From contig NC_019962.1 of NCBI RefSeq assembly GCF_000230735.2, forward strand, positions 3,658,001 through 3,722,000: DNA of 64,000 nucleotides, in the 5' to 3' direction. The position numbers and the translations under genes are program-made. Below are positions 1 through 64,000 of the stretch, in pieces (position 1 is the first letter of the stretch; every line of letters starts with the position of its first letter). The notes beneath the pieces were generated by a model. The model did not search any database. It had not been told where the DNA came from and saw only the letters and a program-made list of their open reading frames with translations. Source of the DNA: Natrinema pellirubrum DSM 15624 (GTDB lineage Archaea; Halobacteriota; Halobacteria; Halobacteriales; Natrialbaceae).

Positions 1-858
1 ACGGGCGCGACGCTGGCCGACGGTGAGACGGTCGCGGCCGACGACTACGTGCTGGCGGTGCCGGTCGAGGTCGCCACCGAGTTCGTCACGCCCCAACTGC
101 GCCGCGCCGCGCCGGAACTGGGGCGGATCGAACGCCTCGAGACGGCCTGGATGAACGGGATCCAGTTTTACCTCTCGACGGACGTCGAACTGACGCGGGG
201 CCATCAGGTCTACGCGGACGCCCCGTGGGCGCTGACCTCGATCTCCCAGCGGCAGTTCTGGACGGACGACGCCCTCGAAGGCCGCGGTCCGGACGAGGTC
301 GAGGGCGTCCTCTCGGTGATCGCCTCCGACTGGGACACGCCGGGAATCGTCCACGAGAAACCGGCCCGGGAGTGTACCCGCGAGGAGATCGCCGAGGAGA
401 TCTGGGCGCAGCTGAAGGCCCATCTGAACGGCCCCAACGAGCGACTGCGGGACGACCATCTCGTCGACTGGTTCCTCGATCCGTCGATCGTGGAGACGGA
501 CGAGGGAGTGGAGAACCGCTCGCCGCTCCTTATCAACACCGTCGGCTCGCTCCGGAACCGGCCGCCGGCCGACGTCGGCGTCCGAAACCTCGCGCTGGCC
601 AGCGACTACGTGCGGACGAACTCGGATCTGGCCTCGATGGAGTCGGCCAACGAGGCCGGCCGACGGGCGGCAAATGCCGTCTTCGACCGCCGCGGTGCCC
701 GCTGCTCGCGGGCGCGGGTCTGGGATCTCGAGGAGCCCGGCGTGTTCGAACCGTTCAAGCGCCAGGACCGTGTCCGGTACCGGCTCGGGCTCCCCCATCC
801 GGCCGCGGTCACCCAGTCGCTGCGGGGCGTGACCAGGCGGCTCGGCGAGCGGATCTGA
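1..858 (+). CDS. FAD-dependent oxidoreductase, C-terminal part (hydroxysqualene dehydroxylase/phytoene desaturase-like)
   Basis: The reading frame is open from base 1, so the start and the N-terminal FAD-binding Rossmann region lie outside the window; about 285 residues remain. The visible part has the DDYVLAVP strand typical of the substrate domain of amine-oxidase-fold flavoproteins. It ends with a region around LALASDYVRTNSDLASME and ESANEAGRRAANAV, matching the C-terminal FAD-contact and helix of the HpnE/carotenoid desaturase group. Members oxidise or dehydrate isoprenoid substrates with bound FAD. Haloarchaea make carotenoids and squalene, so a role in isoprenoid metabolism is likely, but the substrate cannot be told from this fragment. 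The next gene begins 63 bases downstream on the same strand. Confidence 0.75.
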   Translation, partial: TGATLADGETVAADDYVLAVPVEVATEFVTPQLRRAAPELGRIERLETAWMNGIQFYLSTDVELTRGHQVYADAPWALTSISQRQFWTDDALEGRGPDEVEGVLSVIASDWDTPGIVHEKPARECTREEIAEEIWAQLKAHLNGPNERLRDDHLVDWFLDPSIVETDEGVENRSPLLINTVGSLRNRPPADVGVRNLALASDYVRTNSDLASMESANEAGRRAANAVFDRRGARCSRARVWDLEEPGVFEPFKRQDRVRYRLGLPHPAAVTQSLRGVTRRLGERI

Positions 859-921
859 CGCCCGAGCCCCGCCGCTACCCGGGTCGCAGCCCTTAACAGT
901 CGCCGTCGCCAATTCCTGTTA

Positions 922-1851
922 ATGACTGACCGAGACGACGATCGCGACCATCAGTTCTCCGAGGGCGAGGGCTTCGGCGATCCCTACGAGGAGTTCGATC
1001 TGGATCCGCCGGAACTCGGCGTCGACCCCTCGAAGGTCGACCCCGTCGACTCCCGCGTCGTCACCGACACGCTGGACAAACACAACATCGATTCGGACGA
1101 GGTCGACGCCACCGAGCTGCTCGACGTCGGCCTGAACTACATGCAGATCAACCGCTACGAGCAGGCCACCGAGGCCTTTGAGCGGACCGCCCGTTACGCC
1201 GAGGACGACCGTCTCGAGCAGGAGGCCTGGGTCAACAAGGGCGTCGCCCACGCCGAACTCGAGGAGTACGACGAGGCGATCGGAGCCCACCGCGAGGCGC
1301 TGCGGATCGACGACGAGAGCGAACACGCCGCCACCGCCGAGACGAACCTCGCCTACGCGCTCTGGGAGTTCGGCGAAACCTCGGAGGCGCTCGAACACGC
1401 CGAACGCGCCATCGAGATCGACGAACGCTTCGCCGCCGGCTGGTTCAACCGCGCGTTCTTCCTCTCGGAACGGGGCCTCTCGGAGGAGGCCTTACACTGT
1501 ATCGACAACGCGATCCGGCTGGGCCTGCGCAACGCGAAGGTCCTCGAGGAGAAAGCCGAGATCCTCGAGGAACTCGGCGAGTTCGATCAGGCCGAGGAGA
1601 TCGCCGAGGAGGCAAACGAGATGCGCGAGCTGGCCGAACAGGAGATGATGGACGACCGCAAGGAAACCCTCGGCGGCGGTCAGGGCGGCCCCGGCGGCAT
1701 GGGTGCCGGACCGGGAGCCGGCGGCCAGCCCGGACTCGGGACCGGCCGGCAGTCCCGCCCCCAGCAGGGCGACATCGGGCTCGAGGACCTGGGACTGGGC
1801 GACCTCGGCACCGGCGACGAGGACGAGGATCGCGAGTGGGAACTCGAGTGA
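922..1851 (+). CDS. tetratricopeptide repeat protein
   Basis: A 309-residue soluble protein. After an acidic 60-residue N-terminus come about five consecutive TPR-like helix pairs (roughly residues 70-240), with repeated patterns such as NKGVAHAELEEYDEAIGAH and NRAFFLSERGLSEEALHCI. The tail (about 245-309) is glycine-rich, then acidic. TPR arrays are protein-binding scaffolds, and no enzymatic motif is visible. A TATA-like CCCTTAACA lies about 28 bases before the ATG, so the transcript is probably leaderless. The gene is followed 4 bases later by the DUF424 gene, so the two are probably co-transcribed. The specific partner is unknown. Confidence 0.85.
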   Translation: MTDRDDDRDHQFSEGEGFGDPYEEFDLDPPELGVDPSKVDPVDSRVVTDTLDKHNIDSDEVDATELLDVGLNYMQINRYEQATEAFERTARYAEDDRLEQEAWVNKGVAHAELEEYDEAIGAHREALRIDDESEHAATAETNLAYALWEFGETSEALEHAERAIEIDERFAAGWFNRAFFLSERGLSEEALHCIDNAIRLGLRNAKVLEEKAEILEELGEFDQAEEIAEEANEMRELAEQEMMDDRKETLGGGQGGPGGMGAGPGAGGQPGLGTGRQSRPQQGDIGLEDLGLGDLGTGDEDEDREWELE

Positions 1852-1855
1852 TCGG

Positions 1856-2149
1856 ATGATCGTCAACGAGCGCGACACTCAGGAGGGGCTGCTGGTTGCG
1901 GTCTGCGACGAGGACGTGCTGGGCGAGACCTTCGAGGAGGGCGACCTCTCGCTGACCGTCACCGAGGAGTTCTACGGCGGCGACGCAGTGGAAGAGGACG
2001 CCGTCGTCGAGAGCCTCGCGCAGGCCGACGTGGCCAACATCGTCGGTACCCGCGCCGTCGAACTCGCCGTCGAGGAGGGCTTTATCGACGAGGCGAACGT
2101 CCTCGAGGTGGGGACGACGCTGCACGCGCAGTTGCTGCGGATGCAGTAG
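1856..2149 (+). CDS. DUF424 family protein
   Basis: A 97-residue protein starting MIVNERDTQEGLLVAVCDED. It matches the archaeal DUF424 family in length and in its central GxTFxxGDLxLxVxxxFYGGD pattern. The family is widespread in archaea and often lies near translation or tRNA genes, but its function is not established. The ATG was preferred over upstream in-frame starts because it follows the TPR gene stop by 4 bases and begins exactly where the family begins. Probably second gene of a two-gene operon with the TPR gene. Confidence 0.85.
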   Translation: MIVNERDTQEGLLVAVCDEDVLGETFEEGDLSLTVTEEFYGGDAVEEDAVVESLAQADVANIVGTRAVELAVEEGFIDEANVLEVGTTLHAQLLRMQ

Positions 2150-2255
2150 GGCGTCCGGGTCGGGTGTCAGCGGGGACCGCTACGATCGGGACGGAACGAG
2201 CGTCAGCGGGGAATTTCTGCGGAAGGTTCGTCCGGAGAGCCGTCGGCTCGAGCGA

Positions 2256-3131
2256 TTAGAGATCGGTTCGCTTGAACCGATAGTAGCCGATCGCGACGGG
2301 CACGGCCAGCCAGGCCAGCATGACGACGACGCCGAACCAGTCCTGCAGATAAAACGGTGCGTCGCCCGGGAACCGCTCGGCGGGCGTCATCTGATAGGCC
2401 TCCGGCGACTGCAGGCCGTACTGGAACTGGAAGGGATAGATCGTCCCTTCGACGACGCTGCTGGCCAGATTGGTATACGCGAAGATGGGGTTGAACTGCT
2501 CGAGGACGAGATACCACGTCTCGGCCTCGATCGGCGGCCCCTCGTCGTAGAGGAGGTAGTACGGGCCGGCAGTGAGCAGTTCCCAGAGCGCGACGAACAC
2601 CATGTAGCACCCGACGACGACGGCCATCGACTTGCCCCGCGAGGAGACGGCCGCGGAGACGCCGACGGCCAGTCCGACGAAGGTCGTCCCGAACAGCACT
2701 GAGACGGCTGCAAAGCCCAGCCAGTCGGCGAACGGCACCGAGCCGAAGAAGACGGCACCGAGGACGAGCGAGGCGAGGAACGCGAGGCCGACCGCTACCC
2801 CGACGACCGCCGTGCGGCCCAGTAGCTTGCCGAACACGACATCGGTCCGGTTCGGTGGCAGGCCGAGCAGGAGTTTGATGCTGCCCGATCGACGCTCGCC
2901 GACGACGGCCATGTAGCCGGCGATCAGCGCGGCGACCGGAATGATTACCTGCAGCGGGAGCCCGAGGAAGTTCAGCACCTCGGCCGCGGTCACGTCGTCG
3001 ACCGTGTACCAGATCGCGGTGTAGCCGATCGCGACCAGCCCGACGAGCAGGCCGATCAGCGTCCAGAGGAGCTTCGACCGGCCGGCGTCGTCGAACTCCT
3101 TGCGAGCGACGGTAGGGATGTGTGAGGTCAT
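2256..3131 (-). CDS. ABC-2 type transporter permease
   Basis: A 291-residue membrane protein. A short cytoplasmic N-terminus (MTSHIPTVARKEFDD) is followed by about six hydrophobic segments: residues ~20-45, ~55-80, ~105-135, ~140-165, ~170-195, and a last one near residue 265-285. A large extracytoplasmic loop precedes the last segment. This is the layout of ABC-2/NosY-type permeases that export drugs, lipids or ions. The ATG overlaps the stop of the upstream ATPase gene by 4 bases (ATGA), so the two are translationally coupled and presumably form one complex. The substrate cannot be inferred. Confidence 0.88.
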   Translation of the reverse strand: MTSHIPTVARKEFDDAGRSKLLWTLIGLLVGLVAIGYTAIWYTVDDVTAAEVLNFLGLPLQVIIPVAALIAGYMAVVGERRSGSIKLLLGLPPNRTDVVFGKLLGRTAVVGVAVGLAFLASLVLGAVFFGSVPFADWLGFAAVSVLFGTTFVGLAVGVSAAVSSRGKSMAVVVGCYMVFVALWELLTAGPYYLLYDEGPPIEAETWYLVLEQFNPIFAYTNLASSVVEGTIYPFQFQYGLQSPEAYQMTPAERFPGDAPFYLQDWFGVVVMLAWLAVPVAIGYYRFKRTDL

Positions 3132-4114
3132 CGAGACACCGCCGGTTCGACCGCGGTCGCGTCGGGTTCGATCGCCCCCGATATCGCCGCGTTCTCGGTT
3201 GCGTCGCCGTTCGTCAGGGCGGTAAACAGCGACTCGAGGGAGACCTCCTCGATCCGCACGTCCGCGATCGAAACGCCCGCGTCGGCGACGGCGGTCACGA
3301 CGTCGGCCTTCGCAGCCGGCTCGGTGACCGTACACTCGAGGGTACGCCCGGACGCGGTGACGTCGGTGATCCCGGACAGGTCGCGGACGAGGTCGCGGGC
3401 GTCGGCCGCGCTTCGATCGGCCAGGGTCAGCGTCATCGTCGCACCCCCGCCGATCTCCTCGCGCAGCCCCGCGATGGTGTCGACGGCGACGAGTTCGCCC
3501 TCGTTCAATACGCCGACGCGGTCACAGACCGCCTCGACGTGTTCGAGAATGTGGCTCGAAAAGAAGACCGTCGTCCCGCGCTCGGCCTCGCGGCCGACGA
3601 GGTCCTGCATCTCGCGGATGCCGTGGGGATCGAGCCCGGTCGAGGGCTCGTCCATGATCAGCAGGTCGGGGTCACCGACCAGCGCCATGCCGGTCGCGAG
3701 CCGCTGGCGCATCCCCTTCGAGTAGTCGCCGGCCGGCCGCTCGGCGTCCGCAGGATCGAGCCCGACCCGCTCGAGGATCTCGTCGGGATCGTCGGCGGCC
3801 CCTTTCGTCTTGGCGGCGAACTCGATGTGGCGGCGGCCGGACAGCCGGGGGTAGACGTCGAACCCCTCGGGGAGGACGCCGACGCGGGGGCTGATCGCGT
3901 CGGCCTCGGCCTGTGCGTTGTAGCCGAGTACCGTCGCCGACCCCGCGGTCGGCCGCGCGAAATCGAGTAGCATGTTGATCGTCGTCGACTTCCCCGCCCC
4001 GTTGGGGCCGAGGAAGCCGAACACCTCGCCGTCGTCGACGGTCAGATCCAGATCGTCGACGGCGGTGAGATCGCCGTACTCCTTGGTCAGACCGGTCGTT
4101 TCGATGGCAACCAT
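3128..4114 (-). CDS. ABC transporter ATP-binding protein
   Basis: A 328-residue ATPase of the CcmA/NatA type, with Walker A GPNGAGKST, signature YSKGMRQRLA, Walker B LLIMDEPSTGLD and the H-loop in FFSSHILEHV. The roughly 90-residue C-terminal extension is typical of ABC-2 drug or sodium exporter ATPases. It powers the overlapping permease gene. I chose the start at 4114 (MVAIETTGLTKEYG) because a TATA element on the minus strand (CTATACAC, near 4140-4147) lies about 28 bases upstream, fitting a leaderless transcript; an alternative ATG sits 8 codons upstream. Divergent from the HTH regulator at 4217. Confidence 0.9.
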   Translation of the reverse strand: MVAIETTGLTKEYGDLTAVDDLDLTVDDGEVFGFLGPNGAGKSTTINMLLDFARPTAGSATVLGYNAQAEADAISPRVGVLPEGFDVYPRLSGRRHIEFAAKTKGAADDPDEILERVGLDPADAERPAGDYSKGMRQRLATGMALVGDPDLLIMDEPSTGLDPHGIREMQDLVGREAERGTTVFFSSHILEHVEAVCDRVGVLNEGELVAVDTIAGLREEIGGGATMTLTLADRSAADARDLVRDLSGITDVTASGRTLECTVTEPAAKADVVTAVADAGVSIADVRIEEVSLESLFTALTNGDATENAAISGAIEPDATAVEPAVSR

Positions 4115-4138
4115 CTCGAGCGAGGCTACAGCGGGCAC

Positions 4139-4193
4139 GTGTATAGGGCAGGAACCACGGTTTCACGGTCGGAAACTGTGGGGTCTTTTATAT
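4139..4193. promoter_or_regulatory. divergent promoter region with inverted repeat
   Basis: Between the ABC genes and the HTH regulator lie two back-to-back TATA elements: CTATACAC on the minus strand near 4140-4147, and TTTTATAT on the plus strand at 4186-4193. Each is about 27 bases from its start codon. Between them is an inverted repeat with arms CCACGGTTTC (4155-4164) and GAAACTGTGG (4172-4181), matching at 9 of 10 positions. The layout suggests one operator controlling both directions, probably bound by the HTH protein encoded next door. The binding protein is an inference. Confidence 0.55.
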
Positions 4194-4216
4194 CATCCTG
4201 TCATACGAACGATCGA

Positions 4217-4558
4217 ATGACCGACGATGAGGACCAAGAAGTACTCGCCTTACTCGACGACGAGTACGCGCGTCGTATCCTCATCGCGGCCAGCGAGGAA
4301 CCGATGTCCGTCGACCGCCTCACCGAACGCTGCGACGCATCGCCGCCGACGATCTACCGGCGGATCGAGCGGCTCGCGGACCAGGGGTTCCTCGACGAGT
4401 ATCAGGAACTCGATCCCGATGGACACCACTACAAGACCTACAGCACGCGACTCGAGCGCGTGGCGATCGAGATCGCCGAGGGCTCGATGGAGATGGACGT
4501 GTACCGCCGCGACGAGGATCCCGCCGACCGGTTTACCAGACTGTTCGAAGACCTGTGA
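4217..4558 (+). CDS. ArsR-like winged-helix transcriptional regulator
   Basis: A 113-residue protein with a winged helix-turn-helix domain across residues ~10-85. The recognition helix is in the DASPPTIYRRIERLADQG segment, followed by the wing (YQELDPDGHHYKTYS). The acidic C-terminus is short. Many haloarchaeal HTH_20/ArsR-like regulators head clusters of small membrane proteins like those that follow here. The ATG at 4217 lies about 27 bases from a strong TATA (TTTTATAT), so it is leaderless. The next gene starts inside its stop codon. It probably regulates its own operon and the divergent ABC exporter. Confidence 0.88.
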   Translation: MTDDEDQEVLALLDDEYARRILIAASEEPMSVDRLTERCDASPPTIYRRIERLADQGFLDEYQELDPDGHHYKTYSTRLERVAIEIAEGSMEMDVYRRDEDPADRFTRLFEDL

Positions 4559-4887
4559 GCGTCATGTTCGGACCACTACTACAAACGGTCGAAAGCGAAG
4601 GCGGGACGACGGCGATAGCCGTCGCCGTCTTCCTCGGGCAGGCAACGGCGTTCGTGGTCGCGTGCTGGATCGCAAAGCGGTCCTACGACGGCTACCGGGA
4701 CGTCCGCCGGAAGCCCCTGCTGTGGCTCGCGCTCGGGATCACGCTGCTGGCCGCGGTGCCCACGGTCCTTCGGTTCCTGTTACCGACGGTACTCGGTGCC
4801 TCGTCGGTGACGACGGCCATCCTCGCGACGAGCAGCGAGATCGCGGGCCTGGTCGCGATCCTCTATACCGTCTACGGGCGGCCGTGA
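4555..4887 (+). CDS. small membrane protein (DUF7521-like)
   Basis: A 110-residue protein with three predicted membrane helices (residues ~18-38, ~53-75, ~82-105) separated by short charged loops such as KRSYDGYRDVRRKP. A GTG start overlaps the regulator's TGA (GTGA); an ATG three codons later is an alternative. This type of short three-helix protein commonly follows HTH regulators in haloarchaea and is usually named DUF7521. Function is unknown. The next gene encodes a diverged paralogue with the same layout, so this looks like a tandem duplication. Confidence 0.7.
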   Translation: MSVMFGPLLQTVESEGGTTAIAVAVFLGQATAFVVACWIAKRSYDGYRDVRRKPLLWLALGITLLAAVPTVLRFLLPTVLGASSVTTAILATSSEIAGLVAILYTVYGRP

Positions 4888-4921
4888 CCGGCATCCGCCG
4901 GACCGCTCGAGCGAGCGCGAG

Positions 4922-5266
4922 GTGGGACCGGTGACCGGGCCCGGACTCGCGACGGCCGCGCTCGAGACGACCGTCTTCGGACTCGACGAGGCGACAACGA
5001 TCTTCCTGACAGGACTGACCAGCGCCGCGCTCGGAACGGTCGTGGCGTGGACGGCCTATCGGGGGTACGCGCGAAACGATAGTCGACCGATGCTGTTTCT
5101 GGCCGTCGGCATCGCCTTCCTCACGGTCGTGCCGTTCGTCTCGTCGTACGCGGTCGACTGGGGCACCGACGCGACCGACGCGACGGTGTTGCTCGTCGTC
5201 ACTCTCTCGCACCTGTTCGGACTGCTCGCGATCGTTCGCTCGTTCAGGAGGCCCGATTCGACATGA
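4922..5266 (+). CDS. small membrane protein (DUF7521-like), paralogue of the preceding gene
   Basis: A 114-residue protein with three predicted membrane helices and a loop (AYRGYARNDSRPMLFLAVGIAF) that aligns with KRSYDGYRDVRRKPLLWLALGI in the preceding gene product. GTG start at 4922, with a second GTG at 4931. The stop overlaps the next ATG by 4 bases. Function is unknown. The arrangement regulator, small membrane protein, small membrane protein, larger membrane protein suggests a membrane-sensing or stress module, but this is inference from context. Confidence 0.7.
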   Translation: MGPVTGPGLATAALETTVFGLDEATTIFLTGLTSAALGTVVAWTAYRGYARNDSRPMLFLAVGIAFLTVVPFVSSYAVDWGTDATDATVLLVVTLSHLFGLLAIVRSFRRPDST

Positions 5267-6129
5267 CATCTACACCCATGACTTCAGCACGCACGACAGT
5301 CGGAACCATACTCGACCGCGTCCGCGCCTGGAGCCGCTGGTTCCTCGGCGTCGTCGCACGAAAGCAAACCTACGCCAATATCGCGTACCTGCTGCTGTCG
5401 TTCCCGCTCGGGATCGGCTACTTCACCGTCCTCGTGACCGGCGCGGCGATCCCGATCGGGCTCGGCTTCGCGGTCGTCGATATGGCCATGACGGAGCCGA
5501 TCGCGCTGCTCATCGCCGGGATCCCGCTCTCGTTGGTCCTGGTGTGTATCGGCGGCCCGCTCGTGGCCGGCGTCCTGTTCGCGTCGATCGAACTGACCGC
5601 CCTCGAGCGGCTGCTGGCGACGCGGTTGCTCGGTGCGGACGTCCGGACCAGCGAGCCGGCCAGCACCATCCGTGAGCGGGCTCGCCGGCTCGTCTTCGAT
5701 CGGGGGACGTGGAAGGGGGTCGGCTACCTGTTTAGCAAGTTCGTACTCGGACTCTGCTCGTTTATCGCGGTCATCATGGGGTTTGCGTTCACGTACGCCC
5801 TCGTCGCCGCGCCGCTTCACTACCGGAATCAGTTGGTCGGGATCCACATCGGCGACCCGATCGAGATCGTCCCCGAACTCACCTACCAGCACGAGGACTG
5901 GGCCGTCGACCTGACTTCGCCGATCCCGCTGTCGATCACCGACGGCGAACTGGTGTCGGTGTACGTCGACGCGCTGCCGTCGGCGCTCGTCGTCTCGGCC
6001 GTCGGCGTCCTCGTCGGACTGGTCGTCCTCCACCTGCTCAACGCCGTCGCGTGGCTGTTGGCCCGGTACACGGAACTGGTGTTGGACGGCACCCAGCCGT
6101 CGGTCTTCAGCGAACCGCCGACGGAGTGA
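5263..6129 (+). CDS. sensor-domain-like integral membrane protein
   Basis: A 288-residue protein with about six hydrophobic segments, clustered at residues ~40-75, ~85-115, ~155-185 and ~230-265. The first half resembles the putative sensor domain found at the N-terminus of actinobacterial histidine kinases (Pfam 'Sensor'), but no kinase or HAMP region follows. A positively charged cytoplasmic loop (RERARRLVFDRGTWKG) separates the halves. The gene overlaps the preceding one by 4 bases and is last in the operon that begins with the HTH regulator at 4217. Its signal and output are unknown. Confidence 0.7.
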   Translation: MTSTPMTSARTTVGTILDRVRAWSRWFLGVVARKQTYANIAYLLLSFPLGIGYFTVLVTGAAIPIGLGFAVVDMAMTEPIALLIAGIPLSLVLVCIGGPLVAGVLFASIELTALERLLATRLLGADVRTSEPASTIRERARRLVFDRGTWKGVGYLFSKFVLGLCSFIAVIMGFAFTYALVAAPLHYRNQLVGIHIGDPIEIVPELTYQHEDWAVDLTSPIPLSITDGELVSVYVDALPSALVVSAVGVLVGLVVLHLLNAVAWLLARYTELVLDGTQPSVFSEPPTE

Positions 6130-6491
6130 ACCATACGGCCACCGTGGCTCGCCGTCTCCGGTCCCGCGGTCGGTCCGTGGCCGGACTCGCCACTCGAGCC
6201 GTCGGCGTCCCAAAATCGTTTGGAGGTAGCCGTATCCCCGTGGCGCTCCAAATACCCGTTGCGGCAGGGCACCCACCAGATCCGACCCCACTCCCCCCTG
6301 CCGTCACCTCCCGAACCCCGCCTCACCCCACCCCCTTCCTCCCCACCCACCGTCCGTTTCGTCCACGCGTCCGAAGCCGACCGGCCAGCGATCGCGGCCC
6401 CGAACCGACGCGGCCGATTCGACGCGATTCCGGAACGTCGGCCACCGCCGGACCGAAGGAGTGTTTTGCGTGCGGTCCCTGCTAGTCGCCA
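6130..6491. other. intergenic region before sufS
   Basis: A 362-base GC-rich stretch. I see no convincing gene, repeat or strong TATA element here. Reading frames are open on both strands only because stop codons are rare at this GC content, and their translations are low-complexity (proline/arginine-rich). Confidence 0.5.
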
Positions 6492-7739
6492 ATGAGTCAA
6501 CAGAACCTCGAGGCGCTCGACGTCGGGGCGATCCGGGAGGCGTATCCCATCCTCCAGCGGGAGTTCGACAACGGCGAGCAACTCGTCTACCTCGACAACG
6601 CGGCGACGACCCAGACGCCGGACCCGGTCGTCGACGCGATGAGCGACTACTACCGGGAGTACAACGCCAACGTCCACCGCGGCATCCACCACCTCAGCCA
6701 GGAGGCCTCGATCGCCTACGAGGAGGCCCACGACCGCGTCGCCGAGTTCATCGGCGCGGACGGCCGCGAGGAGATCGTCTTCACGAAGAACACGACCGAG
6801 GCCGAGAACCTCGTCGCCTACTCGTGGGGACTGAACGAACTCGGCCCCGGCGACGAGATCGTCCTCACCGAGATGGAACACCACGCCTCGCTGGTCACGT
6901 GGCAACAGATCGGCAAGCGCACCGGAGCTAACGTGAAGTACGTTCGAGTCACCGACGAGGGCCGCCTCGACATGGACCACGCCAGCGAGATCATCACCGA
7001 CGACACCGCGATGGTCTCGGCGGTCCACGTCTCGAACACGCTCGGCACCGTCAACCCCGTGTCCGACCTCGTCGACATCGCCCACGACCACGACGCGCTG
7101 GCGTTCATCGACGGCGCACAGGCAGTCCCCAACCGCCCCGTCGACGTCGCGGCCATCGACGCCGACTTCTACGCCTTCTCCGGCCACAAGATGGCCGGCC
7201 CCACCGGCATCGGAGCCCTCTACGGCAAGGAGGAGATCCTCGAGGCAATGGATCCCTACCTCTACGGCGGTGACATGATCACGAAGGTGACCTTCGAGGA
7301 GTCGACCTGGAACGAACTCCCCTGGAAGTTCGAGGCCGGGACGCCACAGATCGCGGAAGCCGTCGGGCTCGTGGCCGCCATCGACTACCTCGAGGGGATC
7401 GGCATGGAACGCATCGAGGCCCACGAGGAGGAATTGGCCCGCTACGCCTACGAACAGCTCGACGCCGAACCCGGCATCGAGATCTACGGCCCCGAACCCG
7501 GTCCCGAACGCGGCGGCCTCGTTGGGTTCAACTTGGAGAGCGTCCACGCCCACGACCTCGCCTCGATCATGAACGACCACGCGGTCGCGATCCGCGCCGG
7601 CGACCACTGTACCCAGCCGCTGCACGATAAACTGGGGGTGGCCGCGTCGGCTCGAGCCTCGTTCTACATCTACAACACGAAAGAAGAGGTCGACAAGCTG
7701 GTCGACGCCATCGACGACGCACGACAGTTGTTCGCGTAA
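6492..7739 (+). CDS. sufS: cysteine desulfurase SufS
   Basis: A 415-residue class V aminotransferase-fold enzyme of the SufS (group II) type. It takes sulfur from L-cysteine with PLP and hands it to the Fe-S scaffold. The PLP-binding lysine is in FSGHKMAGPTG (K233). The catalytic cysteine is in AGDHCTQPL (C373), on the short loop typical of SufS rather than IscS. The scaffold SufU is encoded 1.8 kb downstream and is the natural partner. Unusually, the last codons and stop are echoed twice in the same frame downstream (see the repeat at 7716-7931). Confidence 0.95.
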   Translation: MSQQNLEALDVGAIREAYPILQREFDNGEQLVYLDNAATTQTPDPVVDAMSDYYREYNANVHRGIHHLSQEASIAYEEAHDRVAEFIGADGREEIVFTKNTTEAENLVAYSWGLNELGPGDEIVLTEMEHHASLVTWQQIGKRTGANVKYVRVTDEGRLDMDHASEIITDDTAMVSAVHVSNTLGTVNPVSDLVDIAHDHDALAFIDGAQAVPNRPVDVAAIDADFYAFSGHKMAGPTGIGALYGKEEILEAMDPYLYGGDMITKVTFEESTWNELPWKFEAGTPQIAEAVGLVAAIDYLEGIGMERIEAHEEELARYAYEQLDAEPGIEIYGPEPGPERGGLVGFNLESVHAHDLASIMNDHAVAIRAGDHCTQPLHDKLGVAASARASFYIYNTKEEVDKLVDAIDDARQLFA

Positions 7740-7931
7740 GCGAACAACGGAGTGCGAGGAGATGTCGACGACGTCTTCGCGAACGGAGTGAGCAAAGGCC
7801 AGCGAGAGCTTCGCTCTCGCCGGGCGCGTCAGCTCTTTCGTTGACGCGCGAGGGACGTCTTGCCGAGCGCAGCGAGGCAAGGCTCGAAGCGGCTTCGCCG
7901 CTTCGTAGACGCCCGGCAGTTGTTCGCATAA
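7716..7931 (+). repeat. in-frame reiteration of the sufS 3' end with hairpins
   Basis: The sufS C-terminal codons for DARQLFA plus stop (7716-7739) recur at 7908-7931, in the same frame exactly 192 bases later. The two copies differ only at three third-codon positions. A weaker copy reading ARQLFR plus stop lies at 7824-7844, also in frame. Between them are short inverted repeats, for example GCGAGAGCTTCGCTCTCGC (about 7802-7820) and AAGCGGCTTCGCCGCTT. The stretch also holds haloarchaeal intergenic words such as GAACGGAGTGAGC. It looks like repeat expansion or insertion at the gene end. Confidence 0.7.
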
Positions 7932-8160
7932 CTACCGTTCGTCGACGCCTGAGGAGTGTCTCAGCGGGACTATTTTGGAAAGCGTAGTTCTCCGCTCGAG
8001 CGGGTGGCAACGGCTCCCCCGTCGGCCGTCAGTGACCGGCCAGTACTGCGACGGCACGGACGAACGATCGACTCGAGCCGAATCGCGACCGGTCGGGTAC
8101 GAACACTGTTCAACGCGAGTGACACGGACGTTATACCCGCTCGCTCGCTACGTAACGGCG

Positions 8161-8610
8161 ATGGCCACGGACGACGAGGGCACGGACGATCCGATCGATA
8201 TCCTGCTGGTCGAGCCCAACCCCGGCGACAGCCGGTTGTTCGAGGAGCAGTTCACGGATGCGAAGTTGCTCAACACCATCCACACCGTCTCCGACGGCGA
8301 CGAGGCCCTTGCGTTTCTCCACCAGCGTGGCGAGTTCGCCGAGGATCCCCGACCCGACATCGTCCTGCTCGAGCCACAACTGCCCGGCAAGAGCGGGATC
8401 GAGGTCCTCTCGGAACTACAGAACGACCCCGTGTTGAACGAGATTCCGGTCGTCGTCCTCACGAGTTCCGATGCGGGCGAGCAGGTCGTCCGGTCCCACG
8501 GCCTCGAGGCCGACACCTACCTGCAAAAGCCGGTCAAGCCCGAGGAATTCGTCGAGTTCGTCGGGTCGATCGAGGAGTTTTGGTTCGCGATCGTCCAGAA
8601 GCCCTCGTAG
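8161..8610 (+). CDS. response-regulator receiver-like protein with altered phosphorylation site
   Basis: A 149-residue single receiver domain of the small haloarchaeal Rcp1-like type. The conserved Thr (T101 in VVVLTSSDAG) and Lys (K123 in YLQKPV) are present. The acidic pair is E18-P19 where ED is usual (VEPNPGD), and the phosphoacceptor position reads Glu (E71 in DIVLLEPQLPG) where Asp is expected. It may therefore be phosphorylation-independent, or mimic the active state. The C-terminal FWFAIVQKP helix is characteristic of the group. A TATA element (CGTTATACC) about 28 bases before the ATG suggests a leaderless transcript. No kinase gene is adjacent. Confidence 0.85.
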   Translation: MATDDEGTDDPIDILLVEPNPGDSRLFEEQFTDAKLLNTIHTVSDGDEALAFLHQRGEFAEDPRPDIVLLEPQLPGKSGIEVLSELQNDPVLNEIPVVVLTSSDAGEQVVRSHGLEADTYLQKPVKPEEFVEFVGSIEEFWFAIVQKPS

Positions 8611-8627
8611 TCGGCGACCCGCGACTG

Positions 8628-8708
8628 ATACGGTCTGCTGTAACGGTTTCCCGGTGCGACCGCAGGACGGTCGCGGTCACACCGGAAACGACTTCCAGTA
8701 GTCCGTAT
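8628..8708. repeat. 81-base imperfect palindrome
   Basis: Outer arms ATACGGTCTGCTG (8628-8640) and CAGTAGTCCGTAT (8696-8708) pair at 11 of 13 positions. Inner arms around CGGTTTCCCGGTG and CACACCGGAAACG, and a central GACCG/CGGTC, continue the hairpin. It sits between the receiver gene and the HD gene. The structure resembles a MITE-like or structured intergenic repeat; it could also act in transcript ending for the receiver gene. There is no T-run after the stem. Confidence 0.55.
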
Positions 8709-8762
8709 GGCGCCGACCGCAGCCGGCGCGTTTATTTTTTCGGCCGGCGGAATTCGGGGGTG

Positions 8763-9395
8763 ATGCTCGAGACAGTTCGCGACCGTGCCCGCACCTATTT
8801 CGATGACGCGTCACCGGCCCACGACTGGCACCATGTCCAGCGAGTCGAGCGGCTGGCCGAGACGCTGTGCGAGCGCCACCCCGACGCCGTCGACGAGCGG
8901 GTGGTCCGCCTCGCCGTCTACTGTCACGATGTCGGCCGGACGAAGGAAGACCGCGGCGAGATCGACGACCACGCGCGATGGGGCGCGCGGGAAGCCGAGG
9001 GGATCCTGCGCGAGTGCGGGGCCGACGCGGCGACGATCGAGCGGGTCCAACACTGTATTCGGGCTCACCGCTACTCGAACGACCTCGAGCCCGCGACGCT
9101 CGAGGCGAAACTCGTCTCGGACGCGGACAACCTCGACGCGCTCGGCGCGGTCGGCATCGCCCGCGTGTTCGCCTACGGCGGCGAGATGGGCGACCCGATC
9201 CACGACCCCGCCCAGCCGATCGCGGAAGACGACACCGACGCCGGCGCGACCCAGTACAACCACATCCACAAGAAGATCCTGGACCTGCCAGCGCGGATGT
9301 ACACCGACGTCGGTCGCGACCTCGCGGCGGAGCGTGTGGCGTTCGTTCGCGAGTACCTCGATCGATTCGATAGCGAGGTCGTCGGCGAGCGATAG
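8763..9395 (+). CDS. HD domain metal-dependent phosphohydrolase
   Basis: A 210-residue HD-superfamily protein. Metal ligands are visible as H in HDWHHVQRVERLAE, the HD pair in YCHDVGRTKED, H in IDDHARWG, and the distal Asp in LVSDADNLDALGA. This matches the YedJ/YpgQ-type group of small HD hydrolases, which act on nucleotides or related phosphate esters. The true substrate here is unknown. The start at 8763 has a T-rich TATA-like element (GTTTATTTTTT) about 28 bases upstream, implying a leaderless transcript. The gene lies between the receiver gene and sufU, with no obvious functional link to either. Confidence 0.88.
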   Translation: MLETVRDRARTYFDDASPAHDWHHVQRVERLAETLCERHPDAVDERVVRLAVYCHDVGRTKEDRGEIDDHARWGAREAEGILRECGADAATIERVQHCIRAHRYSNDLEPATLEAKLVSDADNLDALGAVGIARVFAYGGEMGDPIHDPAQPIAEDDTDAGATQYNHIHKKILDLPARMYTDVGRDLAAERVAFVREYLDRFDSEVVGER

Positions 9396-9507
9396 GCGGC
9401 CGGTCGGCGACCGGACCCGACGGCCCCGAACCCGTCGGAAACCGACGCGATCGGCCGTTTCGGCCCCGGAACCCTTTTACAACTCACTGGCCTATCCGTA
9501 GCCAACG

Positions 9508-9927
9508 ATGGGACTGGGCTCCGATATGTACCGACAGCAGATCCTCGACCACTACAAGAACCCGCGTAACTACGGGGAACTCGAGGATCCGACGTACACA
9601 CACATCGGCGAGAACCCGATGTGTGGCGACGAGATCCGCATGGACATCGACCTCGCCGACGACGGGGAGACGATCGAGCGGGTCGCCTTCCAGGGCGACG
9701 GCTGCGCGATCAGTCAGGCCTCCGCCAGCATGCTCTCCGGGGAACTCGTCGGCAAGACCCTCGAGGAACTCCAGGAAATGGATCGCGACGACGTGATCGA
9801 CATGCTCGGGGTCGAGGTCTCGCCCATGCGAGTCAAATGTGCCGTGCTGGCCGAGAAGGTCGCACAGGACGGCGCGGAGATCTACGAGGGCGAACTCGAC
9901 GTCGAGAAGACGACGACCGAGGACTAA
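9508..9927 (+). CDS. sufU: SufU/IscU-like Fe-S cluster assembly scaffold
   Basis: A 139-residue U-type scaffold. The three conserved cysteines are in NPMCGDEI, GDGCAISQAS and RVKCAVL, with the Asp of CGD. The roughly 20-residue spacer after the second Cys that distinguishes SufU from IscU is present (SMLSGELVGKTLEELQEM). SufU receives sulfur from SufS, encoded 1.8 kb upstream. A TATA-like CCTTTTACAAC lies about 30 bases before the ATG, so the gene probably has its own promoter. The protein starts MGLGSDMYRQQILDHYKNPRN, as usual for the family. Confidence 0.92.
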   Translation: MGLGSDMYRQQILDHYKNPRNYGELEDPTYTHIGENPMCGDEIRMDIDLADDGETIERVAFQGDGCAISQASASMLSGELVGKTLEELQEMDRDDVIDMLGVEVSPMRVKCAVLAEKVAQDGAEIYEGELDVEKTTTED

Positions 9928-9935
9928 CACCCACC

Positions 9936-9987
9936 TTTTTTGCGTTCGGGTTCGCTCGCTGCGCTCGCTCACCACTCACGCAAAAAA
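9936..9987. terminator. hairpin after sufU, probable terminator
   Basis: Inverted repeat with arms TTTTTTGCGT (9936-9945) and ACGCAAAAAA (9978-9987), starting 8 bases after the sufU stop. The T6 run and the internal GAGCGAGCGCAGCGAGC-like palindrome fit a bidirectional terminator. A second GC palindrome, GCGCGGCGC-GTA-GCGCCGCGC, follows at 10020-10040. The rest of the gap up to the convergent siderophore operon shows no gene. Confidence 0.6.
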
Positions 9988-10186
9988 TCTGGACCAAAAA
10001 AGAGCCGCTCGCTCACTCGGCGCGGCGCGTAGCGCCGCGCTCTCGTTCGCTCGCGGGTGCGATCGCTGGCCATCACATTTTCCCAGTAACGCCTACCGCA
10101 CGTCTGCGAAGTAGCGATATCGTCTCGTTTTGCCGGCGACGAGATCGCATCCATCGCTTGAGCGAGTCGCCGCCTCCCGGCTCAGC

Positions 10187-12046
10187 TTACCGCTGTGGAT
10201 CGACCTCGGCCAGCGGGTTCGGGACGGTGCCGTGTTCGATCGCGTGGGGCCGCTCGGGGAGGTCGCCGTAGCCCACGCCGACGATCCGGTTGCGGTTCAG
10301 CGTCAGCTTCGGGAACGACGGCTCGAGCAGGTCGAACAGGTCGAACCGCTCCTCGAGGTCGGGGAACCGGGCGTGGTAGTCCTCGATGGCGGCCCGGACC
10401 CGGCCCCAGAACTCGGTTTCGGGGTAATCGTGATGGCGGGCCAGCAGGTCGGCGAGGTAGCGGTAAACGCCGACGAACAGCCCGTAGACGACGAACAGCC
10501 GCAGCTCTTCCGGCGGGACCGACAGCAACACGTCGTCGAGATCCTCGGGCATCCCCTGCAGTTCCTCGAGGGGCGCATCGGCGACGTTGACGTCGTCGAC
10601 GAAGTCCTTGACGGCCAGCCGGGCGGGCCGGTCGTCCTCGAGGACGAGGATCGTGTTCTCGCCGTGGGGCGAGAACGCGGTTCCGTACCGGTAGAGGTAG
10701 TGCAACAGCGGCGGCAGCATCGTCTCGAACAGCTCGTCGAGCCACGCCGACAGCGACAGCTCGGAGCGCTCGACTAACTTCGAGACCACCGGCTCGCCGT
10801 CCTCGACGTGAAGGAGTGCAGCGAGGCTCATCGCTCGCTGGTCGTCGTCGATCAGGTCGGTGACGCTCTCACGCCAGACACAGCCCAGCAGTTCGTTGTA
10901 CTGGTAGGGCGGTGCCTCGAGCGCGTCGAAGGTGGGGTGATCGAAGTTGACGCCGGCGATCTCTCCGGGCAGGACGAGTTCGCACTCGTCGCGCAGGAAC
11001 GGGTCCGAATCCCGGACATCTTTGACGTACTCGGTGACCAGCGGCGCGGCCTCGGTGCGCTCACCGGGCAGACCGCGCCAGACGAGCGTGTTGACGATCT
11101 GCAGCGGGAGCTTCACGTTGTGTTTGGTCGGCTCGTCGGCGTTGACGAAGGTACGGACCGACTGCATCGGCAGGTACTCGTCCGGCCCGGGCCCCAACGG
11201 GACGATGTCGTCGGTCGCGAGCTGGCGGCCGAACAGCGGGACGATCGCGTTCTCCCACTGCCAGTCGTGGACCGGCAGGAACAGGTAGTCGTCGGGGTCG
11301 AGCCCGCGGTCCGTGAGGTCGTCCCGAAACCGCCCGTAGTAGTCGCCGAGTTCCGCCTCGAGCAGCGCCTCGTGGTCGAGACCCTCGACGCCCACGAACG
11401 TGGCGGCCTCGCGGGAGACGGCACACCACGAGAGCCGGATCGGTTCGGACCGTTCGGGCGCGTAGTCGCGGTAGTCGTCGTACCCCCAGCCGATCCGGCC
11501 CTTGTTGAACGTGAGCCACGGGTGGCCGGTCATCTCGCCCTCGATCTCGGCGTAGGGCATATCGAGGACCGAGCGCGCCGTCGTCTCGGCGGCGTCAGCG
11601 TCGGCCCCGTCGTCGGCATCGATGTGGGCGTCCGCAAGCAGCGTGTTGGTGTACTCGCGGACGAGATGCCCCGCCGTGATCGAGTCCATCTCGATCGTCG
11701 GCTCGAGGTCGACGACGAACTGCAGGGGGTCGGCAGCCGGCTCGAACCCGTCGCCGTCGTCGCGCTCGAGGGAGTCGACGCGGACGCTGATCGAGTCCCA
11801 GAACCGCTCGATGGCGTCGAAGCGGTATCGGACCCCCTCGAGGTCGGCCTCGTAGGTCGTCCACTCGCCGTCGGGGTCGGCGACCGGCTCCGGCTCGAGG
11901 ATGTCCTCGTAGGTGAACTCCCGGACGATCTTCGCGAGGAGTTCGCGGCCGGCGTCGTCCCAGCGATCCTCGGTCAGCACCGTCTCGAGCGTGTCGGTTC
12001 CGTCGAATCCGTACTCCTGGTCCGTGGTATGTCGTGTGTGTTGCAT
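10187..12046 (-). CDS. NIS siderophore synthetase (IucA/IucC family), RhbF-position
   Basis: A 619-residue NRPS-independent siderophore synthetase. The ATP/substrate-binding motif appears as GHPWLTFNKGRIGWGYDD in the N-terminal half. The Fhu-F-like C-terminal region includes YRYGTAFSPHGENTILVLED and the metal-binding stretch. The family condenses citrate or its monoamide with hydroxylated, acylated diamines using ATP. This last gene of the operon corresponds in position to rhbF of the rhizobactin cluster and probably adds the second amine to the citrate intermediate. Its ATG follows the monooxygenase stop by 2 bases, so it is tightly coupled. Confidence 0.92.
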   Translation of the reverse strand: MQHTRHTTDQEYGFDGTDTLETVLTEDRWDDAGRELLAKIVREFTYEDILEPEPVADPDGEWTTYEADLEGVRYRFDAIERFWDSISVRVDSLERDDGDGFEPAADPLQFVVDLEPTIEMDSITAGHLVREYTNTLLADAHIDADDGADADAAETTARSVLDMPYAEIEGEMTGHPWLTFNKGRIGWGYDDYRDYAPERSEPIRLSWCAVSREAATFVGVEGLDHEALLEAELGDYYGRFRDDLTDRGLDPDDYLFLPVHDWQWENAIVPLFGRQLATDDIVPLGPGPDEYLPMQSVRTFVNADEPTKHNVKLPLQIVNTLVWRGLPGERTEAAPLVTEYVKDVRDSDPFLRDECELVLPGEIAGVNFDHPTFDALEAPPYQYNELLGCVWRESVTDLIDDDQRAMSLAALLHVEDGEPVVSKLVERSELSLSAWLDELFETMLPPLLHYLYRYGTAFSPHGENTILVLEDDRPARLAVKDFVDDVNVADAPLEELQGMPEDLDDVLLSVPPEELRLFVVYGLFVGVYRYLADLLARHHDYPETEFWGRVRAAIEDYHARFPDLEERFDLFDLLEPSFPKLTLNRNRIVGVGYGDLPERPHAIEHGTVPNPLAEVDPQR

Positions 12047-12048
12047 GG

Positions 12049-13515
12049 TTACTCCGTATTGAGCGACAGCGATTGGGGGGCGTCGGCACGAACTGACGCG
12101 TGGTCGGCGAACTGGTCGACGTCGAAGTCCTGGAAGACGGTGTCCCGGTCGACGGGATAGATCTCGCGCCCGGCGAGCTGTTCGACGATGATCGCGTTCC
12201 GGTAACAGCCCAGCCCGAGGTCGGGGGTCCCGACCCCGTGGGCGTGTAGCGGGGCGTTCTGGACGAACACGCGGCCGGCATCGGGGCCGGCGAACGCGCC
12301 CTCGAGGCGGTAGTCCTCGGTCACGCGGAACCGGCCCCGGTCGTCGAACGCGATCCGGTCGGCGATCGGCTCGAGGAAGGTCGGCATCGGCCGCTGATAC
12401 CCCGTCCCGAAGATCACGGCGTCGGTCTCGAGGGCGAACGATCGCTCCTGCTGGCGCTGTTCGCAGGCGAGCCAGTAACTGCCCTCGAGGCGCTCGAGGT
12501 CCCGGACCGCGGTCGTCGCGAGCATACCGAACTCGGGGTCGCGGTCGCCGATCGAGCGCTCGTAGAGGGTGTCGTAGATCCGTTCGCTGGTCTCGGGGTC
12601 GATCCCCTTGTACAGCAGGTCCTGCTCGGCCAGCAGGTCGTCCTTTCGCGACTGAGGGAGGTCGTAGAAGTACCGCGAGTACTCGGGCGTGAAGTGCTGG
12701 AGACCGAGCTTCGAGTACTCCATCGGGTAGAAGCCGTCCGAGCGGGTGAGCCAGTCGAGTCGGTAGCCGTGATCGGGCTGGCGCTCGAGTAGGTCCAGTA
12801 CGACCTCGGCGGCGCTCTGTCCCGAGCCGACGACGGTGATCGCGTCGCGCTCGAGGGCCTCATCGCGGCGCTCGAGGTAGTCGGCGGTGTGAAACAGGGG
12901 AGCCTCCCCGTCGGCGTGGTCGCGGGCGAACGCCGGTAGGGCGGGCCGGGAGCCGACGCCCATGACGAGGTCGTCGGCCCGGTAGCGGTAGCGCCGGCCC
13001 GTCTCCGGGGACCGGGCCTCGACGACGAAGGTCCCGCCGTCGCCGGGGTCGGCACCGTCCGAGTCCGGCTCCGTTCCCCCCGAGTCGCCGTCGGGGTCGT
13101 ACGCGACGCTCGTGACCTCGCGGTCGAACGCCGTCGTCGGAAGCCGGTCGGCGACCCACCGCAGGTAATCGTCGTACTCCCGGCGAGGGATCTGGAACGT
13201 CTCGTAGAAGTAAAACTCGTAGAGACGGTCCCGTTCCCGGGCGTAATTGAGGAAGCTGTGGGGGCTGGTGGGGTCGGCCATCGTCACCAGATCGGCGAGG
13301 AACGGGACCTCGAGGGTGGCCCCCTCGATCAGCATCCCCTCGTGCCAGGCGAACTCGGTGTCGCGCTCGAGGAAGACCGCCTCGAGATCGGCGTCCGCGC
13401 CATCGAGCAGCGCCGCGAGCCCGAGGTTGAACGGACCGAGACCGACGCCGAGGACGTCGTAGTGACCCCGATCGACGACTGGTTCGTCGGCGTCGTCGGC
13501 ATTGCCTTCAGTCAT
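12049..13515 (-). CDS. diamine/lysine N-hydroxylase (SidA/IucD/PvdA family), RhbE-position
   Basis: A 488-residue FAD- and NADPH-dependent N-hydroxylating monooxygenase. The FAD motif is GVGLGPFNLGLA near the N-terminus, the NADPH motif is VVGSGQSAAEV, and the family segment LEVPFLADLVTMADPTSPHSFLNY is intact. In this operon it most likely hydroxylates the free amine of 1,3-diaminopropane or its acylated form, giving the hydroxamate precursor. The start (MTEGNADDADEP) was chosen because it overlaps the stop of the acyltransferase gene by 8 bases; the longer upstream frame is arginine-rich and not family-like. Confidence 0.92.
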   Translation of the reverse strand: MTEGNADDADEPVVDRGHYDVLGVGLGPFNLGLAALLDGADADLEAVFLERDTEFAWHEGMLIEGATLEVPFLADLVTMADPTSPHSFLNYARERDRLYEFYFYETFQIPRREYDDYLRWVADRLPTTAFDREVTSVAYDPDGDSGGTEPDSDGADPGDGGTFVVEARSPETGRRYRYRADDLVMGVGSRPALPAFARDHADGEAPLFHTADYLERRDEALERDAITVVGSGQSAAEVVLDLLERQPDHGYRLDWLTRSDGFYPMEYSKLGLQHFTPEYSRYFYDLPQSRKDDLLAEQDLLYKGIDPETSERIYDTLYERSIGDRDPEFGMLATTAVRDLERLEGSYWLACEQRQQERSFALETDAVIFGTGYQRPMPTFLEPIADRIAFDDRGRFRVTEDYRLEGAFAGPDAGRVFVQNAPLHAHGVGTPDLGLGCYRNAIIVEQLAGREIYPVDRDTVFQDFDVDQFADHASVRADAPQSLSLNTE

Positions 13516-14173
13516 CGTCGCCCACCTCGGTCGGCGACACAGCGGCCCCGTGGGCGGTCGGCGGCCAGACCTCTCGTTCGAACCGTTCGCGGGTGCAGAC
13601 GACGAGGTTAGCCGTCTTCTCCTCTTCGGGGAACTCGAACTGTCGCCGGAACTCGAAGCCACACTGCTGGGCGACCGTCAACACGGCGTCGTTGCGGGCG
13701 TCGGGTTCGCCGACGACCCGGTCGGTCTCGGGGTGGCTGAACTGGAAGGCCGTCATCGCCCGGAGCAACGGGATCGCGACCCCCTCGCCGACGTACTCGG
13801 GCGGACCGAGCAGGAGGTGAATCCCCTGGTCGGCCGGCTCGGCGTCGTAGTACGCCGCGAGGTCGTCATCGGCGACCCAGTAGCGCTCCCAGTAGCTCAT
13901 CGGGACGTGGTCCAGACAGCCGACGTACAGGGTCTGGTGGTCGTCCGCGAGCTTCTCCCGGAGCGTCTCGCGGAACTCGGGCAGCGGCTCGTCGAGGTCC
14001 CAGGAGGGCTTGACGTGATCCGAACCCAGCCACGCGTGCAGGCGACCGAGGTCGCGCTCGAGGTCGACCGGCCGGAAGCCGATGTGTCGGTCGATGGTCC
14101 GGTCGTAGTACTCGAAGTCGTACTCGGCGACGGCGGTGGCGTGGGGGCCACGGTCCGGCGTCCGGGCCGTCAT
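13508..14173 (-). CDS. GNAT acyltransferase for hydroxamate siderophore synthesis, RhbD/IucB-position
   Basis: A 221-residue GNAT protein of the AlcB/IucB/RhbD type. The motif QGIHLLLGPPEYVGEGVAIPLLRA holds the acyl-CoA-binding turn, and the VVGEPDARNDAVLTVAQQCGF segment is the characteristic C-terminal core. It would acetylate the hydroxylated diamine using acetyl-CoA, forming the hydroxamic acid that binds Fe(III). Start and stop overlap the neighbouring genes (4 bases upstream, 8 downstream), showing strict translational coupling within the operon. The exact acyl group cannot be read from sequence. Confidence 0.9.
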   Translation of the reverse strand: MTARTPDRGPHATAVAEYDFEYYDRTIDRHIGFRPVDLERDLGRLHAWLGSDHVKPSWDLDEPLPEFRETLREKLADDHQTLYVGCLDHVPMSYWERYWVADDDLAAYYDAEPADQGIHLLLGPPEYVGEGVAIPLLRAMTAFQFSHPETDRVVGEPDARNDAVLTVAQQCGFEFRRQFEFPEEEKTANLVVCTRERFEREVWPPTAHGAAVSPTEVGDDD

Positions 14174-16059
14174 CGGTTCACCTCCGGCCCCGACGACTGC
14201 CCCGTACTGGTACCGGCCGCGTCCCCGGCGTCGACCAGCGGGTTCCGCACCTCGGCGTAGACCGACTGCTCGTCCAGCGACGGCGCGTCGAGTTCGTCCA
14301 GTCCGCGAAACCGCGTCAGCAGGTTCGCCTTGCGGGGGACGGTCTCGGACTCGAGCAGCGGGTCGAGGATCGACGTTCCGGGCCGGTCGAACTCCCGGAG
14401 CGATTCGAGTTCCTTGCGGAGGATCGCGAGCAACCGTTCCTCCGCGACCAGCCCCGCGGTCCCGAAGGCGTTGATCACGCCCAGCGCGTTGTTCAACACG
14501 ACGTAGTAACGGATCCGCTCGTCGGCGACCGCGTCGGGACAAATCGAGTTCGCCCGCTCGCCGATCCCCGGACAGACCGCCTCGAGCCGGTCGTAGGCGC
14601 TCTCCGGGAAGTAATAGCCCTGATTGTCCCGGTAGCGGAACTCGTCGGGATACCCCGCCTCGTCGAGCGTCAGGACACTGTTTTGCTGGTGGGCCTCGAG
14701 GCCGATCCCCCGCTCGAGGTAGAGCCACAACAGCGGCCGCACCGAGATCGCCAGGTAGCGCCGGAACCACTCCTCGCTGACGGCGGCGGGGTCGCGGCCC
14801 TCGCGCTCGGCGATCGAGGCGATGATCCGGCCCAGCCGCGAGCGGCCGTCACCGATGGCGTCCTGACAGAGCGCGACGACGGGCGTCGCCTGCCGGGCGT
14901 CCTCGCCCCGGAAGGGATTCTCCCGGAGGACGACCTCGAAGCCGGACTCGTCGCCGTCGGTCGCCAGCGCGTCTGGATCGACGGTGAGGTAGGCCGGATC
15001 GCGGATCACGTCGAAGTCGGGGAACCGGTCGCGCAGGTTATCGCCGAGTTCGGTCGCCAGCAGGGTCGAAATCGCGACCCCGCGCTCGAGTTCCGGCCGC
15101 TTGTTCGTTCGCAGGGAGTTGGTGATCTCGACGGCCAGCGACCCCTTGACCATGAACGGCGAGTCGGGGGCATACAGCGTCCGGACCGACGTCGTCGGGT
15201 AAAACTCCCGTCCCAGCGGACCAATGGACTCGAGTTTCCCCGCCGCGACGAGATCCTGCACGTCGGGGCGCTCGAGCAGCCGTTCGGCCTGCCAGGGGTG
15301 GACGGGCAGGAGGACGTCGTCGGCCCCCAGATACCCCTCGAGGACCGACTCGTCGACGGCCGGATCGGCCCGGAGCGCCTCGCGGACCCAGCCGGCGGCC
15401 GACCCCTCGCGAGCGGACTCGCTCTCGACGATATCGGCGTCCGCGCGGACGTAGTGCAGGCGGAACGAGCCCTCGAGTTCCGGGGCGTAGCGTTCGGCGT
15501 CGTTGCCCATCCCCCGACGGCTCTTGGGCGTCGGGTGCTGGAGGTGGCCGAAGACCAGCGACTGCTCGGCCTCGCGGAAGGTGAAGTCCGTCCCGTAGAG
15601 GGCGTCGCCGTCGTCGGCGCGGGCCTCGACGTACCGCTCGACGTTTCGACAGGAGCGGACGACCCGCTCGAGGAGGTCGTCGCGGTTGGGGTCCGCGCCG
15701 CGGGCGAGTTCGAGTTCCTTCGTCGCGAGCGTCGCGAGCGTCGCATAGTCCAACGGCTGGGGCTCGCCGTCGCCGGCCCGGAAAGCGGCCGGCAGATCGA
15801 ACAGGTGACGGCCCGTCGGGGACCGGTACCTGACCGGAACGAAGAGGTCGATCCCCTGGTTCGGAAGCGAACACCGCAGGACGAGCCCGCTCTCGGGCCG
15901 GCGGTCGATCGGCGTCTCGGCCGCGGGAACGAACTCGCCGGCACCGGTCTCGAGGCAGTAGCAGTTCAGGAAGCTATGCACCGTCGCGTCGCGTGCGACT
16001 CGCGTCGCGTCGACGCCGTCGTCGGACGTACTCGTCCGTGTCGTGGGTCGTACTGTCAT
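14170..16059 (-). CDS. NIS siderophore synthetase (IucA/IucC family), RhbC-position
   Basis: A 629-residue synthetase with the classic NIS motif FGHLQHPTPKSRRG, later LPVHPWQ, and the KGSLAVEITNSLRTNKR region, ending in HQQNSVLTL and RDNQGYYFPES. The GHxxHPTPKSR form resembles type A/IucA-like enzymes that activate citrate and attach the first amine. The other synthetase of this operon has a more divergent motif, so the two probably act in sequence. The ATG overlaps the decarboxylase stop by 4 bases and its stop overlaps the acyltransferase start by 4. The first 20 residues are low-complexity. Confidence 0.92.
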   Translation of the reverse strand: MTVRPTTRTSTSDDGVDATRVARDATVHSFLNCYCLETGAGEFVPAAETPIDRRPESGLVLRCSLPNQGIDLFVPVRYRSPTGRHLFDLPAAFRAGDGEPQPLDYATLATLATKELELARGADPNRDDLLERVVRSCRNVERYVEARADDGDALYGTDFTFREAEQSLVFGHLQHPTPKSRRGMGNDAERYAPELEGSFRLHYVRADADIVESESAREGSAAGWVREALRADPAVDESVLEGYLGADDVLLPVHPWQAERLLERPDVQDLVAAGKLESIGPLGREFYPTTSVRTLYAPDSPFMVKGSLAVEITNSLRTNKRPELERGVAISTLLATELGDNLRDRFPDFDVIRDPAYLTVDPDALATDGDESGFEVVLRENPFRGEDARQATPVVALCQDAIGDGRSRLGRIIASIAEREGRDPAAVSEEWFRRYLAISVRPLLWLYLERGIGLEAHQQNSVLTLDEAGYPDEFRYRDNQGYYFPESAYDRLEAVCPGIGERANSICPDAVADERIRYYVVLNNALGVINAFGTAGLVAEERLLAILRKELESLREFDRPGTSILDPLLESETVPRKANLLTRFRGLDELDAPSLDEQSVYAEVRNPLVDAGDAAGTSTGQSSGPEVNR

Positions 16060-17639
16060 GTGGAATCGGTCTCCGCTTCGAGTGCCTCGCCGCGGTCGAC
16101 GACCGCCGCGAGGACAGCTTGGAGGTCGGAAAGCGTCGTTTTCGGGTTCAACAGGGTGAGTTTCAGCGCGGCGGTACCGTCGACTTCGGTCCGCGCGAGG
16201 ATGGCCTCGCCGTCGGCGAACAGTTCGTCGCGGATCCCGCGGTTGAGCCGATCGAGCGCGGGCCGAGACGCGGAACCGGGCCGGTCGTCCGACTCGCCCG
16301 CTCGAGCGCCGCGATCCGAGGGCCGATACCGAAAGACCACCGCGCTGAGTTCGGGGTCACAACACAGCTCCAGCGCCGGCTCGGCCCGGATCTCGTCAGC
16401 GACGGCGTCGGCCAGCTCGCAGACGTACTCGACGCAGTCGGCCACGCCGGCCCGGCCCAGCGCGTTGAACGTCACGAACGGCTTCAGCGCGTCGAACCGA
16501 CGGGTCGTCCGCGGCGATTTCGAGACGAGATTCGGCACCCCCGCCGCGTCGTCGCGCTCGGGGTTGAGATAGGCCGCGTTGCGCTCGAGGAACCGATAGC
16601 GGTCGCCGTCGCGCAACAGGAAAGCCCCACAGCTGATGGGCTGGTAGAACAGCTTGTGGAAGTCGACCGCGATCGAGTCGGCGCGATCGATCCCCGCGAG
16701 TTTGGGTCGCAGCGAGTCGCTGATCGCACAGGCCCCGCCGTAGGCGGCGTCGACGTGCAGCCACAGGTCGTGTTCCGCGGCCCGGTCGGCCAGCGGCGCG
16801 AGCGGATCGATGCTCCCGAAGTCGGTCGTGCCCGCGGTGGCGACGATCGCGAAGGGGCGGCGGCCGTCGGCTGCGAGGGCCTCAAGGGTCTCGTCCAGCG
16901 CCGCGAGGTTCATCCGGCGGTCGTCGTCGGTCGGCACCGTGACGACCGCGTCCTCGCCGAGCCCGAGGTGGTGGGCGGCCTGGTCGGCGGTGAAGTGGGC
17001 GGCGTCCGAACAGAGGAGCCGGAGGTCGGCCGCCTCCGGCGGGAGCCCGGCCGACTGGACGTCGCGGTCGAACCGCGTCTGGCAGTACCAGTCCCGGGCC
17101 AACAAGAGCCCGAGGAGGTTCGATTCCGTGCCGCCGCCGGTGAAGACGCCGTCGGCATCGGCCGGATAGTCGAACAGGTCACAGCAGGCGTCGACGACCC
17201 GTTCCTCCAGGACGGAGGCGGCGGGAGCCTGATCGAACGAGTCCAGCGACTGATTGGTTCCCGAGAGCAACAGCTCGGCGGCCAGCGCCGGGATCGCCGG
17301 CGGACAGTGCAGATGTGCGACGCAGTCGGGATCGTGGACCCGGACCGAGTCGGTGAGGACCTCCTCCGCGACCGTCTCGAGGACGGCCGCAAGCGAATCG
17401 CCCGTCTCGGGAACGACGGTCAGTTCGTCGATCCGCGCACGGAGCGTCTCGTGGTCGGTTCCGGCGTAGGGGCCATCGACCGTCGCGAACGACTCGAGGA
17501 GGCAGTCGCGGGCCCGATCGATCGCCGCCGCGTACGCGGCGTTGCCGTCCGGATCGCCGAGGAAGGCGCTGGCCGTATCCGGCGGCGTCGGCCCGTCGGT
17601 CGCCGCGCGGTGCCGTCCGGTGAGGTCGCCGCCGGTCAT
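16056..17639 (-). CDS. ddc: L-2,4-diaminobutyrate decarboxylase (PLP-dependent), RhbB-position
   Basis: A 527-residue group II PLP decarboxylase. The cofactor lysine is in AVDFHKLFYQP, with the substrate-side GGTESNLLGLLLARD and HVDAAYGGACAIS motifs. Next to a diaminobutyrate aminotransferase gene it should convert L-2,4-diaminobutyrate to 1,3-diaminopropane, the diamine backbone of schizokinen/rhizobactin-type siderophores. Aromatic amino acid or glutamate decarboxylase activity is less likely given the operon. It overlaps the aminotransferase gene and the first synthetase gene by 4 bases each. Confidence 0.9.
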   Translation of the reverse strand: MTGGDLTGRHRAATDGPTPPDTASAFLGDPDGNAAYAAAIDRARDCLLESFATVDGPYAGTDHETLRARIDELTVVPETGDSLAAVLETVAEEVLTDSVRVHDPDCVAHLHCPPAIPALAAELLLSGTNQSLDSFDQAPAASVLEERVVDACCDLFDYPADADGVFTGGGTESNLLGLLLARDWYCQTRFDRDVQSAGLPPEAADLRLLCSDAAHFTADQAAHHLGLGEDAVVTVPTDDDRRMNLAALDETLEALAADGRRPFAIVATAGTTDFGSIDPLAPLADRAAEHDLWLHVDAAYGGACAISDSLRPKLAGIDRADSIAVDFHKLFYQPISCGAFLLRDGDRYRFLERNAAYLNPERDDAAGVPNLVSKSPRTTRRFDALKPFVTFNALGRAGVADCVEYVCELADAVADEIRAEPALELCCDPELSAVVFRYRPSDRGARAGESDDRPGSASRPALDRLNRGIRDELFADGEAILARTEVDGTAALKLTLLNPKTTLSDLQAVLAAVVDRGEALEAETDST

Positions 17640-19009
17640 GCCGGAGCCTCCGCGCGATCCTGTCGGGCCGTGAGGGCCGCGCGAACGCTCTCGTGGACGA
17701 TCTCGGCGACCGTATCGATCCGTGAGGGCGAGATCGTCAGCGGGGGAAGGAACCGGACGACGCTGCCGTCCCGACCGCCGGTCTCGACGACGAGCCCGCG
17801 ATCGAACGCCGCCGACTGGACGGCCGATGCGAGGTCACCGTCGGCGGGATAGTGACCGAGCGAGTCCGGTTCGCCGTCGGGATCGACGAGTTCCATGCCG
17901 AGCATGAGGCCGCGCCCGCGGACATCCCCGACCGCCTCGAACGTCGCCGCGGTCTCCTCGAGGCGGTCCCGTAGCCGATCGCCCATCGCCGCGGCGTGGT
18001 CCTCGAGGTCGTTCTCGAGGACGTACTCGATGGTCGCCGCGCCGGCGGCCATGCCGAGCTGATTGCCGCGGAACGTGCCGGCGTGCGCTCCGGGCTCCCA
18101 GACGTCCAGTGACTCGTCGTAGACGACGACCGACAGCGGGAGTCCGCCGCCGACGGCCTTCGAGAGCGTCATCACGTCCGGGACGACGTCGGCGTATTCG
18201 ATCCCGTATAGTTCGCCGGTTCGCCCGAGCCCGGTCTGGATCTCGTCGACGATCAGCGGCACGTCGCGTTCGCGGGTGATCCGGCGCATCTCGCGGAGCC
18301 AGTCGGCAGGGGCCGGCACCGCGCCGCCCTCCCCCTGTACCGGCTCGAGGATCATACCGGCGGGGTCGACGACCCCGCTATCGGGGTTCGAGAGGGTTCG
18401 CTCGACGTACTCGGCGCTCGTCCGCCAGCAGGCCTCGCCGCCGAGCCCGAACGGACACCGATAGGCGTAGGGATAGGGCAGGTGCTGGACGTTCGGCATC
18501 AATCCCGGCACGTCCTCCTTGGCCGCCGTATCGCCCATCAGTCCGAGCGCGCCGTGGGTCATCCCGTGGTAGCCGCCCTGAAAGGCCAGCATCGACCGGT
18601 TCCCCGTCGCCGTCTTGACGAGTTTCAGCGCGGCTTCGACGGCGTCGGTGCCGGCCGGACTGCAGAACTGCACCTTCGCCGTTTCGGCGAACTCGTCGGG
18701 GAGGCTCTCGAGCAGTCGATCGACGAACCGCTCTTTGACCGGCGTCGTCAGATCGAGCGTGTGGATCGCACGTCCCCGCTCGAGCAGTTCCTCCATCCGT
18801 TCGACGACTGCGGGGTGGTTGTGGCCGAGCGCGAGCGTCCCCGCGCCTGCCAGACAGTCGATGTACTCGTTGCCGTCAACGTCCTCGAGGATCGCCCCGT
18901 CGGCGCGTTCGATCGCCAGCGGCAGCGATCGGGGGTAGGTCCGCGCGTTCGATTCGCGCCGGGCCTGTTGTGCGAGGAGCTGCTCGGCCGACGAACCGCC
19001 GTCGGTCAC
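17636..19009 (-). CDS. dat: diaminobutyrate--2-oxoglutarate aminotransferase, RhbA-position
   Basis: A 457-residue class III PLP aminotransferase. It carries IVDEIQTGLGRTGELYG, the PLP lysine in LSKAVGGGLPLSVVVY, and HAGTFRGNQLGMAAG. It should make L-2,4-diaminobutyrate from aspartate semialdehyde, the first step of 1,3-diaminopropane synthesis. The apparent start is GTG at 19007-19009, which overlaps the TGA of a 22-codon ORF upstream (GTGA). This is first of six tightly packed genes (to 10187) in the same order as bacterial rhbABCDEF, and it lies directly downstream of two iron boxes. Confidence 0.92.
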   Translation of the reverse strand: MTDGGSSAEQLLAQQARRESNARTYPRSLPLAIERADGAILEDVDGNEYIDCLAGAGTLALGHNHPAVVERMEELLERGRAIHTLDLTTPVKERFVDRLLESLPDEFAETAKVQFCSPAGTDAVEAALKLVKTATGNRSMLAFQGGYHGMTHGALGLMGDTAAKEDVPGLMPNVQHLPYPYAYRCPFGLGGEACWRTSAEYVERTLSNPDSGVVDPAGMILEPVQGEGGAVPAPADWLREMRRITRERDVPLIVDEIQTGLGRTGELYGIEYADVVPDVMTLSKAVGGGLPLSVVVYDESLDVWEPGAHAGTFRGNQLGMAAGAATIEYVLENDLEDHAAAMGDRLRDRLEETAATFEAVGDVRGRGLMLGMELVDPDGEPDSLGHYPADGDLASAVQSAAFDRGLVVETGGRDGSVVRFLPPLTISPSRIDTVAEIVHESVRAALTARQDRAEAPA

Positions 19010-19074
19010 GGTCGCTCACCGCCGGCCGGCGACCGATCTTCGAGTCGGGTCGGTAGTAGTCGTCGCGTCGTCAT
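19006..19074 (-). CDS. candidate 22-residue leader peptide of the siderophore operon
   Basis: ATG at 19074 opens a 22-codon frame (MTTRRLLPTRLEDRSPAGGERP) whose TGA overlaps the GTG start of dat. The TATA-like AATATTTA on the minus strand (about 19093-19100) is roughly 25 bases upstream, so this ATG, not the dat GTG, sits where a leaderless transcript would begin. It contains two adjacent CTA leucine codons, rare in GC-rich genomes. It may serve only to deliver ribosomes to dat. Translation is unproven. Confidence 0.4.
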   Translation of the reverse strand: MTTRRLLPTRLEDRSPAGGERP

Positions 19075-19080
19075 GCAGGT

Positions 19081-19131
19081 TTTAGGCCAGCCTAAATATT
19101 GAAAAGCGTGTCGGTTTTAGGCCAACCTAAA
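19081..19131 (-). promoter_or_regulatory. siderophore operon promoter with paired DtxR/IdeR-like iron boxes
   Basis: Two 16-base palindromes, TTTAGGCCAGCCTAAA (19081-19096) and TTTAGGCCAACCTAAA (19116-19131), lie 35 bases apart centre to centre. The common form TTTAGG-N4-CCTAAA matches the DtxR/IdeR/SirR operator type (TTAGGTTAGCCTAA core). The first box overlaps the AATATTTA TATA element of the operon, so a bound metalloregulator would block initiation when iron is plentiful. A plus-strand TATA-like CTTATACA at 19133-19140 follows the second box, but no clear gene lies downstream of it. Confidence 0.85.
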
Positions 19132-19597
19132 GCTTATACATGAGGTGCTGAAAGAAAGCAAAACGGCGTGGAGCGGAGCTAAGCGGCGATCACAGCGGAC
19201 GAACCGACCCCCCGAAGCGGCCAGTGATCGGGCCCGAACTGCGGAATCAGCGGCCAGCAGCCGGTCGCCGGATCGACCGGTAGCAGGCGGTAACTACCGC
19301 TACCCGGCCGGGTTCAGGATCGGACCGTCCCGACACCGACCCGCGAAACAGGGCGGGTTAATTTAAGTGTCCGTCGTACTGAGGGATCGGTTCGGACGCC
19401 GCGGTCCATCGTCGGCCCCGGATCGAAGGGCGACAGAGAGCCGGCGACGGGTCCAGTACCGGCCCGTCGTCGACCCGGCCGACGCGACCGTTGCCACCGG
19501 TGACGGCGACCGTCTCGGTCATGGTCGCGCTTCGACGCGAGCGCGTAAAAGCGGCCGCCGCGTCAGTGACGGGGCGGTAGAAGGAAGTGTCGCTCGA
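19132..19597. other. intergenic region between the siderophore promoter and radA
   Basis: About 470 bases. A plus-strand TATA-like sequence (19133-19140) could drive a transcript from the iron-box region. The only frame there (from 19145) encodes 73 arginine/serine-rich residues without family features. I see no convincing gene or repeat. The right end abuts the 3' end of radA. Confidence 0.4.
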
Positions 19598-20629
19598 TTA
19601 CTCGGGCTTCAGGCCGCCGTCCTGGACGCGCATGACGGCCTCGCCGTCGGCGAGGTTCGGCGCGTCGACCAGTTTGACGATCCGCTTGTCGCCCTTGGAC
19701 TTGCGCAGGTAGATCCGGAAGGTAGACTTGTGGCCGAGGATGTTGCCACCGATCGGTTGGGTCGGGTCGCCGAAGAACGAGTCGGGGTTCGAGGCGACCT
19801 GATTGGTGACGATGACGGCGGTGTTGTAGAGGTTCCCGACCTTGTCGAGGTCGTGGAGGTGCTTGTTGAGTTTCTGCTGTCGGTCGGCGAGTTCGCCACG
19901 GCCGACGTACTCCGCGCGGAAGTGGGCGGTCAGCGAGTCCACACAGAGGAGACGAACCGGATACTCGCTGTCCTCGTGTTCGCTCGCGAGTTCCTTGGCC
20001 TTCTCGGCCAGCAGCATCTGGTGGTTGGAGTTGAACGCCTTCGCGACGTGGATCTTCTCGAGGACGTCCTCGACGAGTGCGTCGACTGCGTCCTCGTCGT
20101 CGGCCGAGCCCTCGATCTCGCGGTCCTCGAGGGTCGCGTTGATGGCCTCGTCGGACAGGCCCCGAACCATGTCGTCGATCCGCTCGGGCCGGAAGGTGTC
20201 CTCGCTGTCCACGAAGATGGCGCTGCCGTGGAGCCCGCCGACTTCCTGGGGAAGCTGGACGTTGACGGCCATCTGGTGGGTGACCTGGGACTTGCCGGCC
20301 CCGAACTCGCCGTAGACTTCGGTGATCGACTGGGTCTCGATCCCGCCGCCGAGCAGGTCGTCGACCTCGTCGATGTGCCAGCGTAGCTTGCCGATTTCGT
20401 TTCGCCGCTCCAGTACCGTCGAACCGGTCTCGAAGCCGCCGACGTCGGCGGCGTCACGGGCGGCGTTGACGATGTCCGCGGCGGTGGACTCGCCGACGTC
20501 GGCCGTGTTCGACAGCTCCGACGGCGAGGCGACGGCGAGACTCTGGAAGGAGTCGAAACCTGCATCGTGGAGTTTGTCTGCGGTCGCGGGTCCGACACCG
20601 GGGAGTTCCTCGAGATCTGCTTCGGGCAT
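19598..20629 (-). CDS. radA: DNA repair and recombination protein RadA
   Basis: A 343-residue archaeal Rad51/RecA recombinase of normal length. Residues ~1-60 form the helix-hairpin-helix domain ([17 protein letters not shown]). The ATPase core has Walker A GEFGAGKS (107-114), Walker B in [13 protein letters not shown], and L2-region motifs such as [18 protein letters not shown]. It forms filaments on single-stranded DNA and drives strand exchange in homologous recombination. The start [11 protein letters not shown] was chosen by family length; a longer frame adds nine residues. No intein is present. Confidence 0.97.
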
Positions 20630-20773
20630 ACTCCTCCGTTGTGCCGGACCCCCCATAAACCCTCGTTTACAGGGGAGTGAAAGTGAAAGTGCAGGCGGGC
20701 AACGGGGTAGTCGGAACTGGAGGCCGTGGGTTTAGAACGAAAGACGCGCCTCTCCGGGACCGGCGAGCGACGG

Positions 20774-21982
20774 TCAGCGCCGCGGTTCGTCGCCCCACTC
20801 GAGGCAGTGGAGGCGCTCGTCCTCGCAGCCGACGAACAGCCGGCCGTCGCCGATCGCGGGCGTGCCGATCACGCCGTCCTCGAGGGCGACGTGCCACGCG
20901 AGGTCGCAGTCGTCGGCGACGTCGATCCCGTATACCGAGCCGCTGGCGTCGCCGACGCAAACGACATCGCCGGCGACGACCGGGCACGACCGGATCGAGC
21001 CGTCGAGTTCGATCCCCTTCCGGGAGAAGAGCCAGCCCCGCAGTTTCCGCCGGCCGACGGTGGTGTCGGTGACGTGGCAGTAGCCGTCCGCAGCCCCGAC
21101 GAAGGTGGTCTCGGCGGCCGGGAGGACGGTCGCGGACGTGGTGAAGGCGTCGCGGATCTCGTAGGTGAACCACGACTGGCCGGTACCGGCGTCCATCGCG
21201 ACCATCGTTCCCTCGTCGTCGGCGACGTAGACGCGACCGTCGGCGACGGTCGGGCCGGCCTCGAGCGCGCCGTCGGCCGGCGCGGTCCAGACTTCCTCGC
21301 CCGTCTCAGCTTCGAGGGCGACGACGGCCCCGTACTCGGTTCCGGCGAAGAGGCGATCACCGGTCCACTCTCCGTTGGTGTCGGCGGGTCGGTCCGTCTC
21401 GAGCGGGCGCGGATCAGTCCCGGCGAGGGGGTCCGCGTCCGACGGTTCGTCCCGCTCGAGGGCCGAACGACGACGCCGTCCCTCCCGACCGTCGGCGACC
21501 GCCGGCGCGCCGACGACGCCCGACTCGGTCTCGTGGCGCCATAGTTCGGTCCCCGTCTCGGGCTCGAGCGCGGTCACTCCGTCCGCGTGGCCGACGTAGA
21601 GTCGGCCGTCGGAGAGCGCAAGCGCGGCCTCGAGGCCGTCCACGAGGTCGACTTCCCACTCCACCTCGCCCCGGCCGGGGTCGAGCGCACGAACCGTCCC
21701 GTCGGCGGTCCCCAGAAACAGTCGGTCGCGGGTCACAAGCGGCGCGGTGTCGGTCGCGGCCGTCGTCTCGGCAACCCACCGGCGACGGCCGGTCGCCCGC
21801 TCGAGGGCATAGCAGTTCCCCCGTGCCGTGCCGACGTAGACGGTGTCGCGGTCACAGACCGGCGACCCCGGCGGGCCGGCGAGATCGACCGTCCAGCCCT
21901 CGGTTACGCGGGTGGGGCCGTCGATCTCGCGCCGACACCCGGAGTTGTGCGGATCGCCCTTGAACTGGTTCCACTCGGTCAC
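20774..21982 (-). CDS. PQQ-like beta-propeller repeat protein
   Basis: A 402-residue protein built from about seven or eight repeats with the pattern VYVGTxxGxxYALExxTGxxxW, as in BamB and the non-enzymatic PQQ-propeller family. The usual Tat or lipobox signal is missing: the protein begins MTEWNQFKGDPHNSGC without a hydrophobic stretch, so a cytoplasmic location is likely. A low-complexity arginine/aspartate-rich insertion (about 175-215) interrupts one blade. Role unknown; such propellers usually bind proteins. Its neighbours radA and the PspAB-like gene are not obviously related. Confidence 0.85.
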   Translation of the reverse strand: MTEWNQFKGDPHNSGCRREIDGPTRVTEGWTVDLAGPPGSPVCDRDTVYVGTARGNCYALERATGRRRWVAETTAATDTAPLVTRDRLFLGTADGTVRALDPGRGEVEWEVDLVDGLEAALALSDGRLYVGHADGVTALEPETGTELWRHETESGVVGAPAVADGREGRRRRSALERDEPSDADPLAGTDPRPLETDRPADTNGEWTGDRLFAGTEYGAVVALEAETGEEVWTAPADGALEAGPTVADGRVYVADDEGTMVAMDAGTGQSWFTYEIRDAFTTSATVLPAAETTFVGAADGYCHVTDTTVGRRKLRGWLFSRKGIELDGSIRSCPVVAGDVVCVGDASGSVYGIDVADDCDLAWHVALEDGVIGTPAIGDGRLFVGCEDERLHCLEWGDEPRR

Positions 21983-22093
21983 TGTCCCCGGCTACCGAGC
22001 GAACCGTCATAACAGTGGGTGGAGCCGCTGCCGTCGCTCGTCGAACGGAGCGGGCGGCAGGAAAAGGGGCAACTGGTGTATGGCGCAGTTGTG

Positions 22094-22156
22094 ATGATGA
22101 TGATGTGGCTTCCTGCCGCGTACGTCTTCCTATACGGGGAGCGGGCATACGGCTGA
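22094..22156 (+). CDS. candidate 20-residue hydrophobic peptide
   Basis: Four consecutive ATG codons open a short frame (MMMMWLPAAYVFLYGERAYG, then TGA). Its TGA lies in the 5' arm of a stem-loop with arms GGCTGACTCC (22151-22160) and GGAGTCGGCC (22172-22181). The composition (WLPAAYVFLY) is compatible with a tiny membrane peptide. There is no clear TATA or Shine-Dalgarno sequence. It lies in the 270-base gap between the divergent propeller gene and the convergent PspAB-like gene. Weakly supported. Confidence 0.25.
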   Translation: MMMMWLPAAYVFLYGERAYG

Positions 22157-22255
22157 CTCCTACACGATTTGGGAGTCGGCCGGTCCGCGAGGGACCCCCC
22201 GACGACGTGATCGCCTCGTCGGGCAACGGCGGATTCGACCGGTTCGAAAACGGCG

Positions 22256-22909
22256 CTACTCCCAGGGGTGGGTTCCGCCCTCGCTGGGCCAGAGCGGGTA
22301 CCAGTAGTCCTTCTCGCGCTCGATCTCGAGTTCGCCGTCTAAGGTCGACTCGAGAGTGAACTCCGCGCTCGAGTCACGTTCCCGGCCCGACCGGGGGACG
22401 AAGGGGTAGAACCGCCCCCGGCGGAAGGAGTAGATCCAGTAGGCGGGATCGCCCGCTCCGGCGGTTCCACCGCCTCCGTCTCGATGCCGCTTCGCGGCAT
22501 CGCCCTTCTCGTACGCGAAGACGGCCGCCAGCAGCCGCGAGCCGTAGCCGTGTTCGATGAACGTGTCCGCCGCGAAGTGCATGCTCGTGATCAGGTCCTC
22601 GGGGTCGTCGTCCGCGAGGACGACCCAGTGATAGCCGTGGTCGTCACTGGTGACCGAGAAGGCTGTGCCGGTCTCCTCGCGGCCGGCCTCGAGGATCGCC
22701 TCGACCTCGTCGACGGCGTCGCGGAAGGCCGCCGAGTCGACGCCGGAGAAACAGAGCGCGCCGACGTCGAGCGACTCGTAGCCCAGATCGGCCTGCATCG
22801 TGAGGTAGGCGGTACTCATCCCGAAGAGGTCGTCGGGGTCGGCGTCACGGCCGGCGTCGGCCTCGGCCCGGGAGCCGAGGATAGCCCGCAGCCCGTCCAG
22901 CAGTCCCAT
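22256..22909 (-). CDS. PspA-associated protein PspAB-like
   Basis: A 217-residue acidic protein starting MGLLDGLRAILGSRAEADAG, with two conserved-looking parts (about 25-130 and 150-217) and no membrane segment. It ends in DYWYPLWPSEGGTHPWE. I associate this family with the haloarchaeal PspAB proteins, which are usually encoded next to htpX, as here: the htpX stop lies 24 bases upstream of its ATG. The pair is probably co-transcribed and linked to envelope stress. The assignment rests on recall of the neighbourhood and could be wrong in name. Confidence 0.7.
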   Translation of the reverse strand: MGLLDGLRAILGSRAEADAGRDADPDDLFGMSTAYLTMQADLGYESLDVGALCFSGVDSAAFRDAVDEVEAILEAGREETGTAFSVTSDDHGYHWVVLADDDPEDLITSMHFAADTFIEHGYGSRLLAAVFAYEKGDAAKRHRDGGGGTAGAGDPAYWIYSFRRGRFYPFVPRSGRERDSSAEFTLESTLDGELEIEREKDYWYPLWPSEGGTHPWE

Positions 22910-22933
22910 ACCTCGAGTGACGGGCGCCGTACC

Positions 22934-23824
22934 TTAGAACGATTGCATTTCGCGCTCGAGATCGCGGAGCTGTTCGACGCGCTTCTCGGTCGGCGGATGC
23001 GTCGCGAACAGGCGGCCGACGACGCCGGACTTGATCGGGATGATGAAGAAGGCGTTCATCTCTGCCTCCTCGCGCAGGTCGTCCTTGGGAACCTTGTCCA
23101 TCTCGCCGGAGATCTTCAACAGGGCGGAGGCGAGCGCCGAGGGGTTGCCGGTGATGGCCGCGGCACCGCGGTCGGCGGCGTACTCGCGGTACCGGGAGAG
23201 CGCCCGGATCAGCAGGTAGCTGATGATCCAGACCAGCAACGAGACGAGGATGGCGACGACGATACCGCCCCCACCCTGCCGATCGCCCCCGCGTCTGTGG
23301 CCACCGCCGAAGAACGCCCCCCAGCGAACCATCATGAACGCGATCGTCGAGAGGAAGGAGGCGATAGTCATCACCATCATGTCGCGGTTTTTGACGTGGG
23401 CGAGTTCGTGGGCGAGGACGCCGTCGAGTTCGTCCTGCTCGAGCGTGTCCATGATCCCGGTCGTTACACAGACGGCGGCGTTTTTCTGATTGCGGCCGGT
23501 CGCGAAGGCGTTGGGCGTGTTCGAATCGACCACCGCGACCTTCGGTTTCGGGAGGTCGGCCTGCTGGGAGAGGCGTTCGATCGAGGCGTGCAGTTGCGGG
23601 TACTCGTCGGCCGAGACCGTCTTCGCGCCCATGCTCCGCAGGGTCAGCGTGTCGCTGAAGTAGTACTGTACGAGCGAGAAGCCGCCGAAGAACAGCCCGA
23701 AAACCAGCAGTCCGCCGCCGACGTAGGCGGTGATCACGGCCGCGAAGACGATATACAGCGCAAATAGCAGAAACATCGTCACGAACATCCGAAGTCGCAA
23801 TCCCCAGTCCGCCTGCCAGTTCAT
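22934..23824 (-). CDS. htpX: zinc metalloprotease HtpX
   Basis: A 296-residue membrane-bound M48 protease. Two N-terminal hydrophobic segments (residues ~10-60) precede the zinc motif HELAHVKNRD, followed by two more segments (~175-225) and the third-ligand region YREYAADRGAA. A histidine/glycine-rich loop (GGGHRRGGDRQGGGG) lies between. HtpX degrades misfolded membrane proteins. The start MNWQADWGLRLRM matches the family's usual beginning; a longer in-frame start exists 14 codons upstream. It is co-directional with the PspAB-like gene and divergent from the creatininase-family gene. Confidence 0.93.
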   Translation of the reverse strand: MNWQADWGLRLRMFVTMFLLFALYIVFAAVITAYVGGGLLVFGLFFGGFSLVQYYFSDTLTLRSMGAKTVSADEYPQLHASIERLSQQADLPKPKVAVVDSNTPNAFATGRNQKNAAVCVTTGIMDTLEQDELDGVLAHELAHVKNRDMMVMTIASFLSTIAFMMVRWGAFFGGGHRRGGDRQGGGGIVVAILVSLLVWIISYLLIRALSRYREYAADRGAAAITGNPSALASALLKISGEMDKVPKDDLREEAEMNAFFIIPIKSGVVGRLFATHPPTEKRVEQLRDLEREMQSF

Positions 23825-23961
23825 GCCTAGAGCAACGGGCTGGGCCGAAATAAGTACCTTGACCATCGGGCCGAGAAACGCGCCGGCACGTCGAGGAGTG
23901 GAGCCGTCGGACCAGTCCGTGAAAACGTATATTTTGGTCGACGCGTTTCGACGAAACAGCA

Positions 23962-24735
23962 ATGCCCTCCCCACAGTCGGTATGCCTCGAGGAGTGTACG
24001 TGGACGGAAGTCGAAACGGCGCTCGAGAACGGAACACGGACGGCGATCGTCGCGGTCGGGTCGATCGAGCAACACGGACCGCACCTGCCGCTGAACATGG
24101 ACACGCTCGATGGCGACGAACTCGCACGCCGAATCGCCGCGGAACTCGGCGACGCGCTGGCTGCCCCGACGATCCGCCCCGGCTGCTCGGGCCACCACAT
24201 GGCGTTTCCGGGGACGATCACGATGCCGCCGGAGACGCTGATGGACGTGATCCGCGCCTACTGTCGCTCGCTGGACGATCACGGGTTCGACCACGTCGTC
24301 CTCGTCCCGACCCACGGCGGGAACTTCGCGCCGGTCTCGACGGTCGCACCCGAAATCGCTCGCGAGATCGATGCCTCCGTGATCGCCCTCGCGGACCTCG
24401 ACGATCACATGGAACTGCTGAACGAGGGCCTTCGAGAGGCCGGCCTCGAATATCAACAGGATGTTATCCACGCCGGTGCCGCCGAGACGGCTATGATCCT
24501 CGCGATCAAGGAGGGGCTCGTCCGGACGGACCGCCTCGAGACGGGACCGGAGGGATCGTTCTCAACGGCGCGACTGCTCAGCGAGGGGTTCGAATCGATC
24601 ACGGAGAACGGCGTGCTGGGAGATCCCAGCGAGGCCACGGCCGACGCCGGCGAGGCGATTTTCGACGCCGTCACCGACGCATACGTCGAGCGTATCGAAG
24701 CCGAGCGCGACGCCGTAAGCGACGGGACGCAGTGA
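23962..24735 (+). CDS. creatininase family protein
   Basis: A 257-residue protein of the creatininase/MftE amidohydrolase family. Metal ligands are visible in VGSIEQHGPHLPLNMDT (E, H, D), in the THGGNFAP segment, and in a late Glu (GAAETAMIL). Such enzymes cleave cyclic amides or release peptide fragments; archaeal members include ArfB-like formamide hydrolases of flavin synthesis. ArfB is one possibility, but the substrate is not determinable here. A TATA element (ACGTATATTTTGG) about 30 bases before the ATG indicates a leaderless transcript. Confidence 0.85.
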   Translation: MPSPQSVCLEECTWTEVETALENGTRTAIVAVGSIEQHGPHLPLNMDTLDGDELARRIAAELGDALAAPTIRPGCSGHHMAFPGTITMPPETLMDVIRAYCRSLDDHGFDHVVLVPTHGGNFAPVSTVAPEIAREIDASVIALADLDDHMELLNEGLREAGLEYQQDVIHAGAAETAMILAIKEGLVRTDRLETGPEGSFSTARLLSEGFESITENGVLGDPSEATADAGEAIFDAVTDAYVERIEAERDAVSDGTQ

Positions 24736-25039
24736 CCGGCGACGGCTCCGCGTCGTGCCCGCCGGCGGTATTGTAATCGCAGTTGATACGTCACGAGCCG
24801 GTCGATCGAACCCCTTCGTTTCGCATGGAGACCTTGTGACGGAGTCACGTCTGACGCGACCGTACCGGCAGTAGTGTGACGGTCGTCTGACGTTTTGCTA
24901 CTCTCCCCCTCCGTTTCGCGTAGAGCGACGCGAGGGTCACGGAACCGTACCGGTCGGAGACTGGAAGCGACGGGGGCCGATCGGACGGCTCTCGAGCGGA
25001 GACGGGCCGCTTAACTCCGCGAGGTCCCAAACGGGGCCA
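24736..25039. other. intergenic region with two ORB-like repeats
   Basis: This 304-base gap holds two 20-base direct repeats, 24811-24830 and 24906-24925, identical at 17 of 20 positions. Read on the minus strand they are CTCCATGCGAAACGAAGGGG and CTCTACGCGAAACGGAGGGG. The first fits the archaeal origin recognition box pattern TCCA-N3-GAAAC-N-AA-N-GGGG. Each is followed on the plus strand by GTCACG and then ACCGTACCGG, so a longer unit was duplicated. No orc1/cdc6 gene is adjacent. The nmd3 promoter must also lie here (CGCTTAACTCC, about 25010-25020). Confidence 0.5.
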
Positions 25040-26161
25040 ATGAGTGAGTCGCGCGCGTTCTGTCCCCGGTGTGGGGATCCGGTCCCCGAGCGGTCGACCA
25101 CCGACGCGAACGATCCGTTACGCCCCGGTGCCGAGGTCGAACTCTGCGATTCCTGTTACTTCGAGGACTTCGACTTCGTCGACGCGCCGGACCGGATCGA
25201 CGTCCGGGTCTGTGCCCAATGTGGCGCGGTCTACCGGGGGAACCGATGGGTCGACGTCGGCGCACAGGACTACACGGACATCGCCATCGAGGAGGTCAGC
25301 GAGGCGCTTGGCGTCCACGTCGACGTCGAGGACGTCGCCTGGCAGATCGATCCCGAGCAGGTCGATCAGAACACGATCCGGATGCACTCGTTTTTCACCG
25401 GCGTCGTCCGCGAGACGCCGGTCGAGGAAGAGGTGACCGTGCCGGTCAAGATCGCCCGCCAGACCTGTACCCGCTGTGGACGGATCGCCGGCGACTACTA
25501 CGCCAGCATCGTCCAGATCCGCGCCGAGGACCGGACCCCGACGACCGAGGAGATCGAACGGGCAAAGGAGATCGCGAACGGGATCGTCGCCGACATGGAG
25601 GCCACGGGCGACCGCAACGCCTTCGTCACCGAGATCGGCGAGGTAGACGACGGGCTGAACATCAAGGTCTCGACCAACAAGATCGGGAAGAAGATCTCGA
25701 ACAAGATGATCGAGGAGTTCGGCGGCACCGTCAACGACGCCGAGACGCTGGTCACGGAAGACGAGGACGGCAACGAGGTCTACCGGGTCACCTTCGCCGT
25801 CCGACTGCCGCCCTACAGGCCCGGCAACGTGATCGATCTCGCCGACGACGATGGCGGCCCCGTCCTCGTCCGCAGCGCTCGCGGCAACCTCAAGGGCGTC
25901 CGCGTGACGACCGGCGAGCGCTACGAGGCCGGCTACGAGGAGGGCAACTCCCCCGACGCGCGGAAGTTGGGCGACCTCGAGGACGTGGCCGAGGCGACGG
26001 TCGTCACCGTCGAGGACGACAACGCCGTGCAGGTCCTCGATCCCGAAACGTTTCAGGCCACAACGGTCGCCCGGCCGGACTATTTCGATCCCGACGCCGA
26101 GACCGTCCCCGTCCTGAAGAGCCGTGCCGGCCTGCACATCCTGCCCGAGGACGATGACTGA
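25040..26161 (+). CDS. nmd3: NMD3-family ribosome export/biogenesis protein
   Basis: A 373-residue archaeal NMD3 homologue. Four CxxC zinc-binding motifs (CPRCGDPV, CDSCYF, CAQCGAVY, CTRCGRIAGDYY) lie in the first 155 residues, followed by the basic helix and RNA-binding-like region (NKIGKKISNKMIEEF) and a C-terminal beta domain. Archaeal NMD3 binds the large ribosomal subunit late in assembly; there is no nucleus, so export is not its role here. The stop overlaps the start of the following tRNA-modification gene by 8 bases, giving a translation-related operon. Confidence 0.93.
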   Translation: MSESRAFCPRCGDPVPERSTTDANDPLRPGAEVELCDSCYFEDFDFVDAPDRIDVRVCAQCGAVYRGNRWVDVGAQDYTDIAIEEVSEALGVHVDVEDVAWQIDPEQVDQNTIRMHSFFTGVVRETPVEEEVTVPVKIARQTCTRCGRIAGDYYASIVQIRAEDRTPTTEEIERAKEIANGIVADMEATGDRNAFVTEIGEVDDGLNIKVSTNKIGKKISNKMIEEFGGTVNDAETLVTEDEDGNEVYRVTFAVRLPPYRPGNVIDLADDDGGPVLVRSARGNLKGVRVTTGERYEAGYEEGNSPDARKLGDLEDVAEATVVTVEDDNAVQVLDPETFQATTVARPDYFDPDAETVPVLKSRAGLHILPEDDD

Positions 26162-27326
26162 CGAGTACGTGGAGGCGGACGCGACGGAGGCCGACCGCGC
26201 GCTCGAGCCGGCGGCCGACGAGGTCTTAGAGCGGGCGACGGCCGACGGCCCACTGGCTGCGGTCGTCACGAAACCCCGCGCCGAGACGGCCGCCGAGTCG
26301 CTCCGCGCGGAGGGGGTCTACGACGAGACGCGGCGCGTCCGGGAAGACGGCCCCGACAGGGTCGCGCTCCCGATCACCGAGCCGCCCACCGAGACCGACG
26401 TACTCGAGGTCGTCAGGCAACTCGAGCCCGAATCCCGGAGCCCCGATCTCGAGGACCTGCTCGCCGACCGGGGCTGGAGCGAGCGCGACCTCGAGTCGGT
26501 GCCGGGCTCGTGGGCGGTGATCGGCTCGGTGATCCTCGTGACGGTGCCCGAGGGCTGTCACGACGAGCGGGAACTGGGCGAGGCGCTGCTCGAACTCCAC
26601 GGCGAGGCCGACAGCGTGTTGGCCGACGAAGGGATCGCAAACGACGGTGCGGCCGGCACCCATCGCGAGCCCCGGACCCGACTGCTCGCCGGGGACGCGA
26701 ACACGGAAACGATCCACACCGAACACGGGACGCAGTACGGGCTCGACCCCGCGAAGGTGATGTTCTCGCCGGGCAACCAGGCCGAGCGGGCCCGGATGGA
26801 AGAACTCGGGAGTAGCGACGAACGCGTCTTCGACATGTTCGCCGGGATCGGCTACTTCACCCTCCCGATGGCCCGGGCCGGCGCGCGGGTGACCGCGACC
26901 GAGATCAACCCGACCGCCTTCCGCTACCTGCTCGAGAACGCCGTCCTCAACGACGTCGACGACCGGGTCGACGCCTACATGACCGACTGTCGCGACCTCG
27001 CGAGCGAGATCGATGCCGATCGGGTCGTCATGGGCTACTACGGGCACGCCGACGGCGATGGCGGTGGAGACGGAACCGCGGATCACGGCACGCGCAGCGA
27101 CGAGGCCCACGACTTCCTCGGGGACGCCCTCGAGGCGCTCGTTCCCGGCGGCGTCGTCCACTACCACGAGGCGACCCCGGAAGCGCTGCTGTGGGAGCGG
27201 CCGATAGAACGCCTCGAGGCGGCCGCCGACGCGGCCGGACACGACCTCGAGATCCTCGAAAAGCGACGGGTCAAAAGCCACAGCGCGGGCGTGGCCCACG
27301 TCGTCGTCGACGCTCGGTTCGAGTAG
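26154..27326 (+). CDS. taw2: tRNA(Phe) wyosine-pathway aminocarboxypropyltransferase Taw2/TYW2-like
   Basis: A 390-residue class I SAM-fold enzyme of the Trm5/TYW2 group. The SAM site is FDMFAGIGYFTLPMA; EINPTAFRYLLENA follows. Instead of the NLP(Y) motif of Trm5 methyltransferases it has VVMGYYGHAD, then HDFLGDALEALVPGGVVHYHE and KSHSAGVAHVVVD, which fits TYW2/Taw2. Those enzymes transfer the aminocarboxypropyl group of SAM to the tricyclic base at G37 of tRNA(Phe). A glycine/aspartate-rich insertion follows the MGYY motif. The ATG overlaps the nmd3 3' end. Trm5 remains a less likely alternative. Confidence 0.8.
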   Translation: MTDEYVEADATEADRALEPAADEVLERATADGPLAAVVTKPRAETAAESLRAEGVYDETRRVREDGPDRVALPITEPPTETDVLEVVRQLEPESRSPDLEDLLADRGWSERDLESVPGSWAVIGSVILVTVPEGCHDERELGEALLELHGEADSVLADEGIANDGAAGTHREPRTRLLAGDANTETIHTEHGTQYGLDPAKVMFSPGNQAERARMEELGSSDERVFDMFAGIGYFTLPMARAGARVTATEINPTAFRYLLENAVLNDVDDRVDAYMTDCRDLASEIDADRVVMGYYGHADGDGGGDGTADHGTRSDEAHDFLGDALEALVPGGVVHYHEATPEALLWERPIERLEAAADAAGHDLEILEKRRVKSHSAGVAHVVVDARFE

Positions 27327-27397
27327 GGCCGACCGGAAACGGTCGCCGGCCACGGGGTGTCGTGGCATTGATACTCGAGCAGGGACTGCGTCGCTGT

Positions 27398-27484
27398 ATG
27401 GACAAGAATCAGCTCATCGCCGTCGTCTTCGCGCTGCTGATGGTGACCTCGATGGTCGCCTGGGGCGCGACGGCCATCTTCTAA
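27398..27484 (+). CDS. 28-residue single-pass membrane protein
   Basis: A very short gene: MDKNQLIAVVFALLMVTSMV followed by AWGATAIF and a stop. Residues ~6-27 form one membrane helix. Similar 28-30-residue proteins starting MDxNQLIAV occur across haloarchaea to my recollection, supporting a real gene. It lies 71 bases after the taw2 stop on the same strand and ends 13 bases before the convergent helicase stop. Function unknown. Confidence 0.65.
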   Translation: MDKNQLIAVVFALLMVTSMVAWGATAIF

Positions 27485-27497
27485 TCGGCCGGCCGTC

Positions 27498-29357
27498 TCA
27501 CTCGTCGGTGTCCCAGACGTCCGCAAGCGGACTCGAGCGGGAGGACCGCCGCGACCCGCTCGAGCGCGACGACGAGCGGCCGGAGCCGCCGTTTCCGTCG
27601 GCGTTCGCCCCGCTCGTCGCCCCGCGCGAACCGGTGTGCGAGCCGCGACCGGACCGGCCACCCGACGCCGGGTCCGTCCCCGCGAGCGCGGCCCGGGGTT
27701 CGAACTCCGGTAGCGCCGGTCGCTCCATCCGGTCGACCTGCGCCGCGAACCAGTCGGGCATGTCCGTCCGCGCGCGCTCGAAGCAATCGAGCAGGCTCGA
27801 GTCGGCCAGATACGTCGCCCCGTAGTCGTCGGGGGCGCGGACGACCCGGCCGCAGGCCTGGATGACCGTTCGCAGCGTCGTCCGGTAGTACCACGCCCAC
27901 TGACCCTCCTCGAGGCGGTGGGCGACTCTCGAGTCGCCGGTGTTGAGGAACGGCGCTTTGCAGATGACCTGCCAGCGACAGAGGTCGCCCTTGAGGTCCA
28001 GGGCCTCCTCCATCTTCACCGAGAGGAAGACATCGGGGTCGTCGCTCGCTTTCCACGCGTCGAGGGCGGCGTCGCGGCCGTCTCGGTCGTGGGTGCGGAC
28101 CCGGTCGCCGACGCCGAAGTCCGAAAGCAGGTCGGCGAGTCGCTCCTGGATGTCGTAGGAGTGGGCGTGGATCAGTCCCTTCTCGTCGGGATGGTGCTGC
28201 ATGAGCCGGACGATCGTCCGCGCGATCTTCGGCGTCGTCTCGTCGCGCTCGTCGTAGGTCATCTTCCCCTGGGTCACGTCGTACAGCGTCCGGTTCTCGA
28301 CGGGGAAGGTGTGGTCGACGTCGACCAGCGCTACCCTGTCGGGCTCGAGGCCGACCTGCCGGCAGAAGGCGTCCTTGTTCAGAATGGTCGCCGACAGCAG
28401 GGCGAACTTGTTGCCCCGGTCCCAGACGGTGTGCTGGAGGTACTTCTCGGGACTCATCGGTTTGATCGTCAGGGGGCCGCCCTGCGGGTCGTCCCCGTCG
28501 CCGCCGTCTCGCCCACTGGAACGCGGGTCGGACTGGTCGACCAGCCACGTCGTCGGGCTCTGGGGGTCGCGGAAGTCGGAGACGAACCACTTGAGGTCGC
28601 CGATGAGTTCCTGCAACCGGTCGCGTTCGCGCACCTCGGCGGGGGACAGCGAGTCCTGGGCGAGCAGGTCGTCTTTCCGGCGTTCGCAGGTCCCCGCGAG
28701 GCTCTCGGCGTAGCGGACGGCGCGCTCGACCGAGTCGACGTCGGGGACCCGCAGGTCGTCCCAGAACGGGACGGTACGTGGCCCGAGCTGGATCGTCGCG
28801 TACATCTCGGCCCACTCGGCGAGGCCGTGGGCCTCGTCGACGACCACGACGTCGCGCTTGCGGAAGACCTCGCTGCCGGCGGTCTGCATGAAATAGGCGA
28901 GCGTCATCGCCGCGATCTCGCGGTTCGAGGCGATCGCGCGGTCGGAGAAGTACGGACACCGATGTTTGACCGAGCAGTCGTACCCCCGCTCCCGAACGCA
29001 GGGGGCCTGATTGACCGGCGTGTCCCGCTCCTCGGGCAGGATACAGGTGTAGTTGGACTTCCCGCGGATGACGTTGAGGTCGGCCAGCAGGTCGTCGGCG
29101 GCCACGTCGTCGAGCTGGGAGACCTGCGGGGTCGTGTAGTAGGCCCCGGTGGCGTCGCTGGGATCGCCCGCGCCGGCACGGCGCGCACAGCCGGCGACGG
29201 CGCGGGCCAGCAGGGACTTGCCGCTCCCGGTCGGCGCGCGCACAAGGACGACGTCGTTGCCGGCCGCGAAGGCGTCGCGAACGTCGCGGAGGGCCTGTTC
29301 CTGCGTCCCGCGGTAACTCGGTGCGGGGAACTCCTCGAAGATCCGCTCGGGATTCAC
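27498..29357 (-). CDS. Rad3/XPD-like ATP-dependent DNA helicase with Fe-S motif
   Basis: A 619-residue superfamily 2 helicase. Walker A is APTGSGKS (41-48) and the DEAH box is VVDEAHGL (174-177). Four cysteines, C105, C120, C128 and C134, lie between them with the spacing of the XPD/DinG [4Fe-4S] cluster. Motif VI is in QACGRVVRAPDDYGATYLAD. It unwinds DNA 5' to 3' and acts in repair or replication stress; XPD and DinG roles cannot be separated from sequence. The C-terminal 100 residues are a serine/arginine/glycine-rich disordered tail (RSSSRSSGSRRSSRSS). Upstream is the tRNA-like locus, transcribed divergently. Confidence 0.9.
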   Translation of the reverse strand: MNPERIFEEFPAPSYRGTQEQALRDVRDAFAAGNDVVLVRAPTGSGKSLLARAVAGCARRAGAGDPSDATGAYYTTPQVSQLDDVAADDLLADLNVIRGKSNYTCILPEERDTPVNQAPCVRERGYDCSVKHRCPYFSDRAIASNREIAAMTLAYFMQTAGSEVFRKRDVVVVDEAHGLAEWAEMYATIQLGPRTVPFWDDLRVPDVDSVERAVRYAESLAGTCERRKDDLLAQDSLSPAEVRERDRLQELIGDLKWFVSDFRDPQSPTTWLVDQSDPRSSGRDGGDGDDPQGGPLTIKPMSPEKYLQHTVWDRGNKFALLSATILNKDAFCRQVGLEPDRVALVDVDHTFPVENRTLYDVTQGKMTYDERDETTPKIARTIVRLMQHHPDEKGLIHAHSYDIQERLADLLSDFGVGDRVRTHDRDGRDAALDAWKASDDPDVFLSVKMEEALDLKGDLCRWQVICKAPFLNTGDSRVAHRLEEGQWAWYYRTTLRTVIQACGRVVRAPDDYGATYLADSSLLDCFERARTDMPDWFAAQVDRMERPALPEFEPRAALAGTDPASGGRSGRGSHTGSRGATSGANADGNGGSGRSSSRSSGSRRSSRSSPLADVWDTDE

Positions 29358-29580
29358 CGTTCGTTGCAGGGCGCGGCCACGTCCTAAAGGCTACGGAGCG
29401 TCGCGCCCGCTGACGAACGACCAGTCGACGAGAGTCAGCGGTCGATCGACGGCGACCGGCGCTCGAGGCCGAAACTACCGTCTACCGGCCGGTAGCAGCC
29501 GCCTACCATCGACGGCTGTCCACAACTGGGCCGGTAACCGACCGATTACAAATACGGAATCCGTCCTTCGATTCAGGTAC
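29358..29580. promoter_or_regulatory. divergent intergenic region with promoter for the tRNA-like locus
   Basis: About 220 bases between the helicase start and the tRNA-like RNA. A TATA-like element, GATTACAAATAC (29544-29555), lies about 31 bases upstream of the tRNA-like 5' end, the right distance for transcription of that RNA. Nothing else is recognisable. Confidence 0.45.
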
Positions 29581-29669
29581 GGAAGGGTCGCTCAGCGGTA
29601 GAGTACCGCGGTACCATCCGGGTCCGCGGCGGCATTTCGCCTCGTGGCGTTCGAATCCCACCCCTTCCG
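29581..29669 (+). tRNA. aberrant tRNA-like sequence (possible pseudo-tRNA)
   Basis: A cloverleaf-like sequence. The acceptor stem is perfect (GGAAGGG 29581-29587 with CCCTTCC 29662-29668) and the discriminator is G. The D arm is canonical (GCTC-AGCGGTA-GAGT), the anticodon stem is CCGCG/CGCGG, there is a variable arm GGC-ATTTC-GCC, and the T loop is canonical (G-TTCGAAT-C). Two features are abnormal: the anticodon loop is 14 bases (29611-29624), and the T stem has one extra base (C29648), without which GTGGG/CCCAC would pair fully. No standard anticodon can be assigned. The extra bases are too few for a usual bulge-helix-bulge intron. It may be a decayed tRNA or a tRNA-derived RNA. Confidence 0.5.
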
Positions 29670-29829
29670 CTTCCGGCCGCGAGGACCGCGGCGGTCCGAC
29701 CGGCCCGGCCGTACTCGCGCTCGAGCGATGCGGTGGACCGACCCGTCTCTCGAGGCCGCCGACTCCGTATTTTTTGCGCCGACGGATCAGAAGCAGTAGC
29801 GACGACAGCACGACACTGCCGACCGCGGC

Positions 29830-30075
29830 CTACGGCGATCCGACTCGTGAGGTTTCCTCGTCGACCTGCTCCAACCGGTCGATGTCCTCGTCGGTCGGAT
29901 AATCGGGCAACGCCTCGAGACACGGATAACACAGCAGGTACGACCCCCCGTCATCGAGTTCGAGCGTTATCGCGGTTCCGACGGTGCCGGCGTCGGTCCC
30001 GAACGACCAAATGTTGGCGATCCCGCCAGAGACGGTGACGGTGCGGTCACAGCCGTCACAGGAGTCCTTCGACAT
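29830..30075 (-). CDS. small zinc-ribbon-like protein (DUF7561-like)
   Basis: An 81-residue protein with CxxC motifs at each end of its core (MSKDSCDGCDRTV and LLCYPCLEAL), suggesting a zinc-binding fold of the kind often annotated DUF7561 in haloarchaea. The sequence between is beta-rich (GGIANIWSFGTDAG, AITLELDDGGSY). No enzymatic motif is visible. It is divergent from the YkgJ-like gene. The 160 bases between 29669 and its stop hold nothing recognisable. Confidence 0.65.
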   Translation of the reverse strand: MSKDSCDGCDRTVTVSGGIANIWSFGTDAGTVGTAITLELDDGGSYLLCYPCLEALPDYPTDEDIDRLEQVDEETSRVGSP

Positions 30076-30188
30076 ACGCGGTCGTCGGTGCCCGACGGTG
30101 AAAGTCGTTCGCCCGCGGCCACCGGCCGAACCGAACTGCCGCAGCGGCCCGCATAGCGGTTATGGGTGTCAGTGACATACGCCCGCAC

Positions 30189-31181
30189 ATGGAGGTGAAC
30201 TGCGAGGGCTGTGCCGGCTGTTGCATGGACTGGCGATCGCTGCTCGCGGAACACGGATCTGCGCCTCAGGACGTCGGCGAGGGCGGCGAAACCGATCATC
30301 GACACTGGCAGCGGGACGACCCGTTCGCCGACGACAAGGGCGAACGACCGTCTCGAGAGCCCCTCGACGACGACACCAACTTCGTGGCGCTGACCCGCGA
30401 CGAGGTACGCGGGTTCCTCGAGGCGGGGATGGGCGAGGTCCTGACGCCGCGGTTCTGGGCGGCTCGAGACGAGGACGAGGGCATCGCTGTGGACGGCCAC
30501 AGCCTCGCCGCCGTCGCGGGCCGGCCGGCCTTCTTCGTCGGCCTCCGGAAGCCGCCGAAACCGGTCGCCCCGTTCGGGCTCGCGGAACCGGTCTGGCTCC
30601 CGACTTGCGTCTTCCTCGATCCGACGACGCTGCAGTGTCGGATCCACGGGGACGAGCGCTTCCCCGACGAGTGCGGCGCGTATCCAGAACACAATCTCGC
30701 GCTCGAGGGGACGACCGAGTGCGAACGCGTCGAGGCGATCGTCGGGGGCGAACGCTTGCTCGATGCCGACCACGACGATCCCGAGGGGCTGTTGCTGGGT
30801 TCGCAGGCGATCGGCGCGAAACTGTTCTGTCACCCCCAGCCCGCCGAACTCGAGGGGATCGTCGACCGGGCCGCGGCGGACGAACTCACGCACGAGGATC
30901 GGGCCGAACTCGTCGCTGTCGCAGCCGCCTCGAGCCCCGGAACGCTGGCCATCTCCGACCACCATTACGAGCGAGCCAGAGAGCGCATGCTCGGCGATAC
31001 GGATGGCGACGCGAGTTCCGAGGGGAACGACGAGCGGTCCTCGTGGGTCGGGCCGGCGATCCGCGACTGGCAGCGCCGCTTTCGGGACGCCGACGGCACG
31101 GTACCGTCACCGGCCGTCGCCGACGCCGTCGAGACTGATCGGGGCGCGCCCGAGACGCCGGGCTGGGACGCCCTCGAGTGA
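30189..31181 (+). CDS. YkgJ-family cysteine cluster protein
   Basis: A 330-residue protein. It opens with the cysteine cluster MEVNCEGCAGCCMDWR, followed by LPTCVFLDPTTLQCRIH and FPDECGAYPEHN, the pattern of YkgJ/UPF0153 proteins thought to bind zinc or iron. A haloarchaeal C-terminal extension (about 180-330) has no recognised motif apart from a late LFCHP. I chose the start at 30189 because a TATA-like GGTTATGG lies about 30 bases upstream; an ATG at 30162 would add nine residues. Function is unknown for the family. Confidence 0.75.
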   Translation: MEVNCEGCAGCCMDWRSLLAEHGSAPQDVGEGGETDHRHWQRDDPFADDKGERPSREPLDDDTNFVALTRDEVRGFLEAGMGEVLTPRFWAARDEDEGIAVDGHSLAAVAGRPAFFVGLRKPPKPVAPFGLAEPVWLPTCVFLDPTTLQCRIHGDERFPDECGAYPEHNLALEGTTECERVEAIVGGERLLDADHDDPEGLLLGSQAIGAKLFCHPQPAELEGIVDRAAADELTHEDRAELVAVAAASSPGTLAISDHHYERARERMLGDTDGDASSEGNDERSSWVGPAIRDWQRRFRDADGTVPSPAVADAVETDRGAPETPGWDALE

Positions 31182-31257
31182 CGGCCCGTCGCTGCGGGTG
31201 GCAACGGGCGTCTCGAGTGGCTCGAGGGCGGAGAAAGGAGAAACGAACCGATCGTCG

Positions 31258-31431
31258 TTACTCGGATTTGATCTGCTCGAAGGTGTCTAGCAGGTCCTCG
31301 GCGGAGTCGCCGGAGTCGTACTCGACTTCGCCGTGATAGATCGTCCGCTCGTCGTCGAAATCCGTGTCCACCTTCGAGGCTTGCTGTTCGCGACGCTCGT
31401 GTTCGTCCTCGTCATAGGCACCCATTGACAT
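31258..31431 (-). CDS. DUF5786 family protein
   Basis: A 57-residue acidic protein, MSMGAYDEDEHERREQQ at its start and EVEYDSGDSAEDLLDTFEQI towards its end, as in the haloarchaeal DUF5786 family. No fold or function is established. Start at 31431 (MSM) or, two codons later, at 31425 (MGAYDED). Upstream is an 11-base direct repeat, TGGTAGGTATG, the first copy of which covers the start codon. The convergent 3' end is 76 bases from the YkgJ-like gene. Confidence 0.8.
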   Translation of the reverse strand: MSMGAYDEDEHERREQQASKVDTDFDDERTIYHGEVEYDSGDSAEDLLDTFEQIKSE

Positions 31432-31467
31432 GGTAGGTATGTACATAGTAGACGCGTGGTAGGTATG
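31431..31467. repeat. 11-base direct repeat at the DUF5786 start
   Basis: TGGTAGGTATG occurs at 31431-31441 and again at 31457-31467, 26 bases apart. Read on the gene strand (CATACCTACCA), one copy ends in the start codon and the other lies where the transcription start is expected. It may be a regulator or translation-control site; the spacing of about 2.5 helical turns is noted without further evidence. Confidence 0.4.
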
Positions 31468-31601
31468 AATGTAACGGTCTATCACACTCCTCGGACGAGT
31501 GAAACGTAGGCGCGCCGTCGAGACGCGCAACGAACGATATATGCGACCCCGACCCGTAGGGACGGCCGTGGCACGGCCGCTTCGCTTTCGGTACTCGCCC
31601 C

Positions 31602-32298
31602 GGCGGTGTTCAGATAAGGATGAAGGGTGAGGCGGAACGATTTTTGAGTGGTCTATGCTCGAAACCGCCCGCCTCAACAGAGGTAGCGACTGCTTCGAGT
31701 TAGATTTTCTGGAGCGAGAGGCGACACCCGAGCCCGCGATGAAGCTCGGTATCCGGCTCCATCTGGCTGGACTATCACTTTCGGATACCATCTCTATTCT
31801 CGAGAGGTTGGGTGTCGAACGCTGTCGATCGACCGTTCACAACTGGGTGCAGAAGGCAGATTTACAGCCGCTTGATGGCGCAAATCCGGATCACGTCGCG
31901 GTTGACGAGACCGTGATCCAACTGAATGACGAACGATTCTGGCTGTACGCCGCCGTTGATCCCGCAACAAACCGCTTGCTACACGTCAAGCTCTCACCGA
32001 CGAGAAATCAAGCAATTACCGAGATGTTCCTCGCGGAACTCCGCGACAAACATCTCGTCGATGACGCGCTCTTTCTCGTCGATTCTGCACCGTGGCTGCA
32101 AGCGGCACTCCACCGACATGGCCTCGATTACAGATACGAAAAACACGGTAATCGGAACAGTGTCGAACGTGTATTTCGAGAACTAAAACGCCGAACTAAC
32201 CAGTTCTCAAACTGTTTTAGCCATGCTGAAGCAGACACCGTCGAAAATTGGCTCCAAGCGTTCGCCTTCGCATGGAATCAGCTTATCTGAACACTACC
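31602..32298 (+). mobile_element. complete IS6-family insertion sequence, 697 bp
   Basis: Terminal inverted repeats GGCGGTGTTCAGATAAG (31602-31618) and, on the other strand, GGTAGTGTTCAGATAAG (32282-32298) match at 15 of 17 positions. The element is flanked by a perfect 8-base target duplication, CTCGCCCC (31594-31601 and 32299-32306), the size expected for IS6. It carries a single transposase gene and has visibly lower GC content than its surroundings. The intact target duplication and open transposase frame indicate a recent insertion. Confidence 0.93.
31655..32290 (+). CDS. IS6-family transposase
   Basis: A 211-residue DDE transposase of the short haloarchaeal IS6 type. The catalytic residues are D in VAVDETVIQLND, D in LFLVDSAPWLQAAL and E in SVERVFRELKRRTNQF. 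An N-terminal helix-turn-helix-like region (LSLSDTISILERLGVERCRSTVHNWV) would bind the terminal repeats. The frame is open with no frameshift, and the right terminal repeat overlaps its stop region, so the element is probably still functional. Codon use is more AT-rich than in neighbouring genes. Confidence 0.93.
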   Translation: MLETARLNRGSDCFELDFLEREATPEPAMKLGIRLHLAGLSLSDTISILERLGVERCRSTVHNWVQKADLQPLDGANPDHVAVDETVIQLNDERFWLYAAVDPATNRLLHVKLSPTRNQAITEMFLAELRDKHLVDDALFLVDSAPWLQAALHRHGLDYRYEKHGNRNSVERVFRELKRRTNQFSNCFSHAEADTVENWLQAFAFAWNQLI

Positions 32299-33348
32299 CT
32301 CGCCCCAGTCGTGGAGCGACAGGCGAGTTCACAACGAGATTCTCCAACCGCTGCAGTCGAACATCGGCGCACAGTCGGTCACGCCGTGGTTCAAGATCGG
32401 CGGCGACTGGCAGACACACCGCTTCGAGATGGCCAACGGCGACATCGCGCTGTTCGCGCGCACCGACGAGGAGGCCTACTGGATGGGCAACACCGAAACA
32501 CCCTCCGCGCTGTGGAAAACCGACAAGTTCGGCTGGCGCGAGATCCCCTACCCCGTCTCGCGGTGGGCGACGCGGGAACTGACCGCGACGCTGCACGAGG
32601 AAGATCCGTGGCTCGCCGAGTATCCGCATCTCTCGTGGTTCTTCCTCCCGGTGTTCATGTCCAAGGACGGCCGCGAGTCGACCCGTGCGTTCTTCCGCGA
32701 ACATGCGGCCGGCTTCCCCGACGCCGGCCGCCGGGAGACGACCCGCTTTTTCGAGGACTTCCTCGCGACCGGCGTCTTAGACGAGTACCGACACGTCATG
32801 TCGGGCAAACTCGGCACCAGCGACCACGTCGATCGCGTCCGGATGAGCGCCGCGATGGCCGAGTTCATCGCCGCGAAGATCCTCACGGAGGCCGGCTACG
32901 ACGTGGTCCCGGAGATCGAGGTCACGACCGGCCACTCGCTTGACTTCCGGGCGGAAGACGCCGAGACGAACGTCCTCGTGGAGGTCACGCGGCCCCAGCC
33001 GCCGATCAACCGCGCCGCGGCCGGCCCCGTGGCCGCCGTCCGCGATACCGCCGAGACCAAGACCAACGGCCAACTCGCGGAACACGGCGGCGGCGCGACC
33101 CTTTTCGTCGACTGCTCGAGCTTTCGCGACGACGCGTGGGCCGCCGTTCGGGGCGAACAGCCCGACGTGCGCCACCGCCCCGCGGTCGTCTACCGCACCC
33201 GTCCGAACGGCCACGTCGAGGGCTACCGGAAGGGCGCGGTCCCGCTCGAGCTGGCCGACACGGTCGACTTTCTGGACTGAGCGCGGCCACCGACCGTTCG
33301 GCTGCGTGAATTATCAGGTTCTGAGACGGGGTCGGACGTATTTGTCCC

Positions 33349-34434
33349 ATGGCAACGGTAGCCACAGACATGCGCGCAGCAGTCCTCGAGGAACACGGCG
33401 AACCGCTATCGATCGAAGACGTCGACGCGCCGGAGCCGGCACCGAACGGGGCCGTCGTCGAACTCGAAGCATGCGGGGTCTGTCGGAGTGACTGGCACGG
33501 CTGGCAGGGTGACTGGGGGTGGCTCGGCCTCGAGACCCAGCCGGGACAGATCCTCGGCCACGAACCGGCTGGCCACGTCGTCGCCGTCGGCGATGAAGTC
33601 GAGAACGTCGCGGAGGGCGACCACGTCGCCGTCCCGTTCAACCTCGGCGACGGAACCTGTCCGCGGTGCCAGCGTGGCCACTCGAACATCTGCGAGAACG
33701 TGATGCCGCTCGGGTTCATCGAGCAGGCACAGGGTGCGTTCGCCGAACAGGTCCACGTCCCCGTCGCCGACCACAACCTCGTGGCGCTCCCCGACGGCGT
33801 TTCGTCCGTCGATATGGCCGGCCTCGGCTGTCGGTTCATGACCTCGTTCCACGCGCTGGCCCACCGCGCGGACGTCGGTGCCGGCGACTGGGTCTCGGTC
33901 CACGGCTGCGGCGGCGTCGGCCTCTCGGCGGTCCACATCGCCGACGCGCTCGGGGCAAACGTCGTCGCGGTCGATCTCAAAGACGAGAAACTCGAGAAAG
34001 CCGAGTCCCTCGGCGCGGTCGAGACGATCAACGCGGACGACGTCGGCGACGTCCCCGGCGAGGTTTCGGCGATCACCGACGGCGGCGCTCACGTCTCGAT
34101 GGACGCGCTGGGTATCGCGACGACCAGCCAAAACTCCGTCTCGAGCCTCGACGCCCGCGGCCAGCACATTCAGGTCGGGCTGACGACTCAGGACGAACAG
34201 GGGATGATTTCGCTGCCGTCCGACGCGATGGTCATGCAGGAGATCGAGTTCATCGGCTCGCTCGGAATGCCCCCGACCCGCTACGACGAGATCTTCCGGA
34301 TGGTCTCGACCGGCAAACTCGAGCCCGAGAAGGTCGTCTCCGAGACGATCGGGCTCGAGGACGTCAGCGACAAACTCGAGGCGATGACCGACTTCGAGAC
34401 CGTCGGGATTCCGGTCATCGACACGTTCAACTAA
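33349..34434 (+). CDS. zinc-dependent alcohol dehydrogenase (MDR family)
   Basis: A 361-residue medium-chain dehydrogenase. Catalytic zinc ligands are in ACGVCRSDWHGW and ILGHEPAGHVV. The NAD(P) site is HGCGGVGLSAVHIADAL. The structural-zinc lobe reads GDGTCPRCQRGHSNICEN, with three cysteines, and Asp where the first of the usual four would be. It oxidises an alcohol or polyol; the substrate is not specified by sequence. TATA-like GACGTATTTGT lies a little close to the ATG, while GTGAATTATC is about 40 bases upstream. The stop codon is part of a long hairpin. Confidence 0.9.
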   Translation: MATVATDMRAAVLEEHGEPLSIEDVDAPEPAPNGAVVELEACGVCRSDWHGWQGDWGWLGLETQPGQILGHEPAGHVVAVGDEVENVAEGDHVAVPFNLGDGTCPRCQRGHSNICENVMPLGFIEQAQGAFAEQVHVPVADHNLVALPDGVSSVDMAGLGCRFMTSFHALAHRADVGAGDWVSVHGCGGVGLSAVHIADALGANVVAVDLKDEKLEKAESLGAVETINADDVGDVPGEVSAITDGGAHVSMDALGIATTSQNSVSSLDARGQHIQVGLTTQDEQGMISLPSDAMVMQEIEFIGSLGMPPTRYDEIFRMVSTGKLEPEKVVSETIGLEDVSDKLEAMTDFETVGIPVIDTFN

Positions 34435-34479
34435 ATTTTGCTCTGCGGGCCGCCGAAGGCGGCCCTCGGCAAAATTTAG
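34431..34479. terminator. long hairpin overlapping the alcohol dehydrogenase stop
   Basis: Perfect outer arms CTAAATTTTGC (34431-34441) and GCAAAATTTAG (34469-34479) enclose a GC stem GGGCCGCC-GAA-GGCGGCCC. The TAA stop codon lies in the 5' arm. It is a plausible bidirectional terminator. Its TTTTGC...GCAAAA frame with flanking CGA and GCAGA blocks is shared, in reverse orientation, with the hairpin at 61304-61344. Confidence 0.65.
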
Positions 34480-34643
34480 TATAAAAGCACTCCTCCCTCC
34501 CCTACGGGTCGGTCGTCGGCCCGCTCGCTCCCGCTGGTCACTCGCGGGTGCAACGCTCAACCAAACCGCAGCAGTAGAGGCTTCAATTGTACTGGTTGCA
34601 AGCAGTTGTACCGAGCGCGCCGTCGGCGCGCTCGGCCTTTTTC
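34478..34643 (+). ncRNA. candidate intergenic small RNA with own promoter and terminator
   Basis: A strong TATA element (TTTAGTATAAAAGC, 34475-34488) lies in the 270-base gap between the dehydrogenase and the convergent DUF5789 gene. About 125 bases downstream is a perfect 11-bp hairpin, CCGAGCGCGCC-GTC-GGCGCGCTCGG (34611-34635), followed by CCTTTTTC, a textbook intrinsic-type terminator. A transcript from about 34512 to 34641 is predicted, with no substantial open frame. Existence and function are inferred from these signals only. Confidence 0.4.
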
Positions 34644-34650
34644 ATCGAAG

Positions 34651-34701
34651 TTTTTGCGCGGGGTTCGACCGAGCGCAGCGAGGGAGGACCCCGCGTAAAA
34701 A
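34651..34701. repeat. gene-end palindrome after the DUF5789 gene
   Basis: Arms TTTTTGCGCGGGGTTC (34651-34666) and GGACCCCGCGTAAAAA (34686-34701) pair at 14 of 16 positions, ending 5 bases from the DUF5789 stop. Together with the preceding TTTTTCATCGAAG it is the same repeat type as 61291-61344, which ends close to the polC stop. Probably a terminator spread as a dispersed repeat. Confidence 0.55.
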
Positions 34702-34706
34702 GTTCG

Positions 34707-34994
34707 CTAGAAGGAAACGGCGTCGGGCGAGTAGGGACTGCCGACCGGGGTCGGGTCGCGGTCGCTGTAGCCGACGCGGCCAACGGCCTTGTCGCTGACA
34801 GCGGAGTAGACGGCAAAGCGCGCGTCCTCCGAGTTTTCGAAGGTTTCGGACTCGAGGCGGGCGAGTACATCGCCGACCGTCTCGGTCCCGTTGGGGAGTT
34901 CGAGCGTGCGGTCCCCGTACTCCTCGATCAGTTCCTCGGTCGTGGCGGGGTACTCGTGGTCGTCGATGACGTCGCCGGTGCCATTGAGCAGCAT
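34707..34994 (-). CDS. DUF5789 family protein
   Basis: A 95-residue acidic protein with the family pattern HEYPATTEELIEEYGDRTLE, then LPNGTETVGDVLARL, ARFAVYSAVSDKAVGR and YSDRDPTPVGSPYSPDAVSF. The start at 34994 (MLLNGTGDVI) has a good Shine-Dalgarno GGAGG 10 bases upstream, unusual in this mostly leaderless genome, so the mRNA has a 5' leader. Upstream is a palindrome centred on the TATA element. Function unknown; the family is haloarchaeal. Confidence 0.85.
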   Translation of the reverse strand: MLLNGTGDVIDDHEYPATTEELIEEYGDRTLELPNGTETVGDVLARLESETFENSEDARFAVYSAVSDKAVGRVGYSDRDPTPVGSPYSPDAVSF

Positions 34995-35013
34995 TACACC
35001 AAATCCTCCGTGA

Positions 35014-35033
35014 ACAATGATTATAAACATTGT
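35014..35033 (-). promoter_or_regulatory. palindrome enclosing the DUF5789 TATA box
   Basis: ACAATG (35014-35019) and CATTGT (35028-35033) flank ATTATAAA, which on the gene strand is TTTATAAT, an evident TATA box. A regulator dimer bound here would block TBP. Immediately upstream, at 35047-35087, four CTAG tetramers occur within 41 bases, although CTAG is normally rare in haloarchaeal DNA. Confidence 0.5.
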
Positions 35034-35152
35034 CCATCTATGTTTCCTAGTCGCACTGTAGACCTAGAACACCTAGTAGACCCCTAGAGATCGCGAAAAC
35101 AGAACGCGGGCACGGAGAAACGCCTTTAGGAGCGGCCCGGTTCGGATAGCGT

Positions 35153-35932
35153 ATGCCTCACGCGGACTTACACGTTCATACGACGCGGTCGGATGGGAGC
35201 CTCGATCTCGAGGCGGTGCCCGAGGCCGCGCGCCGCGGCGGCGTCGAGGTGGTCGCGGTGACCGATCACGACCGGGTCCAGCCGTTCGACGGCCCGGTCG
35301 TCGAACGCGACGGCGTGACGCTCATCCACGGGATCGAGCTTCGCGTCGAGACGCCGGGCGGCCAGCGACTCGACCTACTGGGCTACGGCCTCGAGCCGAG
35401 CGGCGACCTCGAGGCGATCCTCGAGACGATTCAGGAAAACCGCATCGAGCGCGGCCGGGCGATCGTCGACTGCGTGGAATCCCGGCTGGGGATCGAGCTG
35501 GACGTGACGGTCGACGGCGGGTTCGGGCGGCCCCACATCGCGCGGGCGATCGAGGCCCATCCCGACGCCGAGTACGACTACCAGGGCGCGTTCGACCACC
35601 TCATCGGCTCGGATTGTCCGTGTTACGTGCCTCGGGACGTACCGTCGTTCGAGCGCGGGCGGGCGGCGCTGGCCGAGTCGTGCCGGCTCGTCTCGCTCGC
35701 CCATCCGTTGCGGTACCGCGACCCCGAGAGCGCGCTGGCGCTGGCGGCCGCTCTCGACGCCGTCGAGTTACGATATCCGTACGGCCGCGACGTCGACCGC
35801 GCCCCCGTCGAACGGGCGATCGAGCGCCACGGTCTGCTGGTCACCGGCGGCAGCGACGCCCACGACGAGCGAATCGGCGTCGCGGGCCTCTCGCGAGAAG
35901 CCTTCGAGCGACTCGAGTTGAGCGTCGATTGA
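35153..35932 (+). CDS. PHP domain metal-dependent phosphoesterase
   Basis: A 259-residue stand-alone PHP protein. Metal-binding motifs in order are DLHVHTTRSDGS, VTDHDRV, GIELR, GRPHIARAI, SLAHPLRY and GGSDAHDE. It resembles the YciV/RnaAM-like and TrpH-type 3'-phosphoesterases that act on nucleoside bisphosphates or short RNAs; the exact substrate is uncertain. A TATA-like GCCTTTAGGA lies about 28 bases before the ATG, implying a leaderless transcript. A second, more distant PHP gene lies at 53391. Confidence 0.87.
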   Translation: MPHADLHVHTTRSDGSLDLEAVPEAARRGGVEVVAVTDHDRVQPFDGPVVERDGVTLIHGIELRVETPGGQRLDLLGYGLEPSGDLEAILETIQENRIERGRAIVDCVESRLGIELDVTVDGGFGRPHIARAIEAHPDAEYDYQGAFDHLIGSDCPCYVPRDVPSFERGRAALAESCRLVSLAHPLRYRDPESALALAAALDAVELRYPYGRDVDRAPVERAIERHGLLVTGGSDAHDERIGVAGLSREAFERLELSVD

Positions 35933-35988
35933 TCCAAACGTTGGCCGCTAGCGGAGGGTTCAATGCGACGTGGTCCCAACGCGTGAGT

Positions 35989-36153
35989 ATGAACTGCCAC
36001 TACTGCGACCGCGAGGCCGCCTTCGCCGCCGAGTCCGATGGACTCAAAGTCGGCCTCTGTGAGGAACACTTCCGCGAGCGCCTTCAGGAACTCGCCGAAG
36101 CCGACGGGCTCGAGAGCCTCAAAGAGAAGGTCGACGTCGACCGCGCCGAGTAA
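35989..36153 (+). CDS. DUF6757 family small zinc-finger-like protein
   Basis: A 54-residue protein, MNCHYCDREAAFAAESDG then LKVGLCEEHFRERLQELAEA. The CxxC and C-x2-H pairs suggest one zinc site. The short helical tail is acidic. It matches the haloarchaeal DUF6757 family in length and order. It was located by its compact start after a 56-base gap from the PHP gene; the longer reading frame upstream is a shadow of that gene. It is convergent with the ferredoxin gene, directly abutting its stop. Confidence 0.8.
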   Translation: MNCHYCDREAAFAAESDGLKVGLCEEHFRERLQELAEADGLESLKEKVDVDRAE

Positions 36154-38432
<2,279 letters not shown>

Positions 38433-38484
38433 CGAGCGATTCTTCGAACGAGGCGCTTTTGCGGCTCCCGTCGAATACTCGGGT

Positions 38485-39498
38485 ATGGACCTCACACATC
38501 GCCCTCGGCGGCTCCGACAGGACCGGGTTCGCGGGCTCGTCAGCGAGACGAGCCTCGAGCCCTCGGACCTGATCGCCCCGGTGTTCGTCGACGCGACGAC
38601 CGACGAGCGCCGGCCGATCGAGTCGATGCCCGGCCACGAGCGGGTCCCGATCGCGGAGTCGGTCGCCCGCGTCGAGGACGTCCTCGAGACGGGCGTCGAG
38701 GCCGTCATGCTGTTCGGGATCCCGGAATCGAAAGACCCCGAGGGGACCCGCGCCTGGGCCGAGGACGGCGTCGTCCAGGAGGCGCTGCGCCGAATCACGA
38801 GCGAGACCGACGCCTACGTCATCACGGACGTCTGTCTCTGCGAGTACACCGACCACGGCCACTGCGGCCCGCTCGAGGAGGAGCTGCGAAGCGAGAGCGG
38901 CGTCGCCGCGGACGGTCCGGCCTGCGAGCCCTCGATGACCGTCGACAACGACGCGACGCTCGCGGCCCTGGAGAAGATCGCCGTCTCCCACGCCCGGGCG
39001 GGCGCGGACATGGTCGCGCCCAGCGGAATGATGGACGGAATGGTCGGGGCCATCCGGTCGGCGCTCGACCGCGAGGGGTTCGCGAACGTCCCGATCATGA
39101 GCTACGCGGCCAAATACGAGAGCGCGTTCTACGGGCCGTTCCGGGACGCCGCCGACGGCGCGCCGACCTTCGGGAACCGCCGACACTACCAGATGGATCC
39201 GGCCAACGCTCGCGAGGCCATGCGGGAAGTCCGACTGGACGCCGAGCAGGGCGCGGACGTGATGATGGTCAAGCCCGCGCTTTCCTACCTCGATATCATC
39301 AGTTCCGTCCGCCGGGAGTTCGACCACCCCGTCGCCGCCTACAACGTCTCCGGCGAGTACGCGATGCTCCACGCCGCCGCCGAGAAGGGGTGGCTCGACC
39401 TCGAGGCGGTCGCGACGGAGTCGCTGCTGTCGATCAAGCGAGCGGGCGCGGACCTGATTCTGACCTACTTCGCCGAGGACATCGCAAAGCAACTGTGA
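38485..39498 (+). CDS. hemB: delta-aminolevulinic acid dehydratase (porphobilinogen synthase)
   Basis: A 337-residue class I aldolase-type enzyme that condenses two 5-aminolevulinate molecules to porphobilinogen. Zinc-binding cysteines are in [14 protein letters not shown]. The Schiff-base lysines are in [17 protein letters not shown] and [12 protein letters not shown]. Length is typical. The start [19 protein letters not shown] matches the family. It is the first of the haem-pathway genes scattered here (hemL at 42.5 kb, hemC-cobA-hemD at 47.7-50.4 kb). A clear hairpin terminator follows its stop. Confidence 0.97.
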
Positions 39499-39501
39499 AC
39501 C

Positions 39502-39540
39502 GCCTCGGGGTCAAGCCCCGAGGCACTCGGCTTTTTTGTA
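39502..39540 (+). terminator. hemB terminator
   Basis: A perfect 9-bp stem, GCCTCGGGG-TCAAG-CCCCGAGGC (39502-39524), begins 4 bases after the hemB stop. It is followed by ACTCGGC and a T6 run (39532-39537). This is one of the clearest terminator structures in the window. Confidence 0.75.
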
Positions 39541-39950
39541 GATCGGTCGGGTTGCCGGTCGGCCCGCCCGAGTCGGCCACCGTCGAATCGACCAGGTTTG
39601 ACCACTCTGGACCGGATAGTAGACGATCGTCAATCAACGGCCCGCCGCGGAGCGAGGAGTGGCAATATCTGCCGCGCGCGAGCTGAATCGTACTGAGAGG
39701 CCCCCTTCGAGCGCCGATAACCGGTAATTCTCGCGACAGCGAGCGGATATCCGGTGCCGTCCGGGTTTACAAACAAGCAAAATATAACCGCCGCTCGAAA
39801 AGGTCGTAATTTCCAACACCCTTATACACATTAAAGCTGCTTTAGCTTTGGACGGGTGACCCTAATACACCCACAATTTTAGCCATTTGTCAACGCTAAC
39901 CCTTAAATGATGTAAGTGCAACCAACTCAAACGTGATTAAGAGGTCAAAC
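39541..39950 (+). promoter_or_regulatory. upstream region of the amt locus
   Basis: About 410 bases; its right half is AT-rich. Two TATA-like elements are CCCTTATACAC (about 39819-39829) and CCCTTAAATG (about 39900-39909). Between them are an inverted repeat, AAAGCT-GCTTT-AGCTTT (39833-39849), and GGGTG-N9-CACCC (about 39854-39872). These could be sites for a nitrogen regulator. The 39950 end carries a Shine-Dalgarno-like GAGGT before the 26-codon ORF. No gene is evident in the left half. Confidence 0.5.
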
Positions 39951-40031
39951 ATGAGCGCGATTGCACTGAAAGACGACGATCGTTTGGTCGATGAGGGGAA
40001 CGGTACGTGGAAAACCGAGGTGGACGCCTGA
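39951..40031 (+). CDS. 26-residue ORF translationally coupled to amt
   Basis: ATG at 39951 opens a short frame: [20 protein letters not shown] then KTEVDA and TGA. A Shine-Dalgarno-like GAGGT lies 6 bases upstream. Its TGA overlaps the amt ATG (TGATG), and its last codons contain GAGGTGG, which serves as the amt ribosome-binding site. The peptide is acidic with no membrane segment. It could be a functional small protein or a leader ensuring coupled translation of the transporter. Not in the usual annotation size range. Confidence 0.5.
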
Positions 40032-41677
40032 TGGAGCCGACGCTCCTGCAGAGCGAGGCCGAGGTCGAGATGTTGATCGACTCGATCAACTACATGTGGA
40101 TCCTGGTCGCCACGTTCCTGATCTTCTTCATGCACGCCGGCTTCGCCATGCTCGAGGCGGGGCAGGTGCGCTCGAAGAACGTGGCGAACCAGCTGACGAA
40201 GAACCTGCTGACCTGGAGCGTCGGCGTGACGGTGTTTTTCCTCATCGGCGTGGGTGTTGAGGGCGTCGTCGCCGGTGACGGCTTCGCGCCGGCCTTCCAA
40301 GGCGATGCCGCGGGCTGGCTAGACTGGCTGTACGGTGCGGTCTTCGCCATGACCGCGGCGACGATCGTTTCGGGTGCCGTCGCCGGTCGTGCGAAACTCC
40401 GTGCGTACGTCAGCTACACCTTCCTGCTGGCGGCGGTCATCTACCCGGTCGTCACCGGCCTCACGTGGGCCGGCGAACACCTCGCGTACGGCGACGTCCT
40501 GTTCCACGACTTCGCTGGCGGGATGATCGTCCACGGCATGGGCGGTATCGCCGGTCTCACCGCCGCGTGGGTCCTCGGTCCGCGCATGGACCGATACAAC
40601 AGTGACGGGAGCGCGAACGTCATTCCCGGGCACTCGCTGACCTTCGCCGTGCTCGGCACGCTGATCCTCGCCTTCGGCTGGTACGGCTTCAACGTCGGTA
40701 CCTCGGCGATCATCGGCGAGGGCGCGTTCCTCGGCGATCAGCTCGGTCGCGTCGCCTTGACCACGACGGCCGCGATGGCCTGCGGTGCGATGGGGGCCGG
40801 CCTCGTCGCGTGGCTCAAGACCGGCAAAGTCGATACCCTGTACGTCGCCAACGGGCTGCTGGCCGGCCTCGCCGCGATCACCGCGATCCCCGACACCACG
40901 GCGTGGTGGGGCGCGTTCGTCGTCGGCGGCCTCGCCGGCGTGCAACTGCCCCTCGTCTTCGAGTTCGTCGAGCAGTACCTGAAGATCGACGACGTCTGTG
41001 CGGTGTTCCCCGTCCACGGCTCGGCCGGGGTCCTCGGAACGCTGCTGTTCCCCTTCGTCGCCGCACCGGGCGTCGTCGATAGCATCGTGAACGCGTTCGT
41101 CGCCCAGGTCATCGGCGTCGTCGTCATCGCTGCCTGGACGATCGTCGCGACCGGCGTTATCTGGTACGCGTTCAAGGCCACCGGCCAGGCCCGCGTCTCG
41201 CCGGAACACGAACGCGACGGGCTCGACGTCTCCGAACACGGCGTCGACACCTACCCCGAGTTCGGCCAGCCCGACGTCGCCACCGACGGCGGCGACGAGA
41301 TCATCCGCGCGGACGGGGGTGAGCCGAACGACGGCGAGATCAAGATGGTCACCGCCATCGTCCGCCCCGACCGACTTGGGGCGATCAAGCAGTCGCTGGC
41401 CGAAGCCGGCGCGCCGTCGCTGACGGTCACCAACGTCTCCGGCCGCGGCTCCCAGCCCGCGAAGAAGGGCCAATGGCGCGGCGAGGAGTACACGGTCGAC
41501 CTCCACCAGAAAGTCAAGATCGAGTGCGTCGTCGCCGACATCCCCGCCGGAGAGGTCGTCGATGCCATCCGCGAGGGTGCCGAAACCGGTGAACCCGGCG
41601 ACGGCAAGATCTTCGTCATGCCCGTCGAGAGCGCGACCCAGATCCGGACCGGCAAGACCGGCCGAGACGCGGTCTGA
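40031..41677 (+). CDS. amt: ammonium transporter fused to a C-terminal PII (GlnK) domain
   Basis: A 548-residue two-domain protein. Residues ~15-405 are an Amt/Mep/Rh channel with about eleven membrane helices ([20 protein letters not shown] at the start; [17 protein letters not shown] with a pore histidine). After a cytoplasmic linker (~405-435), residues ~436-545 form a PII domain ([20 protein letters not shown] ... [20 protein letters not shown]). PII proteins plug Amt channels according to ATP/2-oxoglutarate; here the regulator is covalently attached. The T-loop reads KGQWRGEEY, with Trp482 where the modified tyrosine of bacterial GlnB lies. Translation is coupled to the small ORF upstream. 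Confidence 0.93.
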
Positions 41678-41803
41678 TCGCGGCCACACCCCGTTTCACT
41701 GCTTCTGTGGGTCCTCCGCCCTCGTGTGTCGCCCGAGCGCTCGCGTGATGCTCGAGCGAACCGACCAGTACACTCATTTATCTGCCGTCGAGACGCATCG
41801 TGA

Positions 41804-42391
41804 ATGAGTCAGCAACGCGACGGATCTGACGTAGCGTACGACGAAACCGAAACGGTCGGTCGCGATCCGGACCGCTCGGATCGAACCGACACGACGAGCG
41901 CGCTCTCGCCTCTCGAGGGCGAGGAGGTCCTCGTCGACGCACAGCCGACGTGGTGGAACTGGATCGGCCACGCCGTCGTCGGCGGACTGGCTGGACTGGT
42001 CGGGGTAGTCGGCCTCGCGGTCGGGAGTACGGCGGCGGCGTTGCTCGGGTTCGTCACGGCGCTCGTGATCGGGGGCTATATCTGGTATCGACGGAACCGA
42101 GTCCGCTACCTCGTCACCGATCGGCGGATCGTCGTGATCGCGGGATTTACCGGCAGGAAGACCACCGAGACGTGGATGGAAGACATCCGCGGGCTACAGA
42201 CGAGTACGACCGCCTTCAGCCGCGACCGGGGGTTCGGAACGATCGCCGTCTCGCACGCAGTGATCCCGCAGGGGTTCACGCAGGGGTTCAGCCGAACGAA
42301 CTCGCTGGTACTCTCGGGCGTGCCGAACTACGACGACGTGGCGAATACGATCCGGCAACGCCAATCCGAGCGGAAGGCCGGCGATTACTGA
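41804..42391 (+). CDS. PH-domain (DUF304/bPH2) membrane protein
   Basis: A 195-residue protein. An acidic N-terminus (1-40) is followed by two membrane helices (about 50-70 and 75-90), then a bacterial PH-like domain (RVRYLVTDRRIVVIAGFTGRK ... GFGTIAVSH). The YxVTDRRI strand is the family signature. Function is unknown; such proteins may bind membranes or partners. TATA-like CTCATTTATC lies about 28 bases before the ATG, implying a leaderless transcript. No obvious operon partner. Confidence 0.82.
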   Translation: MSQQRDGSDVAYDETETVGRDPDRSDRTDTTSALSPLEGEEVLVDAQPTWWNWIGHAVVGGLAGLVGVVGLAVGSTAAALLGFVTALVIGGYIWYRRNRVRYLVTDRRIVVIAGFTGRKTTETWMEDIRGLQTSTTAFSRDRGFGTIAVSHAVIPQGFTQGFSRTNSLVLSGVPNYDDVANTIRQRQSERKAGDY

Positions 42392-42530
42392 GACGGGCTG
42401 TCGGCTCGGTGACGGATGGATGAGTCTCGACCGCACCGAAATCGACTCGTAGCCGTCCGAACCGCCGGTCCGGAACCACAAGCGAGGAGACCTCGGTACT
42501 ACTTTCCCGTCGGGTTTCCAAGGCAGCGAT

Positions 42531-43877
42531 ATGAGCGACGACAACTCGCGTGACCTGTACGATCGAGCGCTGTCGGTGCTGCCCGGCGGCGTCAACTCCG
42601 CAGTTCGCGCAGCGATCGAACCCTATCCGTTCTTCGTCCGGAAGGGCGAGGGCGGCCACGTCATCGACGCCGATGGCAACCGCTACATCGACTGGGTGAT
42701 GGGGCTCGGCCCGCTGCTTTTGGGCCACGACCTACCCGACCCCGTCCAGGCGAGCATCCAGCAGAAGGCAAGCGAAGGGCCGATGTACGGCACCCCGACC
42801 GAGATCGAGGTCGACCTCGCGGAGTTCGTCGTTCGCCACGTCCCAAGCGTCGAGAAGATCCGCTTCGTCAACTCCGGTACCGAGGCGACTACCTCCGCAG
42901 TGCGTCTCGCGCGGGGTTACACCGGCCGGAACAAGATCGTCGTCATGCAGGGCGGCTACCACGGCGCCCAGGAGTCGACGCTGGTCGAGGGCGACGCGGA
43001 CGATCCCAAACCGTCCTCCGCGGGGATCCCCCAGTCGTTCTCCGAACACACCCTTCCCGTTCCGTTCAACGACGAGGACGCCATCCGAGAAGTCTTCGAG
43101 GAACACGGCGACGACATCGCTGCGGTGCTGACCGAGCCCATCCTCGGGAACTACGGCATCGTCTACCCCGAAGACGGCTATCACGAGTTCCTCCGGGAGA
43201 TCACCGACGACCACGGCTCCCTGCTGATCTTCGACGAAGTGATCACCGGCTTCCGCGTGGGCGGACTGGGCTGTGCCCAAAGCGAGTTCGGCGTCACCCC
43301 CGATCTGACCACGTTCGGCAAGATCATCGGCGGCGGCTTCCCCGTCGGTGCCATCGGCGGCCGCGCCGAAATCGTCGAGAACTTCACGCCCTCCGGCGAC
43401 GTCTTCCAAGCCGGGACCTTCTCGGGCCACCCCGTCACGATGGCCGCCGGCCTCGAGACCCTGAAATTCGCCGCGGAAAACGACGTCTACGACCACGTCA
43501 ACGGGCTCGGTGACCGGCTCCGGAGCGGGCTCAGCGACATCGTCGCCGATCAGGCCCCGAGCTACACCGTCACCGGCACCGACAGCATGTTCAAAGTCAT
43601 CTTCACGCGAGACGGCCCCGGCCCCGACTCGCTCGAGGAACAGTGTTCGGCCGGCTGCCGACAGGACCCGACCTGTCCGCGCTACGACTACTGTCCGAAA
43701 AACGCCGCCGACGTGAAAAACGCCGAGACCGAGCGCTGGCGGCGCGTCTTCTGGGGACAAATGAAAGACGAGGGCGTGTTCCTCTCACAGAACCAGTTCG
43801 AGTGTCAGTTCGTCAGCTACGGCCACACCGACGACGACGTCGAGCGGACCCTCGAGGCGTACAAAGAAGCGCTATAG
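42531..43877 (+). CDS. hemL: glutamate-1-semialdehyde 2,1-aminomutase
   Basis: A 448-residue class III PLP enzyme that turns glutamate-1-semialdehyde into 5-aminolevulinate, the C5-pathway entry to haem. Motifs: [39 protein letters not shown] and the PLP lysine in [17 protein letters not shown]. Near the C-terminus is a cysteine-rich insertion, [18 protein letters not shown], absent from bacterial HemL but, to my recollection, common in haloarchaeal ones; it could bind a metal. Its product is the substrate of HemB, encoded 3 kb upstream. Confidence 0.95.
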
Positions 43878-43973
43878 GTGTCCGCCCGTCGCGGGCTCGA
43901 TCGCTGAACCCTCGCCGCCGACGCGGACGTGTTCGGGGGAACACGTATCGGGGTCGTCCGGAAAGCCGTCGGC

Positions 43974-44426
43974 ATGAATCGACGGGCGCTGCTTTCGTCC
44001 GCAGCAGTCACGAGTATCGGCGCTTTTGCCGGGTGTCTCGGTGCCCGCGCACAGCGGTCACCCAGTATCGGTGGCGGAACGGTCTCGCTCGGTCCCGGCG
44101 AAGAGACGACCCTCTATCTCTCGGCCACGACCGTCGGCGCGATCGAGTTCGAGCGCGTCCCGGCCACCGAGACGGTGGTCTTCGAGATCGACGCAGCGAC
44201 GCTGTCACCGTCGCCGTCGGATCGGACCGACTCGTCACCGCCGTGCTGGCGCTGGGCCGAGACGCGTTCGAACGTCGACCTCGAGGTACCGATTCGGGCC
44301 ACCGAGGACGCACGACCGGGGGAGTACGCCTACGCGATCACGGCTTGGGGCGACGCCGACCGCGACGACGCCGACTCGGTGACGAAAGAACACACGATCA
44401 CGATCATGGACTCGAGTAGCGACTGA
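43974..44426 (+). CDS. predicted Tat-exported lipoprotein, function unknown
   Basis: A 150-residue protein. MNRRALLSSAAVTSIGAFAG then CLG is a twin-arginine signal with a lipobox ending in Cys, typical of haloarchaeal lipoproteins. The mature part is a small beta-rich domain (VSLGPGEETTLYLSATTVGAIEF ... RPGEYAYAITAWGDAD) without recognised motifs. The start was placed at the RR-containing Met rather than 15 codons upstream. It follows hemL by 96 bases, but a functional link is not evident. Confidence 0.75.
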   Translation: MNRRALLSSAAVTSIGAFAGCLGARAQRSPSIGGGTVSLGPGEETTLYLSATTVGAIEFERVPATETVVFEIDAATLSPSPSDRTDSSPPCWRWAETRSNVDLEVPIRATEDARPGEYAYAITAWGDADRDDADSVTKEHTITIMDSSSD

Positions 44427-44600
44427 CATCGAACGTCCCTGCTCGTACGATGCGGTATGATCGGTGGAGAATCGTTTCAGTAGTCGGGATCGGTTTCCGA
44501 CCCCGGCGATCTGTTTTCGGTCTCGACGGGCCCGGGACGGCCGAGGGGGCCGTCACTGATCGGCAGGATACCTCGAAAAGAGCCGCCGGCCCGCGTCGGA

Positions 44601-46925
44601 TTAGTCGTCGTCGCTAACGGGGTCGACGACGTCCGACGGGTCACTGTCGCCGAAGATCCGGTCGGCGATGACGTGACTGCTCGACTCGCCGGCGGTCGCT
44701 TTCCGCTGGAACAGCAGCTTCGCGACGACGTCCCAGGCGAAGAGGACCGCGCCGGCGATCAGCATCGTGTCGCCGGGCATACGCAGCCAGAACAGCGTCT
44801 GGATCAGCTCGCCGTTGTAGAACTCGAGGCTCCGTGAGGCGGCATAGCCCTGCGTGAACCCGACCTCGAGCTGGAGGAAGCCGACGGGCAGCAGGGAGAG
44901 GAAGATCATCAGCGCCAGCCCGAGGTTACACAGCCAGAACGACCAGCGCAGTCGGCGCGTGGTCCAGCTCTCGGCGCGGGTGGTCACCCGGAGGATGTAA
45001 ACGGACATCCCCATCGCGAGCAGGCCGAAGGCACCGAACATCGCGCCGTGGGCGTGGGCGACCGTGAGGTAGGTCCCGGTCTCGTAGTAGCTGATGATCG
45101 GGAGGTTGATGAAGAAGCCGATCACGCCGGCCCCGAAGAAGTTCCAGACGCTCGAGGCGACGATGAAGTAGAATGCCATCCGGTAAGGGAAGTCCTTCCC
45201 GGCGGAATCCATCGCGCGGTACTGGCCCAGCGCCTCGTAGAGGATAAAGAGGAGCGGGATGAACTCGATAGTCGAGAAGACGCTCCCGATGGGGAGCCAG
45301 ACCTCGGGGAGGCCGGCCCACCAGTAGTGGTGGGAGACACCGATGATCCCGCTGCCCATGACGAGGGCGGCCTGGAAGATCACCGCCTTCTCGGCGGACT
45401 TCTTCGAGAGGAGGTTCATCGAGACCAACGTGAGGGCGATGACGACGAGGATGAAGAACTCGAAGACGCCCTCGACCCACATGTGGACGACCCACCAGCG
45501 CCAGAACTCCGTCACGACGATGTTGGTCTTGGGGGTGTAGAGGAAGCCGGCCATGAACAGCAGGCCGATCGAGCCGCCCGCGTAGACGATCATGTGGGCA
45601 AGTCCGTAGCGGGGTTCGCGATCGAGCAGCGGCTTGAACCCGCGCGCCACGAGGGCGGTCCAGCCGAGGAAGCCGACCAGCAGACCGACCTGCCAGATCC
45701 GGCCGATCTCGACGTACTCGAGGCCTTCGTTGCCCAGCAGCCACCACAGTTGGCCGTCGAAGAAGTTGTTGATACCCAGCCAGATGCCGGCCAGACCGCC
45801 GACGGCGACGACCAGTAGTGCGCCGACGAGGCCTTTGACGTACAGCGCCTGTTTCGGCGGTTCGCGGCCGGTCAAAAGCGGCGCGAGGAACAGGCCCGCG
45901 CCGAGCCACATGGTGGCGATCCAGAGGATACCCAGATCGACGTGCCAGGTCCTGACGATCGACCAGGGGAGCCACTGGAGGATGTCGACCCCGATCAGTT
46001 CCTGGATGCCGAAGAAGCCGTCACGCTCGATGTAGTAGTGGGCGAGCAAGCCCCCGAGGAACGTCTGGGCGACGAACAGCAGGGCCCCGATGAGGACGAA
46101 CCGGGTACTCAACAGCTGACTTGGCGTGAGTTCGATCTCGCTTGGGTGGGGAATCGACGCGCCATCGGCCTCCGGTTCGGGGAGGTCGACGGACTGGTAG
46201 AGCCAGATAGCGGCACCGGCACCGCCGACCAGCAACACCATCGCGATGACGCTCCAGGTCATGATGGGGCCGCCGGCGTCGTTGCCCGCCGCGGGCGAGT
46301 ACGGCCAGTCGTTGGTGAACGAAGCCGAGGAGTCGGGGCGTTCAGTGTGGGAGATCCAGGCGGTCCAGAGCGCGAAGTCGGCGAACTCCTCCGCCTCCTC
46401 GGCGCTCTCGATCTGTCCGGCGGGGATACCACGCTCCCGGTCGCCCTCGTGGTAGCGCTCGACGTAGTCCTCACGCACCTGCTGGTGGGCATAGACCTCC
46501 GCCGCGGAGTACTGGACCTGCGAGCCGTACTCGCTGTCCTGCAGTTCCTGCCGGACTTGCTCGTCGATCCCGGCCTGGACCGAGGCGTTCAGCGCCGAGT
46601 AGTTCTCGTCGTGGCGCTCTTGGGCATAATAGTCGCGCATGTACTCGGCCTTGGAATCGAGCGTATCGGCAGTGTAGTCGGTGTCGTAGTAACTACCGCG
46701 CCCGAGGATCGACCCTTGGTTCATCAAGCCGTTCTCCTGGAAGACAGCTTTGCCGTCCTGGACGTCCTCGCTCGTAGCGACCGTCTCGCTGTCGGGCCCG
46801 ACGATGGTATCGGGGATGTCGGGCGAGTTCGCATAGGAGAGCCACGCCCCACCGCCCATGACGATGAGGTTGACGACGAAGATCGTGGCGAGGAACGTCG
46901 CCAGCTGTTTTCGCGTTACTTGCAT
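44601..46925 (-). CDS. norB: quinol-dependent nitric oxide reductase, single-subunit NorB/NorZ type
   Basis: A 774-residue haem-copper-superfamily protein. An N-terminal helix (8-30) and a large extracytoplasmic domain (about 35-215) precede some thirteen membrane helices. Histidine-bearing motifs include YLTVAHAHGAMFGAFG and SHHYWWAGLPE. No CxxCH cytochrome c motif is present, so this is a qNOR taking electrons from (mena)quinol. It reduces NO to N2O. No denitrification genes (nir, nos) are near, so detoxification is likely. The truncated hemoglobin gene lies just upstream on the same strand. Confidence 0.93.
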   Translation of the reverse strand: MQVTRKQLATFLATIFVVNLIVMGGGAWLSYANSPDIPDTIVGPDSETVATSEDVQDGKAVFQENGLMNQGSILGRGSYYDTDYTADTLDSKAEYMRDYYAQERHDENYSALNASVQAGIDEQVRQELQDSEYGSQVQYSAAEVYAHQQVREDYVERYHEGDRERGIPAGQIESAEEAEEFADFALWTAWISHTERPDSSASFTNDWPYSPAAGNDAGGPIMTWSVIAMVLLVGGAGAAIWLYQSVDLPEPEADGASIPHPSEIELTPSQLLSTRFVLIGALLFVAQTFLGGLLAHYYIERDGFFGIQELIGVDILQWLPWSIVRTWHVDLGILWIATMWLGAGLFLAPLLTGREPPKQALYVKGLVGALLVVAVGGLAGIWLGINNFFDGQLWWLLGNEGLEYVEIGRIWQVGLLVGFLGWTALVARGFKPLLDREPRYGLAHMIVYAGGSIGLLFMAGFLYTPKTNIVVTEFWRWWVVHMWVEGVFEFFILVVIALTLVSMNLLSKKSAEKAVIFQAALVMGSGIIGVSHHYWWAGLPEVWLPIGSVFSTIEFIPLLFILYEALGQYRAMDSAGKDFPYRMAFYFIVASSVWNFFGAGVIGFFINLPIISYYETGTYLTVAHAHGAMFGAFGLLAMGMSVYILRVTTRAESWTTRRLRWSFWLCNLGLALMIFLSLLPVGFLQLEVGFTQGYAASRSLEFYNGELIQTLFWLRMPGDTMLIAGAVLFAWDVVAKLLFQRKATAGESSSHVIADRIFGDSDPSDVVDPVSDDD

Positions 46926-46993
46926 GACGATCGCAACTCAGTCCGTGACCCCCGTCAAACGTCCCGGGAGTTCCTACGGACTGGAAAAACGTA

Positions 46994-47005
46994 CGAACGT
47001 GTTCG
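46994..47005 (-). promoter_or_regulatory. palindrome CGAACGTGTTCG upstream of norB
   Basis: A dyad (arms CGAAC/GTTCG) about 70-80 bases before the norB start, next to an A/T-rich stretch (GTACGTTTTTCC on the gene strand) that could be the TATA region. Its reverse complement, CGAACACGTTCG, shares CGAACACGTT with the promoter of the truncated hemoglobin gene (47566-47575). It is a candidate NO-responsive operator. Confidence 0.4.
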
Positions 47006-47159
47006 CGGCAGCGGTTAGGGGAACGGAGCGAGTATCAGTTCGTTCGGGAACGAAAATTACGGGGCTACGAAGGGATGCGGCCGTCACTACGAAGACTCGA
47101 TCGCTCGAGTCGGAAAACGGGGCCGTACCCATCATACGATGGGGCGGTGGACCGAACTG

Positions 47160-47525
47160 TCAGTCGGCGGCCGTGACGATCGCGTCCTGATAGCTCGCGA
47201 TCTCATCGAGGACGGCCTCGCGGTCGTCCTCGGCGACGTCGAACTCGGCGAGCGCGTCGTCGAGGTGCGTCGCGATCGCCCCGAAATCCGACGGCGTGAT
47301 TCCCATGTCCGCGTGGACGGCTTCCATCTCCCCGCCGGCGTACTCGACGGGACCGCCGGTGACCGAACTGATGAACTGGGCCTGATGGGCCCGCTGTTTC
47401 TGCATATCCACATCGTCGAAGTACCCTGCAACCTGTTCGTCCGCCATGATGCGGTCGTAGAATTCGTCGACGACGGCCGTAATCGCGTCTTCGCCACCGA
47501 GTCGCTCGTAGAGCGAGTCTGTCAT
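47160..47525 (-). CDS. truncated hemoglobin (group I, trHbN-like)
   Basis: A 121-residue 2/2 globin starting MTDSLYERLGGEDAITAVVD. The GG-containing N-terminal turn, the DEFYDRIMADEQVAGYF helix with the B10-region tyrosine, and the proximal histidine in MEAVHADMGITPSDF are present. Group I truncated hemoglobins detoxify NO by dioxygenation. Encoded directly upstream of the NO reductase on the same strand, it gives an aerobic plus an anaerobic route for NO removal. A TATA element (TTTATTTACTT, about 47546-47556) implies a leaderless start; the longer frame upstream is not globin-like. Confidence 0.93.
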   Translation of the reverse strand: MTDSLYERLGGEDAITAVVDEFYDRIMADEQVAGYFDDVDMQKQRAHQAQFISSVTGGPVEYAGGEMEAVHADMGITPSDFGAIATHLDDALAEFDVAEDDREAVLDEIASYQDAIVTAAD

Positions 47526-47710
47526 CGGGTCATATGTACCCACTTGAAGTAAATAAACTCCGGCCCGAACACGTTGTGGAAAAAAATTGTGTGTGGTTAC
47601 CAAACACATGAAAAGAGACCGACTTCATTCTCGATCGACGGCTCCGAGACCGATCCGCCACGCGTCGGACAAGCGTGCGCTTTTCATACCCGAGGCTCGG
47701 ACTGACGCCT
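47526..47710. promoter_or_regulatory. divergent promoter region of truncated hemoglobin and hemC
   Basis: The globin TATA lies at about 47546-47556. CGAACACGTT (47566-47575), shared with the norB upstream region, sits just upstream of it. Further on is an imperfect dyad, TGTGT-GGTTACC-AA-ACACA (about 47588-47606), beside an A7 run. On the hemC side, CGCTTTTCATACC is a weak TATA candidate about 30-35 bases before the hemC ATG. Confidence 0.45.
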
Positions 47711-48850
47711 ATGAGAACACGCGGGACGTTACGACTGGCGACGAGGGGGTCCGCTCTCGCCCGGCGACAGGCCTCGCTCGTCAAAGAGGCCCTCGAAGAG
47801 CGCCGGTACGAGGTGGAACTCGTCACGGTCGAGACGACGGGGGACCAGATCCGGGACGAACTGATTCACCGGCTCGGCAAGACGGGCGCGTTCGTCCGCG
47901 AACTCGACGAACGGGTCCTGGAGGGCGATCTCGACGGCGCGATCCACTCGATGAAGGACATGCCCACCGAACAGCCCGAAGCACTCGTGACCGCCGGGAT
48001 TCCCGAGCGCGGACTGCCGGGTGACGTCCTCATCACGCCCGACGGCTCGACCCTCGAGGAATTGCCGGCGGGCGCGACCGTCGGCACCTCGAGTCTGCGC
48101 CGGCGCGCGCAACTGCTCTCGGAACGGGACGACCTCGAGGTCGAGCCCCTGCGTGGCAACGTCGACACGCGCCTCGAGAAGCTGTTGGCCCCGTCGCTGC
48201 AGGCGGAACATCAGGAGCGATCGGAAGCCGACAAAGAGCGGAAGGGGAACACCGGCGACGACGATTTCGAGGCCGAGTACGACCGCACCACCGACGAGTG
48301 GTTCGACGATCTCTCGGAACTCGAGCGCCAGGCGCTGGGCCGGGAGGTCGAGACGGAGTACGACGCCATCGTGCTGGCACAGGCCGGCCTCGAGCGCAGC
48401 GGGCTCGCCCACTACGTGGAGTATCAGGAACTGCCGACCGATACGTTCGTTCCCGCGCCGGGACAGGGGGCGCTGGCAGTGACCGCCCCGGACGGCGAGA
48501 CCGCACGCGAGATCAAGAGCGCGATCGATCACCCGCGGAGCCGCGTCGAGACGACCGTCGAGCGGACGATCCTCGCGGAACTCGGTGGGGGCTGTATCGC
48601 GCCGGTCGGCATCTACGCGATCCTGCAGGGGGAACACGTCCACGCGACCGTCACCGTCTTCGATCAGGATGGCGACGAGTCGGTGACCGGCAGCCGCGAC
48701 CTGCCCGTCGACAGCCACGCCGAGGCTGCCCGGGAGTTCGCCCGGGACCTGGCCGACCGCGGGGCCGCGGAACTGATCGAAGGGGCACGGGAGGACGCCG
48801 AGGGCGACGACGAGGGCGTCTCCGAGGAAGATAAGCCCGAGGGGAAATAG
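47711..48850 (+). CDS. hemC: hydroxymethylbilane synthase (porphobilinogen deaminase)
   Basis: A 379-residue enzyme polymerising four porphobilinogens. Family features: RLATRGSALARRQASLV, HSMKDMPTEQ, SSLRRRAQLL and RGNVDTRLEKL. The dipyrromethane cofactor cysteine is in ELGGGCIAPVG (C295). An insertion of about 55 acidic residues (after LLAPSLQAEHQERSEADK) splits the second domain, a haloarchaeal-looking extension; the C-terminus is also acidic. The start at 47711 (MRTRGTLRLATRG) matches the family. It is followed closely by cobA and hemD. Confidence 0.95.
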   Translation: MRTRGTLRLATRGSALARRQASLVKEALEERRYEVELVTVETTGDQIRDELIHRLGKTGAFVRELDERVLEGDLDGAIHSMKDMPTEQPEALVTAGIPERGLPGDVLITPDGSTLEELPAGATVGTSSLRRRAQLLSERDDLEVEPLRGNVDTRLEKLLAPSLQAEHQERSEADKERKGNTGDDDFEAEYDRTTDEWFDDLSELERQALGREVETEYDAIVLAQAGLERSGLAHYVEYQELPTDTFVPAPGQGALAVTAPDGETAREIKSAIDHPRSRVETTVERTILAELGGGCIAPVGIYAILQGEHVHATVTVFDQDGDESVTGSRDLPVDSHAEAAREFARDLADRGAAELIEGAREDAEGDDEGVSEEDKPEGK

Positions 48851-48864
48851 CTAGCGAGTAACGA

Positions 48865-49662
48865 ATGTCAGGCAACGCCATCGACGCCGAACCCGGCACC
48901 GTCTACCTCGTCGGCAGCGGCCCCGGCGATCCCGACCTGTTGACCGTGAAAGCGAAGCGGCTGCTCGAGGAGTGCGACGTCGTCCTCCACGACAAGCTTC
49001 CGGGACCGGAGATCATCGACCGGCTTCCCGAGGACCGCCGCGAGGACGTGGGCAAGCGCGCCGGTGGCGAACGCACGCCCCAGTCCGAGATCAACGAGCG
49101 GCTGGTCGAACTCGCCCGCAAGGGCAAGAGCGTGGTCCGGCTGAAGGGCGGCGACTCGTTCGTCTTCGGCCGCGGCGGCGAAGAAGCGGAGTATCTCGCG
49201 GCCCACGGAGTCCCCTTCGAGGTCGTCCCCGCGGTCACCTCGGCGATCGCCGCGCCCGCGGTAGCGGGCATTCCCGTCACCCACCGCGATCACGCCTCCT
49301 CGGTCTCGTTCGTGACGGGCCACGAGGACCCCACGAAAGAGGAATCGGCCGTCGACTGGGACGCGCTGGCCGCGACCGGCGGCACCATCGTCGTCCTGAT
49401 GGGCGTCGGCCGCCTGCCGGACTATACAAAGGCGCTGCTCGAGGCCGGCATGGCCCCCGAGACGCCGGTGGCACTCGTCGAGCGCGGCACCTGGCCAGGC
49501 CAGCAGGTCGCGACAGGTACCCTCGAGACGATCGTCGAGGCCCGCGACGAGGCGGGGATCGAACCGCCCGCGGTGACGGTGATCGGCGACGTGGCTGGGA
49601 CGCGGGAGTCGGTGGTCGAGTTCCTGCAAAACGACTACGGCGCGGCCGACGGCGGGGAGTGA
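48865..49662 (+). CDS. cobA: uroporphyrinogen-III C-methyltransferase
   Basis: A 265-residue SAM-dependent methyltransferase that methylates uroporphyrinogen III at C2 and C7 to precorrin-2. This is the branch toward sirohaem, cobalamin and the archaeal alternative haem route. Motifs: [50 protein letters not shown] and MGVGRLPD. It lies 14 bases after hemC and 3 bases before hemD, so the three are one operon covering porphobilinogen to precorrin-2. Confidence 0.95.
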
Positions 49663-49665
49663 GCG

Positions 49666-50406
49666 ATGACTAATACCCCTACCGTCGCCGTCTTTCGGCC
49701 CGACGACGACCGCATCGAGCGGGCGACCGACCTGCTCGCGGAACTGGGTGCCGAGCCGGTCCCGGACCCGATGCTCGCGGTCGAGGCGACCGACGCCGTC
49801 CCGCGGACCGATGCGGACTACGTCGTCTTCACGAGCAAGACCGGCGCGGAACTGATCGCCGCGGCCGGCTGGGAGCCGACCGGCGAAACCGTCTGTGCCA
49901 TCGGGCCAGCGACGGCCGACGCGCTCCGCGCGGAGGGATACACGGTCGATCTCGTTCCCGAGGAGTTCACCTCGAGCGGGCTGGTCGCAGCGCTTTCGGA
50001 CGCCGTCGACGGCGCACGCGTCGAGGTCGCCCGCAGCGACCACGGCAGCCCAGTGTTGCTCGACGGGCTCGAGGAGGCGGGCGCGTACGTCCACGAGACG
50101 ATCCTCTACCGGCTGGTCCGGCCCGAGGGAAGCGGCGAGTCCGCCCGGCTGGCCGCCGCCGGCGACCTCGACGCCGCCTGTTTCACCTCGTCGCTGACCG
50201 TCGACCACTTCCTCGAGGCCGCCGCGGAAGCGGGAGTTCGGGACGCAACCATCGCGGGACTCGAGGACGCCGTCGTCGGCGTCATCGGCGAGCCGACGGC
50301 CGAGACCGCCGCCGAGCGGGGCGTCGATGTCGATCTGGTCGCGAGCGAAGCGACCTTCGAACGGCTGGCCGCGGAGACCGTCGACGCGGCGACCGACGGC
50401 GAATGA
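49666..50406 (+). CDS. hemD: uroporphyrinogen-III synthase
   Basis: A 246-residue bilobed HemD-fold protein. Identity is low, as usual for this enzyme, but VFTSKTGAELIAAA, VCAIGPATADALRAEGYTVDLVP, and CFTSSLTVDHFLEAA ... VGVIGEPTAETAAERGVDVD are the expected paired motifs of the two lobes. It closes and inverts the linear tetrapyrrole made by HemC, giving the substrate of CobA. The stop overlaps the next gene (CapA-like) by 4 bases, so read-through transcription into that gene is likely. Confidence 0.92.
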   Translation: MTNTPTVAVFRPDDDRIERATDLLAELGAEPVPDPMLAVEATDAVPRTDADYVVFTSKTGAELIAAAGWEPTGETVCAIGPATADALRAEGYTVDLVPEEFTSSGLVAALSDAVDGARVEVARSDHGSPVLLDGLEEAGAYVHETILYRLVRPEGSGESARLAAAGDLDAACFTSSLTVDHFLEAAAEAGVRDATIAGLEDAVVGVIGEPTAETAAERGVDVDLVASEATFERLAAETVDAATDGE

Positions 50407-51491
50407 CCGGCCGTCGCGCGTTTCTCGCGACCGCAGGGGCAGCGGCGCTTGCCGGCTGTGCCGCGCCCGCGGTCGAGCCGACCGCGTTCGCGGACCACGA
50501 GCGCCACGACGCGACGGTCGGATTCGTCGGCGACGCGATGCTCGGCCGCAACGTCGACGAGCGATACGGGCGCGCCGGAACCGACCCGGCAGCCGTCTGG
50601 GGGGACCTCCGACCCCGCCTGCAGTCGCTGGACGGCGTCTGCTGTAACCTCGAGTGTTGTCTGTCGACGCGGGGCCAGCGGTTCCCCGACCGGACCTACT
50701 ACTTCCGGGCCGATCTCGGGTGGGCCGTTCCCGCCCTCGAGGCCGGGAACGTCCGGTTCGCGTCGCTCGCGAACAACCACATGTTGGACTTCGGACCGAC
50801 GGCGCTGCTGGACACCGTCGACGCCCTCGAGGGTGCGGGGATCAGCTCCGCTGGCGCCGGCGAGACGCCGACGACGGCCCGCGCTCCCGCGACGGTCTCG
50901 ATCGGCGATGTCGACGTCGCGGTCGTCTCCTTCGCGGACCACTACGCCGAGTACGGTGTGACCGACGACCGACCCGGCACGGCCTACGTCGAGTTCGACC
51001 CGGAATCGGCCGAGAGCCGGCGGCTCGTTGGCGAGTCCCTCGAGCGCGCCGCGGCGACCGAGCCGGACCTGCTCGTCGCGTCGGTCCACTGGGGGCCAAA
51101 CTGGGTCGAGTACCCCGACGACGACCTCCGGGCGTTCGGCCACTGGCTGATCGATCAGGGGGTCGACGTCGTCCACGGCCACAGCGCTCACGTCGTCCAA
51201 GGTGTCGAGCGATACGGCGACGGGCTCGTCCTCCACGACACCGGCGACATCGTCGACGACTACGTGATCAAAGAGGAGTTGCGCAACGACCGAACCGTCC
51301 TCTTCGAACTCGGCCTCGAGAACGGAACGCCAGTGGAACTGCGCCTCGTTCCCGCCGTCATTGACGACGAGACGGTCACACCGGCCGACGGGAACGAGGC
51401 GGCGTGGCTCCGGGAAACGATGCGCGAGCGCTCCGCGCCGTTCGGGACCGAGTACGACCGCGACGGCACGGATCTCGTTCTCTCGCTGTAA
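50403..51491 (+). CDS. CapA-family metallophosphatase-like lipoprotein
   Basis: A 362-residue protein with a Tat signal and lipobox (MTGRRAFLATAGAAALAGCA). The CapA/PgsA fold shows GFVGDAMLGRNVDER, a CCNLECCLSTRG segment, SLANNHMLDFGPTALLDT, SVHWGPNWVEYP and VVHGHSAHVVQGVE, a calcineurin-like metal-site pattern. CapA proteins are linked to poly-gamma-glutamate, but no capB/capC is present, so another cell-surface role is likely. It overlaps hemD by 4 bases (ATGA). Location is extracytoplasmic, lipid-anchored. Confidence 0.87.
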   Translation: MTGRRAFLATAGAAALAGCAAPAVEPTAFADHERHDATVGFVGDAMLGRNVDERYGRAGTDPAAVWGDLRPRLQSLDGVCCNLECCLSTRGQRFPDRTYYFRADLGWAVPALEAGNVRFASLANNHMLDFGPTALLDTVDALEGAGISSAGAGETPTTARAPATVSIGDVDVAVVSFADHYAEYGVTDDRPGTAYVEFDPESAESRRLVGESLERAAATEPDLLVASVHWGPNWVEYPDDDLRAFGHWLIDQGVDVVHGHSAHVVQGVERYGDGLVLHDTGDIVDDYVIKEELRNDRTVLFELGLENGTPVELRLVPAVIDDETVTPADGNEAAWLRETMRERSAPFGTEYDRDGTDLVLSL

Positions 51492-51559
51492 GTGCGTCGG
51501 CGGCCGCTCGCTGCCGGCGATCCGCGGGTTTATGGGCGAAGCCGCCCCACAGTGTGTCG

Positions 51560-53062
51560 ATGGCAGGGCCGGTTCCCGACCTCGAGGATCGTGCGGTAGC
51601 GTGTGCCCAGCGGCTGTGTGCGGCCGACCGCGTGTTGCTCGCCTCACACATCGACGCCGACGGGCTCACCAGCGCCGCGATCGCCGCGACGGCGCTCGAG
51701 CGGGCGGGGATCCCCTTCGAGACGGTCTTCGAGAAACAGCTCGACGACGAGGCGATCGCCGCGATCGCGGCGACCGACTACGACACTGTCCTCTTTACCG
51801 ACTTCGGGAGCGGCCAGCTCGACAGCATCGGCGACCACGAGGACGCCGGCGACTTCACGCCCGTGATCGCCGACCACCACCAGCCCGCCGACCGAGACAC
51901 CGAGTATCACCTCAACCCACTCCTGTTCGGCATCGACGGCGCGTCGGAGCTGTCGGGCGCCGGGGCGAGCTACGTCCTCGCGCGAGCGCTCGCGGACGTG
52001 GCGGACGAGGCCGATTCGTCGGTCGCGTCGGACGGGGGTGAGCCTCGCTCCGACGGCGGGACCGTCACCGCGTCGGGAGCGGCCGACGCCCGCGCGGACA
52101 ACCGCGATCTCGCCGCCCTCGCGGTGGTCGGCGCGGTCGGGGACATGCAGGCCACCAGCGGGGAACTCCACGGCGCGAACACGGGCATCGTCGAGGAGGG
52201 CGTCGACGCCGGCGTCCTCGAGACCGGCAAGGACCTCGCGCTCTACGGCAAGCAGACCCGGCCGCTTCCCAAGCTGCTCGAGTACGCCACCGACGTTCAC
52301 ATTCCCGGGATCTCGAACGACGAGAACGGGGCGCTGCGCTTTCTCGACGGACTTGATCTCGAGTTGCAACGCGACGGCGAGTGGCGAACGTGGGCCGATC
52401 TCTCGAACGACGAGAAACGGACCGTCGCCAGCGCCCTCGTCCAGCAGGCCGTCTCGAGCGGCGTCCCCGCGACAAAGATCGACGAACTCGTCAGTACGGC
52501 CTACGTCCTGAGCGAGGAGCCGGTCGGCACCGAACTCCGGGACGCCAGCGAGTTCTCGACGCTACTCAATGCGACCGCCCGCTACGAGCGGGCCGACGTC
52601 GGCCTCGGAGTCTGTCTGGGCGATCGCGACGGCGCGCTCGAGCGGGCGCGACAGCTCCTGCGCGACCACCGGCGGAACCTCTCGAACGGGATCGATCTGG
52701 TCACCCGCAAGGGGGCGACCCAAGAAGACCACATCCAGTGGTTCCACGCGGGCGACGAGATCCGCGAGACCATCGTCGGCATCGTCGCCGGGATGGCGAT
52801 GGGCAACGAGGGGATCAGCCGCTCGAAGCCCATCATCGCGTTCGCAGACAAGAACGACGAGGAGGTCAAGGTCTCGTCCAGAGGGACCCACTCGCTGGTC
52901 CGGCAGGGACTGGACCTCTCGGTCGTGATGGGCGAGGCCTCCCGGGCCGTCGGTGGCGACGGCGGCGGCCACGACGTGGCCGCGGGGGCGACAGTACCGA
53001 AAGGGAAAGAGGAGACGTTCGTCGACCGCGCCGACGAGATCGTCGGCGAGCAACTGTCCTAG
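51560..53062 (+). CDS. DHH-family RecJ-like nuclease/phosphoesterase
   Basis: A 500-residue archaeal RecJ-like protein. Metal motifs: LLASHIDADGLTSAAI, VLFTDFGSGQ and PVIADHHQPAD (DHH); NRDLAALAVVGAVGDMQ is the fourth. The C-terminal DHHA1-like region is RSKPIIAFADKNDEEVKVSSRG and GGDGGGHDVAAGATVP. An acidic insertion (about 155-185) lies between. Archaeal members include GINS-associated nuclease and RecJ-type exonucleases acting on single-stranded DNA or RNA; which one is unclear. The start at 51560 was chosen because upstream frame is not family-like. Confidence 0.88.
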   Translation: MAGPVPDLEDRAVACAQRLCAADRVLLASHIDADGLTSAAIAATALERAGIPFETVFEKQLDDEAIAAIAATDYDTVLFTDFGSGQLDSIGDHEDAGDFTPVIADHHQPADRDTEYHLNPLLFGIDGASELSGAGASYVLARALADVADEADSSVASDGGEPRSDGGTVTASGAADARADNRDLAALAVVGAVGDMQATSGELHGANTGIVEEGVDAGVLETGKDLALYGKQTRPLPKLLEYATDVHIPGISNDENGALRFLDGLDLELQRDGEWRTWADLSNDEKRTVASALVQQAVSSGVPATKIDELVSTAYVLSEEPVGTELRDASEFSTLLNATARYERADVGLGVCLGDRDGALERARQLLRDHRRNLSNGIDLVTRKGATQEDHIQWFHAGDEIRETIVGIVAGMAMGNEGISRSKPIIAFADKNDEEVKVSSRGTHSLVRQGLDLSVVMGEASRAVGGDGGGHDVAAGATVPKGKEETFVDRADEIVGEQLS

Positions 53063-53390
53063 TACTGTCGTCGCAGCTCGGACCGTTCGACCGGTCTGCG
53101 GTGGCGCGCGCTGTGAGACGGCGAACGACCAGTGAGCCGTCTCACGACGTCGTGCGAGGGACGAACGAGCGGTGCGAGGCCGAACGGAGTGAGGTCTCGA
53201 AAGCGAACGGTGACCGGAGGGAGCCGTGAGCAGCGAGTGAGTCGGTTGGGGAGGCCGTGGCGACTCACTGCAGCCACGATAGCAGACTCGACCCGGTTTT
53301 GGAAGCCTGTACGCAAGTCTGCCGGTGTGATACCGGGTCGAACGGAACGGAGACGGAACGGCGACCCAACCCGATTCCGCTACCCACGAA
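53063..53390. other. intergenic region with two stem-loops
   Basis: 328 bases between convergent genes. One hairpin has perfect 10-bp arms GTGAGACGGC (53113-53122) and GCCGTCTCAC (53136-53145). A second pairing, CGACCCGGT (53289-53297) with ACCGGGTCG (53332-53340), encloses 34 bases. The middle contains haloarchaeal intergenic words (GAACGGAGTGAGG, GAGCAGCGAGTGAG). No gene is evident. These may terminate the two converging transcripts. Confidence 0.45.
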
Positions 53391-54146
53391 TCAGGTCGAT
53401 CGGTCCATCGAGGCCGGCACCGTCGGCAGCAACGGTGCGCGCGAGGTGAACATGTAGGTCGCCTTGCGCACTGCTCCCTTGCCGTACTGGACGGCGCTTT
53501 TCCGGATCGGCGTGCGCTTGCCGCGAATCTGGGTTCGGCCCTCGAGGATCGCCTCGACGAGGTCGTCGCCGTCGATGTCGGCTTTGGTCGGGGTCGCGGC
53601 CTCGGGCGTGACAAGTACTTCTGTGTAAGCCTTGCCGACGTTGGGCAGGTAGTGGGCGTCGCTGGCACCGATCTGGGGGTAGTCCCGCCGGCTAGCGAAG
53701 GTCCGGGCCCGGCGGTTGCGATACCCGGTAAAGACCATCGAGTTGTAGGTCTCGATCGCGTCGGCGTCCTCGATATAGCGCTTGCGGACACCGTGGCGAC
53801 TGCGCTGAAACGGATGGGGAACGATCGCGACCCCGCCCAGCTCGCGGACGGTCTCGACGGTCGCCATGAACGGCTGGCCGGGATCGGGCCGTTCCTCGAC
53901 CCCGATCGCCAGCAGGTGCCCGTGTCGCGTCGACACCTCGACGCCGGGGATGCCGATCAACCCGTAGTCGGGCGCGAGGTCGGCGGCCCGCCGCGACTCC
54001 GAGATCTCGTCGTGGTCGGTGATCACCACGCCGTCGAGCCCGATATCAGCGGCCTGCTCGAGGATGAGTTCGATCGGTTCGTGGCCGTCGTAGGAGTCGT
54101 CCGAATGCACGTGAAAGTCGATCGCGAACGGAATCTGAGAGGACAT
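53391..54146 (-). CDS. PHP domain protein with PHP-associated C-terminus
   Basis: A 251-residue metal-dependent phosphoesterase-type protein. Motifs in order: AIDFHVHSDDSYDG, VITDHDEIS, GIPGVEVSTRHGHLLA, IVPHPFQRSRHGV and IGASDAHYLPNVG. The C-terminal 60 residues (VEAILEGRTQIRGKRTPIRK) are the PHP_C-type tail. It is only distantly related to the PHP protein at 35153. Substrate unknown. A TATA-like GTGTTTATGC (minus strand, about 54198-54208) would give a leader of about 30 bases. Confidence 0.87.
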   Translation of the reverse strand: MSSQIPFAIDFHVHSDDSYDGHEPIELILEQAADIGLDGVVITDHDEISESRRAADLAPDYGLIGIPGVEVSTRHGHLLAIGVEERPDPGQPFMATVETVRELGGVAIVPHPFQRSRHGVRKRYIEDADAIETYNSMVFTGYRNRRARTFASRRDYPQIGASDAHYLPNVGKAYTEVLVTPEAATPTKADIDGDDLVEAILEGRTQIRGKRTPIRKSAVQYGKGAVRKATYMFTSRAPLLPTVPASMDRST

Positions 54147-55070
54147 AGGGGAATGACTGGCCTGCGCGTCGTGACTACCAATAGCTCGTTGCCGAGCATA
54201 AACACTGTGTGTCGCGGCGATCGGGGCATCATCGAGCCGTCGCCCAATTCAATATATCGTTATTCAGTTTAATAGGGGATGGAACGGGCGACTCGAGAGC
54301 GGCAGTCGCGAACGGCGAGACGGCAGCAAAACGGAGAAAACACGGTGTCAGCGGATTACATCGACGGAAGTGTCATACTCATGGTTGACGAGCAGCCGTG
54401 AACAGTCATCATGGGGGTCGCTGATCCCGAGCCGCGAGCGAACGACCCCACTGCGTCGACGGTCGTCAACGTGACCGGTGTTCACCGGTACCCACGATGG
54501 GGTCAATAGCCGACGGGTGACGGGTGGACCACTCGAGGCCGGGGACTCCTCCGAGGGCACGACGTGACCCCGTGGGAGGGCAGGAGGAGGTCAGTTTCGT
54601 TCGGTCGTCGCCGGTAGGCGGCCGGCAACTGGCCGTTCTCACCCGGGGACCGAGCCGACGTGACAGCAGCCAGCCGCCGAACCGCACGACCGCATCGGAG
54701 TCGCTACGTGGCGGACGACCGTCTCGAGCGTCGATCAAATCCGTCGCTTTCGCCGCGTCGCGAGACGTAGCGGCTGCCCGCGCTCGAGGAAGCGGCTACA
54801 ATAGATGGCCGAATCCGATACGCGGGCTGTAGACGTCAGTTGCTCACCGGTTAGGGCCGAATCCTCGTAAACGGTCGTGTGACCCGCGACAGGACGTCTC
54901 GTCGGGGAATCGTGACCCAGACGACCGGAACGCGGCCCGGTCATATATCCCATTTCGGTATACAGAATCGGTGAGAGTCGGTCAGGACGACCGAACAGGG
55001 GACCGACCGGAAATCACCTGTTACCGGATTCTCGAGCCGGGTTCGCCGGATCGTTCACGCAAATAGAGAA
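54147..55070. other. about 0.9 kb gene-poor region upstream of the second iron-box pair
   Basis: The left end holds the PHP promoter; 54243-54275 is AT-rich (CAATATATCGTTATTCAG). A minus-strand frame at 54348-54560 (70 residues, ending CSRLLVNHEYDTSVDVIR) has a protein-like C-terminus and may be a small hypothetical gene or a remnant. Other frames in 54466-54953 are arginine/serine-rich and not convincing. No repeat or RNA gene was recognised. The AT content rises again toward the iron boxes at 55071. Confidence 0.4.
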
Positions 55071-55122
55071 ATTAGGTCGGCCTAAATTCCGATGGACTTA
55101 TCATTGTTTAGGTTGGCCTAAA
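55071..55122 (+). promoter_or_regulatory. second pair of DtxR/IdeR-like iron boxes
   Basis: ATTAGGTCGGCCTAAA (55071-55086) and TTTAGGTTGGCCTAAA (55107-55122) are 36 bases apart centre to centre, nearly the same as the pair before the siderophore operon (35 bases). Between them is a TATA-like CTTATCATTG (55098-55107). The second box covers the region just downstream of this TATA. They should make the downstream genes iron-repressed by the same metalloregulator. Confidence 0.8.
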
Positions 55123-55207
55123 GGATAACGACACCGTCGCCGATGGGCACTCGAGCCACCTCGAACGGCTCGGAGTCGGCCCTTCGGGGACGAGACAGGA
55201 GGCACCC

Positions 55208-56134
55208 ATGGTCGGAACCACGCTCCGAGAGATTCGCCATCACATCGAACAGTTGGCCAGCGACGACGGGAACTACTACGTCGTCTGTGCCCGCTCCGGG
55301 GAGCGCCCCGTCCCGGTTGCCGGACAGCGGTTCCCGACGCGGACCGCCGCGGCCGACGCCGCACAGGCGACCGAACAGTACCGCGCCGCGCTCAGACGCT
55401 ACGACCCACAGCTCCCGTTTTACGATCCGGTCGTCTGTCAGGAGCGGGCCGGCGACGACCCGACGCCGACGACCTCGAGTCGGCCGACCCCGGAGTCGGG
55501 ACAGCCACGGGCGGCAGAGGCGGCCCCGGCGTCGACGACCGGAAGCGCGCCCGCGGACGACGACCCCCTGATCAGCTTCTGCCACGACGTCTCCGGCTCC
55601 GTCTTCGAGGCGCTGTCGGCCCGCGATTACGACGCCGCCGAGCGGGCGATCATGGAGACGTACCTGGCCGCGGCCGAGGCGACGACCGATCCGAACACGC
55701 TCTGTCTGGTGTTGCTCGAGACGATGGCCGCGGAGTTAGAGACCCACCTCGCGGCGACCGAGCGGACCCGCCTGCTGGAGGCAGCGGCGTCGAACCTCCC
55801 GCCGGTGGCGTCGGCTGCGGATCCGGTCGCCGCGAGCCTCGAGTTCCTGGACTCGCTGTCGCTGCTCCGGGAGTACGGACTGAGCCGCAGGTCGACGGCG
55901 GCCGGGGACCGGGACGTGTGGACCGTCTCGCTGCGGGGGTACGCCATCGAGTGTGGCGACCGGCGGTTCCCGACGCTGCCGATCGGGATCGACGTGTTGC
56001 GACGGTCGGAAACGGCCGACGCGCCGGCCGTCACCGACGTACGGGCGCTGGGCGACGGCGACTGGGAGTTCGTCCTCACGAGCGACGCGGGGACGGCGGC
56101 CGGACTCGTCTGTACTCGAGGGGAACAGCCATGA
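55208..56134 (+). CDS. uncharacterised protein, probably iron-regulated (first of two genes)
   Basis: A 308-residue soluble protein; I do not recognise a function. Residues 1-78 form a compact domain (LREIRHHIEQLASDDGNYYV ... DPQLPFYDPVVC). A proline/threonine-rich linker follows (~80-118), then a helical domain (~120-215: FCHDVSGSVFEALSARDYDA ... ETMAAELETHLAATERTRLL). The end is a beta-rich part (~225-305). DUF7551-like naming is possible. The start has a strong Shine-Dalgarno (AGGAGG, 6 bases upstream), and a leader of roughly 75 bases follows the iron boxes. The stop overlaps the next start by 4 bases. Confidence 0.75.
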   Translation: MVGTTLREIRHHIEQLASDDGNYYVVCARSGERPVPVAGQRFPTRTAAADAAQATEQYRAALRRYDPQLPFYDPVVCQERAGDDPTPTTSSRPTPESGQPRAAEAAPASTTGSAPADDDPLISFCHDVSGSVFEALSARDYDAAERAIMETYLAAAEATTDPNTLCLVLLETMAAELETHLAATERTRLLEAAASNLPPVASAADPVAASLEFLDSLSLLREYGLSRRSTAAGDRDVWTVSLRGYAIECGDRRFPTLPIGIDVLRRSETADAPAVTDVRALGDGDWEFVLTSDAGTAAGLVCTRGEQP

Positions 56135-56937
56135 CCGGATCGACCGCGCTCCACGGTGCCCCCGACTGCGTCGACCGGGAATTGGCGGCGGTGGCCACTC
56201 GGGACGAGGCGTTCGGGACGTTCGCCCGGCGCGTCCGTGACCTCCAAGCGACGACCCCGGCGACGGGCCGCGGAGGGGCGACTGCGGCGACGCCGGTCGC
56301 GATGACGACAGCGGGCGAAGCGAGCGGCGCGAGTGCGACGACGGGCGGAACGGGATGTGTCGCCGTTCGCGAGGCCTTCGCCGAGACGGTCGCACCCCAC
56401 AGCACCGCCGACCTCGCGGACGACGAACCGCTCGCCGAGACGATCGCCGCGGAGTTGAACGAGGACGTCGCCGTCGCGCTCACCGCCGAAACGGGCTGGA
56501 CGCCGACGCTCAAACGCGCCGTTCTCGAGGAGATCGCCACCAGACGCCGCGAGGTCGATATCGTTCGGGAGACCCTCGAGACCGAACGGGAGACCGTCGT
56601 CGCGGCGATCGACGAGATCGACGAGATCCTGACGTGGCTGCAGTCGACGGCCGAGGAGTCGCTGCTGCAGTGTGGTTTCGAGACACTGCGGGCGAAACAC
56701 GACCGCCTCGAGCGCTCCCGGGAGCGACTCGACGAACTGACTGCCCGGCGGCAGTCACAGCTCACCGAGACGACGAACCGGTACGGGCCGGGCGGGACCC
56801 GGTATCGGACGCTGGTCGAGTCGGTGTACTCCGCGCAGCCGGCCAGATACCCGCTCCTCTCGACGGCCGCGCGGCTCTACGGGGTCTGTGGCGACTGTCA
56901 GCGGACGGTCCGGACCCACCTGACTCGACGCGTGTAG
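56131..56937 (+). CDS. uncharacterised coiled-coil protein, probably iron-regulated (DUF7260-like)
   Basis: A 268-residue protein; function not recognised. Residues ~1-75 are low-complexity Ala/Thr-rich. Residues ~130-220 form a long helical, probably coiled-coil stretch (RRREVDIVRETLETERETVV ... HDRLERSRERLDELTARRQ). The C-terminus carries a CxxC (YGVCGDCQRTVRTHL) that could bind a metal. I associate this architecture with haloarchaeal DUF7260 proteins, without certainty. It overlaps the previous gene (ATGA) and so belongs to the same iron-box operon. Confidence 0.75.
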   Translation: MTGSTALHGAPDCVDRELAAVATRDEAFGTFARRVRDLQATTPATGRGGATAATPVAMTTAGEASGASATTGGTGCVAVREAFAETVAPHSTADLADDEPLAETIAAELNEDVAVALTAETGWTPTLKRAVLEEIATRRREVDIVRETLETERETVVAAIDEIDEILTWLQSTAEESLLQCGFETLRAKHDRLERSRERLDELTARRQSQLTETTNRYGPGGTRYRTLVESVYSAQPARYPLLSTAARLYGVCGDCQRTVRTHLTRRV

Positions 56938-56969
56938 TCCGTATCGCGTTTCAGTCCAGCGGGACCGCG

Positions 56970-57359
56970 CTACGGCGGCGACTCGGAGAGTCGGTCCGGA
57001 ACGAGATCGGCCAGCGAAACGTCTTCGAGAACGGTCCCGACCGTGAGCGGATCGTCGGCCGTCGAGACCCTCTCGTGGATCCGCCGCATGCACTCGAGCA
57101 GGCCGTCGACGGCCGCCCGTCGGGTCGAGACGCGCCCGATCGAGCGAGAGACCGACCGATCAGTGAGGAAAAAGCGATACTGAAGCTCCCAGTGTCGACA
57201 GAGCCCGAGGGTCGGATGGGACCGCGCGGGGACACAGTCCGCGATCAGGTCGATCCGCGGGCGAGCGTGTCGGTAGACGAATCGACCCTCACAGCGTTCT
57301 GCGAGGCCCCAGCGCGGCGGTAGGGCCTCCTGGGGAATGGGATCCTGGTCGACAGCCAT
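56970..57359 (-). CDS. hypothetical protein
   Basis: A 129-residue protein with no recognised family. It is moderately basic and contains two cysteines in the core (LIADCVPARSHPTLGLCRHW) and YRFFLTDRSVSRSIGR, then a helical C-terminus. It is convergent with the iron-box operon (33 bases from its stop). The start at 57359 (MAVDQDPIPQEALPPRWG) was chosen because the upstream extension is not protein-like. Real coding is likely from its amino-acid composition, but not certain. Confidence 0.55.
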   Translation of the reverse strand: MAVDQDPIPQEALPPRWGLAERCEGRFVYRHARPRIDLIADCVPARSHPTLGLCRHWELQYRFFLTDRSVSRSIGRVSTRRAAVDGLLECMRRIHERVSTADDPLTVGTVLEDVSLADLVPDRLSESPP

Positions 57360-57516
57360 GTACGCTGATATCGCCGGGTGCGGGGGTGTTCGTTCCGCTT
57401 GCGAGCGCGGGCATCTCTGTAGGCATCCCCTACCGCGGGTCGACGGTCGGTCACGAGGAGGCCGGGCAAACGGGTCGATCGTCCGACTTTTGTCTCCGCT
57501 CGTCCTCGAGTCGGGT

Positions 57517-57888
57517 ATGGCCGATTTCGACCCCGAGCAGTTCGAGGACAAGTACGCCAACTACTTCCCCGAACTCCAGCAGGCGTACAAGAACGCGTTC
57601 AACCGGATGAACGACAGCTACGACTCCGAACTGGTCCACGCGATCGACCAGCAGGTCCTGAACGAGAGCGAGCCCTTCTACGAGGGTAGCGCGGAGCAAA
57701 GCTCCGCGGACGATTCGAGCGGGCAGAGCCCGCGAGAACACGACGGCGAGTTCCGGGTCGAACTCCCGGAGGACCCCTACGATCGCCTCGACGGCGTCCT
57801 CGTCGAGGAAGAGCGCTTCGAGCAACTCCTCGAGAAATACGTCGCGGAGATCGAAACGGAACTCCGACGCGTCTTCGAGTTCGAGTAA
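57517..57888 (+). CDS. DUF5783 family protein
   Basis: A 123-residue acidic protein: MADFDPEQFEDKYANYFPEL at the start, then FNRMNDSYDSELVHAIDQQVL and VELPEDPYDRLDGVLVEEER near the end, matching the haloarchaeal DUF5783 family. Between FYEG and DGEFRVEL is a segment of about 20 residues (SAEQSSADDSSGQSPREH) encoded by two perfect palindromes and apparently inserted in frame. Function unknown. The TATA region is obscure; the start was chosen on family grounds. Confidence 0.82.
   Translation: MADFDPEQFEDKYANYFPELQQAYKNAFNRMNDSYDSELVHAIDQQVLNESEPFYEGSAEQSSADDSSGQSPREHDGEFRVELPEDPYDRLDGVLVEEERFEQLLEKYVAEIETELRRVFEFE
57691..57733. repeat. two palindromes inside the DUF5783 coding sequence
   Basis: GCGGAGC-AAA-GCTCCGC (57691-57707) and GCGGGC-AGA-GCCCGC (57719-57733) lie 11 bases apart within the reading frame and encode a low-complexity serine-rich stretch. 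Their GC arms with AAA/AGA loops resemble the intergenic palindromes of this window. An in-frame insertion of an intergenic-type repeat is the simplest explanation. Confidence 0.5.
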
Positions 57889-57960
57889 CGCCGTCGGCGA
57901 CGGTGGCAGACGAACATGGCGGACGGAAGGTTTAGGGGGGCTGATACCCAAGAGCGTTTC

Positions 57961-58326
57961 ATGAGCACCGAGACCCAGAACGACGGGGACGACCTCGAGG
58001 AGCGCGTGACGAACTTCCTTCGCCGGAACTTCCCGCAGATCCAGATGCACGGCGGCAGCGCAGCGATTCAGGACATCGATCGCGAGAGCGGCGAAGTCAG
58101 CATCGCTCTCGGTGGTGCCTGCAGCGGTTGTGGGATCTCGCCGATGACGATCCAGGCGATCAAGAGCCGGATGGTCAAGGAGATTCCCGAAATCGAGAAA
58201 GTCAACGCGTCCACCGGCATGGACGGCGGCGAAGAGGAGATGGGCGGCATGAGTCCCTCCTTCCCCGGCGAAACCGTCGATGACGACGACGGCGAGGTCG
58301 ACGAAGGCCCCGAAGCACCGTTCTAA
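57961..58326 (+). CDS. NifU C-terminal domain (Nfu-type) Fe-S protein
   Basis: A 121-residue protein. Residues ~12-85 form the Nfu domain with the cluster-binding CxxC in LGGACSGCGISPMTIQAI. A methionine/acidic-rich tail follows (EEEMGGMSPSFPGETVDDDD). Nfu proteins carry and deliver [4Fe-4S] clusters to client proteins, downstream of the SufS/SufU system encoded at 6.5-9.9 kb. The start at 57961 was chosen on family grounds, with an ATG at 57916 as a longer alternative. It lies 72 bases after the DUF5783 gene. Confidence 0.92.
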   Translation: MSTETQNDGDDLEERVTNFLRRNFPQIQMHGGSAAIQDIDRESGEVSIALGGACSGCGISPMTIQAIKSRMVKEIPEIEKVNASTGMDGGEEEMGGMSPSFPGETVDDDDGEVDEGPEAPF

Positions 58327-58422
58327 CGCCGCCGTAGTTTCGACGCGAGTTTTTCGCTATTTCCGCCCCGACAGCCGACGGTACGGGCCGCGGAGCGTCC
58401 ATTATTGATCCGAACGGCGGCG

Positions 58423-59328
58423 CTATCGCAACCCGCGACCGCGTTCCCACGTCCGTATCAGCGCCGCCAACGTCCGGTTCGTCGGGACCGTGAGCCCGTG
58501 GTCGGCCGCCCGGTCGACCACGTAGCCGTTGATCGCGTCGATCTCGGTGCGCCGGCCGGCACGGACGTCTTGGGCCATCGAAGAGGTGTTCGCAGACGTC
58601 GCTTCGGCGACGGCCTCCATGGCAGCCACCGCCTCGTCGCTCGAGAGCGACACGCCGCAGGCGCGGGCGACCCGGGCCGTCTCGCGACTTGCCGCACGCG
58701 AGAGATCGGCCGCCGGCGCGTCGAGGACGGCCCCGTTTTCGGTTTCGGTCAGGGCAGTAACGGCGTTGATACCCGCGTTGACCGCGAGTTTCTCCCACAG
58801 ACGGTGGGACATATCCGTGGCGACGAGCGTCTCGATGCCCGCCGAGCGGAACCGCTCGCCGATGCGATCGGCGAGTGAGGAGGGACCGCCCGCGCGAGCG
58901 CCCAGCACCACTTCGCCGACGCCGGTACACTCGACGACGCCCGGTTCCCGCAGGACGGCCCCGTAGGTCGCCGTCCCCGCTAGCACTGGAGCCTCGAGCC
59001 GGTCGGCGAGGGTCGACTCGTTACCCATGCCGTTTTGCAGTGAGAGGACCGCATCGATGGCTCCCGTCGCGAGCGGGTCGGCCGCTGTTGCCGTATCGAA
59101 GGCCTTGACCGTCACCACGGCGAGGTCCGCCTCGAGCCCGGTGCCGTCGGTCGTCGCCGCCGGGAAGACGCGGTCAGGGCCGTCGACTGCCCCCTCGAGG
59201 GACAGCCCCGACTCGCGGACGGCGCGGGCGTGGTCCTCGCGAGCGACCAGCGTCACGTCGTGGTCGCGCGCGAGGAACCCGCCGACGAGACTGCCGAGGC
59301 TGCCGGCTCCGAACACGACGATCTCCAT
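58423..59328 (-). CDS. 2-dehydropantoate 2-reductase (ketopantoate reductase)
   Basis: A 301-residue NADPH-dependent reductase. The Rossmann motif is VVFGAGSLGSLVGGFLARD at the N-terminus. Other family markers are VVTVKAFDT (catalytic Lys region), LSLQNGMGNES, KLAVNAGINAVTALTE and SSMAQDVRAGRRTEIDAING. It makes pantoate for coenzyme A synthesis; archaeal CoA synthesis then uses pantoate kinase. The start MEIVVFGAG fits the family; the extra upstream frame is not homologous. Other C6PGDH-like reductases are the main alternative. Confidence 0.88.
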   Translation of the reverse strand: MEIVVFGAGSLGSLVGGFLARDHDVTLVAREDHARAVRESGLSLEGAVDGPDRVFPAATTDGTGLEADLAVVTVKAFDTATAADPLATGAIDAVLSLQNGMGNESTLADRLEAPVLAGTATYGAVLREPGVVECTGVGEVVLGARAGGPSSLADRIGERFRSAGIETLVATDMSHRLWEKLAVNAGINAVTALTETENGAVLDAPAADLSRAASRETARVARACGVSLSSDEAVAAMEAVAEATSANTSSMAQDVRAGRRTEIDAINGYVVDRAADHGLTVPTNRTLAALIRTWERGRGLR

Positions 59329-59509
59329 GGCTCGAGGTGACACGGTGCGGTATAAACGGGTTTCGTCCGACGGGCGACTCGAGGATTCGAACCGGCTGGA
59401 CGAGTTCCCCGCCAACGCCCGAAGACGGGAGCAATACCCTCCGTAAATCCTATCGTGCTATATTAAATCGCGGACTAGCCGGTGGAGACACCCGGTCGAC
59501 GCGGTCGAG

Positions 59510-59848
59510 TCAGTCCTCGGTCCAGTACATCAACTGCTCGCGCTCGGAGTCACAGTTCGGACACCGATCGGGCAGTCCGTCGTCGATCTCGCCCATCTCG
59601 CCACACTCCATGCAGCGCCACATCAGTTCGGCCTCGCCGAACTCGTGGCCCGAGCGGGCGTGTTCGACGCTCATGGCCTCCGCGCCCTCGCGGGTCGTGA
59701 CGAAGACGCCGCTCTGCTCGAACCCCCGGATCCGCCCGATCTCGTTCCCGTCCTCGTCGTAGACCCGCTGGCCGAAGTTGAGTTTCTCTACCGCCTCGAT
59801 TGCCTCCTGCTCACCTTCTTCCGCGGGCTTCTCACCGGTTTCGACCAT
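59510..59848 (-). CDS. rubredoxin-like zinc-ribbon protein (DUF7130-like)
   Basis: A 112-residue protein. Residues ~25-70 resemble a PRC-barrel-like or small beta domain (LNFGQRVYDEDGNEIGRIRG). The C-terminus is a four-cysteine ribbon, WRCMECGEMGEIDDGLPDRC followed by PNC, binding iron or zinc. Haloarchaeal members are often labelled DUF7130 rubredoxin-like. No partner gene is evident. The start at 59848 (MVETGEKPAEEG) was chosen by composition. Confidence 0.75.
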   Translation of the reverse strand: MVETGEKPAEEGEQEAIEAVEKLNFGQRVYDEDGNEIGRIRGFEQSGVFVTTREGAEAMSVEHARSGHEFGEAELMWRCMECGEMGEIDDGLPDRCPNCDSEREQLMYWTED

Positions 59849-60198
59849 GACCGGAGCCACACCGCCGATCGGAATAAAGACAGGGCGTGCATTGTGCGAG
59901 CGGCCGCTCACAGCCTCGGGACGGCGTGAATCGGCCACGAACGGAGACGGCTGCAGTCGATGCGTCAGCACCGCGACGAGATACGACTGTTAAGCCATAC
60001 CGTGATAATAGAAAACAATATACACTCCCAGTACTGAACCCGTATCATGATAATTCGTCTCATCCAGGGATTACTCGCCGGCGCCCCACCCGACACGGCC
60101 ACTGGTAGTGTGTGTCTCCCGTGGCCGGTCGCGGCCGGCACGGGCAACCCGGTCGCTGAGATAGCCACAGTCCCTCGAAACGGGCACGTGATTCGATC
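59849..60198. other. intergenic region, AT-rich in the middle
   Basis: 350 bases. Positions ~59990-60060 are notably AT-rich (GATAATAGAAAACAATATAC), containing promoter-like elements for the divergent genes. A short hydrophobic minus-strand frame here (MIRVQYWECILFSIITVWLN) is probably chance. No repeat or RNA gene recognised. Confidence 0.4.
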
Positions 60199-61110
60199 AT
60201 GAGCGGGACCGGCGTCGCCACGATCGACGGCTGTCGGGTCGCCTACCGACGCGCGGGAACGGACGGCCCGCCGGTCGTCCTCTGTCACGGCGCGGGGATC
60301 GACGATGCAACCGTCTCCTGGCAACACGCGATCGACGCACTGGCCGACGACTACCGCGTCTACGCGATCGACTGGCCCGAGTACGGCAACAGCACCGGCG
60401 ACGTCACTCACACCGTCGACGGCTACATCGACGTCCTCGAGGGCTTTCTCGAGACGCTGCCGTTCGATCGCGTGACGCTTGCGGGCATCTCGATGGGCGG
60501 CGGCGTCGCCCTGGGTTATACGCTTGCGAACCCCGACCGCGTCGAGGGGCTGGCGCTGATCGACAGCTACGGGCTGGGTGACCGACTACCGAGCGCCCTC
60601 CAGTGGAAGGTCCTCTCGCGGTTCCCCGGCGCGACCGAGTTCGGGAAGATCGCTGCCAGCGCATCCACGCGGAGCGTCCGGCTGGTCCTCGATAGTCTCG
60701 TCGCGGACGCCGACGCCCTCCCCGCTCCCTTCGTCGCCGACGTCAGGGAAAAGCTGCAGGAACCGGGCTCGATACAGGCGTTCAAGCAGTTTCAGGACAA
60801 CGAACTCTCGTTCAACGGCCGGGTCGCGACGAACTACGTCGACGACCTCCCCGACCTCTCCGTGCCGACGCTGCTCGTCCACGGCCGCCAGGACCCGCTG
60901 GTCCCCCTCGAGTGGTCCCAGCGAGCCGCCGAGCGGATCCCAGAGGCCGACCTCGAGGTCATCGAGGATTGTGGCCACTGGACGCCGCGAGAGCGACCGG
61001 AGCGGTTCAACGAGGTCCTCGCAGACTGGCTGCCGGATCCCCGGAACGCGCCGGAACCGCAGTACACCAAGGAAGGAATGCCCGGCGTGACGCGCGCCAG
61101 CGGCGATTGA
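60199..61110 (+). CDS. alpha/beta hydrolase
   Basis: A 303-residue alpha/beta-fold hydrolase. The nucleophile elbow is LAGISMGGGVALG (Ser), the acid is in LVHGRQDPLVPL (Asp), and the catalytic His is in IEDCGHWTPRERPERF. The oxyanion segment is LCHGAGIDDATVSW. It could be an esterase, lipase or C-C bond hydrolase; no substrate can be assigned. The cap domain (~130-205) is helical. ATG at 60199 with no strong TATA; the AT-rich region 140-200 bases upstream may hold the promoter. Confidence 0.87.
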   Translation: MSGTGVATIDGCRVAYRRAGTDGPPVVLCHGAGIDDATVSWQHAIDALADDYRVYAIDWPEYGNSTGDVTHTVDGYIDVLEGFLETLPFDRVTLAGISMGGGVALGYTLANPDRVEGLALIDSYGLGDRLPSALQWKVLSRFPGATEFGKIAASASTRSVRLVLDSLVADADALPAPFVADVREKLQEPGSIQAFKQFQDNELSFNGRVATNYVDDLPDLSVPTLLVHGRQDPLVPLEWSQRAAERIPEADLEVIEDCGHWTPRERPERFNEVLADWLPDPRNAPEPQYTKEGMPGVTRASGD

Positions 61111-61290
61111 TTCCGAAGCAGTCGTTTTGCCGTTCGGCCGGGAGTGCGTCTCGAGCAGACGCGAGAGACGCAGGACCCGGGGAAGGGCAGGCCGCTACCC
61201 GACACCGACCGCGAGCGACCATCGGGAGCGAGCGGGCCGACGACTGATGTGAGTGAGGCCTGCAAGGCCGAGCGAACGGAAGGAGGAGTG

Positions 61291-61344
61291 CTTTTCATCG
61301 AAGTTTTGCCGAGGGCGCGGCTTCGCCGCGCCCGCAGAGCAAAA
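61291..61344. terminator. repeat-type hairpin after polC
   Basis: CTTTTCATCGAAGTTTTGC (61291-61309) leads into a palindrome, TTTTGC-CGA-GGGCGCGG ... CCGCGCCC-GCAGA-GCAAAA (61304-61344), ending 7 bases from the polC stop. Same repeat type as 34638-34701, and the reverse of 34431-34479. A likely bidirectional terminator for polC and the hydrolase gene. Confidence 0.6.
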
Positions 61345-61351
61345 GTTCGTT

Positions 61352-64000
61352 CTACATGAAATCCTCGATGCCCGATTGTTTGTTCTTGTCGTTCTCGAAG
61401 ATGCTCTCGAGCGAGCGCTCTAAGACCTCTAACCGCTGTTTAGTGTAGGGCCGACAGTCGTACTCGTCGGCGACCTGAATCGCGGTCTGCATGTACTTGT
61501 TGACCGAGCCCTTGTGGACGGTGAGGTTGACCCGGCCGCCACACTCGCGGCAGTCGCCGGTCAGTGGCATCCGCCGGAACTTCTCGCCGCAGTCGAGACA
61601 CCGCGTTTCCTGCCGGGAGAACGCCCGCAGGTTCCCGATCAGGTCCGGCAGGAAGTGGTACTCGATGACCCGCTCGGCGACGTCGGTCTCGTCGACCGCC
61701 TCGAGCTTGCGCGATAGCTCGAGCTGGGCGTCCATCTTGTCCATCATCGAACCCAGCGTCTTGTACGCCGAGAGATCGGGCCCCATCGCGATGTCGGTGG
61801 TGTCGTGGGTGTGGTCGAAGCCGGTGTACTCGAGGTCGGTGCCGAGGTTTACCTCGGCGATCTCGATGTCGACGTCTTCGGGGTCGGCCTGCTCGCGGGT
61901 CGCGAGGAAGAACTCGCGGGGGTACTGCGAGACGACGTCCATGTTGTGGGCCTCGTCGTCGATCTCGGAGGGATCGATTCGGGAGGACATGACCAGCGGG
62001 GCGTCCATCTTACCCCCCCGCTGGTCGGGGAGGAAAGACTTACTGAAGTTGAGAAGTCCGTCGAGAAGCAGCATGACGCAATCTTCGTCGCCGTCACATT
62101 GCTTTTGAGACATGTTATTCGCAACGAGGGAATGCGTCTCGGCAACGGTAAGACAATAGACCGAATCGACGGTCGACTCGATATATTCGACCGACGAAAT
62201 CGGTTCGACGAGATACGCATCATCGCCACCGTCAAAGACGCGCCGTCCAGTTGGGACGATATCTTCGACATGTGACTGCAAGAGATCGTCCTTTCGAGAC
62301 AGGTGGAATCCCACTATTTCGGCGAACTGACTCGCGTCCTCAGAGGAAATATCGAGAACGTAGGTCGGAGCGGACATCGACGGATCGTCGAGTTCGTAGA
62401 AATCGGGGAACTTCTCGCAGAGCGGAACCGGGTCGGTGATCGTCGCTCGGCCGCAGATCCCCAGCCGACTCAGTAAGGCGAGCAGGTCCTCCTTGAGTTC
62501 GGCACTGACCGTCGTCGCAGAGACCAACAACGCGTTCGCATCGACGCCGCCGTCACCGCTGAAATAGCCTCGGAGATAGGCGGCGACGATCTCGTCCGAC
62601 GCGTCGAAGATCGGCTGTGGAACGCGTTTCGTCTCCGCGAAGATTCCTGCTTTGAGTACCGAATCGAAGAAAACGCGCGTGAGTCGGCCCGAAACAGTGA
62701 CTTTTGCCTCGTTTTCGCGGTACGGTTCGGTACCGAATTCCTCCCGGAACACATCGATATAGAAGTCGCGGGCCTCGGCTTCGGTTCCACAAATCGTCGT
62801 TTGATGTATCGCTCCTTTCGGCGTTTCCTGTTCCCGTGCAAATCCTTCAGCAGCGTAATATCCCAACAGCGTACTGACACGCTCGTTGAGTTCTACGAAC
62901 CGGTCGATCTCGGTTCGATCGCGTCGCATACCGAGCTGGACGTCAGCCGGAACGAACTCGAGAAGTTCCTGCCGCGAATCGAACAGTTCGAGGAGCAGAT
63001 CCGCGGGGAAACTCTCCCGGTACAGGTAGTTGCTGAACGTCTTCTTGCTCAGATCGAAGTATTCGGCTGTACTCGTGAGCGGATAGAACTGTCCATCCCA
63101 CCCGTCGCCGAGCCGATCCTCGAAGAGTTCGTACAGTCGATCCTTCTCCAGTCCCTTGATCATCAGCCGAGACGGATCGACGCTATCGACCTCAAGGAAC
63201 TCGTCAAGCAGATCGAACACGCGTGGATCGTCGTCAGTATCGACGACATCGAGATGTTCAGGGACGACAGCGTGATCTTCAGTCGTGAGTTGGGCAGCCC
63301 GTTTCGACTGGAGTTGTCCGTCTTCGTAGACGTGGACCTCGTGGTCCGGCGTCAGTGTGATTTCGCGACCGCTCCGTGTCTCGAGCCGAACGAGGTGATC
63401 GGGTGCTGGGTGTTTCGAGACGGCCTCGACCGGTTTACGCGTAAGGCTTCCGCTATCGTCAATCGATGGAACGGCAACGTCACCGTCGAGTTCCTGAACA
63501 AGCGTTCCGAAGTCGTCTGATTCGGGATCGTCGAGTCGTTCCTCGACGAGTGTCTCGATTGGGCCGTGATGCCACTCGTCCGCTTCGTCTCGATACCATA
63601 TTTCCGTGTCGGGGTGGAAACAGTTCCGCCGCTTCGCGGCGTGAAAGTACGGATGGGCGTATCCGACGGCCGCGCTCGTGAATCCGATCACTCGGCCGAC
63701 AGTTGCCGCGGACGTGTGGGGTGCCATCCCGAAGACGAGTTCGCCCACCAGGTCCTGGCGGTCCTCGAACTCGTAGAAGGACTCGAGCCCGTAGTACTGC
63801 TCCAAGAGGTCGTCGATGAAGTCGGCCGTCTGGAGCATGTGTTCGGCCGCGCCGTCCGAGAGGACGATGTCTTGGACCTTGAGTTCGACCAGTTGGTCCT
63901 CGTGGGTCAGGGGTTCGCCGTGGATGTCCTCCTCGTAGCCCAGTGCCTGAAGCTGACCGACGTCGACGTCGAGTTCGCTGGCCCGGACCGAGGTCACGGG
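61352..64000 (-). CDS. polC: DNA polymerase D large subunit DP2, C-terminal part with intein
   Basis: The frame is open to the window edge at 64000, so the N-terminal part is missing. About 125 residues of N-extein end in YFHAAKRRN; the C-extein (248 residues) starts CDGDEDCVMLLLDGLLNFSK, containing the catalytic aspartates of the DPBB core. Later come a zinc ribbon (CLDCGEKFRRMPLTGDCREC) and KQRLEVLERSLESIFENDKN at the end. DP2 is the catalytic subunit of PolD, the main archaeal replicative polymerase, partnered by the DP1 exonuclease. Splicing out of a 508-residue intein is needed for activity. Confidence 0.95.
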   Translation of the reverse strand, partial: PVTSVRASELDVDVGQLQALGYEEDIHGEPLTHEDQLVELKVQDIVLSDGAAEHMLQTADFIDDLLEQYYGLESFYEFEDRQDLVGELVFGMAPHTSAATVGRVIGFTSAAVGYAHPYFHAAKRRNCFHPDTEIWYRDEADEWHHGPIETLVEERLDDPESDDFGTLVQELDGDVAVPSIDDSGSLTRKPVEAVSKHPAPDHLVRLETRSGREITLTPDHEVHVYEDGQLQSKRAAQLTTEDHAVVPEHLDVVDTDDDPRVFDLLDEFLEVDSVDPSRLMIKGLEKDRLYELFEDRLGDGWDGQFYPLTSTAEYFDLSKKTFSNYLYRESFPADLLLELFDSRQELLEFVPADVQLGMRRDRTEIDRFVELNERVSTLLGYYAAEGFAREQETPKGAIHQTTICGTEAEARDFYIDVFREEFGTEPYRENEAKVTVSGRLTRVFFDSVLKAGIFAETKRVPQPIFDASDEIVAAYLRGYFSGDGGVDANALLVSATTVSAELKEDLLALLSRLGICGRATITDPVPLCEKFPDFYELDDPSMSAPTYVLDISSEDASQFAEIVGFHLSRKDDLLQSHVEDIVPTGRRVFDGGDDAYLVEPISSVEYIESTVDSVYCLTVAETHSLVANNMSQKQCDGDEDCVMLLLDGLLNFSKSFLPDQRGGKMDAPLVMSSRIDPSEIDDEAHNMDVVSQYPREFFLATREQADPEDVDIEIAEVNLGTDLEYTGFDHTHDTTDIAMGPDLSAYKTLGSMMDKMDAQLELSRKLEAVDETDVAERVIEYHFLPDLIGNLRAFSRQETRCLDCGEKFRRMPLTGDCRECGGRVNLTVHKGSVNKYMQTAIQVADEYDCRPYTKQRLEVLERSLESIFENDKNKQSGIEDFM
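62099..63622 (-). other. 508-residue LAGLIDADG intein in DP2
   Basis: The intein starts at Cys (codon 63620-63622, CFHPDTEIWYRDE) and ends at Gln (codon 62099-62101, ANNMSQKQ); the +1 residue is Cys of CDGDEDC. Splicing block B is REITLTPDHEVHVYEDG. Endonuclease blocks are LLGYYAAEGFARE and LRGYFSGDGGVDAN. Block F is VYCLTVAETHSLVANN. The insertion is at the polymerase active site. The C-terminal residue is Gln instead of the usual Asn, as reported for Pyrococcus PolII inteins at this gene. The endonuclease motifs look intact. Confidence 0.92.

Follow-up and report, generated by a model that had tools for sequence, protein, structure and literature searches.

In trp-like leader-peptide attenuators a short frame lies directly before the regulated gene, and the NrpR nitrogen regulon of methanogens is an archaeal regulon for nitrogen assimilation. 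For overlapping gene pairs of Haloferax volcanii and Escherichia coli, Huber et al. (2019; PMC6728339) report that 13 of the 14 tested pairs were strictly coupled, and the same source states that in haloarchaea the Shine-Dalgarno (SD) sequence is not used for de novo initiation and assists at overlapping genes. Leaderless transcripts were reported to make up 72% in H. volcanii, 118 of them with GUG, and leaderless GUG start codons created by mutation were described as weak (Babski et al., 2016; PMC4983044). Table 2 of that work lists small frames (15-31 codons) from a search of 5'-UTRs 150-250 nt long; its 16 cases do not include amt, glnK, or nitrite reductase, and its section on upstream open reading frames (uORFs) does not mention a stop-start overlap. 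The haloarchaeal nitrogen network is described as poorly understood, with no conserved master regulator of the NrpR/NrpA type (PMC6801745), and the regulator of haloarchaeal nitrogen assimilation as an open question (PMC6801745, PMC8143581). A nitrogen study in H. volcanii describes a different motif, which is AT-rich.

The locus analyzed here likewise carries a small leader frame, and it resembles the overlapping H. volcanii pairs (PMC6728339) in the TGATG or ATGA overlap, in the position of the SD inside the upstream frame and in the class of organism; whereas the partners described for those pairs are ordinary genes, the upstream partner here, a uORF that is short and probably leaderless, lacks a conserved peptide, keeps a fixed position relative to the promoter and recurs at nitrogen genes. 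Unlike trp-like attenuators, it showed no conserved codon run, peptide or consensus RNA structure. The downstream gene (40031-41677, forward strand, as are all features given below) encodes an ammonium transporter with a C-terminal P-II domain, an amt-glnK fusion that exceeded the Pfam cut-offs for both PF00909 (E 2.7e-95) and PF00543 (E 2.8e-26). The Amt-GlnK protein has one match in its own genome, and its closest named relatives are from Natrinema strains (96% identity).

The initial annotation described a 26-codon frame from the ATG at 39951 to the TGA at 40029-40031, coupled to the amt ATG at 40031-40033, and the resulting TGATG overlap (40029-40033) is genuine. Its start was placed too far downstream: the same reading frame has an earlier and more conserved GTG at 39933, 18 nt 5' of the ATG, which opens a frame of 32 codons plus TGA (39933-40031) with the reported 26-codon ORF as its in-frame tail. 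The GTG was present in 65 of 65 distinct 32-codon homologues, a set selected for GTG, and in 137 of 140 homologous regions when the start codon was masked, while an ATG equivalent to 39951 was found at codon 7 in 48 of the 65. The GAGGT at 39941-39945, proposed as the short frame's own SD, lies inside the longer frame and was not conserved: AGG occupied codon 4 in 14 of the 65 homologues, and the commonest codons 3, 4, and 5 were CAG (31), AAG (24), and ACA (35). The GAGGTGG at 40017-40023, within uORF codons 29-31 and 7 nt before the amt ATG, was correctly assigned as the amt SD. Upstream of the GTG are a TATA box (TTAAAT, 39903-39908, first T at -30) and the box TGTCAACGCTAA (39888-39899, -45 to -34). 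A scan of the window (the whole 64-kb stretch of DNA, both strands) for TATA followed after 30/31 nt by ATG or GTG, 8-45 codons and a stop codon placed where a frame of at least 150 codons begins matched the amt site only, in agreement with the earlier view that the arrangement is unlikely to be due to chance.

Conservation was investigated in 161 regions upstream of amt, consisting of the window, 80 from named genomes other than H. volcanii and Haloferax mediterranei, and 80 from genomes of the family, four of these last being amt paralogues of 55-58% identity. A GTG with a 20-45-codon frame ending near amt and preceded by a TATA-like hexamer was observed in 148 of the 161 regions, and in none of the four paralogues examined. 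Of these 148 regions, which had been selected for a TATA-like hexamer within a 13-nt window (21-33 nt), 111 have the first T of the hexamer 30 nt before the GTG and 33 have it 31 nt before. For a further comparison the paralogues were dropped and the remaining 157 regions were anchored by means of a profile that spans -42 to +57 and in which the start-codon columns were masked; 142 scored at least 15, of which 140 were distinct (50 clusters at 70% identity), and 15 low-scoring regions were left out. The anchor codon was GTG in 137 of the 140 regions, GTA in two, each with a following in-frame ATG, and GGA in one. The frame remained open to the amt start (-12 to +8) in all 140 regions, compared to 28.7 expected from base shuffling of each frame, although the profile had been trained on regions chosen for carrying the ORF and this comparison is thus not fully independent. 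Early stops were found in 139 of 140 regions in frame 1 and in 109 of 140 in frame 2, the reading frame of amt itself. The frame is therefore conserved across haloarchaeal amt genes. An exact stop-start overlap was present in 127 of the 140 regions, as TGATG in 55 and ATGA in 72, and the distance from GTG to amt, which ranged from 65 to 140 nt, was 2 mod 3 in 138; in the two exceptions (L053 and L054) the frame does not overlap amt and is separated from it by 3 nt. The amt SD was GAGGT in 84 regions, GGGGT in 22, GGAGG in 14, weaker in 11, and missing in nine.

A few loci deviate from this pattern. In five amt regions (L057, L085, L273, L274, and L276) the GTG at +1 is lost and a later ATG keeps the frame to the overlap, and in L271 the frame ends 22 nt before amt. 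At L401 (genome G246) the conserved promoter GTG shares the reading frame of amt and there is no separate uORF, which would make the leader frame an N-terminal extension of the transporter. One amt paralogue (L186, G071:C1:103815-105197) has an internal TGA and is possibly a decayed amt copy. A looser test, which accepted any ATG or GTG frame of at least eight codons ending near the start, detected a frame in 149 of 157 amt regions, 57 of 58 nirA regions, one of 10 nirA paralogues, and two of four amt paralogues; since shuffling gave it a chance rate of 0.26-0.48, it was not used as main evidence.

The promoter and the first 57 nucleotides of the transcribed region, as predicted from the TATA box, align almost without gaps among 86 amt regions, and three motifs stand out: a box CAACGCTAA just 5' of TATA, the GTG itself as GTGATT, and GAC-NNN-CGT at +43 to +51, which is GACGATCGT in the window (39975-39983). 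In the last, conservation is at the nucleotide level and independent of the codons. Outside Natrialbaceae the box is less pronounced; across amt its shared part is TnAAC...T.A, and the first TG is not conserved. Within the window, box plus TATA had no other match at up to two mismatches (0.01 expected), while a class-wide pattern search also matched many unrelated repeats. Further upstream, between 39820 and 39868, a conserved block comprises CCTTATACA (-113), a dyad TAAAGC-T-GCTTTA (39832-39844), and CCTAATAC (39861-39868, -72). Of the 140 amt regions, 125 have a CCTTATA-like motif (-113 to -111); among the 96 from Natrialbaceae, 72 have CCTAWTAY at -72/-71, compared to none of the 44 others at that place; the dyad, even in a relaxed form (TAAA, 4-6 nt, TTTA), occurred in just 17 of 140. 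The block 65-113 nt 5' of the GTG keeps a fixed distance, with CCTTATACA at -113, CCTATTAC at -72 in Natrialbaceae, and CCTTATAT in the TATA region, giving three CCTWATA-like motifs spaced about 40 bp apart, and nirA has a counterpart of CCTTATACA, CCTAATACA, at about the same place. This block may represent regulator sites or a second promoter.

A model of the module built from sequence only matched 318 of 391 haloarchaeal genomes and 72 of 86 genera at E<=0.01; these E-values are rough, the training sequences match by construction, and not every match was inspected. Some family genomes with amt gave no profile match (G006 and G029), and in all 20 inspected genomes, which were picked mostly for extra matches, the best match was upstream of amt. 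In the window's own genome the sole other strong site precedes a gene of the nitrite/sulphite-reductase family (PF01077 and PF03460; best NCBIfam match ferredoxin-nitrite reductase, below the cut-off), here called nirA. Its leader contains a frame of 27 codons whose start lies 30 nt downstream of TATA and whose end falls within the first nirA codons. In the family genomes the nirA uORF was present in 48 of 58 orthologues (at least 72% identity) and in none of 10 paralogues (54-57%). A tighter rule retained 45 of the 58, with GTG as start in 38 and ATG in seven, an exchange that is expected of a start codon. Of the ten orthologues that failed the first rule, four (L345, L346, L347, and L356) carry GTA at +1 and, two codons later, an in-frame stop, and in these a frame reaching the overlap starts from an ATG at +13. 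In L305, read by eye, an in-frame ATG comes after an early stop, and L332 has an ATG frame that begins 30 nt downstream of a TATA-like site and closes shortly before a GTG start. No such frame was found in L351, another of the ten, or in L280, the nirA of G246. Leaders of amt (13) and nirA (35) could be aligned without gaps over 102 positions, and they share, at equal distances, TnAACGnTnA 5' of TATA, the TATA box, AAC before the start and CGAWCGT at about +45 to +51; nirA leaders have TGTAAACGATTA at the distance of TGTCAACGCTAA in amt, and CGATCGT in the place of GAC-NNN-CGT. These boxes stand at fixed positions before both genes, the profile matches most searched haloarchaeal genomes, and the boxes could be used directly as bait or in reporters.

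Taken together, these results suggest that the uORF probably serves as a leaderless ribosome loader for amt, acting by termination-reinitiation within a position-locked nitrogen promoter. From the TATA-GTG spacing of 30/31 nt the transcript is expected to begin at or beside the GTG at 39933. A TATA-like sequence was found 20-33 nt 5' of the GTG in 135 of the 140 regions and at that distance from the amt start in none, and amt itself is therefore not arranged for a leaderless transcript. Ribosomes would initiate on the 5'-terminal GTG, read 32 codons of nearly indifferent sequence, terminate at the TGA (40029-40031), and start again at the amt ATG that overlaps it, with the aid of GAGGTGG; the stop overlaps the start or lies within a few nucleotides of it in all 140 regions, as termination-reinitiation would require. 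The codon-7 ATG at 39951 may be used instead of or besides the GTG, given the weakness of leaderless GUG starts made by mutation (PMC4983044). The reason for a leader may be that the control region of the nitrogen genes extends past the start of transcription, to the motif at +43 to +51, in which case the gene could not itself be leaderless and its mRNA would carry a leader; and with a leader present and the SD not used for de novo initiation, a leaderless uORF would be needed to bring ribosomes. In organisms that start leaderless and ignore the SD de novo, a gene with a leader would thus need a loader, and the locus offers a clean case of a uORF that appears to be selected for its frame and stop and not for its peptide.

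The initial annotation had further suggested that the peptide could regulate the transporter or its translation. Action of a small peptide on Amt/GlnK finds a parallel in Methanosarcina mazei, where the 61-aa sP36 is reported to bind AmtB1 and GlnK1 (PMC10714827). The codon-position test on 65 distinct 32-codon frames did not find purifying selection on the uORF amino acids: substitutions at codon positions 1, 2, and 3 numbered 714, 859, and 675 (127 close pairs, not independent of each other), and codons with a single change were synonymous in 209 cases and non-synonymous in 831 (neutral expectation 26.6% synonymous; ratio 1.44). GC3 was 0.58 in the uORF (110 distinct frames) compared to 0.91 in amt, the frames ranged from about 20 to 47 codons, and the peptide had no Pfam match. 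Relatives of the peptide at E<0.05 were confined to its own genus (nine of 125 family genomes, including its own), and the nirA uORF peptides showed no codon-position bias either (406/440/359, 378/326/365, and 51/49/31 in three length groups). Frame and position are therefore kept upstream of other haloarchaeal amt genes while the peptide is not; what stands of the earlier reading is a small frame, conserved and tied by its position to amt, with a possible effect on the translation of that gene. A regulatory peptide, the leading idea until the amt and nirA uORFs were tested in this way, appears unlikely, and an action of the peptide itself on Amt/GlnK or on translation is very improbable.

Another reading is that selection acts on a DNA or RNA element only and that the open frame is incidental. 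Codon 3 (NNG, 95%), codon 15 (NNC, 98%), and codon 17 (NNT, 94%) retain their third base despite changes of amino acid, which places the constraint on nucleotides, and the boxes are common to nirA at a fixed distance; this reading nevertheless leaves unexplained that all frames are open, that their lengths change in steps of three, and that they stop on the start codon, and we give it little credence. The uORF could instead be a regulatory gate, at which nitrogen status alters initiation, elongation or reinitiation and so switches amt, nirA, and others at the level of translation. Its retention at several nitrogen-assimilation genes would fit such a role, as would the persistence of GTG, a weak leaderless start, in nearly all amt leaders though nirA shows that ATG is possible. 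On the other hand, no conserved codon or peptide able to sense an amino acid was found; RNAalifold predicted no consensus pairs in the leader, and Rfam had no match in 39500-40400. A hairpin at +41 to +54 (TGGAC-NNNN-GTCCA), plausible by eye, was rejected: it had no covariation and no RNAalifold pairs, and its pairing equaled the independent-column expectation for five of six pairs (57 compared to 45.9 for the sixth). The motif at +43 keeps a fixed distance from TATA and a variable one from amt, which points to control on DNA rather than RNA. A gate is thus unlikely, though less so than the peptide or the incidental frame, and the ribosome loader remains the reading that we prefer.

Further members of the module were sought with a joint amt/nirA model in 20 genomes and among the matches of the amt module model. 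These leads, from few genomes, include second amt copies, NarK-type transporters (L297, L400, and L402), NAD synthase (L397, L398, L399, and L403), and glnK (L293 and L294); as to family assignment, the NarK-type matches were below the NCBIfam cut-off, and L293, L402, L398, L399, and L403 were left out of the scan. The NarK-type uORFs have 26-42 codons with TATA at 29-31 nt and overlap the gene start. At the NAD synthase genes a GTG frame of 8-12 codons lies over the gene start, with a TATA-like site 30-31 nt before it and a similar upstream box; one of them is in the window's own genome (L397, G000:C1:329900-329994, E 0.165), and nadE may belong to the same regulon. The separate glnK genes have an overlapping frame of 30-32 codons and no standard TATA. 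L277/L405, NAD synthase by family and lacking such a frame, were rejected, and neither L280 nor L296 was counted. The predicted cis-element is thus common to several nitrogen-assimilation genes, as is expected of a nitrogen regulon element. It is a bolder and rather doubtful proposal that a nitrogen regulon, defined by the position-locked promoter module and its near-obligatory leaderless uORF, extends across the haloarchaea as a class, and that in it ribosome passage would be the regulated step that jointly sets the output of ammonium transporter, nitrite reductase and nitrate transporter.

Control of the module by NrpR was considered and rejected, as the NrpR family (PF01995) had no match in this genome, compared to two of 14 control genomes with a match; the amt and nirA boxes also presumably differ from the NrpR operator. 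No earlier description of the uORF or the boxes was found in the portions consulted of PMC4983044, PMC6728339, PMC6801745, PMC8143581, PMC3831643, PMC8229911, and PMC10714827, nor by the literature search, whose scope did not extend to the ribosome-profiling and small-proteome work on H. volcanii, so that a prior description is possible.

Two observations concern neighboring genes. In genome G180, a sequence like the module from +1 to +60 precedes an Lrp/AsnC regulator gene (L283/L404); it was not counted as a member, and this gene is a possible candidate for the regulator. Lrp/AsnC, reported to have been found with the nasABC promoter of Hfx. mediterranei (PMC8143581), would be the first candidate to consider. 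Just 5' of amt in the window is a frame at 38122-39498 that by its sequence resembles hemB (porphobilinogen synthase), and a hemB-like frame also adjoins amt at L198, in a genome from a different family; the pairing of the two genes may be old.

Follow-up and report, generated by a model that had tools for sequence, protein, structure and literature searches.

Paired iron boxes before a haloarchaeal two-gene operon: a probable link to siderophore-iron import and a tentative sensor/adaptor role

In the window, i.e. the whole stretch of 64,000 nucleotides that was analysed, we found a two-gene operon behind a pair of iron boxes, which is probably induced by iron starvation and encodes a cytosolic protein pair that probably works with siderophore-iron import and may act as a sensor/adaptor. 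The shared iron regulation of this operon with the siderophore genes is strongly supported at the level of sequence, because the box cores are invariant, boxes precede the orthologues across families and the orthologues are found among iron-uptake genes. An involvement of the protein pair in iron acquisition or its control is very likely, and the specific mechanism, a sensor/adaptor, is proposed with somewhat less than even confidence. The original prediction of a role in iron acquisition, storage or sparing gains support from box conservation and gene neighbourhood, and can be narrowed to siderophore or ferric-iron acquisition or its control.

Promoter boxes in the window, the genome and the class

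The upstream box ATTAGGTCGGCCTAAA (55071-55086, + strand) contains the core TTAGGTCGGCCTAA (55072-55085), which is invariant in 14/14 Natrinema-type loci, and the downstream box TTTAGGTTGGCCTAAA (55107-55122, + strand) contains the core TTAGGTTGGCCTAA (55108-55121). Both boxes are spaced by 36 bp and bracket a TATA-like element, ACTTATCA (55096-55103, + strand), the putative promoter; a repressor bound at the downstream box would obstruct the start site. A reference pair at 19081-19131 (boxes at 19081-19096 and 19116-19131, 35 bp apart) precedes the siderophore operon (aminotransferase/decarboxylase/IucA-IucC, 14170-19009, minus strand), and the previously claimed resemblance of the two pairs in form and spacing is thus borne out. 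In 13 of 13 congeneric loci we observed a box pair before the orthologue with a spacing of exactly 36 bp and with the TATA-like element bracketed. Over 14 loci, the window included, the cores are 100% identical, compared to 55% for the central N4 and 38% for the outside flanks; the cores in this alignment were found by exact pattern, and the pattern is present at every locus. The TTAT between the boxes, immediately 5' of the second box, is equally invariant in the genus (alignment columns +26 to +29 show no variation over the 14 loci). Between a PHP-domain gene and the promoter, a stretch of about 0.9 kb (54150-55070) shows no obvious gene.

Are such boxes equally common at random positions of the genome? 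A genome-wide scan, proposed together with the original prediction, found the pattern TTAGGN4CCTAA at 21 exact places in the 4.35 Mb genome versus 1 for the reversed control pattern, and the excess recurred in 26/26 searched genomes of the genus (11-28 versus 0-4), a comparison which the operon reading withstood. Exact pairs with a gap of 18-25 bp occur only three times genome-wide, before the operon, before the siderophore operon and before the gene of a CARDB-domain protein. The box-associated genes of the window's genome are iron-themed: they comprise a FecCD permease with ATPase and two substrate-binding proteins, another substrate-binding protein with an FAD oxidoreductase, a bacterial-type solute-binding protein, a DtxR-family repressor, Dps-type ferritins and a DUF5059-halocyanin. 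We infer that the boxes correspond to the 'ferR regulon signal' of PMC11349517 (citing Leyn & Rodionov 2015), which they match in kind.

Three further box locations were noted in the same genome. The CARDB-domain protein behind the third exact pair (G000:C1:1181113-1181160; L017:2614-2661) has 403 aa, is unstudied and is probably surface-exposed. A 10 kb region (G000:C1:727101-737463, L016) contains four exact boxes together with a gluconate-dehydrogenase-subunit-3-like gene, a GMC-type oxidoreductase, a glycosyltransferase, a bacterial-type solute-binding protein and a reversibly-glycosylated-polypeptide-like protein, and clusters of this kind seem to occur in other genomes of the genus. One more exact box (G000:C1:3786323-3786336; L025:2824) lies about 190 bp before the gene of a DUF7090/DUF7504 KaiC-like protein of unknown function.

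Across the class, we compared 78 loci of relatives, which were picked from the listed matches and not randomly, so that the fractions are not population estimates. A box lay within 350 bp of the gene in 40 loci and either at the gene or at the head of its operon in 54, compared to 0 for the control pattern and 31/674 for other genes; these counts treat related genomes as independent, and the genes were called by a simple codon-score script which loses some genes in lower-GC species. In six of the 78 loci, a box and an iron-type neighbour were both absent. In many other families, the box is found between a TATA-like element, about 27 nt ahead, and the start, often at 15 nt from the ATG, and a repressor bound in this arrangement would mask the start site. 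Boxes also precede DUF7552 genes that stand alone and are paired with DUF7260 (L287-L291), and the DUF7552-DUF7260 pairing is therefore iron-linked even without DUF7551.

The two proteins and their gene neighbourhood

Gene 1 (55208-56134, + strand) encodes a 308-aa protein, predicted to be cytosolic, in which a DUF7552 domain (residues 5-79, 55220-55444, + strand; Pfam PF24422, E=2.6e-36, 124.1 bits against a gathering cut-off of 27) is joined by a linker to a DUF7551 domain (residues 121-304, 55568-56119, + strand; PF24420, E=1.2e-61, 208.5 bits against 52.6). The AlphaFold model (mean pLDDT 86.5) is confident apart from residues 97-115, and its N-terminal domain, low-confidence linker and C-terminal domain agree with the three-part architecture claimed before. 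DUF7552 forms a helix-strand-helix-strand unit; the modelled C-terminal half consists of five helices, two strands, a helix and two strands. Three cysteines are conserved, the invariant C27 in DUF7552 as well as C125 and C166.

Gene 2 (56131-56937, + strand) encodes a 268-aa protein that is covered over nearly its full length by DUF7260 (PF23921, E=6.7e-68, 229.1 bits against 27) and consists mostly of long helices. The ATG of gene 1 lies at 55208 and that of gene 2 at 56131, within an ATGA overlap of both genes. Since a convergent gene (56970-57362) follows, the operon comprises two genes; its closest named relatives belong to Natrinema, with 96% identity to N. thermotolerans. The C-terminal signature C-x2-CQRTVRTHLTR (residues 253-266, 56887-56928, + strand) is found, among the branches compared, only in the iron-linked DUF7260 branch. 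Gene 2 had been described as a coiled-coil protein with a C-terminal CxxC: the long helices and the C253xxC256 at the end agree with this description, but the first cysteine is not invariant, and in the wider iron-linked group it is sometimes lost while CQRxVRxHLxRR is largely kept. DUF7260 occurs in 201/242 genomes, often in multiple copies; as several unlinked copies that were examined have neither boxes nor CQRxVRxHLxRR, the idea that DUF7260 at large is an iron family was rejected. A common ancestry of DUF7551 and DUF7260 was rejected as well (hhalign probability 10%).

Neither protein matched anything other than Pfam domains of unknown function, in agreement with the earlier statement that neither is of known function, and NCBIfam gave no named function for either. 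Profile searches among PDB sequences found no relative of gene 1 and, for gene 2, only a chance-level helical design; the fold search with the gene 2 model returned no match. In Pfam and NCBIfam, no FhuF or FAD/siderophore-interacting domain was detected in either protein at E<=1. Permease, ATPase and solute-binding domains, present in the neighbours of relatives, are absent from both proteins, as are membrane-helix-like stretches.

Two further genes of the window were noted beyond the operon: a NifU-like gene (57916-58323), NifU being also located near DUF7551/DUF7260 loci in several other families, and a large minus-strand ORF (61352-63997) that, by sequence reading, resembles a piece of an intein-containing DNA polymerase II large subunit.

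How widespread is the pair? PF24420 matches occur in 142/242 sampled genomes, and the full-length DUF7551 in about 136, because some matches are weak (E between 1e-4 and 1e-14 in G049, G061, G080, G165, G173 and G232) and in three of these genomes (G061, G080, G173), which also have the kinase family described below, the match is probably the kinase N-terminus. Haloferax volcanii has matches to DUF7551, DUF7552 and DUF7260. IucA/IucC was found in 47/142 genomes with DUF7551 matches versus 18/100 without (odds ratio 2.3), a co-occurrence that is only weak since its P=0.012 is not phylogeny-corrected.

In Natrinema, including the window, the operon lies apart from uptake genes. Outside the genus, the gene adjoins Peripla_BP_2 substrate-binding proteins, a FecCD permease (E=3e-96), an ABC ATPase, an FAD oxidoreductase, DtxR (Fe_dep_repress), Dps/ferritin and NifU, and is sometimes placed directly between the substrate-binding protein and DtxR. 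FecCD was present within 9/65 non-congeneric 12 kb loci, compared to about 1% expected from about 3 copies per 3.5 Mb. Annotated records, which include plasmids, display the same surroundings: in Halobellus limi and Halobacterium hubeiense an iron ABC permease, an FAD/NAD oxidoreductase and substrate-binding proteins stand beside the genes, and in Halostagnicola larsenii and Haloferax larsenii a metal-dependent transcriptional regulator comes after the gene 2 relative, and DpsA or NifU is encoded close by. The neighbouring FAD protein was considered as a thioredoxin reductase, an assignment that was rejected as 12 inspected of 31 contained no CxxC. At four loci (L133, L159, L160 and L163), a DUF7551 paralogue without an iron box is directly followed by an FAD oxidoreductase, beside Trk-like genes.

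A module shared with histidine kinases, and the possible functions of the pair

A DUF7551 profile scan of the neighbours revealed, near the operon of one genome, a 412-aa PAS-HATPase kinase (L167:1712-2947, minus strand). The kinase family defined by its N-terminus is present in 22/194 genomes (including L311-L330) and was not found in the window's own genome. We compared the helical half of DUF7551 with the kinase N-terminus and observed a relationship (hhalign probability 97, E=7e-11; single kinases to 4e-16): the N-terminal 70-80 residues of the kinases are homologous to this half, whereas PAS, HisKA and ATPase (HATPase) domains are absent from gene 1, which has DUF7552 and the beta-rich C-terminal half instead. 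An exact iron box lies 14-15 nt before the kinase ATG in 17/19 resolvable genes and a box with a single mismatch in one more; the kinase genes had been found by similarity, and the boxes played no part in finding them. The exception is L320, where the kinase gene has DUF7551 and DUF7260 genes of the same strand a short distance upstream of it.

Based on these observations, we propose the following sequence of events. Under iron sufficiency, both boxes around the TATA element would be bound by an iron-loaded DtxR-family repressor, which would shut off transcription. Under iron shortage, the two proteins would be made alongside the siderophore and FecCD-type import genes. The cytosolic DUF7552-DUF7551 protein and its helical DUF7260 partner, products of overlapping genes, would probably form one complex, and this pair may act as a sensor/adaptor that links the uptake machinery to the state of iron or siderophore inside the cell. 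We further speculate, with considerable doubt, that DUF7552-DUF7551 and DUF7260 could constitute a second level of iron signalling, so far undescribed, below the DtxR-type repressors, namely a cytosolic iron-status sensor/adaptor whose input module is common to the PAS histidine kinase family.

Could the pair handle the metal itself? A cytosolic factor for iron release or delivery after FecCD-type import, acting with the neighbouring FAD oxidoreductase, is conceivable though rather unlikely; its cysteines (C27, C125 and C166 of gene 1 and the C-terminal Cys of gene 2) would take iron from the ferric siderophore and pass it on to, e.g., NifU-type Fe-S assembly. The substrate-binding protein, FAD oxidoreductase, FecCD and NifU genes that adjoin the gene in many loci would suit such a factor, as would the invariant cysteines and the pairing of DUF7551 with the FAD protein, kept in the box-less paralogues; indeed, with regard to the three cysteines of gene 1 and the FAD oxidoreductase, iron handling is as good a fit as sensing. 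However, no fold or profile match to a known siderophore reductase, FhuF or iron chaperone was found, the FAD proteins are without CxxC where inspected, the first Cys of gene 2 varies and the link to the histidine kinases would be left unexplained. The sensor/adaptor reading is preferred over release or delivery on account of the module that DUF7551, in its helical half, shares with the N-terminus of the iron-box PAS histidine kinases. It is improbable that the proteins serve iron sparing or general stress and are merely co-regulated by iron, with no direct part in uptake or control. The position of the operon apart from transport genes in the window and the genus would agree with this, as would the glycosyltransferase and GMC-type oxidoreductase cluster among the other boxed genes, but in other genera the gene resides inside or beside uptake operons.

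The remaining two readings concern the fold and the metal. The order of helices followed by strand-strand-helix-strand-strand in the AlphaFold model of DUF7551 recalls H-NOX/V4R-type sensor folds, and the best PDB fold match is the Nostoc H-NOX (Foldseek E=0.013, probability 0.96, TM 0.43 by target), so that a remote relative of these folds binding heme or another tetrapyrrole was considered. We regard this as very unlikely: no fold match fell below E=0.001, the profile comparison with haloarchaeal H-NOX-like and V4R families gave a probability of <1%, and an H-NOX-like proximal His, the heme ligand, is neither seen by sequence reading in the helix before the strands nor conserved in the alignment. 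Homology was rejected, as significance was reached by neither fold nor profile. DtxR-family members can be Mn-responsive, and the boxes might belong to another metal or redox regulator (e.g. a Mn- or Zn-responsive DtxR paralogue), with the operon answering to that metal. We regard this, too, as very unlikely, given that the boxes are carried by genes for siderophore synthesis, FecCD, Dps and iron-type repressors, that iron limitation induces the Haloferax iuc siderophore operon (PMC7407949, according to PMC11349517) and that all Haloferax fhu operons carry the ferR signal (PMC11349517). The sensor/adaptor reading offers, with a module common to an iron-box histidine kinase, a concrete first hypothesis for function.

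Relation to known iron systems

Iron control is a well-studied metal circuit of haloarchaea, and yet a protein pair linked to it by footprint and neighbourhood has no function. The conserved switch and the link to iron uptake in most haloarchaea point to an undescribed part of the response to iron shortage. The claim of an undescribed system holds for the function, as no paper on DUF7551, DUF7552 or DUF7260 was found by DUF name or Pfam accession in the library searched; it does not hold for the families, which already exist in Pfam, nor for the box signal, which is known in kind.

The closest known system is the haloarchaeal ferR/DtxR-type iron regulon, with the named regulators Idr1/Idr2, SirR and TroR. 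A palindromic box of the same kind precedes its genes for siderophores, fhu-type ABC importers, Dps and DtxR and likewise, in most families, the operon described here, where we found a specific palindromic box at the promoter position that is kept before the orthologues of other species; the difference is that the proteins of the window's operon have no assigned function. The Haloferax volcanii/mediterranei iuc operon and fhuCGD importers (PMC7407949, PMC11349517, PMC11218638) represent the kind of genes that carry such boxes and neighbour the DUF7551 gene, but genes 1 and 2 encode neither biosynthetic enzymes nor transporter subunits. The regulon is already known, while its DUF7552-DUF7551 and DUF7260 components appear to be undescribed.
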